Part shown: positions 1 to 45,070 of the stretch, in pieces
Numbering within the stretch: the first letter of the stretch is position 1
Layout: each line of letters starts with the position of its first letter
NCBI GenBank assembly: GCA_040754315.1
Contig: JBFMCS010000008.1
Coordinates: forward strand, 1 to 45,070
DNA: 45,070 nt
Reading direction: 5' to 3'
DNA from: Bacillota bacterium
GTDB lineage: Bacteria; Bacillota; Sulfobacillia; DUSP01; JBFMCS01
The notes under the pieces: generated by a model
Seen by the model: the letters and a program-made list of their open reading frames with translations, nothing else
Database searches by the model: none
What the model was told of the DNA's origin: nothing
Program-made: the position numbers and the translations under genes

Positions 1-120
1 CCAACCATTCCCCACTCCCTATCACTGGGAACACCTCCACCTTCACCGGTATTGATGTTCCCTCTTTGATGGGGGGTGGGGAATTTCATTCTGCTCCTTT
101 TGGGGATTCTAAACCTGTTG

Positions 121-157
121 CTGACAGGGTCAATGTCAGTTCTCCCATACTGACATT
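121..157. repeat. Nested inverted repeats, possible IS terminus
   Basis: A 9-bp perfect inverted repeat (AATGTCAGT at 132-140 and ACTGACATT at 149-157) surrounds an 8-nt loop. A further CTGACA copy at 121-126 can pair with TGTCAG at 134-139. Clustered TGTCAG/CTGACA motifs of this kind occur near the ends of some insertion sequences, and this end of the window is AT-rich with transposase debris nearby. The rest of 1-277 holds no convincing coding region. It could equally be a transcription terminator, but no strong T-run follows. Confidence 0.35.
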
Positions 158-277
158 TTCCCTTATTGGTTAAGTACTGTCTTTATCGTATAACAACGAC
201 AGCGCAACACCTCCAAGTGGATCAGTTTCATTCTAGCGTTCGTATTAAGTGTGCGGAAGATGTGTTAGAGTTTAAAA

Positions 278-2809
278 TTAGGCCTGATGCAGCCGCCTAC
301 CCCGCCACAGCAGCCAGCCTGCAGCCAGTATAGTCACAAACCAACCTGTATACACGGCAGCGCTCGCCCCATAATGCATGGTGACTGTGTGCTTCCCCGG
401 CGGAAGAATTAGAAGGACGAGATCCTCGTGCCTGTATGCAGGGATAGGTTCGCCATCAAGGTAAGCGTGCCAGCGCGGGGTATGGGTAACGGAAACAATT
501 ATCGGCTCTGTTTCCTTTGCTTCATACGCAAAGGAGACACCTTTGTGATCCCAGTGAGTCCATATCGTCTCGAAAGGTTCAGGGGTTATCCCTTTCCTAG
601 GTTTCCCCAGGTCTAGTAACGGCTCTAAGAGCAGACGCGCTGCTTCCTTAGACTCAGGCTGGATAAGCCTTGGTACATGCAGCCCCGTAAGATAGATCTC
701 TCCCTGCGCGGTTTCTTTTACACCTACGGCGGCATATGCCCCTTGATCGCCGTAAAAAGTAAGCAATACCCTGTCCAGTTTTTTATAGAACGCCCCTCTT
801 CCTTCTTTTAATTTAACAATTACATCTTCGCTATATATATTAAGATTATCGCTTGTGGGCAGAAGGTTTACTACCCCATTCACAGGCTTCTCAAAGTGCC
901 ACACGCCAAATATCTCCGGAATCTTATCCGTTGCCGAAAGGTCCAAAATGACGGTCTTCCCTTTACGCAGCCATCCTTCAATGCGTTTCTCTAGCTCAGC
1001 AATATTAAGTCCGGGGATATCATAGAGATAGATAACTTCAAAAAGGTCAATATACGCCTCGTCATACTCCAAAGGATTCGGCGCCCTCCCCTCGCTTACC
1101 CAGGGAAAGAGCCGCGCCACGTAATAGCTGCTTCTTCCAATGACAAGCACATCGGAATGGAGTTTCATAAGGTAGGTGGAGGGGTAATCCCAAGTAAATA
1201 CAGCTGTACCATTACTGTTTGCATGTAATGACCATCCCAATTCCTCAATGTAAGTCGAAATATTCTTCAGGTGACCAAATCTTTGATCTAAAATAGATGA
1301 CCGGACGTTTAGTAAATACCAATTTCGCAGGATATAATCAAGATAATCTTCGTCGTAAGAAATGTTGTGTTTAATGATTCTTTGCGCATGCGCTGTTCCC
1401 TCAATATTCCAGCCATATATTGTGTTTAAGCCGTAGCTAACGGGGAAGAAAGCCGACTCACTGCCCGTGTCGGGAAGTTCAGCAGCAATACGTCCATTCT
1501 GGAATGGATTACTGCCGGAATTGGGTATGGTACTTATTAAATATCTCATATGGACGTAATCCGTAGGTTCTTTTATCGGAATAAGTGCAGAAGAAAAAAC
1601 AATAAATAACGATAGTGGCACTCCAATAATCAACCCAAGAAATTTACTCATTCTACATGGTTTATAGTTTCTTATTGTCCACTGAGTAAAGCCTTTAATT
1701 AAAAACCCACCCAATAATGCCGCAGGTAAGTCTGCCGCGTTTAAGAAACGCACAGGCGCAAGGCTATCCTTCATTGGCAAAAGAGAAAAAAGCGGATTAT
1801 TATCTCCAATAGCTAAAGAAGTCGTTACTATCCACATAAGAACAAGGCCTAACCAGATAAACGTTCGCTCAATTAGATAATAACCCAGTAGCGCACCCAA
1901 TAAAGCAAGGGCATATGCAGGAAAAGATATAACCGGGGAAAAGCTGGGAACTAATAAATCTCTTATCGTAATTACAAAAATCTGGGCTATGCCTGCTGGG
2001 AGCCATGGAACACCTGAAGTTTCCCACTGCGTTACTCCAGGTACAGACCAATAGCCGGTTAATGTTACACCGACCAAGAGGACTTCTGCAGCCATTACCA
2101 CTTTGTTCCACGGCCTATGCCATTGTAAACACCAGATCAGGTAGAACAAACCAATCCCTATACATAGAAGATATGCATGCATTGCATGGGCCAGGATCAT
2201 TAAAGCAATAAGCAGTGAACAGTAAAACAAGGTTCCTTTTGCCGGTCTTTCGCCCAAACTTAGCATCTTATAAAAAAGCAGGGGATAAAGGGGGATGGTA
2301 ATCGCCCTTCCTAATGTGCCATCATTAAAAACAGTAAAAAGGGTATAATGTCCAAGGGTATAGAGAAAAGCGGAACATAACGCTGCAACATCGTCTCCGC
2401 CGAGCTTTTTTGAAAGCTTGGCAGTGAATATTCCTCCCAAGAATAGGCAACTCCATATCAGAATCTTAAAGGTAAGCATGATATTCCCTGTTAGCATCTG
2501 CACTAAAGCACCAACCCAGACGCTCAAGGGAGGATAGTATTGAACAACAGTTGCACCGGCGTACCATCCTGGAAACCAATCAGAGAATTGCAGGTTCCGC
2601 CAGCGTTCTGCCAGGTATGCAACTTTGGTCAGATGTCCCATTGTGTCAATGCCATATGGAAAAAGCTCGTTGGAAGCGCTAAGGAGAGGCCAGATGACAG
2701 CGGTGCAGGCGATTGCCAAAGCAGGAACAAGATAACACCAGCAAGCTACGGCGGCGTCTAGCTTTAGCCTTGATTTAATAAGACCTTCCTGTTGTTTAGG
2801 AGCGGACAT
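278..2809 (-). CDS. PTPS-related multi-pass membrane protein (YfhO/GT-C-like)
   Basis: An 843-residue membrane protein. The N-terminal half has about a dozen hydrophobic segments, beginning near residue 22. It carries the luminal-loop pattern (Y-G-x-D-T-x-G-H near residue 52) seen in the large GT-C-like membrane proteins labelled '6-pyruvoyl-tetrahydropterin synthase related'. A hydrophilic, probably extracytoplasmic C-terminal half follows, ending in one more helix and a basic tail. It has no PTPS domain of its own but resembles the membrane part of the 1168-aa protein at 8125-11631, with the same order of helices, outer domain and final helix. I chose ATG 2809 because AGGAGA sits at the proper distance; an upstream in-frame TTG at 2824 has no good site. 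It lies beyond a decayed IS that probably split it from the operon upstream. Likely role, by inference: transfer or export of lipid-linked sugars. Substrate unknown. Confidence 0.75.
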   Translation of the reverse strand: MSAPKQQEGLIKSRLKLDAAVACWCYLVPALAIACTAVIWPLLSASNELFPYGIDTMGHLTKVAYLAERWRNLQFSDWFPGWYAGATVVQYYPPLSVWVGALVQMLTGNIMLTFKILIWSCLFLGGIFTAKLSKKLGGDDVAALCSAFLYTLGHYTLFTVFNDGTLGRAITIPLYPLLFYKMLSLGERPAKGTLFYCSLLIALMILAHAMHAYLLCIGIGLFYLIWCLQWHRPWNKVVMAAEVLLVGVTLTGYWSVPGVTQWETSGVPWLPAGIAQIFVITIRDLLVPSFSPVISFPAYALALLGALLGYYLIERTFIWLGLVLMWIVTTSLAIGDNNPLFSLLPMKDSLAPVRFLNAADLPAALLGGFLIKGFTQWTIRNYKPCRMSKFLGLIIGVPLSLFIVFSSALIPIKEPTDYVHMRYLISTIPNSGSNPFQNGRIAAELPDTGSESAFFPVSYGLNTIYGWNIEGTAHAQRIIKHNISYDEDYLDYILRNWYLLNVRSSILDQRFGHLKNISTYIEELGWSLHANSNGTAVFTWDYPSTYLMKLHSDVLVIGRSSYYVARLFPWVSEGRAPNPLEYDEAYIDLFEVIYLYDIPGLNIAELEKRIEGWLRKGKTVILDLSATDKIPEIFGVWHFEKPVNGVVNLLPTSDNLNIYSEDVIVKLKEGRGAFYKKLDRVLLTFYGDQGAYAAVGVKETAQGEIYLTGLHVPRLIQPESKEAARLLLEPLLDLGKPRKGITPEPFETIWTHWDHKGVSFAYEAKETEPIIVSVTHTPRWHAYLDGEPIPAYRHEDLVLLILPPGKHTVTMHYGASAAVYTGWFVTILAAGWLLWRGRRLHQA

Positions 2810-2917
2810 ATTAGTCTCCTGCAAAACCAGTGTATTCCTAGCTGGTTCGATCTAACGAAAGGGCATTGGTGTTGATACCTACCACATGCCCTATCCCCTC
2901 ACTTTGGTGAGTTGGGG

Positions 2918-4168
2918 CTATGTAGCCGGACTGAGGCTGGCAAGACGAGTGATATTGTGGGTCAGGATGCCAAGCCTCACCCAGCACTGTGTTCCATCAA
3001 GGCCGTCCATGAGACTCTTTCTTTCAATCCCCCCTCGCCAGCGCATGGTCCGGCGGAAGGAGGGCTTTGCCTCCAAAAGTCGCCGCTCTTTGGACCTCCG
3101 TCCGTTCCTTTATTGACCCCAATGTCCCTTGACTCTTCCTCAAGGCTTTATCCCGCTCATCCCGGGGGCCGCCGTCAGGGTCTTGGGAAGAGACCCGGTG
3201 CTTTCTTCATGTCCCTTGGCCGCATCGATTACAATCTCCCCGTCAGGCAGGTTCCCCCTTGACCTCATAGTGGCTAACGAACCCCTCCTTTGGTTTCAGT
3301 GATGCAGACCTTCCTTCCAAACTCCGTCCTTTTCCCCGCCTTGCCTTTCACGATTGGCCTTGCGCCATGCTCATGAACATGATCTCCGGTTCCCCTTTAT
3401 CACCTCACATGCCTGCTGGATCAGTCGCTCCGCCAGGCACATCGTCCAATTCAGCACAGTGACTGCCCGGTGGGCTTGGTACCCGGCCTTACTACCCAGT
3501 TCCTCCAATCTCCGCCTGGCTTCATCCAGGCCAGTCCGGGCAGCCTTCATCGTCTCGCGTGCGCGATCCCCACAATTTCCTGGGTGAGCCCGTTGATCTT
3601 CTCCATAAAGCCCTTCTTACTCATCCGGGCCGCTTGATTGACCTTTACTAGCCGCTTCTTGGCGCTCCTTGTCCGACGTGCCCGAGGTCTACTAACTTCT
3701 TCACCACCCGGGTTATCTTCTTTATGCCATCCAGCAAAAGACTTGCATCCGTCGGGTGATGTATGTTCGCTCCCACCACCGTGGTATCCACGCGCACCGT
3801 CAGACTCCTTAGCACCTTCTCCTCTTTAGCCTTCTGCACCACGAGATCATTGAAATTAAGCTGCTTTACCACTTCGGGCCCGAACTTCTTGTCAGTTTCA
3901 CCAGCGTACCCGGGTCAGGCAGCTTATCCGCCATAGAGAAACCGTAAAACGTTCTCCACTTTATACTGTCGGAAACCTCCCGTACCAAGCTTTCGTAACT
4001 CAACTGGTAGGCATGTTTCAGGTACATAAGCCTCAGGCATTGATCTACCGGCACGCACGGTCTGCCCATGTGTAACTTGACCTTGGACTCCTGCATCTTT
4101 CTAAAAAACGGCTCCAAGAACCGCTGGTCCCTCAGCACCCTGTCCACTTGTTCCAGTTCCTCTCCCAA
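2918..4168 (-). pseudogene. Degenerate DDE transposase (IS5/ISNCY-like element)
   Basis: The minus strand holds consecutive pieces of one transposase in different frames. The N-terminal part (4168-3866) has the conserved block around L-H-x-G-R-P and the 'LKHAYQLSYESL' stretch. A second frame (3872-3648) has V-R-V-D-T-T-V-V then NIHHPTD, typical of the catalytic domain around the first Asp. Later fragments to 2918 resemble the C-terminal block with 'FRRTMRWRGGIE' and 'GLDGTQCWVRLGILTHN'. There are at least two frameshifts and several stops, so it cannot make a functional enzyme. I could not identify terminal inverted repeats or target-site duplications by eye. It sits between two genes of the glycan locus and probably interrupted that operon. 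The exact IS family is uncertain. Confidence 0.8.
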
Positions 4169-4386
4169 CTAGAAAAGCGCCGGTAAAGTAGCCTTTCATA
4201 TATCCACCTGGTCTTTCTTGGAGCCTTCAAGCACCAACATTTCCTGTCGCCTCCCCTCTACATGGGGATTTGACATCGATGCCTCAAATTCCTGGTTACA
4301 GTAACCGGAAATTACTCAGATCCTCTATTCTTCTAACTCCTGCCTCACCCTCTACCAGCGGCACTCTCCCGAGCTTTCAGGTCGAA

Positions 4387-5157
4387 CTAACTAATACGTA
4401 GCCCTCTGCCAAGGGGACACCTTCTTTTCGGCAGAAACAATAAGCGCAGGCTGTCGTAGACGGTGGCCAGTATTTTTAACTTGCTGGCGCTTTTTTTGGC
4501 CCCGTATCTAACGGTAAACGGCACTTCTTCGATGGTACCCGCAAAGGGGGCCAGTTTTAAGAGCAGCTCCACCGTTGCCGAGAAGCTCCGGGAAGCCAAG
4601 AAAGGCCATTTGCCAGTGGCGAGGGCCTGGCTGACAAGCGAACTGCGGTAGGCGCGAAAATTGATTGTATAGTCTGTAACTCCACGCAGCGGAAAGGCCA
4701 GATGGTAAAATATCTTTGCCCCAATACTCAAAAAGCTGCGCAAGAAAGGCACTCCGTCCTGCCCTCCCCCTTTAATATAGCGTGAAGCGATGGCAATATC
4801 AGCGCCGGCGCCAATTTTAGCGACAAGTTCGGCGATAATCTCCCCCGGGTGAGTGGCGTCCGCGTCCATAGTAACAATACAGGTCGCCCGGGCTTTCATA
4901 GCCTCGGTGAAACCTGTGATAATCGCCTCCCCCAGGCCCCTGTTTTGCGTATGGGAGACAATGATTGCCCTGCTGCCGGCCAATACCCATTTGGTGGCAA
5001 GCTCAAGAGTGTTATCGCTGCTGCCATCATTGACTATGATGATGAGCGGGCTATAACCTGGCGGCAATGGGATTTCCTTAAACATCCTTTGTAAGGCAGG
5101 AATTGATTCTGCCTCGTTGTACATGGGGAGAATTATGGCAACAAGATCATCCCGCAT
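4387..5157 (-). CDS. GT2 glycosyltransferase, dolichyl-phosphate mannosyltransferase-like
   Basis: A 256-residue family 2 glycosyltransferase of the DPM1-like type, which moves a sugar from a nucleotide donor to a polyprenyl phosphate on the cytoplasmic membrane face. Visible motifs are ILPMYNEAES near residue 9, NDGSSD near residue 43 for nucleotide binding, and the metal site DADATHP near residue 100. There is an R-x-x-S-x-x-S-x-G segment typical of these enzymes. It has no C-terminal membrane helices, unlike bacterial GtrB-type members, so it resembles the single-domain archaeal and eukaryotic DPM1 forms. A GGAGTG ribosome site precedes ATG 5157. It follows the SMR-like gene by 46 nt, matching the common pairing of a polyprenyl-phosphate-sugar synthase with a small flippase. 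The sugar is unknown; mannose is possible given manCB nearby. Confidence 0.85.
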   Translation of the reverse strand: MRDDLVAIILPMYNEAESIPALQRMFKEIPLPPGYSPLIIIVNDGSSDNTLELATKWVLAGSRAIIVSHTQNRGLGEAIITGFTEAMKARATCIVTMDADATHPGEIIAELVAKIGAGADIAIASRYIKGGGQDGVPFLRSFLSIGAKIFYHLAFPLRGVTDYTINFRAYRSSLVSQALATGKWPFLASRSFSATVELLLKLAPFAGTIEEVPFTVRYGAKKSASKLKILATVYDSLRLLFLPKRRCPLGRGLRIS

Positions 5158-5203
5158 GACATATCACTCCAATAGATAGTTTCTCAGAACAACATATTGA
5201 CGC

Positions 5204-5569
5204 TCAGCGGTGCAGAAAAAAAACCCCTGCAAGGATCATGGAAAACCCTAGAAGCTTAGAGCCGCTAACCGCCTCCTTAAAGAACAGAACGGAGAAGAGA
5301 AAAACCATGATATAAGAGATACTAACGCTCGGGTAGGCCCTACTAAGCTCCATGCTCGCAATGACCTTAATCCAAAGGACCATACTGGCGACAAAGCAAA
5401 ATATAGCGGAAAGAACCCAGCCATTCCAGAATATTCGCATAAGGGTATAGGGGATCGACGGCCAGGCCAAGTTGCTCTCTCCCATATTATGGGTCGCAAA
5501 TTTCAGCAAAATCTGGCCGCATGCTCCCAAGAAGATTGAGATGAATAAGCTGGCTAGAGTACTATTCAA
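5204..5569 (-). CDS. Small four-helix SMR/EamA-type membrane protein (ArnE-like)
   Basis: A 121-residue protein with four predicted membrane helices (about residues 3-22, 45-66, 72-92, 100-119). It has the EamA/SMR signature 'LSRAYPSVSISYI' in the third helix and a closing G-x-x-L-I-x-A-G-V pattern. Small proteins of this kind include drug exporters and the ArnE/ArnF flippase of lipid-linked aminoarabinose. Its position between two GT2 genes, 24 nt after the first and 46 nt before the second, argues for flipping a lipid-linked sugar rather than drug efflux; that is inference from context. The start is TTG 5569 with a partial AGGCGGTG ribosome site. A single copy is seen, so it would act as a homodimer or with another partner. 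Confidence 0.75.
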   Translation of the reverse strand: MNSTLASLFISIFLGACGQILLKFATHNMGESNLAWPSIPYTLMRIFWNGWVLSAIFCFVASMVLWIKVIASMELSRAYPSVSISYIMVFLFSVLFFKEAVSGSKLLGFSMILAGVFFLHR

Positions 5570-5593
5570 GTTTTTTCACCGCCTATTTGTTAT

Positions 5594-6955
5594 TCACAAA
5601 CCTATTGCCCTGCGAAATTGACGTCTATAGCCCCTAAATATCTCCTTTAACTGGTCGACTGGATATTGCACTCGCCAGCTTTTCTCTTCTGTGAGCACCG
5701 TAATAATCCCGGCCAAGCGAAACCAGTAAATGAGGTGCCTGTATACAGGCAGTAGAAAAACAATCCACCAGATTTTCTTCATTTCGCAGCGGTAGAGCTT
5801 GGGGCTGTATTTATAGACCATAAGAAAGCTAGCCGTATCTAGGATGGTATAGCAGGCCAGCAATACGATCAAGGCAAGAAACACCGTATCGATAGAGTAG
5901 CCGATAAAATACAAAAAAAACAAAAGGAATGTCCAGCTAAAACGAACCAGCGCCAGCGTATGATCTGAGATAAACATGCGCCCAACAAAGTTCCTGAGGT
6001 CGCTTAAAAGGCTTATTCCATGTTGCTCATTTATTGCTATCGCTTCAATCTGACCCCGCTGCCAGCGCAAACGCTGGGCGTACAGCTGGGCAAGGGAATT
6101 AATGGGCTCAACATAAGCCACCGCGTCAAGCACACAGCCAACACGACGTTGTTGTTTCTCTTGCGCATGTTTTATACAAAAAGTGAGGTCCGTATCTTCG
6201 GAAACCGTCCGGTCCTGGTATAAAAAGGTCTGAAGGAGCACATCGCGGCGAAAAATGGAAAATGCGCCGGACAGAGTAAAAATAGAATCTCTAAGCCCAT
6301 GGTAACGGCGGCCTATGTTGAAGGCTAGCATATACTCAATGACTTCGCAATAATTCAGCAAATCGACAAAATTGTAGCCGTCCCCGATTTCTTTATCCAC
6401 GCGTATAAGCCCAGTAGCGGCAGCCAATGAGCCGTCATTCTCAAAAGACTCAACTGCCTTTAAGACGGCGTTTTTGTCCAGCCATGTATCCGAATCCACG
6501 TTCATCATATATGTCCCGTTGCCGTGATAAAACCCTGCATTTAGGGCAATGGATTTTCCCGCTCGCTCCATAGAGATCCAGTTGGTATTTATGTCCGCAT
6601 GAGCGTATTGGAATTCCTGGAACACTGTAAAGCTATCATCCTTGCTGCCGTTATTTACGCAAATGATTTCAAGCTTCTCCTTGGGATAGTTCTGCTTGTA
6701 CATAGAATCCAGGCACTGGTAAAGGGTGCCGGCCGAATTGTGAACAGGTATAACCAGTGTAACTAAAGGATAAAAAGCCAAACTGCCTGTGCCCCGTGAT
6801 ATTTTCCCCTTTGTTCTTGCGCTGTTCCCTTCGTCTAAGAACAAACCGGCAAAACACTTGGCCATAGCTGACACATCCACCAGCAGTGGCGCCAGTAACC
6901 AGATGCTCCAAGAGAGGAGCAAGCTTATACTCCGCTCCCATAGAATTTCAGGCAC
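5594..6955 (-). CDS. Processive GT2 glycosyltransferase, exosortase-G-associated type
   Basis: About 453 residues. An N-terminal membrane segment is followed by a GT2 domain with VIPVHNSAGT, VNNGSKDDS, the metal motif D-S-D in 'NVDSDTWLD', E-D-T-D-L, and the Q-R-L-R-W acceptor motif of processive synthases such as cellulose and hyaluronan synthases. Two or three helices follow near residues 330-410. The neighbour is an exosortase-G-like gene; I recall a named family (TIGR03111) of glycosyltransferases associated with that sortase, and this protein fits it in length and context. Start choice: GTG 6955 lies nine bases after GGGGAG, whereas ATG 6964 abuts it, so I prefer GTG. It overlaps the end of the exosortase gene by 8 nt, implying translational coupling. 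Confidence 0.85.
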   Translation of the reverse strand: MPEILWERSISLLLSWSIWLLAPLLVDVSAMAKCFAGLFLDEGNSARTKGKISRGTGSLAFYPLVTLVIPVHNSAGTLYQCLDSMYKQNYPKEKLEIICVNNGSKDDSFTVFQEFQYAHADINTNWISMERAGKSIALNAGFYHGNGTYMMNVDSDTWLDKNAVLKAVESFENDGSLAAATGLIRVDKEIGDGYNFVDLLNYCEVIEYMLAFNIGRRYHGLRDSIFTLSGAFSIFRRDVLLQTFLYQDRTVSEDTDLTFCIKHAQEKQQRRVGCVLDAVAYVEPINSLAQLYAQRLRWQRGQIEAIAINEQHGISLLSDLRNFVGRMFISDHTLALVRFSWTFLLFFLYFIGYSIDTVFLALIVLLACYTILDTASFLMVYKYSPKLYRCEMKKIWWIVFLLPVYRHLIYWFRLAGIITVLTEEKSWRVQYPVDQLKEIFRGYRRQFRRAIGL

Positions 6956-8144
6956 GCTTAACATCTCCCCGTACTTTGTTAATGGAAGGCTGTGTCAAAA
7001 TATGCCAGTAGAGAGCGATAATCACGGCAAAAAAGAAAACCCGACCGAACAAAGTGTGCGCCACGAAGTTAAAACTACGCCCACCCCAATAGATTAAGGT
7101 GGTAATGAGCAAGAGGCGCACCAAGTTAAAAAACCCAAGCGTCGCGGTGCCCACGAGGATATAGTACAATTTACGGCCAGCGCCGTAGGCAGGATAGAAT
7201 AGCACAAGGCCGAGCAAAACAGCAATTTCAAATAGGGCTGAACTTTCAATATCAATATTTAGTGTGGTCCAGCTATTGTCTGTCTTGATAAAGACCAGGA
7301 TCGTGCCCGGTGATTTATCGAAGACATAAGTCAATATGCCAAATTCATTAAGAATATGGTGCAGGACCATACCTGTCCAGTACTCAATGGTGTACTCCAG
7401 CAGCGTACCCCTGACCGCCAGGATAACAATGATGGTGAAGCCCACAGCGCCCAAGACATAGTAGAGGGGCCAGATGCGGTAATGGTAGAGGGCCGCTGTG
7501 GCAAGCAGCCAGCATATGGCAAAAATGGCAATGCCGGACCTGTCTCGGGTAACCACTGGAAAGACCTTCCACTGCACGTCTCCATCAACAGGCAGGCGGT
7601 CAGCGCTGAGGCCGGCTGCTGCAAGATAAAAGCGGATTGGCTGCGCCGGGTAAATGTTCAGATCGGACATGGGCAGGTAAAATTCAAAGCCGCCCCTGCC
7701 GCTGTCGCTCTCCTGCCCCCACATTCCCTCGTACCCATTAATCAGATTCCCGCTGGAGGAATAAAGTTTAACTTCCACTGTGCCCCCTGCAAAACCGGGT
7801 ATGCAAGAGATCTCCGCATACTTATCGATCCTATCCGTATATGATCCGTTATCGTCTATATCGAGAAAGAGCCTGCACAGGAGATGATCTCCTGGTGCCG
7901 CAGGGTTTTGCAGTTTTACCGCAAAATATATCTTCCTTTCGTTTTCGTTCGTGGCCCAGTGTAACGATGCAAAAAGGTTGGCTCCTTTCCCTGTAGCTTC
8001 GCTAAGCGAGGCCCGGCCCCGCCACTCCTGTAACTGGCCATCTATCTGTATATCTTGCACAAACAGCATGCCAGAAGGCAGGAAATATATTGTTACGATA
8101 AGGGCAGCCAGGAAAACGGCTATTCTATGCGGTAACTTGCCCAT
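6948..8144 (-). CDS. xrtG: Exosortase-G-like membrane protein with CBM9-like domain, catalytic Cys replaced
   Basis: A 398-residue protein. A signal-anchor helix (about 7-27) is followed by a soluble beta-rich domain (about 32-195) that opens with I-D-G-Q-L-Q-E-W, as in CBM9-like carbohydrate-binding domains, and has a calcium-type D-I-D-D-N-G loop. About six helices follow (203-385) and match the exosortase/archaeosortase fold. The Arg motif (N340-x-x-R343) and the His motif (A-H363) are present. The catalytic Cys position, normally E-C-S-G, reads E300-S301-S302-A: codon AGT at 7244-7242, one base from TGT. Exosortases cleave C-terminal sorting signals and transfer the protein to a cell-surface target; with Ser this copy may be inactive or altered. 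No target protein with a sorting tail is visible in the window. The RBS is weak, and the upstream gene overlaps by 20 nt. Confidence 0.8.
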   Translation of the reverse strand: MGKLPHRIAVFLAALIVTIYFLPSGMLFVQDIQIDGQLQEWRGRASLSEATGKGANLFASLHWATNENERKIYFAVKLQNPAAPGDHLLCRLFLDIDDNGSYTDRIDKYAEISCIPGFAGGTVEVKLYSSSGNLINGYEGMWGQESDSGRGGFEFYLPMSDLNIYPAQPIRFYLAAAGLSADRLPVDGDVQWKVFPVVTRDRSGIAIFAICWLLATAALYHYRIWPLYYVLGAVGFTIIVILAVRGTLLEYTIEYWTGMVLHHILNEFGILTYVFDKSPGTILVFIKTDNSWTTLNIDIESSALFEIAVLLGLVLFYPAYGAGRKLYYILVGTATLGFFNLVRLLLITTLIYWGGRSFNFVAHTLFGRVFFFAVIIALYWHILTQPSINKVRGDVKRA

Positions 8145-11100
8145 GTTTTTTCACATCTCTATCCCGTTTTTTTATAAACACCAAACCGCCAAGCAGCACT
8201 GCTGGCGAAACAAGGGAGAGTACAAGGCCCCACAGATAAACGGGGGTCCGTTCCAATATGACAGCAATCTCATGTTCACCCGCAGGCAGCTCCATACGTA
8301 CAAGGTTTTCAAATGTAGTATGAGGCCATGGGTTCCCATCGATCTCCGCCCTCATCCCGTCCAGCGCGGCGACAGGGACGACCACATCTAAGTCCCGTTC
8401 GCTACTGTATCGCATCAGGTAGCCGTTTTCCGTAGCCGTATAAGCATCCAGGGGAACCAGCTCCTCAACCATATATTCCCGCTGATAACCGAATGTCTCC
8501 TCAATGACACGCAGTGCCTCGGGGTCCTTGGTCAGGAAGGTGTGATATGAGAGGTTGCCTCCTAAAAACCATACCTTTTGCCCTTCGACCAGCTTGTACC
8601 CCAAAAGAGGAGCATTTACGCCATAGTATTCAAAGTATACCTCTACAACGTCCAGTCCCTGGGGCACATATGTCATCCAAATTCCCATGTCATTCGTAAC
8701 AAAAGGGTCTAATACAATACTCCTACCGCCACGGTCAAAAAGCTCTAGCTGGCCGCTCAGCGTAACTGTCTCGCCATAGATACCGAGAAACTCCGGCTGT
8801 TTGGCCAGGATGTTTTCCGGCAGCCCGGAGAGCTCAACAAGTACCTTGCCCCCGAAAGAGATATACTCACGCACGAGTTGTTCCGCTTTTGTCTTTGACC
8901 ACCATTCTGCGCCGGCAAGAACAATGCTGGGATATCTCATTAATTCTGCCAGCGAATATCTGTCCAGATATGGGGAAGGCCCCACCTCCACACTGGGAAA
9001 CTGGATGGCGATCGTCCCCGCATGCCTGCCGATAACCAGGGTATGATCCTTTTTTACAACGAGGTAAGGACGATTAACCGGCCCGCGCCAGAGGGTGAGG
9101 CCGTCAATACTTGCAGTCTGCTCGTAACCCATTTTTGCGGCCAGATCGGCAAATACTTCTGGTTCGCTAATCACGTCGTCTTTAACCAGCAGGTCTGTGC
9201 CCCCCAGCAACACAGAGGAGCGAAATAAAAAGGGGTAATACTGGTACTCGAGACCCATATTGAGGAGCATAATGTTATAGGAAGTTGTGGCTCCCTGCCA
9301 GGCCCAACCGAAGACCTGCCCTCTGCCGGCTGTTTCAGAAAAGAGGTAAGAGGGGGCCGAACCAAGCCTGCTGAGATCAATGGTGGCAATACGCCATCCG
9401 GGCGCTGCCTTCAGCAGCTCCGTCCCCTCCAGCAGCACATACGATTTCGCCCCTGTATAAGCAAGCAAGCGCAGGGAAAAAAAGCAATCAACCAGGAGAC
9501 TAAGGCCAAGGAGAGATACTATTACAGCCTTCTTAATGCTGCCAGCGGGCACCGGGAATTTATCCTTAAAAGGATAGAGGGCCATGCTCCCTATTATTAG
9601 CGCCAGCGAAGCAAAACTGGAGAAGCGTAGCGGCCAGAGGAGGTGGCTTAAAGGCATCAACAGAATAAAAAGGCGCATGGAGGGGAAGGTAATAACAATT
9701 AGAAGAAAACTACAGATCACAAGGCTTTTTACCCAGGCCGTACTGTTCCGCCAAGCCAAGAGCAAGACGCCAAAGGCAAATAGCAGACTGACGCCCCAGT
9801 AAAATGTTTCCCGGTTGACAAAGCGATAAAAAGGGTCTAGGGAGGTAGCAGCCGGCACGAACTGTATAGCAGCACGGACAGCTTCAGGATCAATCATAAT
9901 TATACCGCCCCTTAAACTGGGCAGCAGCCACCAGCCTGCGGAGATCACACCGACAAATGTCACGAAATAAACCCACACTAAATCCCTCAGCCGGCAACCG
10001 CCAAAAGCCCAGAAAAAGAGACCAAAGAGGGCAAGGCTGAGGCAATATACTGCCCCCATCATGGCATGGCAGAGGATGGTCAGGTGTACCAGCAAAACAG
10101 TTAGCAGTATTATTAAGTAGTTCTTCTTCCGTTCTTCCAACAATTTCAAAAACAGAAAGAAGAGTAACGGCAGCAGCGCTGTGGACAATACCCTGGGGAG
10201 GTTCCCTTCAGAAAAGGCAACCCTTACATTATCGATCCAGACAGCCCAGATGACGCCTGCCAGTGTGGCAGGCCAGATACCGATCCTGCCGGCAAAAAAA
10301 AGCAGGGACAAACCTCCCAGGAGGGCGGACACAAAAACATAATAATTGCCGGCCATAAAAATGTCGGTGCTAATGAATCTCAGCAGGGATATTACGTAGT
10401 AGGAGAGCGGCGCCCAATAACGAAATGGCTGGACACCGCTATACCAGTATTCGGTGAATTGGGGAAAATAATTCCCCTGCAGCAGCTGCTCAAACAAGAA
10501 CTCGGCCTTATAAAGATGGCCCCATGTATCGGATCCCCAGGGATAGTGCAACCTGAGCTGAGGGTTAACCACCTGGTAATAAGCAAGGAAGGTTACAAGC
10601 GTTATGAGCAGCCCATGCAGGGCGTAGCGATAGGCAGGATAAGAATAACTGGTTGAAGGGGTGCCTGGTGGTCTGCCAAGGCGGAGTTCCCGTATCGCCC
10701 CTTTATCTTTTTTGCCCCTAGAGGGCGATGGCGGCATTTTTTCCCCTTGGTCTAAGGAGGGACCGGCAGCCGCCGTGGCCACCACGTCTTTGACCAGATC
10801 CAGCGGGATGTTGTCAAACTCGGGATTGCGCCGGGCGACCTCAATACCCTTCGTAGGAGTTTCCCATACAGATAATTTGCCCTGTGCCAGGCCAAATTCA
10901 AGGAGAATATCCTCAAAACGGTTGAAGAAAAACATGGCTATGTTCTCTGTAGCGGGCTGGAAAAGATTAAAAGGGTGCTGCTCATTAAGCAATGTTTTCT
11001 CGTAACAGGCTATAACTGAGTTTATGGACCCCATGATCTTGGCAAAAGGTATCAGTTCGCTTTTTTCGGGAGGTATTTTAATCTTAGTATGGATCTGCCA

Positions 11101-11631
11101 GGAGTGGGCATGGATCGGCCCCTGATTTCCGTCAAGGATAACATAGTGCCGCGCGTTGAGGAAAGAAACAAGCTGGATCGTGTAGGCTGAAGGATCAACA
11201 AAAAAACCGCCCACCTGCGTGGCGGAGGGAACCCCCTTGCCCTCCCTTACTGCCCCAGCATCGACATAATCGCTTTCTTCCCCCACCTCGCTTGCTGTGG
11301 TATCATAAACCAGGCTTTGATAAAAGGAGAGCTCTTCCTTAGCCTGCACTATTTCTTTTTCTATCAGGGTTAGATTGGCTTTGGTGAGTGCAACCCTCGC
11401 CCCTGCCTCCGCCAAGATACGTTCCACTTCAAAATTGGCTTTTTTCTCAATCTCCTGGGCAAGTTCATCGGCCTTGAGAATTGCCACTTCAATGTCTTGG
11501 CTTTCCTTTGTCTTATCCTCAATTGATGCGAGCAGATTCCTTTTTTTTCCTTCGCTCAATCGTTTCTTTTCGAGCAAGTTGCGCAATTCTTCTTTTAATT
11601 CTTTTTGGGACTTAGAGGAGGAGGAAAGCAA
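8125..11631 (-). CDS. Coiled-coil + PTPS-related domain + multi-pass membrane protein fusion
   Basis: 1168 residues in three parts. Residues 8-105 are a highly charged coiled coil. Residues about 150-265 are a 6-pyruvoyl-tetrahydropterin-synthase-like domain: zinc ligands are conserved (H162, H174, H176 in 'IHAHSW'), and so are TENIA and VWET, but the usual catalytic Cys before the H-x-H is missing. After a Pro/Gly-rich linker, about a dozen helices (335-760) with W-G-S-D-T-W-G-H near 375 form a GT-C/YfhO-like membrane domain; then comes an outer domain and a last helix near 1135. The family 'PTPS-related, exosortase G associated' (TIGR03112, from memory) fits the middle domain. The start is uncertain: TTG 11631 has only a weak ribosome site and the frame is open a little further upstream. 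The substrate is unknown; pterin chemistry seems unlikely. Confidence 0.8.
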   Translation of the reverse strand: MLSSSSKSQKELKEELRNLLEKKRLSEGKKRNLLASIEDKTKESQDIEVAILKADELAQEIEKKANFEVERILAEAGARVALTKANLTLIEKEIVQAKEELSFYQSLVYDTTASEVGEESDYVDAGAVREGKGVPSATQVGGFFVDPSAYTIQLVSFLNARHYVILDGNQGPIHAHSWQIHTKIKIPPEKSELIPFAKIMGSINSVIACYEKTLLNEQHPFNLFQPATENIAMFFFNRFEDILLEFGLAQGKLSVWETPTKGIEVARRNPEFDNIPLDLVKDVVATAAAGPSLDQGEKMPPSPSRGKKDKGAIRELRLGRPPGTPSTSYSYPAYRYALHGLLITLVTFLAYYQVVNPQLRLHYPWGSDTWGHLYKAEFLFEQLLQGNYFPQFTEYWYSGVQPFRYWAPLSYYVISLLRFISTDIFMAGNYYVFVSALLGGLSLLFFAGRIGIWPATLAGVIWAVWIDNVRVAFSEGNLPRVLSTALLPLLFFLFLKLLEERKKNYLIILLTVLLVHLTILCHAMMGAVYCLSLALFGLFFWAFGGCRLRDLVWVYFVTFVGVISAGWWLLPSLRGGIIMIDPEAVRAAIQFVPAATSLDPFYRFVNRETFYWGVSLLFAFGVLLLAWRNSTAWVKSLVICSFLLIVITFPSMRLFILLMPLSHLLWPLRFSSFASLALIIGSMALYPFKDKFPVPAGSIKKAVIVSLLGLSLLVDCFFSLRLLAYTGAKSYVLLEGTELLKAAPGWRIATIDLSRLGSAPSYLFSETAGRGQVFGWAWQGATTSYNIMLLNMGLEYQYYPFLFRSSVLLGGTDLLVKDDVISEPEVFADLAAKMGYEQTASIDGLTLWRGPVNRPYLVVKKDHTLVIGRHAGTIAIQFPSVEVGPSPYLDRYSLAELMRYPSIVLAGAEWWSKTKAEQLVREYISFGGKVLVELSGLPENILAKQPEFLGIYGETVTLSGQLELFDRGGRSIVLDPFVTNDMGIWMTYVPQGLDVVEVYFEYYGVNAPLLGYKLVEGQKVWFLGGNLSYHTFLTKDPEALRVIEETFGYQREYMVEELVPLDAYTATENGYLMRYSSERDLDVVVPVAALDGMRAEIDGNPWPHTTFENLVRMELPAGEHEIAVILERTPVYLWGLVLSLVSPAVLLGGLVFIKKRDRDVKKHGQVTA

Positions 11632-11666
11632 CCTTGTATGGCTTGGAGTAATGGCGACTCGCCCCC

Positions 11667-12182
11667 TCAGGAACCAACCCTTTTACGCAGTATACTTTTG
11701 ATCGCCTCCGTTGCTCTCTCGTTTTCTAACAACGTCAGCTGGGGCGCAGGTTCTTTAGGTAAAGTGCCTACATTTTCAATGGAAAAGCGGTACCCGTCGA
11801 GCAGCTCCTTAAACTCCTGCTTAAAAAGGGCCAGCTTTTCCTGCAACCGTTCCAATTCCTGTCTTTTTTCCAAGAGTTCCTTTTCTGTCAACTCCAACAT
11901 GGCCTTTGCCTGCCGGCGGGCATCTTCCTCAAGCTGCACCGCTTTCTTCTGGGCCAATACCATTACTTCAACAATAGATTGCTCGCGGGCTATATAGTTT
12001 TCCAATTTTAACTGCAGGGTTGTAACTTCGGTTTCAACTTGTTCCAATTCGCTCTTTGTTTTTTCAATCTCAGCCTGCAAAGCAGTTGTTTCTTTCTCAT
12101 ATGCAATGTCAAGACGCTTAATCTCATTATGCACATCTTCAGGTTTATATCCTAAGAATGATTTCTTAAATGATATAGTCAA
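11667..12182 (-). CDS. DivIVA-like coiled-coil protein
   Basis: A 171-residue protein starting with a DivIVA-type membrane-binding head: F9, G11-Y12 and D16-V17 match the F-x-G-Y-x-x-x-x-V pattern. It continues as a nearly unbroken coiled coil (about 25-150) rich in Glu, Lys and Leu, with a short C-terminal tail. DivIVA proteins sense curved membrane at poles and septa and recruit partners through their coiled coils. It is the first gene of the operon: TTG 12182 follows an excellent AAGGAGGAGG site and a promoter. The next gene starts about 35 nt on and itself begins with a coiled coil, which suggests the two proteins bind each other. It is shorter than the main cell-division DivIVA of most Firmicutes, so it is likely a dedicated paralogue. 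Confidence 0.75.
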   Translation of the reverse strand: MTISFKKSFLGYKPEDVHNEIKRLDIAYEKETTALQAEIEKTKSELEQVETEVTTLQLKLENYIAREQSIVEVMVLAQKKAVQLEEDARRQAKAMLELTEKELLEKRQELERLQEKLALFKQEFKELLDGYRFSIENVGTLPKEPAPQLTLLENERATEAIKSILRKRVGS

Positions 12183-12212
12183 TCTCTTCCTCCTCCTTAA
12201 GCTTCATTACTC

Positions 12213-12242
12213 ATTATACATAATTATGGTTTCAGAATTCAA
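12213..12242 (-). promoter_or_regulatory. Sigma-A-type promoter of the exosortase-G-like operon
   Basis: On the minus strand, TTGAAT (12242-12237) is separated by 18 bases from a perfect TATAAT (12218-12213), followed by the ribosome site and TTG start of the DivIVA-like gene about 30 bases on. It is the only obvious promoter ahead of the closely packed genes down to 4387. Confidence 0.65.
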
Positions 12243-12377
12243 CACCTTTTTTCCCAAAAGGAAAAGAGTCTAATAATAAGGTTAATGGATGGAAAAAATT
12301 CATTATTTCTATTCTTATCAACAAGAAAGGTACTTTATGGAAACGTTGCATTAGGTAGAAAGCAATCAAACCTGGAT

Positions 12378-12614
12378 TCAGGTATAGTAAGGGGCCAGCA
12401 GTAAAAGAACTGACTGGAGTTCGGTAAGCGTTGTCTTGGCCTCTAGAGGGGTACTGGGGTGGGCCGCGACTCGCTGGTATGGTGTTTGGACTTTGTTGCA
12501 CGTTTTCTTCACCTTTGAGCCCTGCCTTTCCTTGCGTTCAAGGACCATTACCGGCTCAAAGTAGTTGGTGTAAAGCCTAGGCAAGTTGTTGCAGATTCCC
12601 GTGAAACCGGCCAT
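12378..12614 (-). pseudogene. C-terminal remnant of an integrase-type transposase
   Basis: The minus-strand frame reads 'NNLPRLYTNYFEPVM', then 'GSKVKKTCNKVQTPYQRV' and an alpha-helical tail. This matches the C-terminal region of integrase-core transposases, where an LYxNFFxP segment is followed by a GSK-[VK]-KR-Y-D-x-x-x-TPYQRV block. Only about 75 residues remain; the catalytic core is absent, and upstream sequence on this strand is not recognisable. It sits at the junction between the AT-richer left island and the GC-rich chromosome, suggesting the scar of an insertion event. Confidence 0.6.
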
Positions 12615-13076
12615 CTGTTCCGGAGTTTTCGCCGGGACGGAGCGAAGCGACGCGGATTGTTATGGATAATATATCCGGGTGGCCGGGATCAGTCAAGTTG
12701 GCCGGTCTAAATCCCAAATGGGGTGGCGCCGCCATCCACCGAGAAAGGCGGCCGGTTTGGTGCGGAATACGCAACCTGTGGCGGCATGGACACTCAACCG
12801 CTATTTCCAAGAAACAGTGGCCGTCACCAGAACCCTAATGGCTATCACCCGGCTACCTTCGAGGTCTTGCCTGTGTAGCGTACCTCGCTTACGATGTCAC
12901 CGTGCAGGTGATGAGCCCTTCCCCTCTCTACAAGTAGCGTACTACTATACTTGCGCTAGTGCGCTAGCACATAGATTACTTGAACCTTGCGTACGCATAC
13001 TAAGGAAGGAAGATCGGGACTTGGTGTGTAAGGTATCAGGCGTCCCCAAACCCAGTTGAGTAGGGAGGTTCAGAGC
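12615..13076. other. Gene-free junction region
   Basis: No convincing coding region. Open frames exist on both strands, but their products are low-complexity, Arg- and Pro-rich and lack motifs. Base composition changes here from AT-rich to GC-rich. The last bases hold the ribosome site GGGAGG (13063-13068) for the ferritin-like gene. Confidence 0.5.
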
Positions 13077-13385
13077 GTGCCTGATTTTGGAGCGCCTTTC
13101 TCAGGTCTTAAACATGACCGTAAGCTCACTCATGAGGAGCTGGTGAGGGCCATCCGGTTCATGGTGGCTGCTGAGTACGAGGCCGTGCAACTGTACATGC
13201 AGCTGGCCGAATCCACGGATGATCCCTTGTCCCAGGCTGTTCTCAAGGACATTGCCGATGAAGAACGCGTCCACGCCGGTGAGTTCCTCAGGCTCCTCAA
13301 GCACTTGGCACCGGATGAGGAGGAGCTCTACAGGAGGGGCGAAGAGGAAGTCGAGGAGATAATCGAGGGAATGAAGCAGGGATAA
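13077..13385 (+). CDS. Ferritin-like / rubrerythrin-family protein (EncFtn-like)
   Basis: About 102 residues forming a two-helix ferritin-like unit. Iron-binding residues are visible as A-A-E-Y-E-A in the first helix and E-E-R-V-H in the second, the E-x-x-H pair of ferritin-like proteins. Short proteins of this type dimerise to complete the four-helix bundle, oxidise Fe(II), and in some bacteria are cargo of encapsulin shells; no encapsulin gene is visible here. I chose GTG 13077, about eight bases after GGGAGG, rather than the in-frame TTG 13056, which has no ribosome site. The C-terminal stretch of acidic residues (E-E-E-V-E-E-I-I-E) resembles archaeal and Firmicutes members. It is monocistronic, with a hairpin after the stop. 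Confidence 0.8.
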   Translation: MPDFGAPFSGLKHDRKLTHEELVRAIRFMVAAEYEAVQLYMQLAESTDDPLSQAVLKDIADEERVHAGEFLRLLKHLAPDEEELYRRGEEEVEEIIEGMKQG

Positions 13386-13409
13386 ACCCGGATGGGGAGT
13401 CTCTGGACG

Positions 13410-13438
13410 GGCCGTGGTGCCTGACCGGGCACGCGGCC
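13410..13438 (+). terminator. Hairpin after the ferritin-like gene
   Basis: GGCCGTG-GTGCC pairs with GGGCACGCGGCC across a short loop, with one bulge and one G-T wobble. It lies 25 bases after the stop codon. No clear T-run follows, so its efficiency as an intrinsic terminator is doubtful. Confidence 0.4.
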
Positions 13439-13761
13439 TAGTTCCTATGGCCCACCAATAGCCAGCAACTTGCCCCTACACCACACGCAGGTCACCCGTT
13501 CCAGCATCTCACATCACCTTGCCCCCAGGGATAGTCTTCCCCCGCATAACACCACCGGCTAGGCAATATGGGTGAATGGTGGGAAACGATCAACCATCAC
13601 GCCCGCGGCATGACCCTGTGCCATCCAGGGTTGAATCCCGGTCTTTACAGGCACACTGGTACTACCCAAGTTCTTCTCCATCTGACGCTCTGAGAGAAGG
13701 CACACCGGAAGGAGGGATATCGACTCCCCCCAAAATGACCTAAGAGGCCAGGTGATCCCCT
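13439..13761. other. Intergenic region before manC
   Basis: About 320 bases without a supported gene. I see no strong promoter. The end carries AGGTGA (13748-13753), the ribosome site of manC. Confidence 0.4.
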
Positions 13762-15255
13762 GTGAGAGTTGCCGTGGTAATCATGGCAGGAGGCTCCGGC
13801 GAACGCTTCTGGCCCTTGAGCCGCAAGGACAGGCCAAAGCAGTTCCTGAAGATCCTTGGAGAGACCAGCATGATCCAGGATACCTTCAGGCGGGCCCTGC
13901 TGCTCACACCCGTCGAGAACATCTTGGTGTTCACTGGCAGGGCCCACTACGATGTCCTCAGGAGCCAGGTACCAGATCTGCCCCGCAGGAATGTCTTCTG
14001 CGAGCCGGTGGGCAGGGATACCGCTCCCTGCATAGCCATGGCTGCCTGCTGCCTTGAGTCTGTTGACCCCTCTACAGTCATGGTGGTGCTCCCCTCTGAC
14101 CACCTCATCATGGGGGACGACGAGTTCGTAAAGACCATGAGCCTGGGGATCCAAGCGGCCGTTGCCATGGGCGGCTTGGTGACAACCGGGGTCAAGCCCA
14201 CCAGGCCTGAGCCGGCATTCGGCTACATCCTGGTGGGGGGCCAGCAAACCCCAGGGTTGCCCGGTGTCACAAACGTGGAGAGGTTCATCGAGAAGCCAGA
14301 TATGGAGGCAGCCCAGGGCTACCTAGCCTCGGGCCGGTACCTCTGGAACAGCGGCATGTTCGTGTGGACTGTGGATGCCATCAAGAATGCCATTGCCCGG
14401 CACCTTCCCGAGCTGGCCGAGGGCATCAGGCCAATTGAAGCGGCGGTGGGACGGGAGGACTTTGCCGAGGTGGTGTGGAACTCCTACGGCCACCTGCCTA
14501 ATGCCTCCATCGACTACGCCGTGATGGAGAAGGCCAGCAACGTGTGGGTTATCCCCGCTCGTTTCCAGTGGGACGATCTGGGGAGCTGGAGTGCCCTGGA
14601 CCGTGTGCTCCCTGGGGACGCCCACGGCAACCGCCTCATTGGGCAGGTGCTCTCGGTGGACACCAAGGGTAGCATAGTGAAGTCCAGCTCCCCGTCCCGC
14701 CTCGTGGCCACATTGGGGCTGGAGGATGCCATCGTAGTGGATACTGATGATGTGGTGTTCGTTGCCTCCAAGAGACGAGCCTGTGACCTGAAGAAGGTCC
14801 TCAGCCACCTCCGGAAGAGCGGCCTGGGGGCCTTCCAGGAGCGTCCAACAGGGGTCCCCAATCTGGTGGTGGGAGACCTCTGCAAGGCATTGAGCGGGGG
14901 ATGTCACGTGGCTGAGAAGCCCTGGGGCAAAGAGGTGTGGTGGAGCGTGACGCCCCACTATGCGGGCAAGATACTCCAGGTCAAGGCGGGAGAAGCCCTG
15001 AGCCTTCAGTATCATGAGCACAAGCACGAGACCATGCTCTTCCTTGCTGGGTCTGGCCAAATAGAGATGGATGGGCAGGTCTCTGAGATAACCCCTCCCA
15101 TGGTGGTTACTATATCCCCCCGAACAGCCCACAGGGTCCAGGCCAGCAAGGACCTGACCATCCTGGAGATCTCCACACCAGAGCTGGATGACGTGGTGAG
15201 GCTCGAGGACAGGTACGGCCGCAGCAGCCATGCGGGTGGAGAGGTAAGAACATGA
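13762..15255 (+). CDS. manC: Mannose-1-phosphate guanylyltransferase with C-terminal cupin (mannose-6-phosphate isomerase type II)
   Basis: A 497-residue bifunctional-type enzyme. The N-terminal nucleotidyltransferase domain has the signature A-G-G-S-G-E-R-F-W-P-L-S-R near residue 9, then the K-Q-F-L segment and F-I-E-K-P near 177. It makes GDP-mannose from mannose-1-phosphate and GTP. The C-terminal part (about 380-480) is a cupin with P-W-G-K-E, Y-H-E-H-K-H-E and H-R-V, the metal site of type II phosphomannose isomerases. The length is normal for the family. The start is GTG 13762, eight bases after AGGTGA. Its stop overlaps the start of manB in ATGA, so the two are translationally coupled. 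Together they convert mannose-6-phosphate to GDP-mannose, a donor for surface glycans. Confidence 0.93.
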   Translation: MRVAVVIMAGGSGERFWPLSRKDRPKQFLKILGETSMIQDTFRRALLLTPVENILVFTGRAHYDVLRSQVPDLPRRNVFCEPVGRDTAPCIAMAACCLESVDPSTVMVVLPSDHLIMGDDEFVKTMSLGIQAAVAMGGLVTTGVKPTRPEPAFGYILVGGQQTPGLPGVTNVERFIEKPDMEAAQGYLASGRYLWNSGMFVWTVDAIKNAIARHLPELAEGIRPIEAAVGREDFAEVVWNSYGHLPNASIDYAVMEKASNVWVIPARFQWDDLGSWSALDRVLPGDAHGNRLIGQVLSVDTKGSIVKSSSPSRLVATLGLEDAIVVDTDDVVFVASKRRACDLKKVLSHLRKSGLGAFQERPTGVPNLVVGDLCKALSGGCHVAEKPWGKEVWWSVTPHYAGKILQVKAGEALSLQYHEHKHETMLFLAGSGQIEMDGQVSEITPPMVVTISPRTAHRVQASKDLTILEISTPELDDVVRLEDRYGRSSHAGGEVRT

Positions 15256-16640
15256 ACTGCCACGTCTTCCGGATGTACGACATTCGCGGAAAGGCAGATA
15301 GGGACTTCCCCGGCCATGAGATGGTGAGGCTTGCCAGGGCCATGGGCACCTACTTCCGCCAGCGCGGGGAGGATCGCGTCATAGTTGCCCGGGATAACAG
15401 GTCCCACTCCCCCCGTCTCAGCCATGCACTGACCCGGGAGTTGGTGACAACCGGGCTTGACGTCCTTGACATAGGGGAGACCATCACCCCGGTCTTCTAC
15501 TTCTCTCACCACCTGTACCACAGGAGGGCTGGCGTGATGATAACCGGGAGCCACAACCCTCCCGAGGATAATGGCTTCAAGATATACCTAGGGGCCGGGA
15601 CCATTCACGGTGAGGAGATCCTCCGGATCCGGGCCATCCTTGAGGAGGGGGACTTTCTTTCAGGAGAGGGTAGCTCAAGCCAGGCTTACCCTGAGGACCA
15701 GTACATAGCCAGGATAGCCTCGGGCGTAAGGCTCGATAGGCCCCTCAAGGTCGTTGCGGACGGCGGCAACGGGACCGCGGGGCCCGTGGCTGTTCGCCTT
15801 CTTGGGGAGATGGGCTGCGATGTTATTCCCCTGTACTGCGAGTCGGACCCAACCTTTCCCCATCACCACCCAGACCCCACGGTTGTGACCAACCTGAGGG
15901 ATCTCATCGACACCGTCAGGCGTGAGGGCGCAGACCTGGGTGTGAGCTACGACGGGGATGGCGACAGGCTGGGGGTCGTAGATGACCAGGGCCACATCGT
16001 GTGGGGGGACATCCTCCAGGTGCTCTTCTGGCGGGAGATCCTCCCTCGCTACCCGGGGTCCATGGCCATCGTGGAGGTAAAGTGCAGTAAAACACTGTTC
16101 GAGGAGCTCCAGAAACTAGGGGCCAAGCCCTTCTACTACAAGACAGGCCACAGTCTCATCAAGGCGAAGATGAGGGAGACCGGTATCCCCTTCGCCGGGG
16201 AGATGTCAGGCCACTTCTTCTTTGCCGACGAGTACTTCGGCTATGATGACGCGCTATACGCCACTGCCCGCCTCTTGAGGATCCTGGCACGGGGTAGCCA
16301 GAGCCTGTCAGGACTCCTGGGGGACCTCCCGGTGTACTACTCAACCCCGGAGACCCGGGTTCCGTGTCCCGATGACATCAAGCGGGACACCGTAGCCGCC
16401 ATCACCCAGCGGTTCCGCGAGGAGGGGCACACGGTCATCGATGTCGATGGGGCCCGCATTGAGTTCCCCACAGGATGGGGCCTGGTGAGGGCGTCCAACA
16501 CTGAGCCGGTGCTGGTGGCCCGCTGCGAGGCCCGGTCCACCGAGGATCTTAGGCACATATGTGGGGTGGTAAAGGAGGGCCTCCTCACAGCCGGAGTGGG
16601 GGACTTCCACTGGGAGCTGCCCGCGGACCAGAATGGGTAA
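15252..16640 (+). CDS. manB: Phosphomannomutase/phosphoglucomutase
   Basis: A 462-residue alpha-D-phosphohexomutase that interconverts mannose-6-phosphate and mannose-1-phosphate (and probably glucose phosphates). Motifs: the phosphoserine loop T-G-S100-H-N-P-P, the magnesium loop D234-G-D-G-D-R, D-G-G-N-G-T near 170, the sugar-binding G-E-M-S-G-H near 312, and R-x-S-N-T-E-P near 416 for phosphate binding. This is the AlgC/ManB branch by length and loop sequences. It overlaps manC by 4 nt and supplies its substrate. No terminator is obvious downstream, where a broken GH130 gene runs in the opposite direction. Confidence 0.93.
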   Translation: MNCHVFRMYDIRGKADRDFPGHEMVRLARAMGTYFRQRGEDRVIVARDNRSHSPRLSHALTRELVTTGLDVLDIGETITPVFYFSHHLYHRRAGVMITGSHNPPEDNGFKIYLGAGTIHGEEILRIRAILEEGDFLSGEGSSSQAYPEDQYIARIASGVRLDRPLKVVADGGNGTAGPVAVRLLGEMGCDVIPLYCESDPTFPHHHPDPTVVTNLRDLIDTVRREGADLGVSYDGDGDRLGVVDDQGHIVWGDILQVLFWREILPRYPGSMAIVEVKCSKTLFEELQKLGAKPFYYKTGHSLIKAKMRETGIPFAGEMSGHFFFADEYFGYDDALYATARLLRILARGSQSLSGLLGDLPVYYSTPETRVPCPDDIKRDTVAAITQRFREEGHTVIDVDGARIEFPTGWGLVRASNTEPVLVARCEARSTEDLRHICGVVKEGLLTAGVGDFHWELPADQNG

Positions 16641-16681
16641 CCTGGAATCAGGGGAGGGTGGCCGTGACCTCACTATGGCTC

Positions 16682-17079
16682 TCAGCCGTAGCTCTCACGG
16701 TCTGCTCGTTGTGTCCTGTCCTTGGAGAAGGATACACACGTTACGGCATACCTCCCCAGTTCCTCCATCCATACTATGCGAGGGTCGTCGATGCCCCAGC
16801 GTTCTTCGTGATAAGCCAGGTCTGCCTCCAAGGTGGGGCGATCCGATACCAGCCAGCCGGACATCCCTTCAGGGCTCCTGGTCAGGGGCAAGTGAGAATA
16901 GCCCCTCATGTTCTCAACCCTGGTCAGGAGGAGTGTTTCGCCGTCTCGCCGGAGGGCTCCGGGATTGAAGGCCGCATTGGCGGGGCATGGCCAATCGTAA
17001 CGCGCAATATAAGGTTCCCCTCGTATCTCCGGAAGAGGGAGGTGGGGTCTGAGTGGAGATTGGACGGGCCCGGCATCAT
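16682..17079 (-). pseudogene. Truncated, frameshifted GH130 mannoside phosphorylase
   Basis: On the minus strand, an ATG (17079) with AAGGGG upstream opens a frame with F-R-R-Y-E-G-N, the usual start of GH130 enzymes. After a frameshift near 17005 a second frame continues with 'ANAAFNPGALRRDGETLLL', R-V-E, 'SHLPLTRSPEG' and 'WGIDDPRIVWMEELGRYAV', all family hallmarks, including the catalytic-region D-P-R. The frame then ends at 16682 where the manB gene intrudes, so more than half of the usual 300-odd residues is missing. GH130 enzymes phosphorolyse beta-mannosides to mannose-1-phosphate, so a functional ancestor beside manCB would make metabolic sense. The present copy cannot be active. Confidence 0.7.
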
Positions 17080-17226
17080 AACCACCCCTTGGATAGAGGT
17101 CCTGAGACCAAAATCGCCTGCGAGACTGGCCCATAGCACAGCGGTGTCTTGGAGGGGCTTTTTCAAAGGAGATGCCCGGGGGTTTGGGAAGTGATTCAAG
17201 AACCTCGCAAAGGAAGGGTGGAGACA

Positions 17227-17415
17227 ATGCCTATAGTGAGAATCGAGGCGTTCGAAGGCCGCACGCTGGACCAAAAGCGAGATCTGGCCAAGGCGGTCAC
17301 CGAGGCCGTCAGCGGGATCTTCAAGACACCAGCCGAGGCTGTGACCATCGTTTTCCAGGACATGAAGAAGGAGAACTATGCTATTGCGGGGGTGCTCTAT
17401 AGCGATAAGCCCTAG
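17227..17415 (+). CDS. 4-oxalocrotonate tautomerase family protein
   Basis: A 62-residue protein beginning M-P-I-V-R-I, with the N-terminal proline that acts as general base in tautomerases once Met is removed. The rest (E-G-R-T-x-x-Q-K, then V-T-I-V-F-Q-D and N-Y-A-I-A-G) fits the small hexameric 4-OT family in length and pattern. These enzymes move protons in enol/keto acids; the physiological substrate of stand-alone copies is usually unknown. ATG 17227 follows a GGAAGGGTGGAG ribosome site; the longer in-frame extension upstream is not supported and would bury the essential proline. Confidence 0.9.
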   Translation: MPIVRIEAFEGRTLDQKRDLAKAVTEAVSGIFKTPAEAVTIVFQDMKKENYAIAGVLYSDKP

Positions 17416-17803
17416 ATGCCTCCGGGGGCCTCGCAGGGCAAGGCGAACGCCCAGGGGCGGCCAAGGCCGTCCCTGTCCCATGGGCTAGCAGGCTAGTTCC
17501 CTGGCTGGGCGCAAGAGTGTGCATCTCCTTCCACCCATCCCCGGAGCCGCCCTGAGTTCTCCTTGGCAGCGGCGCCCGTGCAATGGCCTCATAAGACCAT
17601 TCATCACCCGGCATCCAAGAGGCGGGAGCCTTCCCCGAGTTACCGGGAAACCCTTTTTCCCGCGAAACACGGTGGAGGGTTGGCCAGACTGCCAGCGAAG
17701 GTTTCCACGGCTGGGCGTAGAACTAAGGGGCGTGCGGAGGCTCCCGGGCCTTTCCCAACAAATGGGGCCCTGTGGAGGCAGACCCTCTAGAGGAGGCGTC
17801 GAG
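17416..17803. other. Intergenic region before tex
   Basis: About 390 bases. A plus-strand frame runs through the second part into tex, but its product is Pro/Arg-rich without motifs and precedes a much better start, so I treat it as non-coding. No clear promoter or hairpin terminator was found. Confidence 0.45.
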
Positions 17804-19951
17804 TTGCCAGAAAGCGACGACAGGAGTGACAGGGTACTTCAAAGGCTGGCCCAGGAGATGGGTTTAGAGTATTCCCAGGTTACAGTGGTGGCTGGCCTGC
17901 TGGGTGAGGGCAACACGGTTCCCTTCATTGCCCGGTACCGGAAGGAAGCCAGCGGCGGGATGAACGACGAACAACTCCGCCTGTTTGAAGAGCGCCTGAC
18001 CCTCTACGGGAACCTGGAGAAGCGGAGGGCGGATATCCTCAGGCTCCTTGAGGAACAAGGGGTGTTGACTCCCGAGCTGGAGGGCGCCGCGCAATCCGCC
18101 GCCAGCGTTACGGAGCTTGAGGACATCTACCGCCCATATAGGCCCAAGAAGAGGACCCGGGCCACGGTGGCCAGGGAGCAAGGCCTGGAGCCGCTGGCTC
18201 AGGCCATAGTCAAAGGGGAGGGGGACCTCCAGGGACTGTCTAGGGCCTTCATATCCGAGGAGAAGGGCATTCTCTCGGAGGATCAGGCACTGGCCGGTGC
18301 CAGGGACATCATCGCCGAGATGATTTCGGACGATGCCAGGGTGCGCCGGGCCCTCCGGCGGTTCATGTCCCGCCAGGGTTATATCGCCACCAGGGGCTTG
18401 CAGTCCTCGGAGAGCCCCTATGAGATGTACTATGACTTCCGGGAGCCTGTTCGTAGGATAGCGCCTCACCGGGTCCTCGCCGTGAACAGGGGGGAGAAAG
18501 AGGAGGTCCTCAGCGTCAGGGTGGAGGTGCGGGAGGACCAGGCGCTAGACCTCGCTAACCGGTTCTACCTCAAAGAAGGGATTCACCCGGCCGCCCGGGA
18601 GCAGTTGATGGAGGCGGTAAGGGATTCCTGGAAGAGGCTTCTTTTCCCGTCTCTGGAGCGCGAACTCAGGAACGAGCTAACGGAGAATGCAGAGGAACAG
18701 GCACTGAAGGTGTTCAAGGACAACCTGAGGAACCTGCTGATGTCCCCTCCTGTGAAGGGCCGGAGGGTACTCGGGGTTGACCCCGGGTACAGGACCGGCT
18801 GCAAGCTTGCCTGCGTGGACCAGCACTCCAAGCTCCTGGAGACCGCGATCATCTATCCCACACCGCCACGGAAGGAGAGAGAGCCTTCTGCCAAGGTAGT
18901 GGCGGACCTCGTCGAACGGCACCAGATTAACGCAGTGGCTATTGGCAACGGCACAGCAGGCCGGGAGACCGAGGAGTTCTTCGCGGAGGCAATTGGAGAC
19001 ACCGTGGAATACACGGTGGTGAACGAGGCGGGTGCCAGCGTCTATTCGGCTTCGCCCTTGGCAAAGGAGGAATTCCCGGACCTGGATGTGGCCCAGAGGA
19101 GTGCCGTATCCATCGCCCGCAGGCTCCAGGATCCCATGGCCGAACTGGTGAAGATTGACCCCAAGTCCATAGGTGTCGGGCAATACCAGCACGATGTGAA
19201 CCAGGGACGCCTGGGACAGGTGCTGGACGGGGTGGTAGAGGCGTGTGTGAACGAGGTGGGGGTAGACCTGAACACCGCCTCGCCGGCGCTCCTGGAGAGG
19301 GTGGCCGGGATCAACAGGCCAGTGGCGTCAAACATCGTGGCATTCAGGAATGAGAGGGGTGGGTTCAGGAGCCGCCTGGAACTAAGGGAGGTTCCCAAAC
19401 TGGGTCCCCGTACCTTCCAGCAGTGTGCCGGCTTCCTGCGCCTCCCCGATGCGGAATACTACTTTGACCGGAGCGCCGTTCACCCTGAGTCGTATGGGGT
19501 GGCCGAGAGGGTCATGGAGGCCCTGGGGGTCTCCGGAGAGGATCTGGGGCGGGCGCTGTCCCTTCAGGGCGTTGACATCCAGGGGCTCGCCAGCCGCCTG
19601 GGTGTGGGCGAACCCACCCTTAGGGACATACTGGCGGAGATGGGGAAGCCGGGCCGGGATCCCAGGGATGACCTTCCAAAGCCAGTGTTCAAGAAGGGAA
19701 TCGTGAAGCTGGAGGATCTCAAAGAGGGCATGGAACTCCAGGGCATCGTGAGAAACGTGGTGGACTTCGGCGCCTTTATAGATATTGGGGTACACCAGGA
19801 CGGGTTGGTGCACATATCCCAGATGCGGGATGCCTTCGTGAGGCACCCGTCGGATGTGGTCAAGGTGGGAGATGTTGTTGATGTAAGGGTACTGGGGGTG
19901 GATGTGGAAAGGAAGCGGATCAGCCTGTCCATGAAGATGCCAAGGGCATAG
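17804..19951 (+). CDS. tex: Tex-family RNA-binding transcription accessory protein
   Basis: A 715-residue Tex protein, close to the usual length. Order: Tex N-terminal helical region with 'VPFIARYRKEASGG' (about 35-48), a YqgF-like nuclease fold beginning V-D-P-G-Y-R-T-G-C near 324, a double helix-hairpin-helix region with D-L-N-T-A-S near 488, and a C-terminal S1 domain (about 640-712) with V-x-F-G-A-F-x-D-I-G. Tex proteins bind nucleic acid and influence transcription and RNA processing in the cytoplasm. TTG 17804 is chosen because AGGAGG (17791-17796) precedes it by seven bases; 95 extra in-frame codons upstream lack homology. The next gene is on the other strand. Confidence 0.93.
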   Translation: MPESDDRSDRVLQRLAQEMGLEYSQVTVVAGLLGEGNTVPFIARYRKEASGGMNDEQLRLFEERLTLYGNLEKRRADILRLLEEQGVLTPELEGAAQSAASVTELEDIYRPYRPKKRTRATVAREQGLEPLAQAIVKGEGDLQGLSRAFISEEKGILSEDQALAGARDIIAEMISDDARVRRALRRFMSRQGYIATRGLQSSESPYEMYYDFREPVRRIAPHRVLAVNRGEKEEVLSVRVEVREDQALDLANRFYLKEGIHPAAREQLMEAVRDSWKRLLFPSLERELRNELTENAEEQALKVFKDNLRNLLMSPPVKGRRVLGVDPGYRTGCKLACVDQHSKLLETAIIYPTPPRKEREPSAKVVADLVERHQINAVAIGNGTAGRETEEFFAEAIGDTVEYTVVNEAGASVYSASPLAKEEFPDLDVAQRSAVSIARRLQDPMAELVKIDPKSIGVGQYQHDVNQGRLGQVLDGVVEACVNEVGVDLNTASPALLERVAGINRPVASNIVAFRNERGGFRSRLELREVPKLGPRTFQQCAGFLRLPDAEYYFDRSAVHPESYGVAERVMEALGVSGEDLGRALSLQGVDIQGLASRLGVGEPTLRDILAEMGKPGRDPRDDLPKPVFKKGIVKLEDLKEGMELQGIVRNVVDFGAFIDIGVHQDGLVHISQMRDAFVRHPSDVVKVGDVVDVRVLGVDVERKRISLSMKMPRA

Positions 19952-20101
19952 GTTAGGATGTCCCATGGTGTTTATGGGGTTGCAGACCATCGTGGCGGTT
20001 GTAGCTGGCGCTACCTGTCAGATTGCGTCACTCCTCCCAGTGCTGCTGGAAGAGACAGAACTTCAGCACCACCTTGCCACTCTTGGCGTACTAATTCCGA
20101 G

Positions 20102-20860
20102 TTATCTAGGAGAGAGCCAATCAGCATCGGGTTTGGCAATAAGCGTGGCATTGTTGTACGCTATCTTCAGGCTAAGGCAAGTATGGCCAGTGCAAAAATG
20201 GCTAGCCTTCGAAATCACCAGTGCCACGTCTGCTCTTTCCGATCGGTATCCCAGTGGTATGAGCAGCTGAATTCTGCCTTCGTGGTATTGAGGAATCGCT
20301 AACCTGTAGTTGGCCGGCACCTTCTTCTTGGCGATGTTGACTGAGCCTTCGAATGCAACCGGGTTCTTGAGCTCTGCTGGCAATCTGGAAAGGTTCCTGT
20401 CATCGGATAGTATGTGGTCTTTGTTGATCCCAATCTCTAGGCGATAGTCGAACACCAGCTCCGAAACACTGCTAAAGTATGACGCACGTTCAGGCAGTTG
20501 GGCGAATTGTCTGAGGCGGGGGTCACTTTCCTTTACGAAACCTTGGAAGAACCACGGTTGTGTACCTTCCCTGGTACTCTTGCAGAAGAGCCCGAAGACT
20601 CGCTCGAAGTGCTGTGTAAAAAGGCCAGTGTTAAAGCAGGCGTTGGTATCCACCACGGATATTTTGGTCTCTGGACCTAGTTCACCTTCTTCATACTTGC
20701 ACTCATCAGCCAATCGGTTAAACGTATAAAGAACGTAATCCCGCAATATCGGAAGACCCTCTTCATCAGAGCATCTCCAGGGCTCACGTGACGCAATCTC
20801 GGATAGCTCCTCTAACTTGCGGTCGAATTCATGACAGAACGCGAACTTGAAGAGAAGCAC
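20102..20860 (-). CDS. DUF3825 domain protein
   Basis: A 252-residue soluble protein. The second half matches the DUF3825 pattern as I know it: QPWFFQGF, 'ERASYFSSVSELVFDYRLE' followed by a D-H-I-L segment, an N-Y-x-x-A-I-P-Q-Y segment, R-I-Q-L-L-I-P-L, and a final 'AYNNATLIAKPDADWL'. The function is unknown; the domain is sometimes found fused to or near nucleic-acid-related modules, so RNA or DNA binding is possible but unproven. GTG 20860 has an AGGGAGGAA site about eight bases upstream. The gene is visibly AT-richer than tex and leuS and stands alone between divergent and convergent neighbours, which suggests recent acquisition. Confidence 0.75.
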   Translation of the reverse strand: MLLFKFAFCHEFDRKLEELSEIASREPWRCSDEEGLPILRDYVLYTFNRLADECKYEEGELGPETKISVVDTNACFNTGLFTQHFERVFGLFCKSTREGTQPWFFQGFVKESDPRLRQFAQLPERASYFSSVSELVFDYRLEIGINKDHILSDDRNLSRLPAELKNPVAFEGSVNIAKKKVPANYRLAIPQYHEGRIQLLIPLGYRSERADVALVISKASHFCTGHTCLSLKIAYNNATLIAKPDADWLSPR

Positions 20861-21067
20861 TGTCGATTCCTCCCTTTGAATGGCCCTATTCGTCGAAGCA
20901 GTTATTCTTTGCCCCTTGTCAACGAGTCCAAAGCAGACGAATTCACCTGGTCTAGGTTTGAATAAGCGGCCTGCGGATTAGAGGGATTGGCTCGGGATGG
21001 ACGAAGAACTACAAAATCGCGTGGGCATCTTCAAACCAGATTCCAATTCTCATTGGGGGGGTCACCT

Positions 21068-21511
21068 GTGTACAAGATACTCCTGGCCGCGGACGGTTCC
21101 GAGAGCGCCTCCAAGGCAGCCCGGAAGACCCTGGAGATGGCCGTTCCGTTGAAGGCCGGTGTCACGGTGCTGTCAGTCGTGCAGGTGATACCGGTGTACA
21201 GGGCTGCGGGCTACCACGGGGCGCTCTTTGACGGCGAGCAACTGGCCATGCTGGAGAAGGACATGGAGGAGGCCGCCAGCGAGACCCTGGAGAAGACCCG
21301 GGGGTTTTTCCAGGAAAACGGCCTGGAAGTGAAGACGGTCCTGGCCAAAGGCCAGCCTGCGGATGTGATATGCCGTGTTGCCGAGGAGGGGAAGTTCGAC
21401 CTCATAGTCATAGGCAGCAGGGGTCTTGGCACCATAAAGGGACTTGTACTGGGCAGTGTAAGCAACAAGGTCATTCATAACGCCAAGACCTCCGTACTCA
21501 TAGTCAAGTAG
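21068..21511 (+). CDS. Universal stress protein (UspA family)
   Basis: A 147-residue single-domain Usp. It starts Y-K-I-L-L-A-A-D-G-S, with the acidic residue and Ser typical of the first strand, and ends with the ATP-binding motif G-S-R-G-L-G-x(9)-G-S and V-L-I-V-K. ATP-binding Usp proteins act as dimers during growth arrest and stress. GTG 21068 follows a G-rich stretch (GGGGGG), a mediocre but well-placed site; the in-frame upstream codons from 20987 are not conserved. It is probably monocistronic: leuS downstream has its own promoter. Confidence 0.9.
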   Translation: MYKILLAADGSESASKAARKTLEMAVPLKAGVTVLSVVQVIPVYRAAGYHGALFDGEQLAMLEKDMEEAASETLEKTRGFFQENGLEVKTVLAKGQPADVICRVAEEGKFDLIVIGSRGLGTIKGLVLGSVSNKVIHNAKTSVLIVK

Positions 21512-21569
21512 GTTAGGGCACCCTGCATATCCACACCTGCCCCCAGGGCGGGCTGCTCAGGATGCGTTC

Positions 21570-21599
21570 TTCACCTGCACTGCTTGCTGGTGATATAAT
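21570..21599 (+). promoter_or_regulatory. Extended -10 promoter before leuS
   Basis: TTCACC (21570-21575), an 18-base spacer, then TATAAT (21594-21599) preceded by TG one base away, giving an extended -10. Transcription would start about 75 bases before leuS. The leader is too short for a T-box riboswitch. Confidence 0.55.
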
Positions 21600-21682
21600 A
21601 CCAGGAGACAAGCTAGAACCGCCAAGGCTGAGGCCGGCCCCACCATTCTCCGGGGGAGAGGCCCTTGAAAGGGGACAGGTAT

Positions 21683-24178
21683 GTGAAGGAGCGCTACGAT
21701 TTCCGGGACGTAGAATCCAAGTGGCAGCAGGCATGGGCAGAAATGGGCCTGTACAATATAGACAGGGACCCCGGCAAACCCAAGTACTACTGCCTGGAAA
21801 TGTTCCCTTACCCTTCTGGAGACCTCCACATGGGCCACGTCAGGAACTATACCATCGGGGATGTGGTGGCACGCTTCAACAGGATGCAGGGCCGGCAGGT
21901 ATTGCACCCCATGGGGTGGGACGCCTTTGGCCTCCCGGCGGAGAATGCCGCCATGAAGCACAACATCCACCCCGCCCAGTGGACCTACTCCAACATCGCC
22001 CGGATGCGCGACCAGCTGAAGCAGATGGGCATGAGCTATGACTGGCGCCGCGAGGTGGCCAGCTGCAAACCCGACTACTACCGCTGGTCCCAGTGGCTCT
22101 TCCTCCTCATGTACGAGAAGGGGCTGGCCTACCGGAAGAAGGCCGCAGTCAACTGGTGCCCCCAGTGCGCCACAGTGCTGGCCAACGAGCAGGTGGAGGA
22201 CGGGGGTTGCTGGCGCTGTGGGACCCTGGTAGTGAAGAAGGAGTTGGAGCAGTGGTTTCTCCGGATCACCTCCTACGCCGATCGCCTCCTGGATGACCTC
22301 CAGTTGCTGGAGGGCTGGCCAGAGAGGGTCAAGGTTATGCAGGAGAACTGGATCGGGCGGAGCGAGGGGGTTGAGGTGGGGTTCCCGGTCAAGGGCATGG
22401 ATGACTCCATCAGGATCTTCACAACACGCCACGACACGCTCTACGGCGTAACCTATATGGTACTGGCGCCTGAGCACCCGTTGGTTCCCAAGCTGGTAAG
22501 GGGCACCCCCCACGAGGAAAAGGTGACCCGGTTCGTTGAAGGCATGAGGTGCCTGAGCGAAGTAGAGAGGACCTCCCTGGAGGCAGAGAAGGAAGGGCAC
22601 TTCCTGGGGGCCTGCGCCATCAACCCATTGAACGGCGAGGAGGTTCCCATTTGGGTGGCCAACTATGTTCTGATGGAGTACGGTACAGGCGCTGTGATGG
22701 GGGTGCCCGCCCATGACCAGAGGGACTTCGAGTTTGTGAAGAAGTACGGGCTTGGCCTGCGGGTTGTCATCCAGCCCCCTGGGACACACCTGGTGGAGGA
22801 GGACATGACGGAGGCCTACACAGAGCCGGGCCTCATGGACAAGTCCGGTCCCTTCACAGGCATGTCCTCCACCGGTGCCCTGGACAAGATCGCGGACTTC
22901 ATAGAGGAGAAGGGCCTGGGCAAGAGGGTTATCAACTACCGCCTCCGGGACTGGCTGATCTCCCGCCAGCGGTACTGGGGTACGCCCATCCCCATAATCT
23001 ACTGCCCGGGCTGCGGGGAAGTGCCTGTGCCCGCTGAGGACCTGCCCGTGAAGCTCCCCGAAGACGTTGAGTTCAAGCCGGGTGGCCCCTCCCCGCTGGC
23101 TGGGAACGCCGGGTACGTTCAAGTGAAGTGCCCAGGTTGTGGCACCATGGGCCAGAGAGAGACGGATACTATGGACACCTTCATCTGCTCATCCTGGTAC
23201 TACTTGCGGTATGCCTCGCCGTGGACCGACAAGAGGGTGTTTGAGGAGGAAGACGTCATGTACTGGCTGCCTGTTGACCAGTACATAGGTGGTATCGAAC
23301 ACGCCGTTCTTCACCTGCTTTATTCCAGGTTCTTCATGAAGGTTCTGTATGACAGCGGCATGGTACCAGCTCCGGAGCCCTTCACTAACCTGCTTACCCA
23401 GGGCATGGTACTGAAGGACGGGGCGGTCATGTCCAAGTCCAAGGGGAACGTTGTTGCCCCGGATGACATCATGCGAAGATACGGGGCGGACACTGCCCGG
23501 CTCTTCATCCTGTTCGCTTCACCCCCGGAGAAGGACCTGGAGTGGAGCGACGCGGGAGTCGAGGGGGCCTACCGCTTCCTTAACAGGGTATGGAGGCTGG
23601 TCAACGCCTACGCCGGGACCATAAGGGGCTTAGGACCACAGCCGGAGGGAGTATTCGAGCACGGTCTTATCGAAGACGATATATCGCTCCGGCGGGTGGT
23701 ACACAGGACAGTCAAGAAGGTGACCGAGGACGTCTCCCAGCGCTTCAACTTCAACACGGCCATCAGCGCCATAATGGAGATGGTGAACGCGCTGTATTCG
23801 TACAAGGAAAGGGTCGACCCACAGAGGCAGAACCTCTGGGTGATCGCTGAGGCCATTGAGAAACTCGCCCTGGTGCTGGCGGTATTCTCCCCTCACATCG
23901 CCGAGGAGATCTGGCGGGCCCTCGGCCGGGAGGGGAGCATACACCTGGAGGCTTGGCCGGCCTACGACCCGGAGGCGGTGAAGGCGGAGGATGTCACCAT
24001 AGTGGTACAGGTGAACGGCCGGGTCAGGGAACGCCTCACCGTGCCCGTGGACATCCCGGAACAGGCCGTGCGGGAACTGGCCCTGGCGTCAGAGAGGGTA
24101 AAGTCCAACATCAGGGAGAAGAAGGTCCTCAAGGTGATCTGGGTCCCCCAGAAACTCTTGAACATAGTGGTCTCCTAG
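21683..24178 (+). CDS. leuS: Leucyl-tRNA synthetase
   Basis: 831 residues, the normal length of bacterial LeuRS. It charges tRNA-Leu with leucine in the cytoplasm. Class I signatures: H49-M-G-H in place of HIGH, and V-M-S-K-S near 582-586 for KMSKS. The editing domain (about 225-420) contains [12 protein letters not shown] zinc-type knob has C-P-G-C and later C-P-G-C in the ZN-1 insert (about 440-490), and a C-terminal anticodon-binding helical domain follows. GTG 21683 gives the customary start M-K-E-R-Y; an in-frame TTG at 21665 with GGGGGAGAGG upstream is an alternative adding six residues. An intrinsic terminator follows. Confidence 0.96.
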
Positions 24179-24194
24179 CCAAGACGAGAATCAA

Positions 24195-24224
24195 GGCTCC
24201 CGGCCATCCCGGGGGCCCTTTTTG
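24195..24224 (+). terminator. Intrinsic terminator of leuS
   Basis: GGCTCCCGG and CCGGGGGCC form a nine-pair stem (one wobble) with a five-base loop, followed by CTTTTTG. It lies 16 bases after the leuS stop codon. Confidence 0.85.
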
Positions 24225-24327
24225 TAATTCTGCACAGGAGGAGAATTCCACCAGCTTATAGAATCCTACCACCAGCGCACAAGTATAAACGCTAATCGAA
24301 CATAGCCTAACATCGGAGGATACCGGC

Positions 24328-25161
24328 TTGCTGTCCGAAGACCGCCGGAACCGAATACTGGAGATGGTGAATGCCGGCGGTGCCGTCTCCGTCAAGGCCC
24401 TGTCTGAGACCCTGGGTGTCTCCGAGATGACCATCCGGAGAGACCTGGATCGCCTGGCGAGCCTGGGTTACCTCCGGAGGATCCACGGGGGTGCGTCTCC
24501 ATCAGTTAGCACAGCCTACGAGCCACCCTTCGGTGTCCGGGAAGAGAGGAACCTCAGGGAGAAACGACTCATCGGGAAAGAAGCGGCCAGGCTTGTGCGA
24601 GACGGGGAAACCCTCATCATGGATGTGGGCACCACCACCCTGGAGGTGGCCAGGAACCTCAACGGGGCCCACAATCTTACTATCCTTACTAACTCCCTGC
24701 TCATCGCCATGGAGATGGCATCCCGGAGGGACTTCTCCGTATACCTCCTGGGCGGCCTCCTTCGAGGCCAGGAGATGTCCACCGTGGGCAGTGTGACTGA
24801 GGCGATCCTTCGTTCCTACTTCGCCGACAAGGTTATCATGGGTACCGGAGGGATTTCGGCCAAGAGCGGCCTGAGTAACTTCGACGTAGCTGAGGCCCAT
24901 GTCAGGAGAGTGATGCTGGAGTCGGCCCGGGAGGCCATAGTCGTGGCCGATGGTTCCAAGTTCAGTAGAAGGGCCTTCGTGTCCGTGGCTCCCCTAGAGA
25001 AGATTAACTGTGTGGTGACGGATTGCAGCGCTCCCGCGGAAGAAATAGAGGCCATGAGGGAAAAAGGGATTCGAGTGATCCTTTGCGGCAGGGCTGATCC
25101 CCATGGGACTGGGGGAGCCGAGGCTGCACAAAGGGATGGAAGACCTAAGGGGGTGGAGTGA
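24328..25161 (+). CDS. DeoR-family transcriptional regulator
   Basis: 277 residues. An N-terminal winged helix-turn-helix (about 5-58) has 'VSVKALSETLGVSEMTIRRDLDRL', the DeoR signature, followed by the R-R-I-H-G-G-A linker. The C-terminal sensor domain shows D-V-G-T-T-T and T-N-S-L near residues 98 and 117, the phosphosugar-type binding loop related to ribose-5-phosphate isomerase. TTG 24328 follows CGGAGGA by about eight bases. It ends in TGA directly abutting the GTG start of alanine dehydrogenase, so the two are co-transcribed. That pairing is unusual, since ald genes are more often controlled by Lrp-type or PucR-type regulators. The effector is unknown, probably a phosphorylated metabolite. 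Confidence 0.9.
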   Translation: MLSEDRRNRILEMVNAGGAVSVKALSETLGVSEMTIRRDLDRLASLGYLRRIHGGASPSVSTAYEPPFGVREERNLREKRLIGKEAARLVRDGETLIMDVGTTTLEVARNLNGAHNLTILTNSLLIAMEMASRRDFSVYLLGGLLRGQEMSTVGSVTEAILRSYFADKVIMGTGGISAKSGLSNFDVAEAHVRRVMLESAREAIVVADGSKFSRRAFVSVAPLEKINCVVTDCSAPAEEIEAMREKGIRVILCGRADPHGTGGAEAAQRDGRPKGVE

Positions 25162-26277
25162 GTGATAGTTGGAGTTCCCAAGGAGATCAAGGATAACGAG
25201 AACCGTGTTGGACTGACGCCGTCGGCCGCGCACACCCTGGTAGCGGCGGGCCACCGGGTTCTCGTCCAGCAGGGGGGCGGCGATGGAAGCGGCTTTTCGG
25301 ATCCGGAATACGCTGGGGCGGGTGCCGAGGTGGTTTCCACCGCGCACGAGGTGTACGAAGGGGCCGAGATGATCGTCAAGGTGAAGGAGCCCCTAAAGCC
25401 CGAGTATGCCCTCCTGAGGGAGGGCCAGATCCTCTACACCTACCTTCACCTGGCGGCTGAACCTGTGCTCACACAGGTTCTCGCCGAGAGGAAGGTAGTG
25501 TCCATCGCCTACGAGACTGTCCAGCTCTCTAACGGGAGCCTGCCCCTCTTGACCCCCATGAGTGAGGTGGCGGGGCGGATGGCGGTACAGGTGGGCGCAT
25601 GGTTCTGCCAAAGACCCAATGGGGGCCTGGGGGTGCTCCTGGGAGGGGTGCCGGGCGTGTCCCCAGCCAAGGTGGTCATCCTTGGCGGTGGGACTGTGGG
25701 CACGAATGCCGCCAAGATGGCCCTGGGGCTCGGCGCCCAGGTGACAGTCCTGGACGTGAGCGTAGAGCGCCTCAGGTACCTCGATGACATCTTCGGCGGG
25801 CGCTTGCACACCGCCATGTCGAACCTCTACAACATCTCCGAGAAGTCCGCTGAGGCGGACCTGCTCATCGGCGCAGTGCTCATACCGGGCGCCAGGGCAC
25901 CCAAGCTGGTGACCGAGGCCATGGTGAAGAACATGAAACCCCGGTCAGTAATCGTGGATGTCGCGGTAGACCAGGGAGGGTCCGTGGAGACCATCAAGGG
26001 ACCGACAACCCATAGCGACCCTGTCTTCGAGAAGCACGGGGTAATTCACTACGCTGTGGCCAACATGCCGGGCGCGGTTCCCAGGACCTCAACCATAGCC
26101 TTGACCAACGTTACTGTCAAGTATGCCCTGGACATAGCCAGCAAGGGATGGAAGCGGGCGGTTACCGAGGATCCCTGCCTGGCCAAGGGTGTGAACGTGG
26201 CCGGAGGCCAGGTGGTGTGCAAGCCCGTGGCGGAGGCCTGCGGGATGGCCAGCTGCACCTTGGGTGAGGTGTTGTGA
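25162..26277 (+). CDS. ald: Alanine dehydrogenase
   Basis: 371 residues, full length. It catalyses reversible NAD-dependent oxidative deamination of L-alanine to pyruvate and ammonium. Motifs: the N-terminal [13 protein letters not shown] signature, K-V-K-E-P near 74, T-Y-L-H-L-A with the catalytic His near 96, the Rossmann loop G-G-G-T-V-G near 172, and the P-G-A-V-P-R-T-S-T segment near 302. The GTG start directly follows the stop of the DeoR gene, with GGGGGTGGAG as ribosome site. The C-terminal sequence is slightly shorter than some homologues but complete. A CBS-domain gene follows after about 67 nt and may be in the same transcript. Confidence 0.95.
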
Positions 26278-26344
26278 GTGAAGAGGGATCTCGGGGACAT
26301 GTGGAGAACCCTGGGGCCAGCAAGTGGTGAAGGGAGGCGGGAGG

Positions 26345-26761
26345 GTGACGGTCAAGGAATGCATGTCCAGGAACCCGGTCACGGCTGAGGCTAGCATGCC
26401 GGTGCTCCAGGCCATCGGCCTCATGAAGGAGAAGGGCATCAGGCGCCTGCCGGTGATGGACAAGGGTAAGATGGTGGGCATAGTCGCCATGAGCGACCTG
26501 CTAAAGGTGTCCCCTTCACCCGCTACGTCCTTGAGCATCCATGAGATCCACTACCTCTTGGGTAAGATGACCCTCAGGGATGCCATGTCCAGGGACGTGG
26601 TGAGCGTTAGGGAGGACTCCCCCATCGAGGAGGCGGCCGTCCTCATGAAGGACAAGAAGATCGGCGGCCTTCCCGTGTTGAACGCCTCTGGCGACCTCGT
26701 GGGAATAGTCACCGAGACGGACCTGTTCAAGGTACTGGTGGCAATGATGGGCTCCAAGTAG
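26345..26761 (+). CDS. CBS-domain pair protein
   Basis: 138 residues made of two CBS motifs: the first (about 1-58) with K-E-C-M-S-R-N-P-V-T, 'KEKGIRRLPVMDKGKMVGI' and S-D-L; the second (about 75-133) with D-A-M-S-R-D-V-V-S-V and 'LPVLNASGDLVGIVTETDL'. Paired CBS motifs form Bateman domains that bind adenine nucleotides and act as energy sensors. Stand-alone forms of this AcuB-like type have no known partner. GTG 26345 is preceded by GGGAGG; an earlier in-frame GTG at 26324 would only add residues encoded by the ribosome site itself. A hairpin terminator follows the stop. Confidence 0.88.
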   Translation: MTVKECMSRNPVTAEASMPVLQAIGLMKEKGIRRLPVMDKGKMVGIVAMSDLLKVSPSPATSLSIHEIHYLLGKMTLRDAMSRDVVSVREDSPIEEAAVLMKDKKIGGLPVLNASGDLVGIVTETDLFKVLVAMMGSK

Positions 26762-26789
26762 AAGAAACACCGGGTGAAGTGCGCTCACG

Positions 26790-26812
26790 AGGCACCGGGG
26801 GAACCGGTGCCT
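26790..26812 (+). terminator. Hairpin terminator after the CBS gene
   Basis: AGGCACCGG and CCGGTGCCT form a perfect nine-pair stem with a five-base loop, followed by a short TTAG. It lies 29 bases after the stop codon. The T-run is short, so termination may be partial. Confidence 0.6.
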
Positions 26813-26947
26813 TTAGCATTGGCCGCACGGGAGGGGAGGGCTTCCTTGCGCCCATCGCCAAGGGATCCTCCAAGGGGGGAGCCGCAGGAAACGGGGGGCT
26901 CTCGTAGAAGGCATACCGGGAAGGGGAGAGGGCCCCAATGGGGGGCT

Positions 26948-27538
26948 GTGATAGTGTACTTGAAACCTGAGGAAAGGTGGGCCCTGCTCGCCCTAGCCTG
27001 TGTGGCTATCCTGGCCTGTGCCCTACTGTTCCTGAGGGGCTGCGGCAAGGCCCCTCAGGTGGAAGTAGTCTCAAGCGAGGAAGACCTGGAGGCTATTCCC
27101 GAACCCCAGCCGGAAGAAGAGACCCTGGTTGTTCACGTGGCAGGTGCGGTTCATGAGCCCGGCGTATACGTGATGCCTGGCGGGAGCAGGGCCTGGGACG
27201 CGCTCGAGGCCGCAGGCGGGCCAACCCCCGAAGGGGCAGCTCACGCGTTGAACCTGGCCGAACCCCTGGAGGACGGGCAAAGACTATACGTGCCCACCCG
27301 GGAGGAGTTGGAGAGAGGGGAGATTGCGCCCCTTGGCCAGCCATCCCTGGTGAACCTGAACCGGGCTGGCCGTCAGGCCCTTGAGACCCTTCCCGGAATC
27401 GGGCCAGCGCTGGCCCAGCGCATCATAGATGACCGCAAGGCTAACGGGCCCTTTAAGTCCGTTGATGACTTGGCCAGGGTAAGTGGCATCGGTCCCAAGA
27501 CCGTGGAACGCCTGCGGCACCTGGTCACAGTGAGGTGA
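26948..27538 (+). CDS. comEA: ComEA-type DNA-binding membrane protein
   Basis: 196 residues. A single N-terminal membrane helix (about 10-28) leads to an outer part with an SLBB domain (about 63-120, with V-H-V-A-G-A-V and P-G-V-Y-x-M-P-G-G). A C-terminal double helix-hairpin-helix follows (about 133-194: V-N-L-N-R-A, L-E-T-L-P-G-I-G-P-A-L-A, V-S-G-I-G-P-K-T). ComEA binds double-stranded DNA at the cell surface during natural transformation. GTG 26948 is preceded by GGGGGG; GTG 26954 is also possible. comEB and comEC, the usual neighbours, are not next to it; instead recombination nuclease genes follow after 6 nt, linking uptake-type and repair-type genes. Confidence 0.9.
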   Translation: MIVYLKPEERWALLALACVAILACALLFLRGCGKAPQVEVVSSEEDLEAIPEPQPEEETLVVHVAGAVHEPGVYVMPGGSRAWDALEAAGGPTPEGAAHALNLAEPLEDGQRLYVPTREELERGEIAPLGQPSLVNLNRAGRQALETLPGIGPALAQRIIDDRKANGPFKSVDDLARVSGIGPKTVERLRHLVTVR

Positions 27539-27544
27539 AATCCC

Positions 27545-30319
27545 GTGCGCCATTCCCTCATGGAGAGCGGTACCTTCAGGGAGGCCGAGAAGGCGTGCCT
27601 CCGGGCGGTCATGAAGGACTGGATGAGAGAGGGGGTCTCCGGGGACCGCCTGTGGATCATCTCCTCATCCCATGGACTGCGCCATGAGGCCGGCGAGGTG
27701 GCGTCAACAGTGTTTCCCACCGGCGGTGCGGGGTTGAACGTCACCGCCGATGGCTTTTGCCTAGGCATTGTCAGGAGGGAGCCAGAGAGGGCCGGGGTGA
27801 AGCCAGGGTTCCGTCCCACCCGGGGGCCGTCCCAGTGGGTGGTGCTCAGGGATATCCTGGAAGACACCAGCCTGAGGAGTGACTACGATGGTGTCCGGGG
27901 AGGCAAGGGGTTCACCCGGGAGGTCCTGGCCTTCTTTAACTCCCTCAAGGCTAACGGCAAGAGCCCGAGGACCCTTTCCAGGGCTGTCCAGAAGTCAGGG
28001 GTGCACAGTGATCGCCTAGAGGACCTGGATCGCCTCTACGGTGCCTTCCACGAGCAGTGCGCCTCCCAGGGCATAGTGTCCTTCCACGAGATGCCCGGGA
28101 TGGCCTGGCGGGTGCTCCGGGGTAATACCGCCGGGAGAACTCAGGGCCTCGTGCTACTGGGCGCTGACGGGTTTTCCCCGGCCTTCTTCGATTTGTGCCT
28201 CACCCTTATCCCGGAGTGCCCTAGGGTGGCCGTGATGATGGACCCTGCCAGGGGGTTCCTTCGGAAGGGCCGGTGGGGCCGGGACAGGCATAAGGAGATG
28301 GCATCACTTCTGGCCTGCACCCCTTTACGAGGCTCTGCGCCTCTACCGCTCAAGGTCATGGAGGCAGGGAACCCTCAGGAGGAGGCCTGTCTGGTGGCAT
28401 CCCGGATCCTCGATTTGATGGCGGGGGACCCTGAGGCCAATCTCGGTCATGTGCTGGTAGTGAATGGCAACCCCCAGGCCATAGAGGCCCTGGCGCAGGC
28501 CTTCGGGGTCCATGGCATTGACTACATTGCCCCGGGCTTTGCTCCCTTTCACGGGGATATCATGGTCCGGCTGGTTTGGGAGTACCTCAGGTACCTCGAG
28601 GGGCGGGAGGAATCCCCCCTGGGGTTCCTGGCTTCTCCCCTCGTGGGACTTGATGCGGCTGAGATAGGGCGGCTGTTCCACAGGGCCAGGCGAAAGGGAG
28701 AGGATCCCGGGAATGCCCTCCGGTGTGGGGCCCGCGGGTGCGGGCCCCTCCTGGACATGGCTCTTGACCACAGGCACAAGTGGGGGCATGGGGTGGCCCT
28801 GCCTGTGCTCCTTACCGAATTCCTTGAGGCTTCCGGTGCGGTGAGGAGGGCCATGGACCCCCATGGCCCCCTTACGCCCGCCCAGCGCGACACGGCTCTC
28901 AGGAGCCTTGGGGTGTTCCTGGGGATGGTAAGGGAGATCGGGGGGCTGGGAACCCGGGCCAGGGATCCGGGGCGGCTCATGCAGGACCTGGAAGACTGCC
29001 TAACCTTCCTGCCCCTGGGTCACAGGGGTGTCGAAAACGCTGTCAGGGTCAGCGACCCCCGGGACGTGGACATTACCCGCTACGTATTCTTCATGGGCGT
29101 ATCGTCTCCCATGGTTCCACTCCCGGTTCCCACTGCTCCGCTCTTGCCAGACCAGCAGCGCTGGGCCCTGCTGGGGGCCCTGGCTCCAATAGAGCCGGAA
29201 CCGGGGTTTGAGCCCGGAGTCCACCTGGCCCGGGAGAAGGCAGCATTCCTGCGAGTCCTGGGGTCCGCCCAGGGAGGGGCCTTCCTGTCACTGTCCCAAT
29301 CCTACCCGGGCGTGGAGGATGCCAGGCCGTCCCCCTTCCTCATAGACCTGGCTGTGGAGTGGGAGAGGCCTCAGGTACCGCCTGAGGCCCAGCTGTGCCT
29401 GCCAGCCTTCAGGGCTGGCCTGAAGGGTACCGGGGCACCTCGCCGTGAGCGAGACCCCGCCTTGGTACCCCCGGGTTTCGGGCTCAGCGCTTCGTCCCTC
29501 AGGACCTACCTCACATGCCCGAGGCGTTTCTTCTTCCAGTACCTGCTCAGGCTTGAGGTGTCCCCAGGGCCTGCAACCACCCTGGGCACCCTGGTCCACG
29601 CTGTGCTTCGTGAGTTTCACGAGGAGCACGGCAGTGTAGTGGGCAAGAGCCCCGAGGCCCTCTGGCCGGGCCTTCAGAAGCGGGTGCAGGATAAATGGGA
29701 CAGGGAGTTCCCTCCGAAGACTAGGGGGGCCTCCGAGGGCCGCCTGCGGGATCTTGCCGGAGAGATGCTTCACCCTTACCTCATGGCCGAGGTGAAGGAG
29801 GAGCCAAGGACACTCCTGGGGACAGAGACTGGCTTCAGCCTCCCGTATGGACCGGTGGTCTTGCGAGGCATCATCGACAGGGTGGACCGGCTGCCCGGCG
29901 GGGACGTGGAGGTCATCGACTACAAGACCGGGTCCCAGAAGGAGGCCGAGGCCACCCTTCTAAAGGCCTTCGTGCCGAGCGGGGAGGAGAACTGGCGACC
30001 CAAGGACCTGCAGCTGTACCTTTACTACCTTGCCATGGCTGGCCGGATGGAGAATCCAAGAACCCTTTCGGTGTACCAGCTGGGCTGCAGGTCGAAACGA
30101 ACGGGCCTTCCCTTCAAGCGCCGCCTTCATGTGGGTGAGGGCCGGGACCTGGATGACCAGGCCCTGTCACTGGCCAGCAAGGCCCTGGATGATGTCATAG
30201 AAGAGATACTCAGTGGCTCCTACCTCAAGAGGCAGGACCGGTGGGCCTGTTCCCAGTGTGACTTCGCCTTTGCCTGTGACTGTGAGGAGGGGGGTGACGG
30301 GGATGACGGAGCCGAATGA
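27545..30319 (+). CDS. AddB-like protein with C-terminal Fe-S PD-(D/E)XK nuclease
   Basis: 924 residues, shorter than Bacillus AddB (about 1160). The N-terminal three quarters resemble a degenerate superfamily I helicase; I see no Walker A GxGKT, so it probably does not hydrolyse ATP. The C-terminal nuclease domain has C658 in Y-L-T-C-P-R-R-F, then 'LVHAVLREFHEEH', the catalytic E-V-I-D-Y-K-T-G, and C902-x2-C905-x5-C911, the four Cys that hold a 4Fe-4S cluster in AddB. Together with the next gene it should process double-strand DNA ends for RecA-dependent repair. GTG 27545 follows GAGGTGA. It overlaps the helicase gene by 17 nt, so the subunits are translated together. Confidence 0.85.
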   Translation: MRHSLMESGTFREAEKACLRAVMKDWMREGVSGDRLWIISSSHGLRHEAGEVASTVFPTGGAGLNVTADGFCLGIVRREPERAGVKPGFRPTRGPSQWVVLRDILEDTSLRSDYDGVRGGKGFTREVLAFFNSLKANGKSPRTLSRAVQKSGVHSDRLEDLDRLYGAFHEQCASQGIVSFHEMPGMAWRVLRGNTAGRTQGLVLLGADGFSPAFFDLCLTLIPECPRVAVMMDPARGFLRKGRWGRDRHKEMASLLACTPLRGSAPLPLKVMEAGNPQEEACLVASRILDLMAGDPEANLGHVLVVNGNPQAIEALAQAFGVHGIDYIAPGFAPFHGDIMVRLVWEYLRYLEGREESPLGFLASPLVGLDAAEIGRLFHRARRKGEDPGNALRCGARGCGPLLDMALDHRHKWGHGVALPVLLTEFLEASGAVRRAMDPHGPLTPAQRDTALRSLGVFLGMVREIGGLGTRARDPGRLMQDLEDCLTFLPLGHRGVENAVRVSDPRDVDITRYVFFMGVSSPMVPLPVPTAPLLPDQQRWALLGALAPIEPEPGFEPGVHLAREKAAFLRVLGSAQGGAFLSLSQSYPGVEDARPSPFLIDLAVEWERPQVPPEAQLCLPAFRAGLKGTGAPRRERDPALVPPGFGLSASSLRTYLTCPRRFFFQYLLRLEVSPGPATTLGTLVHAVLREFHEEHGSVVGKSPEALWPGLQKRVQDKWDREFPPKTRGASEGRLRDLAGEMLHPYLMAEVKEEPRTLLGTETGFSLPYGPVVLRGIIDRVDRLPGGDVEVIDYKTGSQKEAEATLLKAFVPSGEENWRPKDLQLYLYYLAMAGRMENPRTLSVYQLGCRSKRTGLPFKRRLHVGEGRDLDDQALSLASKALDDVIEEILSGSYLKRQDRWACSQCDFAFACDCEEGGDGDDGAE

Positions 30320-33300
30320 GGCGCAAAGGGAGGCGATCCACTCCCCTCTGGACAGGCCTCTTAAGGTCGTGGCTGGCGCGGGCACAGGAAAGACCACGGT
30401 ACTCGCCTTGAGGTATCTTGAATGCCTGCGCCAGGCGGGCATCCGTCCCAGCCAGGTGCTGGCCCTCACCTTTTCCAACAAGGCTGCCGCCGAGATGAGG
30501 CACCGTATCGTTAAGCAGGCCTGCCATGAGGGTCTCGCAAGCGAGGAGGACTTCCTGGAGGCCTTCATCGGGACCTTCCATTCCTTCGCGGGGCGACTCC
30601 TCAAGAAACACTCCATAGCGGCGGGCCTTGACCCGGGCATGGAGGTGACCGAGGAGCCCGGAGCCAGGCTAACCTGGCTTCGAGTGGTAGAGGACTACCT
30701 TGGCCCGGGCACCCAGGGCCGTCCCCCGGGGTTGCCCTACGAGAGGCTGGGGTTCTTCCGCAAGGAGTTGTTCGGGTTCGTGCAGAGGCTCAAGGATTCG
30801 GCAATAGACCCCAGGGCCTTCTTGGGCGCAGCCAGGGCAGGGCTTGACCACCTGCCTGAGCACATTCGCCCGCACACGGCACTTACGGGTTTGAGGAGGG
30901 AAGGGCTTCTTGAGCGCGCCGCCAGGGAGGCAACCTACGAGGAGGCCATGGCGGAGGCCATCTTCCAGATCTACCAGGCGTACCAGGAGGCACTGAGGAA
31001 GAGGGGCCTTATGGACTTCGGAGACCTGCTTCTGTACGCTAAGAACCTGTTAGAGAACAATGGAGACCTGCGCTCCCGGCTTCAACAGGCCTATCGCCAC
31101 ATCCTGGTGGACGAGTTCCAGGACACCAACGAGGCCCAGTTCCGGCTCTTGGAGCTCCTGGCGGCGCCCGGCATGGCCAACGTCTCTGTGGTAGGCGACG
31201 AGAAGCAGGCGATCTACGGCTGGCGGAACGCCAGGGTCGAGAACGTGGAGGACTTCGCCGCGAGGGACTGGGGCGGCCGGGAGGTAACCCTTGATATCAA
31301 CTATCGCTCCTACCGGCAGATCCTGGAGGTGGCTCATACCAGCATAACACGGGAGGGCAGGTTCTGCCAGAGTGTTCCCCCCAAGCTCCAGGCATGCAAG
31401 GGAGAGTCACCTGGACCTTGCGTGGTGCTGGCTCATGCCCCCGGCGCATTGCCGGAGGCCGCCTTCGTGGCCAGGACCATCCAGTCGGAACACGATGGTG
31501 GCTCCCAGTATAAGGACATGGCCATTCTCATGCGCAGCATGAAACGCTCGGCGCCCTATGAGGATGCCCTCAGGCGCCTGGGGATTCCCTACCGGGCCGT
31601 GGGCGGGAGCGGGTTCTATGACCGGCAGGAGATCAGGGATATCCTGGCGTTCATCAGGGTCGCCCATAACCCCTACGACAACCTGGCGCTGGTCAGGGTG
31701 ATGCAGCGGCCGCCCTTCAGCATAGGGGATGGGATCATGCAGGCGATAGCCTCAAGCGAGGCATCCAGGGTGCCTGATGACCGGCACGGGCTTTACCTCT
31801 ATGATGCGCTTAAGGAGTCAGGCCTGCCGGAGGCCGCTAGGGTGTTGGCCTTCCTAGACTGGCTCATGGCATACCGTTCAAGGATGCCACTGCGGGAGTT
31901 CCTGCTCAGGGCTGTGGAGGAGAGCGGTTACGCCAGGCACCTTTACTCCATGGCACTGGATGACTCAAGGAGGGCCCTGGGAAACCTCACCAAGCTCTTC
32001 AACATGGCGTCCTCGTTCGAAAGGGCTGGGAGCATGCGAGGACTGGGAGAATTCGTCCATTACGTGATGTTCTCCCTGGATGACTCCGTGGCTGAGCCTG
32101 AGGCGCCCCCTCCAGGGCTGGATGTGGTCACCTTAATGACGGTTCACCAGGCAAAGGGGCTGGAGTTCCCCCTGGTGTTTGTCGTTGATGCTGCTAAGGA
32201 CCATTTCCCTCTGAAGCCCCACTACGGTCCCCTCCACTTCCAGCCGGGGATCGGGCTGCTCGTGAGGAAGGATATCCAGGGAGAGGAGACACTTAAGTTC
32301 AATCCCAAGGGCATTCCAGGTTGGTGGTCCCGCCGGGAAGTATGTGAGAGAGACTTCTGGGATGAGGAGAGAAGGGTGTGGTATGTGGCGCTTACCAGGG
32401 CTAAGGATCGACTCTGGATAACATCTTCAGGAGAGGCGGGCCGGTTCTTCGAGGAACTCCGGGGGAGCCTGTCCACCGGTGAGATGGTGGGGATAGAGGG
32501 GATAGAGGGAATAGAGGTGGAAGCTACTCCCATGGTGGAAGGAGCCAAGGCCGGTGTAGAGTCCCCTCCACAGGCCAGGGAGGTCCTGGCGGGTGTTGCC
32601 ACGACCCTGCCCGAGTCCCCCCCCGTGTCACAACGGCTGGTCAAGACTAGGCTCTCTCTAAGCTTCAGTGCCCTCAGGACCTACCTAACCTGCCCCAGGC
32701 GTTACAGGGCCCTTTACCAGTGGGGCCTTGAGCCCCTGCCCCGGCCGGGCGAAGGCGGCGTTGATGCCTCCCTTCTGGGCCGGCTGGTACACCGGGCGAT
32801 AGTGTGGTATCACCTGGGGGGCAAGCCTCGGGATACCTCCACGCTCTTGGAAGAGGCCGCCCATTGCGAAGGCCTGTACCCTGGTGAGGAGTACCAGCGG
32901 CTTTACCGGGAGCGTGCCCTAGCACTATTCCAGGGTTACCTAGGGACGGAACTCGCCCAGGACACGCCAGACCCCCAGGACCTGGAGAGGGAACTCCGGT
33001 GGCGGCTGGAGGCCGGCGGGACCGTAGTGGAGTTCGCTGGCGTGGTGGACCGGATCCGGCGGGGAACAGGGGCCGCCCCGGAGATCATCGATTACAAGAC
33101 AGGCAGCGTGAGACAGGAGATGGATATATACGGGCACCAGGTGAGGCTCTACAGGATGGCCGCGGCCAGCGTCGATCCCACGCTTGAGGGGGCTCGGATG
33201 TTCCTCCTGGAACTCCCTGGGGGCAGCCTGTGGGAGGTCCCTGAGGGGGATACGGATACCCTGGCCATCCTGGGTGACGTGGCCCGGCGCATCCGGGAAA

Positions 33301-33383
33301 ACGATGACGAAGAGGTGATCCCTGGAGACCGGGAGGCCTGCCACTACTGTGAGATATCTGGATGGTGCTTGCCCCAAGAGTGA
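30303..33383 (+). CDS. AddA-like UvrD helicase with C-terminal Fe-S nuclease domain
   Basis: 1026 residues. UvrD/Rep motifs in order: A-G-A-G-T-G-K-T-T (Walker A, about 20-28), T-F-S-N-K-A-A-A-E-M, D-E-F-Q-D-T-N (about 270), V-V-G-D-E-K-Q-A-I-Y-G-W-R, 'TLMTVHQAKGLEF' near 610, and V-A-L-T-R-A-K-D. After a linker with a GIE triple repeat, a RecB-type nuclease follows: C797 in Y-L-T-C-P-R-R-Y, 'LGRLVHRAI', E-I-I-D-Y-K-T-G, and C1013-x2-C-x5-C1022. The Cys set is that of an iron-sulfur nuclease, which in AddAB is found only in AddB. ATG 30303 is preceded by GAGGAGGGGGG. The protein should be the motor subunit of an end-processing helicase-nuclease; an AdnAB-like arrangement is the alternative. 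Confidence 0.88.
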   Translation: MTEPNEAQREAIHSPLDRPLKVVAGAGTGKTTVLALRYLECLRQAGIRPSQVLALTFSNKAAAEMRHRIVKQACHEGLASEEDFLEAFIGTFHSFAGRLLKKHSIAAGLDPGMEVTEEPGARLTWLRVVEDYLGPGTQGRPPGLPYERLGFFRKELFGFVQRLKDSAIDPRAFLGAARAGLDHLPEHIRPHTALTGLRREGLLERAAREATYEEAMAEAIFQIYQAYQEALRKRGLMDFGDLLLYAKNLLENNGDLRSRLQQAYRHILVDEFQDTNEAQFRLLELLAAPGMANVSVVGDEKQAIYGWRNARVENVEDFAARDWGGREVTLDINYRSYRQILEVAHTSITREGRFCQSVPPKLQACKGESPGPCVVLAHAPGALPEAAFVARTIQSEHDGGSQYKDMAILMRSMKRSAPYEDALRRLGIPYRAVGGSGFYDRQEIRDILAFIRVAHNPYDNLALVRVMQRPPFSIGDGIMQAIASSEASRVPDDRHGLYLYDALKESGLPEAARVLAFLDWLMAYRSRMPLREFLLRAVEESGYARHLYSMALDDSRRALGNLTKLFNMASSFERAGSMRGLGEFVHYVMFSLDDSVAEPEAPPPGLDVVTLMTVHQAKGLEFPLVFVVDAAKDHFPLKPHYGPLHFQPGIGLLVRKDIQGEETLKFNPKGIPGWWSRREVCERDFWDEERRVWYVALTRAKDRLWITSSGEAGRFFEELRGSLSTGEMVGIEGIEGIEVEATPMVEGAKAGVESPPQAREVLAGVATTLPESPPVSQRLVKTRLSLSFSALRTYLTCPRRYRALYQWGLEPLPRPGEGGVDASLLGRLVHRAIVWYHLGGKPRDTSTLLEEAAHCEGLYPGEEYQRLYRERALALFQGYLGTELAQDTPDPQDLERELRWRLEAGGTVVEFAGVVDRIRRGTGAAPEIIDYKTGSVRQEMDIYGHQVRLYRMAAASVDPTLEGARMFLLELPGGSLWEVPEGDTDTLAILGDVARRIRENDDEEVIPGDREACHYCEISGWCLPQE

Positions 33384-33409
33384 GCTGCTCGTGGTCCCGA
33401 GAACCCACG

Positions 33410-33434
33410 GCCCCGCCAGCAGTCTTGGCGGGGC
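33410..33434. terminator. Hairpin between convergent genes
   Basis: GCCCCGCCA and TGGCGGGGC form a perfect nine-pair stem with a seven-base loop. It lies between the end of the AddA-like gene and the end of the small minus-strand gene, so it could serve both. There is no T-run on either side. Confidence 0.5.
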
Positions 33435-33468
33435 GCTTGATGCCTTGGCGATACGGACCCCGGGGCAT

Positions 33469-33639
33469 CTACTCCTGCTGCCTGAGTACCTCTTTGATGT
33501 CCTGGAGGAGTTCCCGGGTGGCCTCGGTGTTATCCTTGACGGCCTTCAGCATGATCAAGGCGTAGATGGCCATGAAGAGAGGCACCAGGGACAGGAGCAC
33601 GAAGACAATGCCCGCGAACGACCTACCCAGTAAGTACAT
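33469..33639 (-). CDS. Small membrane protein, unknown function
   Basis: 56 residues: M-Y-L-L-G-R, then a hydrophobic helix of about 23 residues (about 9-31), then an amphipathic charged helix ending 'LLQDIKEVLRQQE'. This is the usual build of small Firmicutes membrane proteins (single span with cytoplasmic coiled tail). A ribosome site GGAGGGAGGGG precedes ATG 33639; an in-frame GTG three codons upstream is also possible. It lies between the AddA-like gene and the groE promoter, in the opposite direction. I do not recognise the family. The hydrophobicity pattern, the strong ribosome site and the clean stop argue for a real gene. Confidence 0.6.
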   Translation of the reverse strand: MYLLGRSFAGIVFVLLSLVPLFMAIYALIMLKAVKDNTEATRELLQDIKEVLRQQE

Positions 33640-33738
33640 GGGTGACACACCCCTCCCTCCTTTCCCTGTTGTTGATTATACCAGTTTCTGACCCATGAGG
33701 TAGCGATGAGGTTCCCTAGAAAAACTTGTCCGCGGCCA

Positions 33739-33767
33739 TTGACATCTGCCAGGAATGTCTATTAATA
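33739..33767 (+). promoter_or_regulatory. Sigma-A promoter of groESL
   Basis: TTGACA (33739-33744), 17-base spacer, TTAATA (33762-33767). The CIRCE operator begins 13 bases further on, at the expected position for repression by HrcA. Confidence 0.75.
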
Positions 33768-33779
33768 TATGAATTGCTA

Positions 33780-33806
33780 CTAGCACTCGCCTTGGGTGAG
33801 TGCTAA
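33780..33806 (+). promoter_or_regulatory. CIRCE operator (HrcA binding site)
   Basis: CTAGCACTC, nine bases, GAGTGCTAA: one mismatch from the consensus TTAGCACTC-N9-GAGTGCTAA. It lies between the groESL promoter and the groES ribosome site, so HrcA should repress the operon until heat shock. Confidence 0.95.
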
Positions 33807-33827
33807 TCACGGAAAGGAGGGTATGAG

Positions 33828-34109
33828 GTGATCAAACCGCTTGCCGACCGGGTAGTCGTGAAGCCCAGCGCCGCCGAGGAGAAGACCAAGGGCGGCATAG
33901 TCCTGCCGGACACAGCCAAGGATAAGCCCCAGGAGGGGACTGCGGTAGCCGTAGGTCCCGGCAAGCTCCTGGAGAACGGGACGCGGGTAGCCCCTGAGGT
34001 AAAAGTGGGGGACACTGTAGTGTACTCCAAGTACAGCGGTACGGAGATCAAGATCGATGGTGAAGAGCACCTGATCCTCCGGGAAAGCGATATTCTCGCC
34101 ATCAAGTAA
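33828..34109 (+). CDS. groES: Co-chaperonin GroES
   Basis: 93 residues. It forms the seven-membered lid on GroEL. Typical features are the start [11 protein letters not shown], the mobile loop '[19 protein letters not shown]', and the end D-I-L-A-I-K. GTG 33828 lies seven bases after AGGAGG. It is the first gene of the CIRCE-controlled operon; groEL follows after 31 nt. Confidence 0.96.
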
Positions 34110-34140
34110 GGATCATCTAGGAAAAGGAGGTAGATGCGCC

Positions 34141-35763
34141 TTGCCGGCAAAGCAGCTGGCCTTTGACGTTGAAGCAAGGAAGGCCCTGGAGCGCGGCGTT
34201 GACGCTGTGACCCGTGCTGTCAGGGTAACCCTTGGACCCAAGGGACGCAATGTGGTGCTGGATAGGAAGTTTGGCTCCCCGCAGATCACCAAAGACGGCG
34301 TTACTGTAGCCAAGGAGATCGAGCTGGAAGACCCCTACGAGAACATGGGGGCTCAACTGTGCAAAGAAGTGGCCTCCAAGACCAACGATGTCGCTGGTGA
34401 CGGCACGACCACGGCGACGGTCCTGGCCCAGGCCATTGTGAAAGAGGGACTCAAGAACGTGGCGGCCGGTGCCAACCCCATCTTCCTGAAGAGGGGCATT
34501 GACAAGGCTGTCGCCAAGGCCGTGGAGTCCATCAAGAGCCTCAGCGTCAGCGTCGAGGGCAAGGAAGACATCGCCCATGTAGCGGCCATCGCTGGGAATG
34601 ACTCCGCCATCGGAACCCTCATAGCCGAAGCCATGGAGAAGGTGGGCAAGGACGGCGTCATTACCGTAGAGGAATCCAAGGGTACTGCCACCACCGTGGA
34701 AGTGGTGGAGGGCATGGAATTCGACCGTGGTTACATCTCCCCCTATTTTGTCACCAACCCTGAGGCCATGGAGGCGGTTCTTGAGAACCCCTACATCCTC
34801 ATCTTTGAGAAGAAGATTTCCGCCGTCACAGACCTCCTGCCCATGCTGGAGAAGGTGGCCCGCTCCGGCAGGCCCCTCCTGGTCATTGCCGAGGACGTCG
34901 AGGGCGAAGCCCTGGCAACCCTTGTGGTCAACAGGCTCCGCGGGACCTTCAGCTGTGCTGCCGTGAAGGCGCCTGGTTTCGGTGACCGGCGCAAGGCCAT
35001 GCTGGAGGACATCGCCATTCTCACCGGCGGGCAGTTCGTCTCGGAAGACATCGGGATCAAGCTGGAGAACGTCGAGATGAATATGCTCGGTGAGGCCAAC
35101 AAGGTGAAGATAAACAAGGAGAAGACCACGATAGTCGAGGGCAAGGGTGACAGGAAGAAGATCGAGGGTCGTATCTCCCAGATACGCAAGCAGATAGAAG
35201 ATACGGACTCGGACTATGACAGGGAGAAGCTCCAGGAGCGCCTGGCGAAGCTGGCTGGCGGCGTGGCTGTTGTCAAGGTGGGTGCCGCCACTGAGACGGA
35301 GCTCAAGGAGAAGAAGCACCGCGTGGAGGATGCGCTGGCAGCCACAAGGGCTGCTGTGGAAGAGGGCATTGTGGCCGGCGGAGGTGTCACCTACGTCAAC
35401 ATCATCCCCGAGATGGATAAGGTAGAGGCTGAAGGCGATGAGAAGGTGGGAGTGGCCATCGTTCGCAGGGCCCTGGAGGAGCCTCTCCGCCAGATTGCCC
35501 ATAATGCGGGGCTCGAAGGCTCAGTCATAGTCGAGAAGGTCAAGAGCCTGAACAAGAAGGGCTGGGGCTTGGACGCCATGTCCGAGGAGATCGTTGACCT
35601 AGCCAAGGCCGGTATCGTTGACCCTGTCAAGGTGCAAAGGAGCGCCCTGGAGAACGCTGCAAGCGTGGCTGCAATGGTGCTGACAACTGAGGTGCTGGTG
35701 GTTGAGGTCCCTGAGAAGGAGAAGAAGCCTCCTTACCCGCCAGCCCCTGACATGGACTACTAA
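34141..35763 (+). CDS. groEL: Chaperonin GroEL
   Basis: 540 residues, the standard length. It forms the ATP-driven double-ring folding chamber in the cytoplasm. Visible signatures: '[19 protein letters not shown]', the ATP-site D-G-T-T-T-A-T-V-L near 87, and '[12 protein letters not shown]' near 405. The TTG start 34141 follows AAAAGGAGGT. The C-terminal tail reads '[11 protein letters not shown]' in place of the usual Gly-Gly-Met repeats, a small oddity. An intrinsic terminator closes the operon. Confidence 0.97.
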
Positions 35764-35789
35764 AAGGGGACGTCAGAAGAAGTAAATCC

Positions 35790-35820
35790 GGGCCCCCCGC
35801 TTGTGGGGGGCCCGTACTTT
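35790..35820 (+). terminator. Intrinsic terminator of groESL
   Basis: GGGCCCCCC and GGGGGGCCC form a nine-pair GC stem with a six-base loop (35790-35813), followed by GTACTTTT. It lies 27 bases after the groEL stop. Confidence 0.85.
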
Positions 35821-35899
35821 TCCCTGGGTGACGGCCTGGCTCACCACAGGCACACTTTGCGAAAAACCCGCATACGTTGGCCCAGGAGGTGAATCAAAG

Positions 35900-36358
35900 A
35901 TGCAACGTATCCCACCGCCGCCACCCTGCCCTGAAGGTTTCCTGGTAACTGTAAGGCCGGGAGACACCCTATTCCTCATCGCCAGGCGCTTTGGCGTGTC
36001 CCTGAACGCGCTGATCGCGGCCAACCCTCAGATCGCTAACCCGAACCTGATATTCCCTGGGCAGCAGATCTGCGTGCCGGTCAGCCCGGCGCCGCCTGCG
36101 TGCCCTGGTGGGTTCCTCTACACGGTCCGCAGGGGGGACACCCTATTCACCATTGCCCAGCGGTTTGGGGTGAGCTTGCAGGCAATCATCAGAGCCAACC
36201 CACAGATAGCCAATCCCAACCTGATCTTCCCCGGGCAGGTAATCTGTGTTCCCAGCAAGCTGCTGGATCCGAGCGCGGGCCCAGATCCCATCGGTGGTCA
36301 ATCCGGAGGCGGAGATGAAGAACCCCCTCCGGTAAACCCAGACGGAAGCGTCGGCTAG
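35900..36358 (+). CDS. Double LysM protein
   Basis: 152 residues: a short Pro-rich start, then two LysM repeats (about 14-60 and 68-114), each introduced by C-P-x-G-F and containing R-x-G-D-T-L-F, 'ANPQIANPNLIFPGQ' and I-C-V-P. A Gly/Pro-rich tail follows. LysM domains bind N-acetylglucosamine in peptidoglycan. No signal peptide or membrane helix is present, which resembles spore cortex/coat proteins of the SafA type that assemble inside the mother cell; that role is inference. The two repeats are nearly identical, pointing to recent internal duplication. ATG 35900 follows AGGAGGTGA. It has its own terminator-like hairpin. Confidence 0.88.
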   Translation: MQRIPPPPPCPEGFLVTVRPGDTLFLIARRFGVSLNALIAANPQIANPNLIFPGQQICVPVSPAPPACPGGFLYTVRRGDTLFTIAQRFGVSLQAIIRANPQIANPNLIFPGQVICVPSKLLDPSAGPDPIGGQSGGGDEEPPPVNPDGSVG

Positions 36359-36369
36359 AAGATTGTGGA

Positions 36370-36403
36370 GTGCCGGGGCGCCAAGGGTTGGCCACCCCGG
36401 CAC
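36370..36403 (+). terminator. Long hairpin after the LysM gene
   Basis: GTGCCGGGG pairs with CCCCGGCAC, and inside it GCCAA pairs with TTGGC, giving a stem of about 14 pairs 12 bases after the stop. A short CTTTCT follows. Likely terminator. Confidence 0.65.
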
Positions 36404-36468
36404 GGGCTTTCTGGGGTGGTTTGACGCAGGACATGACCGGTGCCCTCCCGAACTAGGTGTAACGGGGA

Positions 36469-36533
36469 GTAAGGGGGCACCGCCGGCTCCGGCTTAGCTG
36501 GCCCCCCTTACGCGAGGGGCCTTCCTTCCTCGC
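36469..36533. repeat. Two adjacent hairpins between LysM gene and holA
   Basis: GTAAGGGGGC (36469-36478) pairs with GCCCCCCTTAC (36501-36511, one extra C), enclosing a second GC-rich inverted repeat. Directly after it GCGAGG (36512-36517) pairs with CCTCGC (36528-36533). No T-run follows. The role is unknown; it could be a structured leader or a REP-like element. The surrounding 36404-36699 has no gene. Confidence 0.45.
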
Positions 36534-36699
36534 CTGGCATAACCCCAGTCTCCTGCGAAGGCTGGGCCGAGAGCCTGCTCCCTGGGCTTGGTGCAATTCC
36601 GGGTTTAGGCGGGACCCGGTCACACGGTGCACCTGGAGGATGGCCCTGCACCAGGCCGTCCGGAATGACGACGCATCCTGGGCATCCGGGGGGTTGTAT

Positions 36700-37716
36700 A
36701 TGAAGTACAAAGAGGCTCTCGACAGCGTCCAGGCAAGCCCAGGACCTGCGTACCTCCTCCACGGTGAAGAGCTCTTTCTCCACGAGGAGTTCATCGAGGC
36801 GGTGAAGAGGGCTTGGATCGCCAAAGGGGACGAAACCCTGAACTTCCACCGGTTCGAGGGGACTGATGAGGGCCTGCTGGCTGCCTCAGGGCTCGCGGGC
36901 ACCATTCCCTTCCTCGGGCGGGTGCGAGTAATCGTGGTGGGAGACGGGCCCGTCTTCGCCTCCAAGGGGAAGGAAGGCGACAAGGTGTCACCCGGCACTG
37001 GCCTCAGTTCGATCCTGTCCTACCTGGAGAAACCCCCCGCCCATTCTATCCTGGTGTTTTCCGTGCCCCAGAAGGGTGCTCTCTCGGTTCTTGTCTGTCG
37101 CGGGCTCGCGAAGTCCTGCGCCACCGTGGACTGCGGACCCATGAAGGGCAAGATGCTGGAGAACTGGATCCAGGAGAGGTTCGAGGCCCGGGGCGCTACC
37201 CCCACCAGGTCTGCTGTGGCGTTCCTGGCTCATGCTGGGGTCTTGGACCTCTGGGCGCTGGACAACGAGATAGAGAAGGCATTCCTCTACGCCAATTCCC
37301 CCCGGGTGGAGGAGGATCACGTGAAGAGGGTTCTAAGCAACAAGACTGCCCAGGGCATCTTTAATCTTGCAGATGCCCTAGGTGCCCGGGATACGGGGGG
37401 GGCCCTGAGGGCTCTGGGGGACCTCCTGGAGGGAGGGGCTCAGCCCGCCTACATCCTATTCATGCTGGCCAGGCACGTAAGATACCTGGTAAGGACGAAG
37501 GATCTGGACAAGCCTGCTGGTGAACTGGCTTCACTCCTGGAGGTTCAAGCCTTCCTGGCTGAGAGATACCACAGGCAGGCTAAGAACTTCTCCTCCCGTG
37601 ACTTGGAGGAGGCCATGGAGGGTCTTCTCAGGGTCGACCTCGCGCTCAAGACAGGAGAGGCTGGGGGGGGCGAGGCCCTGAAGAGGCTCATCATTGACCT
37701 GACCAGCTCTACATAG
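36700..37716 (+). CDS. holA: DNA polymerase III subunit delta
   Basis: 338 residues, normal for bacterial HolA. It is the clamp-loader subunit that opens the sliding clamp. Signatures: 'PAYLLHGEELFLHEE' at the N-terminus (inactive P-loop region of the AAA+ fold), V-I-V-V-G-D-G near 85, 'LDNEIEKAFLY' near 188, and the C-terminal domain with 'GALRALGDLLEGGAQPAYILFMLARHVR'. The frame is open further upstream, but ATG 36700 with GGGGGG six bases before it gives the usual family start. It is convergent with the rpsT operon; holA and rpsT often lie together in Firmicutes. Confidence 0.88.
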   Translation: MKYKEALDSVQASPGPAYLLHGEELFLHEEFIEAVKRAWIAKGDETLNFHRFEGTDEGLLAASGLAGTIPFLGRVRVIVVGDGPVFASKGKEGDKVSPGTGLSSILSYLEKPPAHSILVFSVPQKGALSVLVCRGLAKSCATVDCGPMKGKMLENWIQERFEARGATPTRSAVAFLAHAGVLDLWALDNEIEKAFLYANSPRVEEDHVKRVLSNKTAQGIFNLADALGARDTGGALRALGDLLEGGAQPAYILFMLARHVRYLVRTKDLDKPAGELASLLEVQAFLAERYHRQAKNFSSRDLEEAMEGLLRVDLALKTGEAGGGEALKRLIIDLTSST

Positions 37717-37836
37717 CACTTCCCTGGGCGGTCGCCTTCCAGGGCATGGGGGGAGGTAGCCACCCGCCGGTGGCGAAGAAGGCAAGAGAAGGTGCGAGGC
37801 CTCACCTTCATCCCGGGAGAGTGTTATGTGCGATCT

Positions 37837-38493
37837 TCAGCCGTGGCTTCTTACAAATCCTCGCGCCATTTCCACATCGCCGCTATCCTCCACCCTCACC
37901 CAGCGCCCGTCGAAGGCGTAGGCGTAAACAGGGTAGGACCGGACGAAAAAGCCGAGAATGTTGCCGAGATCCAGGGCGGAGCAGTCAGTCCCGGCCAGGA
38001 GCGCCTTCATGGCCCTTGCCGCCCTGGGCCTGAGACTGAGAAGCCCGCTCCACAGGTCCCAGGGAAACACAGGGGGATCAATACCCTTGCCCGCATCCCT
38101 TACCCGCCCGCAGCTGGCGGTGACCACGCGCACGCCTGGCTCACTGTGGCTTATCGCTGGTTTTACGGTGATTAGCGCCTCTATGGGGCAGTCTAGTATG
38201 TGAGCCAGGTGCGAGCCTGAATAGAGACAGGCCCCGTCCGCCAGGAGTACATGGTTGCCCCTGGCTGTTGAGGAGAGGGCTTCCCAAAGCTGGGACGAAA
38301 CAGGCCCCTTGGGTTTAAGGCGGCCAAACTCCCCACGGGCAGGGGAGCTGGTGATCACGGTTATGCTCGGAACATGGTAGGCGCGGAGCAAAGACAGCTG
38401 GTATTGCAGGATCGTGTGGCTGTTAAGCCTGGTCTCGCTAACGGGCGAACCGTTGGGGAACAGGCGGGTTGCCAGAATGATGGCATGATCCAA
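37837..38493 (-). CDS. Nucleotidyltransferase-like protein, degenerate signature
   Basis: 218 residues that resemble sugar-phosphate nucleotidyltransferases in layout: A-I-I-L-A at the start, 'TILQYQLSLLRAYHVPSITVIT' as the second helix-strand unit, 'LLADGACLYSGSHL' where the metal-binding N-G-D segment should be, and W-V-R-V-E-D-S-G-D-V-E-M-A-R near the end. The G-x-G-x-R nucleotide loop is replaced by T-R-L-F-P-N-G-S, so activity is doubtful. TTG 38493 follows AGGAGGTG by eight bases. It is the last gene of the rpsT operon, 69 nt after the isochorismatase-like gene. Product unknown; the family call is moderate. Confidence 0.55.
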   Translation of the reverse strand: MDHAIILATRLFPNGSPVSETRLNSHTILQYQLSLLRAYHVPSITVITSSPARGEFGRLKPKGPVSSQLWEALSSTARGNHVLLADGACLYSGSHLAHILDCPIEALITVKPAISHSEPGVRVVTASCGRVRDAGKGIDPPVFPWDLWSGLLSLRPRAARAMKALLAGTDCSALDLGNILGFFVRSYPVYAYAFDGRWVRVEDSGDVEMARGFVRSHG

Positions 38494-38562
38494 GCGCTTG
38501 ACACCTCCTAGGCCATGTTATGCAGCTGGGGCCTAGGGGTGAATGTGGCTCGGTAACTGGGA

Positions 38563-39156
38563 CTAGATGGGAGGGAGGCTTTCGGGATCGCGAAATCCCC
38601 TGGAAACGGCTTCACGGTGCTTCTCCTGCCAGGCCAGGGGATCCACCGTGGCCAGTAGCTCGTAGTGGAGGGTCTTGTAGGTGCACGGGACGGCTCCTGC
38701 CTGGTACGCCCTGCGAAGTGCGGTCCTGGGGTCCGGCTCGGAGGTGAAGACGCAATCCTCCAGGAGGAAGACTGTGTAGCCCGCCTCAAGAAGTCCCAGG
38801 GCGGATTGGAGGACGCACACGTCGGTTTCAGCGCCTGCCAGGGCCAGTTGAGGCCGGCCCATCTGGGCCAGTCCCCGGGCTATCGTGGGTTCCTGGATTA
38901 GATCGAAGGTTCGCTTGACCATACGGTGCCCCTGGTGGGGGAACACCCTTTCCAGGCGCTGGGGAAGCCAGCCCTTCACTTCCGTGGGTTCCTCGAAAGT
39001 GGCCAGGAGGGGGAGATCAAACCACTCGCAGGCTATGAGGAGCTGCTCCAGGCGCGAGAGTACGGGTTCTGGGTCGCCACACATGGCCTCCCAGAAGGCC
39101 GGCTGGGCGTCGATGAGTACCACTGAAAGGCTGGATTGCTTAGCCCGGGGGATCAT
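38563..39156 (-). CDS. Isochorismatase-like cysteine hydrolase
   Basis: 197 residues with the catalytic triad of the isochorismatase-like fold: D16 in V-L-I-D-A-Q, K81 in H-R-M-V-K-R, and C114 in 'AGAETDVCVLQSAL'. Members hydrolyse isochorismate, nicotinamide or other amides; the substrate here cannot be told from sequence. The V-L-L-x-D-C-V-F strand after the Cys fits the family. It starts ten bases after the CapA-like gene stops and clearly belongs to that operon. The C-terminus carries about 40 extra residues beyond the core fold. Confidence 0.85.
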   Translation of the reverse strand: MIPRAKQSSLSVVLIDAQPAFWEAMCGDPEPVLSRLEQLLIACEWFDLPLLATFEEPTEVKGWLPQRLERVFPHQGHRMVKRTFDLIQEPTIARGLAQMGRPQLALAGAETDVCVLQSALGLLEAGYTVFLLEDCVFTSEPDPRTALRRAYQAGAVPCTYKTLHYELLATVDPLAWQEKHREAVSRGFRDPESLPPI

Positions 39157-39166
39157 GGATGTCCTC

Positions 39167-40834
39167 CTAGCGAAGGCCTCTAGAGTAGTGTGCCACCCTG
39201 TCCAGGAGATCCCGCCTGGCCTCCCCCTGCAGGATGCTGGGCTGGCACTCCGTGATGTAGCAGGGGTCCAAGGCGAGGCAGGAGATGCCCCTCTCGGTCA
39301 CGGTAAAGGTTAGTATTAGGGATTCCTTCTGGAATTCCCTCCTCTGATCCATGACGAAGTTCCCCAGGCTGTAGGCGATGTAACGCCCGTTGTAGAGTTC
39401 AATGCCCTGAACAGCGTGGGGGTGGGTGCCGAGCACCAGGTCGGCGCCGGCATCCACGGCGAAGCGCGCTATCTCCACCTGGTCTATCCAGAAGGGCTCC
39501 GGGTAGTGGACGTCCTCAGCCCCCCAGTGGAACATTGCGACCACGACGTCAGCTTCGTCCCGAGCAAGTGCGATATCCTCGGATATGTAGTCCTTGTTTA
39601 TGGGGGTTATACCGGGGACGCCCTCTTTGGCTTCGAATGTCCGGGGATACTGGACACTCCAGAACAGGTCTGGGTGAGCGAACTCGCAGTAGCCTAGGAA
39701 GGCCACCTGGATGCCGCCAGACTCCAGGATGAGGGGTTTCCGCGATTCGTGGATGTCCCTGCCGCCTCCGAAGTGCCGGATGCCCAGGTTATCGAGGATT
39801 TCCATGGTCTCCAGGAAGTTTTCCGTATCATAGTCAAGGATGTGATTGTTGGCAAGGTTCACAGCTTCTATTCCCGCCTGGACCAAGCCTTGGGCTGATT
39901 CCGGCCGGGCTCTAAACCATATCATCTTGCCCGGCAGGGGCTGGCCCTTTACGCCAATGGGGGACTCGAGGTTGGCGATGCACAGGTCAGCCTCGGACAG
40001 GTACTGGGCAACCTGGGCCAGGGGGTAGTCCCAGCCGAACTCCTGCATGCGGGTATCCACACCTCGTCCCAACATGATATCCCCGGCTGCCCGCAGGGTG
40101 ATGTGGCTTACCATGCCAGGGTAGTAGACCTTCTCGCTCTCGGGGGATGCGGCCAGCTCGCGGAAGTCCTCGATGTTCCCGGCGTTTTCCGGATGGGACC
40201 GGAAGAGGTCAAGTATGCCTCTTCTAGGGGGCGTGCCCCAGTACATACCCACAGGCTTGGTCAAGGGGTAGGTACCGTTCTTGAGGTTCTCAGGGTTGGG
40301 GAGCACGCCCTCGACGGGCACCAAGCGCATCCCGGGCTCCATCTGATCCCAAGTGGTAAGGAAACAGGTTGTGCCGAAGGGATCACTCAGGGTGCCGCCA
40401 GTCAAGGTCTCAGCCTCGGAGAGTGTTAACGATTCACAGGGACCGAAGAGGGGGGAAACAGCTATCCGGTGGTGGAAGAACAGGCGCTGGTAGTGAAGGT
40501 CACCCAAGTCCTGTGACTCAGGGTAGAGTCCCAGGTCAGCCTCGGCGAACACCAGAAGGGCCTGGGCTTCAGCAAAGGGCATTTCCCGGAGGTCCACCCG
40601 GCAGCCGGGGTATGCAGCTTCGAACAGGGCGGACAGCTGGCGTCCCACGCCTGCGGTCTCGGTGTCGCATAGCAGCAGGACTTCACCGGCGGGCCTCCCT
40701 GAGGCTGGGTTGGCCTCGTACACAGCGTACACAGCGTAGGCGCCGTAGGCGGCTCCTGCCATGAGGAGCACGAGTGCCAGCAGGATTGCCTTCCAGCCCA
40801 GAGGGGGCCTCCGAGAACGCACCAAGGGACTCAC
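39167..40834 (-). CDS. CapA-family metallophosphatase-like protein with N-terminal PBP-like domain
   Basis: 555 residues. A membrane anchor (about 14-36) is followed by a domain of about 190 residues that looks like a periplasmic-binding-protein fold (L-L-L-C-D-T-E-T-A-G-V, 'LFEAAYPGCRVDLREMPFAEA', and S-P-L-F-G-P with S-D-P-F-G-T later, as in PstS-like proteins). The C-terminal part (about 245-530) is a CapA/PgsA metallophosphatase domain: A-A-G-D-I-M-L-G-R, N-L-E-S-P-I, N-L-A-N-N-H, H-W-G, G-T-H-P-H-A-V-Q and Y-S-L-G-N-F. CapA proteins take part in poly-gamma-glutamate or related polymer metabolism outside the cell. The start may be GTG 40834 or a codon slightly downstream (TTG 40825). No capB/capC genes are present. 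Confidence 0.85.
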   Translation of the reverse strand: MSPLVRSRRPPLGWKAILLALVLLMAGAAYGAYAVYAVYEANPASGRPAGEVLLLCDTETAGVGRQLSALFEAAYPGCRVDLREMPFAEAQALLVFAEADLGLYPESQDLGDLHYQRLFFHHRIAVSPLFGPCESLTLSEAETLTGGTLSDPFGTTCFLTTWDQMEPGMRLVPVEGVLPNPENLKNGTYPLTKPVGMYWGTPPRRGILDLFRSHPENAGNIEDFRELAASPESEKVYYPGMVSHITLRAAGDIMLGRGVDTRMQEFGWDYPLAQVAQYLSEADLCIANLESPIGVKGQPLPGKMIWFRARPESAQGLVQAGIEAVNLANNHILDYDTENFLETMEILDNLGIRHFGGGRDIHESRKPLILESGGIQVAFLGYCEFAHPDLFWSVQYPRTFEAKEGVPGITPINKDYISEDIALARDEADVVVAMFHWGAEDVHYPEPFWIDQVEIARFAVDAGADLVLGTHPHAVQGIELYNGRYIAYSLGNFVMDQRREFQKESLILTFTVTERGISCLALDPCYITECQPSILQGEARRDLLDRVAHYSRGLR

Positions 40835-40850
40835 CCCCTGGAAAGATAGA

Positions 40851-40873
40851 AGACTGCTCTCTCCCGGCAGTCT
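40851..40873 (-). terminator. Hairpin after rpsT
   Basis: AGACTGC and GCAGTCT form a seven-pair stem with a nine-base loop, followed on the minus strand by TCTATCTTT. It lies about 20 bases after the rpsT stop and probably limits read-through into the CapA-like gene. Confidence 0.45.
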
Positions 40874-40893
40874 CCTGGTTCAGAAAGGGTTGT

Positions 40894-41160
40894 CTACTGG
40901 GCAAGTGCCTGGTTGAGCTTCCGGGCCATCCGGGACTTCTTCCTAGCGCCGGAATTCCGGTGATAGACGCCCTTGGATACCGCTTTATCGATAATCCGAG
41001 CGGCTTCCCTGTAGGCCGTAACGGCCTCCGGCTGGCCGGCAGGCAGCGCTCCCAGGAAGCGACGGACGGACTTTTTCACCCGGCTCTTCCACATAACATT
41101 TCTCAGTCTCCGCCGTTCCGCGAGGCGTTGCCTCTTCTCGGCCGATTTGATGTTGGCCAA
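40894..41160 (-). CDS. rpsT: 30S ribosomal protein S20
   Basis: 88 residues, basic and helical, starting A-N-I-K-S-A-E-K-R and ending N-Q-A-L-A, with 'KGVYHRNSGARKKSRMARKLN', the S20 signature that contacts 16S rRNA. TTG 41160 lies eight bases after GGAGGTGA; the longer in-frame extension from 41196 runs through the ribosome site. A strong promoter precedes it by only about 20 bases, so the transcript leader is short. It is the first gene of the operon with the CapA-like, isochorismatase-like and nucleotidyltransferase-like genes. Confidence 0.95.
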   Translation of the reverse strand: MANIKSAEKRQRLAERRRLRNVMWKSRVKKSVRRFLGALPAGQPEAVTAYREAARIIDKAVSKGVYHRNSGARKKSRMARKLNQALAQ

Positions 41161-41181
41161 AATCCCTTCACCTCCAGGACA

Positions 41182-41210
41182 ATTGTACCTTCGCAATTGG
41201 AGGAAGTCAA
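41182..41210 (-). promoter_or_regulatory. Sigma-A promoter of rpsT
   Basis: On the minus strand, TTGACT (41210-41205), 17-base spacer, TACAAT (41187-41182). The start codon lies about 21 bases beyond the -10 box. Confidence 0.75.
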
Positions 41211-41430
41211 TGACTGCCTCCGGAGCGGCGGGTCCCCAGCGTTCCCGCCTTTACCAACCGATGTTGCCAGTGAGTCTTGCTGGTTTCCACCACAGAGCCG
41301 TACACTAGCAGGATTTGCTGCCAGGGCATGGAAGAAAGATCGAGGCTTTGACCGAGGCACGATAGGATTTCACTTCAGTGGTGTGGTGATCTCAGGGACC
41401 TCAGCAGCGGTACTAGGGGAGGTAAAGGCA

Positions 41431-42376
41431 GTGGCAGTGGAAGTGCTTCCCGACAGGTACAGTTACGTGTTAAGCCCATATGAGACTCCCGTAGCCTACG
41501 TCAACCCCGGTGACAGGGTGACCATTCACACTGACGATACCTTTGGGAGCCGGATAAAGTCGAAAGAGGACCTGCCGAACATCGCCTTGGCAACTGCCAA
41601 GTTTCTAAACCCCTAGACAGGGCCCATCTTCATCAATGGGGCGGAACCCGGTGACACGCTGGCTGTCCGCATCAAGAGCATAGAGCCCACCCGGGATTTT
41701 GCGGTCAGCTGCTTTATGCCTTTTTCGGTGGACTTACGTCAACGGGACTCACCCGGCTACTCCAGGAACCCTTGCCGGAGAAGGTGTGGATATGGAGACT
41801 GGAGGAGGGAGAGGATGGCCCTTGCCTGTACAGCGAGGACTTGAGGGTGAGGGTGCCCTCGCGTCCCTTCATGGGCACATTCTCCGTGGCTCCGGAGTTG
41901 GAGGCCATATCCTCCCTGACGCCGGGCCCCTTCGGAGGAAACATGGATGTCCCTGACGTGAGGCTGGGAAATACCGTCTTCCTGCCTGTCTCCAACCCCG
42001 GCGCCCTTTTCTACACCGGGGACTGCCATGGAAACCAGGGTCAGGGTGAAGCCTGCGGCGTGGTCCTGAAGATATCGTGCAAGGTGACGGTGGTCTTTGA
42101 CGTGGTCAAGGAGAAAAAGATAGCATGGCCTCGGATTGAATCAAGTGATGCGGCCATGGTGGTGGGAAGCGCAAGGCCGATAGGATGCCGCCCGCATCGC
42201 CTGTACCGAAATCATTCTCTGGATGGAGGAGGAGTTCGGGTACTCTCGCTGGGAGGCCTACCAGCTCTTCACCCAGGTGGGCGGTTTATGTTGGAAACAT
42301 CGTGGACACCAACTACTCTCTCGTGGCGTCTATGCCCAAGGGGTATTTGAGTCGAGGGGCCAAGGCGAGACAGTAG
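41431..42376 (+). pseudogene. Acetamidase/formamidase, broken by one stop and three frameshifts
   Basis: A start GTG 41431 with AGGGGAGG upstream opens a reading frame with 'YVNPGDRVTIHTDDTFGSRI', typical of the formamidase N-terminus. An in-frame TAG at 41614-41616 replaces a codon in F-L-N-P-x-T-G-P-I-F-I, and the frame then continues with 'GAEPGDTLAVRI'. A frameshift near 41720, at a T-run, moves to a frame with 'PGPFGGNMDVPDV', G-D-C-H-G-N-Q-G and 'VVGSARPIG'. A second near 42182 leads to 'FGYSRWEAYQLFTQVG', and a third near 42285 to 'VGNIVDTNYSLVASMPKGYL'. All parts are collinear with the family, so the gene was complete until recently. The enzyme would release ammonia from formamide or short amides. 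Confidence 0.9.
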
Positions 42377-42550
42377 ATTTTCCCGTCCTATGTCCTGTGA
42401 TGGGGATGATCATCGTAACCACTCAGGGTTGACCATCCTCGCAGCATCTGTGAGTTCCTGAAGGACTTCGTCAGCCTTCGGAGTATTCTCTAGGTATGAG
42501 CCAGTAGGAACTTGTTGAGGCTTGCGGACCTCAACGAGAGGAGACACGCA

Positions 42551-43318
42551 ATGTTCGACAGCAGTGAAATGGATGATATTCTGAAGACAATAAGGCGTGA
42601 GAACTACCAACCAGCCCGGGATATTGTCTACAGTTTCCTTCGCAAGGCCATACTTGAGGGGCTATTCAGCGAAGAACAAAGACTTATCGAGCTAGATCTT
42701 GCAGAGAAGTTAGGAGTTAGCCGCACTCCGGTACGGGAGGCTCTCCGTAAGCTGGAGTTGGAGGGTTTAGCTGAACATCAGCCCAGAAAAGGAATGGTAG
42801 TTAAGCGGATTTCACCTAAAGAACTTGAGGACATCTTCGGGATACGGGCCATCCTCGAAGGCTATGCTGCTCGCCTAGCGTCCCAGTTTGCTGACGATGA
42901 GGATATCGACCGTCTCTATGAAACACTGGAACACATTAAGAAGTCGGGTGAAGGAGACATCAGGGAGCTTCTTCAAGCCCATGCCAAGTTCAACGAGGCC
43001 TTTTATCTGGCCTCGAAGAACCAAAGGCTTTTTGTCCTGTTAAGTACATATAGCGACTACTTCACCCGCACCCGGCGAGTTTCGCTCATGATTCCTGGAC
43101 GGAGAGAAGAGGCCTGGATGGAGCACAGTGAAATAGTTGAGGCAATAGCAAACAAAGAATCCTCCCTTGCCGAACACCTGGCCATAATGCATGTGGAGAA
43201 AGCTAGGACAGCCTTCCTGAGGGAGATCGGCGTCATTCAGAAGAGCGAACGGCGCAAGAGCAAGATACGGCCTGAGCGTTCTTTTCCCGATGCCTCACGG
43301 ACAACCCCGGTCGACTAA
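42551..43318 (+). CDS. GntR-family regulator, FCD subfamily
   Basis: 255 residues. An N-terminal winged helix (about 20-82) has 'AEKLGVSRTPVREALRKLELEGL', the GntR signature, and 'RKGMVVKRISPKELEDIFGIRAILEG', the FCD hinge. The C-terminal FCD helical domain (about 95-225) has 'FHEAF'-type residues as 'AKFNEAFYLAS' and 'EHSEIVEAI' with the conserved His that binds metal or carboxylate ligands. ATG 42551 follows AGAGGAGA. It lies between broken catabolic genes and probably once controlled the formamidase, methyltransferase and symporter genes around it. It appears intact. Confidence 0.92.
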   Translation: MFDSSEMDDILKTIRRENYQPARDIVYSFLRKAILEGLFSEEQRLIELDLAEKLGVSRTPVREALRKLELEGLAEHQPRKGMVVKRISPKELEDIFGIRAILEGYAARLASQFADDEDIDRLYETLEHIKKSGEGDIRELLQAHAKFNEAFYLASKNQRLFVLLSTYSDYFTRTRRVSLMIPGRREEAWMEHSEIVEAIANKESSLAEHLAIMHVEKARTAFLREIGVIQKSERRKSKIRPERSFPDASRTTPVD

Positions 43319-43335
43319 ACTAATAGGTAAGATCA

Positions 43336-43938
43336 TCATGTCAATTTGAGAGCGAGCTCCACCGCCTCACCGGCATCACGGCCGCAACAGTCTGCCCCTA
43401 CCCAACTGAGGTAAGATGTATCCCAACTGGCATAGACGTCCAACACTGCTTCGACGAATATAGGGTCATCCAAAGGGCGTACGTGAATCTCTCAAGGCCC
43501 ATTCCTATCCACGTATTGGACATCCCCAAGCGGGTCATGGCACACATTGCGAAGTCCTCTTTTTTCCGAAGCCATCTGCCTGACGGCATCGTACAAGGCC
43601 TTGTCAGTCGGATCAGCCAAGTCGATGTTCAGGACGTCTTCCTTGGTAGTAATGAGGCCCCGACCGTATACCACCCTTCCATCCCTTCCCATCCTTTTTT
43701 CAGCCAGGAAGGGTGGTCTTATTGAAGATATGATGTTGTCTTTGCCCAATGCCGAGGAAAAGGCCTTTTCGGTGCCACAGTCCCTCACGGTGTTCAGGGA
43801 CTGGCCGACACCTCTGTTCCCGGTATCCAAGCCAAGAAAATGGTTTACAAAGGCGTCACCAACCTGCAGCTCTATATAGGGGACCCTGTCGGGCTCTCTA
43901 AGGTTAAGCGCGGCTAGAACCCGCTCTCTAGAATTCAT
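43336..43938 (-). pseudogene. URO-D-type methyltransferase (MtaA/CmuA-like), frameshifted and truncated
   Basis: ATG 43938, with GGGGG upstream, opens a frame with N-S-R-E-R-V-L-A-A-L-N-L-R-E-P-D-R-V-P, the standard start of uroporphyrinogen-decarboxylase-fold methyltransferases. A frameshift near 43550 continues with 'SNTWIGMGLERFTYAL', and another near 43460 with 'DDPIFVEAVLDVYASW'. The frame ends at 43336 after about 200 residues, where the family has about 340, so the metal-binding C-terminal half is gone. The substrate cannot be inferred. It is one of three decayed genes next to the GntR regulator. Confidence 0.8.
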
Positions 43939-43971
43939 CAGCGTGCCCCCTTTGTACTCCAAGGCTGGTGC

Positions 43972-45070
43972 CTATGGTGGTAAGATGTGTATGCTGGTGC
44001 TCTCTGGGAAAAATCGGGTGCCGACGGAACCGCGATAAGGGTTACTGGCTATCCCCTTATGGAAACCCCTCACATCGTTTGGACCGACGACACCCGGCCA
44101 CAGTACGACAGGTTGCTCTTGGCGAAGAGAGTTCGTAGTTGCCTGGTTCTCCTGGGCTAGGGCCTGGCGATAGTCCGCGCTCGGCTTAACCGATGCCTGT
44201 GCCACCAACCTGAACCCCTCTTCGATACCCTCGGCTGGCCGAGTGGCAAGACTGACGAATATTAGCAGCACACAGGGGGGTGACTGTTAGAGAGGCCCAT
44301 TGGAAGTGCAGCATCGCCTTAAGCGCTGGCGTATTGTTCCATATCATGCTCACGACGAAGCTACCAATCATCGATGACAGCACACCTTCCTTATTGTTGC
44401 GCGTTTCCACCAGAGGGCTGCCACCAACGAAGGGCCGAACATGGAACCCATTCCGTTCCATGCCAGCCCTACCAGGAAGTAGATTGCCTGGGGGGGGGGG
44501 GGGGACTCGGGCGATAATCAGGGCGGACGCCGACGACTACCAACCCGGCAATGCGAGAGTAAAGAAGCTCAGTCTTTGCCGATAAGTCACGCCCCAGTAT
44601 CTTGTGGTACAGGTCCCGGACAAGGCTGGTGCTGGCTATGAGCAACTGAGAATCGCTTGACATCAGCGCAGCTAGCGTGGCAACCGTCAGGAGACCTACG
44701 ACAGCTGGGTGGAAGAGGTTGCTGACAAGGAACGGCGCTGCTGTCTCGGGATCCGCCAAGGGGGTGCCCATCTTGGTGGAAAGGGCTCTCGCGAGGATGC
44801 CTAAGGAGAGCGACCCTATCATCATGAGGCAAACCCACACGGTGCCAACCAGCCCCGCGATCTTAGCCTCCTTGGGATCCCGCGTGGCCATCGTTCTCAC
44901 GCACAGGTGAGGCTGGGCAAAAGCGACCCACCCGGCAAGTCAGAAGGTGATGTCCTGAGGCTCCTGTAAAAAGAGGGCGGCCTGAGTTATTCTGAAGGTG
45001 TAGCCAAATACACCGAGGGCCCCGGAGAAACGGGGTCAGAAAGGAGACTCAGACCACCCATGACCAGAGT
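43972..45070 (-). pseudogene. Sodium:solute symporter (SSF), multiply broken, partial at window edge
   Basis: Collinear pieces of a PutP-type symporter on the minus strand: 'GWVAFAQPHLCVRTMA' near 44930, after an in-frame TGA; then 'VGLLTVATLAALMSSDSQLL' and 'YSRIAGLVVVG' near 44540-44720. After the G/C run at 44490-44504 comes 'YFLVGLAWNGMGSMFGP' in another frame, then 'GSFVVSMIW', then L-L-I-F-V-S-L-A-T-R-P near the end. At least four frame changes and one stop. The N-terminal half lies beyond the window. SSF proteins import organic solutes with sodium; the substrate is not evident. Confidence 0.8.
44490..44504 (+). repeat. Homopolymer run of 15 G
   Basis: Fifteen consecutive G on the plus strand (C on the coding strand of the symporter remnant). 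Fourteen would restore the reading frame 'ALIIARVPPPPPQAIYFLVG' across the run, so the tract itself causes one of the frame changes. It may be a slipped-strand site, a decay scar or an assembly error. Confidence 0.9.

Follow-up and report, generated by a model that had tools for sequence, protein, structure and literature searches.

The closest described relative of the locus reported here is the XrtG/Firmicu-CTERM system (TIGR03110, TIGR03111, TIGR03112, TIGR04145), which is known, for example, from Lactiplantibacillus plantarum (PMC12854382) and is also found on the Lactococcus plasmid pBV60. In a stretch of 45,070 nucleotides from a Bacillota bacterium (the window), we find the same set of XrtG domain, synthase, PTPS, PF10131-type protein and ectodomain beside xrtG. 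In contrast to that system, substrate and XrtG are one protein here, which lacks the nucleophilic Cys and scores under the XrtG cut-off, and a DivIVA-like gene (A) and a DivIVA-type coil on the PTPS/PF10131 protein (B) are added.

Three further systems share single aspects with this locus. Rhomboid pseudoproteases likewise retain a membrane protease fold without an active-site residue (PMC3237569), but belong to another fold family and do not carry a former substrate within the same chain. A GT2 polysaccharide synthase is linked to a DivIVA scaffold in Streptomyces, where PMC13432765 and a reference in PMC3924036 describe CslA and DivIVA at hyphal tips. Unlike for CslA, the glycan operon here begins with a DivIVA-like gene of its own, and a partner enzyme contains the same type of coil. 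The Streptomyces tie is one between separate proteins. Similar to the three-component glycosylation systems ArnC/ArnE-ArnF and GtrB/GtrA, genes F and E of our locus combine a DPM-like transferase with a small flippase; in contrast to these, they would supply a GT-C-like PF10131 protein. To our knowledge no pseudo-exosortase has been described, and the papers searched contained none. A literature search for papers treating both exosortase and DivIVA also found none.

Results

Operon layout

All genes named in a preliminary description of this DNA, from the DivIVA-like gene to a second PF10131 protein, are present on the minus strand of the window, as confirmed by their open reading frames and coordinates and by profile matches. 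The features are as follows.

12213-12242 (-), promoter-like site TTGAAT-18-TATAAT ahead of gene A (consensus match)
11667-12182 (-), gene A, DivIVA-like protein, 171 aa (Pfam PF05103, E 4.5e-8)
8125-11631 (-), gene B, DivIVA-type coiled coil, PTPS and PF10131 GT-C-like membrane protein, 1168 aa, exact start uncertain
11317-11610 (-), N-terminal coiled coil of B, DivIVA-coil-like (hhalign, PF05103)
10834-11163 (-), PTPS (TIGR03112-like) domain of B (PF01242, TIGR03112)
8542-10425 (-), PF10131 membrane domain of B (495.7 bits)
6948-8144 (-), gene C, CTERM-substrate ectodomain fused to Cys-less XrtG, 398 aa (profiles, alignments)
7545-8057 (-), beta-rich N-terminal ectodomain of C (BLAST and alignment to the substrates of L009, L012, L076 and others)
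6951-7544 (-), XrtG-like exosortase domain of C (TIGR03110, TIGR04178, alignment)
7242-7244 (-), codon AGT, Ser301, at the invariant catalytic Cys position (IESSA versus IECSG, alignment)
7116-7118 (-), Arg343, catalytic Arg kept (15/15 fused, 16/16 unfused)
7056-7058 (-), His363, catalytic His kept (15/15 fused, 16/16 unfused)
5594-6964 (-), gene D, TIGR03111 XrtG-associated GT2, 456 aa (364.7 bits, cut-off 363.95)
5204-5569 (-), gene E, ArnF/ArnE-like small flippase, 121 aa (profile matches)
4387-5157 (-), gene F, DPM-like GT2, 256 aa (PF00535)
3648-4168 (-), DUF772/ISNCY transposase remnant between F and G, with a 100-aa piece at 3866-4168 (profile matches)
278-2824 (-), gene G, second PF10131 membrane protein, without PTPS, 848 aa (PF10131, 187 bits)

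B and C overlap by 20 bp and C and D by 17 bp, with gaps of 35 bp between A and B, 24 bp between D and E and 46 bp between E and F. Upstream of A lies a ribosome-binding site, AAGGAGGAGG. Since the promoter scan gave 15 sites in total compared to 14.5 in shuffled sequence and thus no excess, the promoter-like site of A is supported by its position alone. RNA families had no match anywhere in the window. The gene order A-B-C-D is retained across loci, mostly from metagenome bins, down to about 40% identity. The linkage is thus not due to chance and bears out the earlier proposal of one conserved system.

Gene C joins an exosortase to its usual substrate

The exosortase domain of C reaches 89.6 bits with TIGR03110 (91.7 in the genomic search), below the cut-off of 102.75, and its closest relative, L016, reaches 100.6 bits. 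With the superfamily model TIGR04178, C scores 38.8 bits (44.1 genomic), above the cut-off of 23. In addition, C carries an N-terminal domain of about 200 aa that the preliminary description had overlooked. The two halves of C align with separate substrate and XrtG genes of relatives, so that C is a fusion of an exosortase with its usually separate substrate. Elsewhere, the counterpart of the C N-terminus is a separate, secreted, CTERM-tailed protein encoded beside xrtG, and a Firmicu-CTERM gene occupies the equivalent place in the annotated xrtG loci of Lactococcus and E. eligens. The tails of the separate substrates are CTERM-like: L009 passes the IPTL-CTERM model (23.9 versus 20.5), and the L076 substrate matches Firmicu_CTERM (TIGR04145) below cut-off, at E 8e-4 over positions 1-75. 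The N-terminal half of C gives no direct match to the TIGR04145 profile, its own tail being replaced by the first transmembrane helix (TM1) of XrtG. The motif W-(A/S)-P-(I/V)-P-(T/I) of the separate substrates has become W-x-x-F-P in the fusions, and the junction still consists of motif (FP), helix and basic end.

The preliminary description had suggested looking through the genome for proteins with an exosortase-G sorting tail. This search gave no TIGR04145 match at E 10, and we reject a separate Firmicu-CTERM substrate encoded elsewhere in the genome.

The structure model of the ectodomain has a pLDDT of 76.6 and a pTM of 0.78. Two PDB fold searches (at E 0.001) and one profile search returned no significant match. 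For a CBM9/DOMON-type fold there was no Pfam match, and dopamine beta-hydroxylase matched with a probability of only 0.84. With no significant structural match, glycan binding by the ectodomain is a guess.

The sorting nucleophile is lost in a single clade under purifying selection

The Ser at the catalytic Cys position of C was likewise overlooked before. All 16 intact fused loci have Ser or Asn at this position, as does the broken copy L023, and Cys is present in all 22 unfused loci, including the annotated xrtG genes L116-L118. Among the 27 core columns that are invariant in 16 unfused XrtG proteins, only Cys301 is missing from all 15 fusions. Twenty-five of these columns are kept in most or all fusions, C301 and F383 being the exceptions, and E300, S302, N340, R343 and H363 are retained in 15/15. 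Asn takes the nucleophile position in nine of the 15, with two switches between Ser and Asn on the tree. Both halves of C evolve with a dN/dS of 0.04-0.22, similar to gene D, and are thus under purifying selection.

The fused loci form a single clade (support 100/99) whose sister group consists of five unfused Cys loci. This clade was read from the tree of D because a tree of the short XrtG core alone left the sister group unresolved. Fusion and Cys loss fall on the same branch and are therefore a correlation without independent repeat. We also reject an additional active exosortase that would work in trans, as the exosortase superfamily model matched only the fused gene in 12 of the 13 fused genomes; the genome of L021 has two more family members. 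From these sequence comparisons, the fused exosortase is predicted to have lost catalysis.

A DivIVA-like gene and a DivIVA-type coil mostly accompany each other

Gene A passes the PF05103 cut-off of 28 with 33.6 bits. It is additional to two housekeeping DivIVA genes on another contig (C32) of the same genome, and A proteins are divergent, with 30-34 bits versus 99-150 for the housekeeping copies. Among the aligned A proteins, the hydrophobic tip of the DivIVA membrane-binding end is conserved and the motif K-x-(F/L)-x-G-(Y/F)-x-P-x-x-V of this end is largely conserved; the conserved F-R tip of DivIVA is F-L or L-F.

B exceeds the PTPS cut-off (PF01242, 47.7 bits) and lies just under that of TIGR03112 (68.0, cut-off 69.35). 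Its coil aligns with the gene A family in hhalign (probability 92, E 6.6e-7, 81 columns), a type of similarity that is easily inflated for coiled coils. PF05103 is also the best match for three of six B N-termini (L016, L022, L075), at E 1.6e-5 to 1.4e-4 and below cut-off. The DivIVA-type coil is found in every fused locus examined and in L110, and is missing in the unfused B of L111, L076 and others.

Of the 12 fused loci that could be tested, among them the window, 11 have a DivIVA-like gene ahead of B. It also precedes B in L110, an unfused sister locus with a separate substrate and the Cys kept. The DivIVA head of the operon, first noticed in the preliminary description, is thus real and conserved, and the possibility raised there that DivIVA is never linked to xrtG is contradicted by these fused loci and one unfused locus. 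L110 also rules out that DivIVA is strictly tied to the fusion; the head gene is probably older than the fusion of C, as judged from its presence in this sister. A and the B coil occur together in 12 loci. In L019, the B coil is present without an adjoining DivIVA-like gene, and the single DivIVA match of that genome lies elsewhere.

Discussion

We consider it rather likely, from sequence comparison, that the locus descends from an XrtG system and now specifies a localised machine for exopolysaccharide or surface glycan, in which sorting was abandoned, the ex-substrate is held on a pseudo-exosortase and the DivIVA-like A gathers the synthase. The preliminary description had favoured a surface polymer over ordinary protein sorting. 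This is supported and now more strongly grounded, since C has lost its sorting nucleophile and carries the substrate in the same chain. In the ancestral state, a neighbouring secreted CTERM protein with motif, helix and basic residues is thought to have been cleaved and re-anchored by the XrtG Cys. In the fusion, TM1 of XrtG would stand in for the helix of the substrate, with the same predicted out-to-in direction and basic end. With the helix replaced and the Cys gone, the ectodomain would be on permanent display on the pseudo-exosortase and probably handles the polymer as it emerges there. Loss of the Cys makes sense, as an enzyme that kept it would cut its own fused substrate.

The enzyme roles and the identity of the glycan are inferred. 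The polymer would be made by D, which is PgaC-like and carries the processive-type motif QxxRW (QRLRW in the translation). A polyprenyl-phosphate sugar would be made and flipped by F and E, and the GT-C-like proteins B and G would consume it outside the membrane. On the cytoplasmic side, A may sit on curved membrane at the pole or septum and recruit the synthase by binding the N-terminal DivIVA-type coil of B.

The wider proposal of a clade of nucleophile-less, substrate-fused pseudo-exosortases that serve as a structural part of a glycan-export complex, placed by a dedicated DivIVA-like protein, is tentative, its chances being slightly below even. Such a clade is a natural experiment in which nearly everything of the XrtG system is kept except the sorting nucleophile. 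This suggests that the proper place of the substrate is next to the synthase complex, and that a fused substrate need not be cut. The clade allows a direct test of a non-catalytic role for the exosortase fold, and shows a DivIVA-type scaffold as an integral part of a glycan operon, which is rare.

The fused exosortase could instead still be active, with Ser301/Asn or Ser302 acting together with Arg343 and His363 to cut in cis or to ester-link a lipid or glycan. The invariance of Arg343, His363, Asn340, Glu300 and Ser302 in all fused proteins agrees with this, as does the junction that keeps motif, helix and basic end, and in Ser members the Ser could in principle be the nucleophile, as could its invariant neighbour Ser302. 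We regard an active enzyme as improbable, as Asn is no normal nucleophile and holds the position in most fusions, ArtA requires its Cys173 (PMC9263693), and the motif of the substrate tail is changed. Still less probable is an ordinary XrtG exopolysaccharide operon with a decaying exosortase, in which DivIVA is an incidental scaffold or leftover neighbour. The low dN/dS on both halves, the preserved core columns and the persistence of A with the B coil all speak against decay, whereas the broken L023, the IS remnant within the operon of the window and the lack of a DivIVA-like gene at L019 would fit it.

Compatible with the rest of the glycan-machine reading is that A serves B as a local partner in oligomerisation, without placement at pole or septum. 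The divergence of A and its altered F-R tip favour such a role, but the conserved hydrophobic tip and G-(Y/F)-x-P-x-x-V motif do not, and we consider it unlikely, though less so than the two other alternatives.

The flippase/DPM pair had been put forward as a new element. We reject this, as the pair occurs in ordinary unfused, Cys-containing XrtG loci without DivIVA (L009, L010, L012, L013, L076, L079). Gene E is above the cut-off of EamA and, unlike ArnE and ArnF proper, stays below the equivalog cut-offs (ArnF 69 versus 99, ArnE 38.7 versus 92). In L072, a DPM-GtrA fusion is found at the place equivalent to F, and in L017 and L012 G adjoins E/F without an IS.

Gene C encodes a substrate-exosortase fusion

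The operon, identified from gene calls and profile matches, contains the following features:

12182 down to 4387, minus strand: six consecutive genes, A-F
Gene A: divergent DivIVA protein
Gene B (8125-11631): coiled coil, PTPS domain and PF10131 membrane domain
Gene C (6948-8144): XrtG-like protein
Gene D (5594-6964): TIGR03111 synthase
Gene E: ArnF/ArnE-like flippase
Gene F: DPM-like transferase
3648-4168: transposase remnant (DUF772/ISNCY; 100-aa piece at 3866-4168), separating G from the other operon genes
2824-278, minus strand: gene G, second PF10131 protein, beyond the transposase remnant

All genes named in the preliminary description, which proposed a polar or septal surface-glycan system, are found in the window, and their linkage as well as the idea of one system hold. 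The flippase/DPM pair, regarded there as a new element, is also present in ordinary unfused loci. The decisive feature, which that description did not contain, is a substrate-fused exosortase without nucleophile.

Relatives of the same class encode XrtG in a gene of its own, ~200 codons long. Before it lies another gene, whose secreted product (245-355 aa) has a signal peptide, an ectodomain and a motif-helix-basic tail. Residues 1 to ~200 of C align with this secreted protein and residues ~205 to 398 with XrtG; by alignment, C is a fusion protein. Among homologous loci from other genomes (L numbers), the secreted protein scores above the IPTL-CTERM cut-off in L009 and is a weak Firmicu-CTERM match in L076. 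Annotated xrtG loci have a Firmicu-CTERM gene at the equivalent position in Lactococcus lactis and E. eligens, and the same holds for L. plantarum (PMC12854382). The fused protein lacks the helix of the original substrate; a W-x-x-F-P remnant of the tail motif leads instead into XrtG TM1, whose predicted topology, judged by hydropathy and charge, is out-to-in with a basic end. In a further branch (L077 2013-5915, L079 9785-13675, L080 8870-11320) it is B that carries the fused substrate ectodomain, at its C-terminus, and XrtG is separate with its Cys kept. This is a second route to fixing the substrate on the machine.

Loss of the nucleophile

Cys is found at the E-C-S-G position in 22/22 unfused XrtG cores examined, including three annotated xrtG loci (A-C-S-G variant in L083). 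Ser or Asn stands here in every fused protein, from the 16 intact loci as well as the broken copy. Across 16 unfused cores, 27 alignment columns never vary; Cys301 alone among them is kept in 0/15 fusions, and Glu300, Ser302, Asn340, Arg343 and His363 are retained in 15/15. Archaeosortase A requires Cys173, Arg214 and Arg253 (PMC9263693). With the exosortase superfamily model, the fused gene is the sole match in 12 of 13 fused genomes, a scan in which genome G561 has two near-identical contigs.

Pairwise dN/dS is 0.04 to 0.22 for both halves of C and similar for gene D, and this range, together with the loss of the Cys301 column alone in all fusions, is a pattern of selection that argues against decay of the fused exosortase. 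A Ser-based enzyme is unlikely: Asn occupies the nucleophile position in nine fused members and the tree contains two Ser/Asn switches, both of which argue against it. The sequence pattern of fused C is that of a pseudoenzyme maintained by selection. Because it scores below the curated cut-off and has neither the catalytic Cys nor a separate substrate, C is not to be filed under XrtG proper; its place in the exosortase superfamily is nonetheless clear, as is its descent from XrtG.

In a 32-row tree of gene D, all 14 rows from fused loci group as a single clade (support 100/99). Its sister, joined at 100/99, comprises L076 and L110-L113, all five of them unfused loci with Cys; a smaller tree agreed. 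Fusion and Cys loss thus arose once or close together, and their perfect correlation is one event, to be weighed accordingly.

Operon origin and the DivIVA-like gene

Upstream of A there is a promoter-like site, together with a strong ribosome-binding site, and the gene pairs B/C and C/D overlap. G+C content is 45-51% in positions 1-12500 versus mostly 59-65% across the remaining contig. Among 154 genomes of its class, this genome is the sole carrier of the fused form, and the closest relative is a Dethiobacter bin; the operon, a low-G+C island with an IS remnant, was therefore probably acquired. In L017 and L012, gene G adjoins the operon with no IS between.

Of the 12 fused loci with upstream DNA, 11 have the DivIVA-like gene immediately upstream of B (exception L019); this count excludes L074, L075, L108 and L115, which end too soon, and the broken L023. 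The gene likewise precedes B in one unfused Cys locus, L110, and therefore probably joined the locus before the fusion. Several carriers, this genome among them, have it on top of their one or two housekeeping DivIVA genes; each of the six class relatives whose XrtG is unfused has a single DivIVA, located away from the locus.

A DivIVA-type coiled coil (consensus region S-x-x-E-S-x-x-I-A-x-E-I-E-x-K-A-R-x-x-A-E-x-I-L-A-E-A-E) is present in all fused B with readable N-terminus and in L110, and absent from B of L111, L076 and the other unfused B N-termini compared. Profile comparison of the coil with the A family gives a probability of 92, and Pfam DivIVA is the top match, below cut-off, for 3/6 B N-termini. 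Apart from L019, coil and DivIVA-like gene therefore occur together.

Proposed working

Gene D is PgaC-like with the processive QxxRW motif, and B and G are GT-C-like. F plus E, replaced in L072 by a DPM-GtrA fusion, point to a flipped polyprenyl-phosphate sugar. Together, these genes suit an exported, decorated polysaccharide as the predicted product. A would sit at curved membrane, presumably polar or septal, and bind the B coil, thereby fixing the site. The ectodomain held by C would lie outside beside the synthase, where it could guide or bind the polymer; fold and profile searches found no significant match for its fold.

On Lactococcus lactis plasmid pBV60, an entire XrtG/Firmicu-CTERM cluster (L116 3568-8294) immediately follows genes for a diguanylate cyclase and an EAL protein. 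In L023, a PilZ-domain gene (6178-6696, 51 bits) occupies the expected place of the DivIVA-like gene; the fused locus that comes after it is a broken second copy, and L017 lies on the same contig. Because of these neighbours, the gene context suggests c-di-GMP control of the XrtG system.

Between its B and substrate genes, the unfused sister locus L110 (9657-13032) contains DUF2304, DUF3473 and GNAT-type genes, whose products are possible glycan-modifying enzymes.
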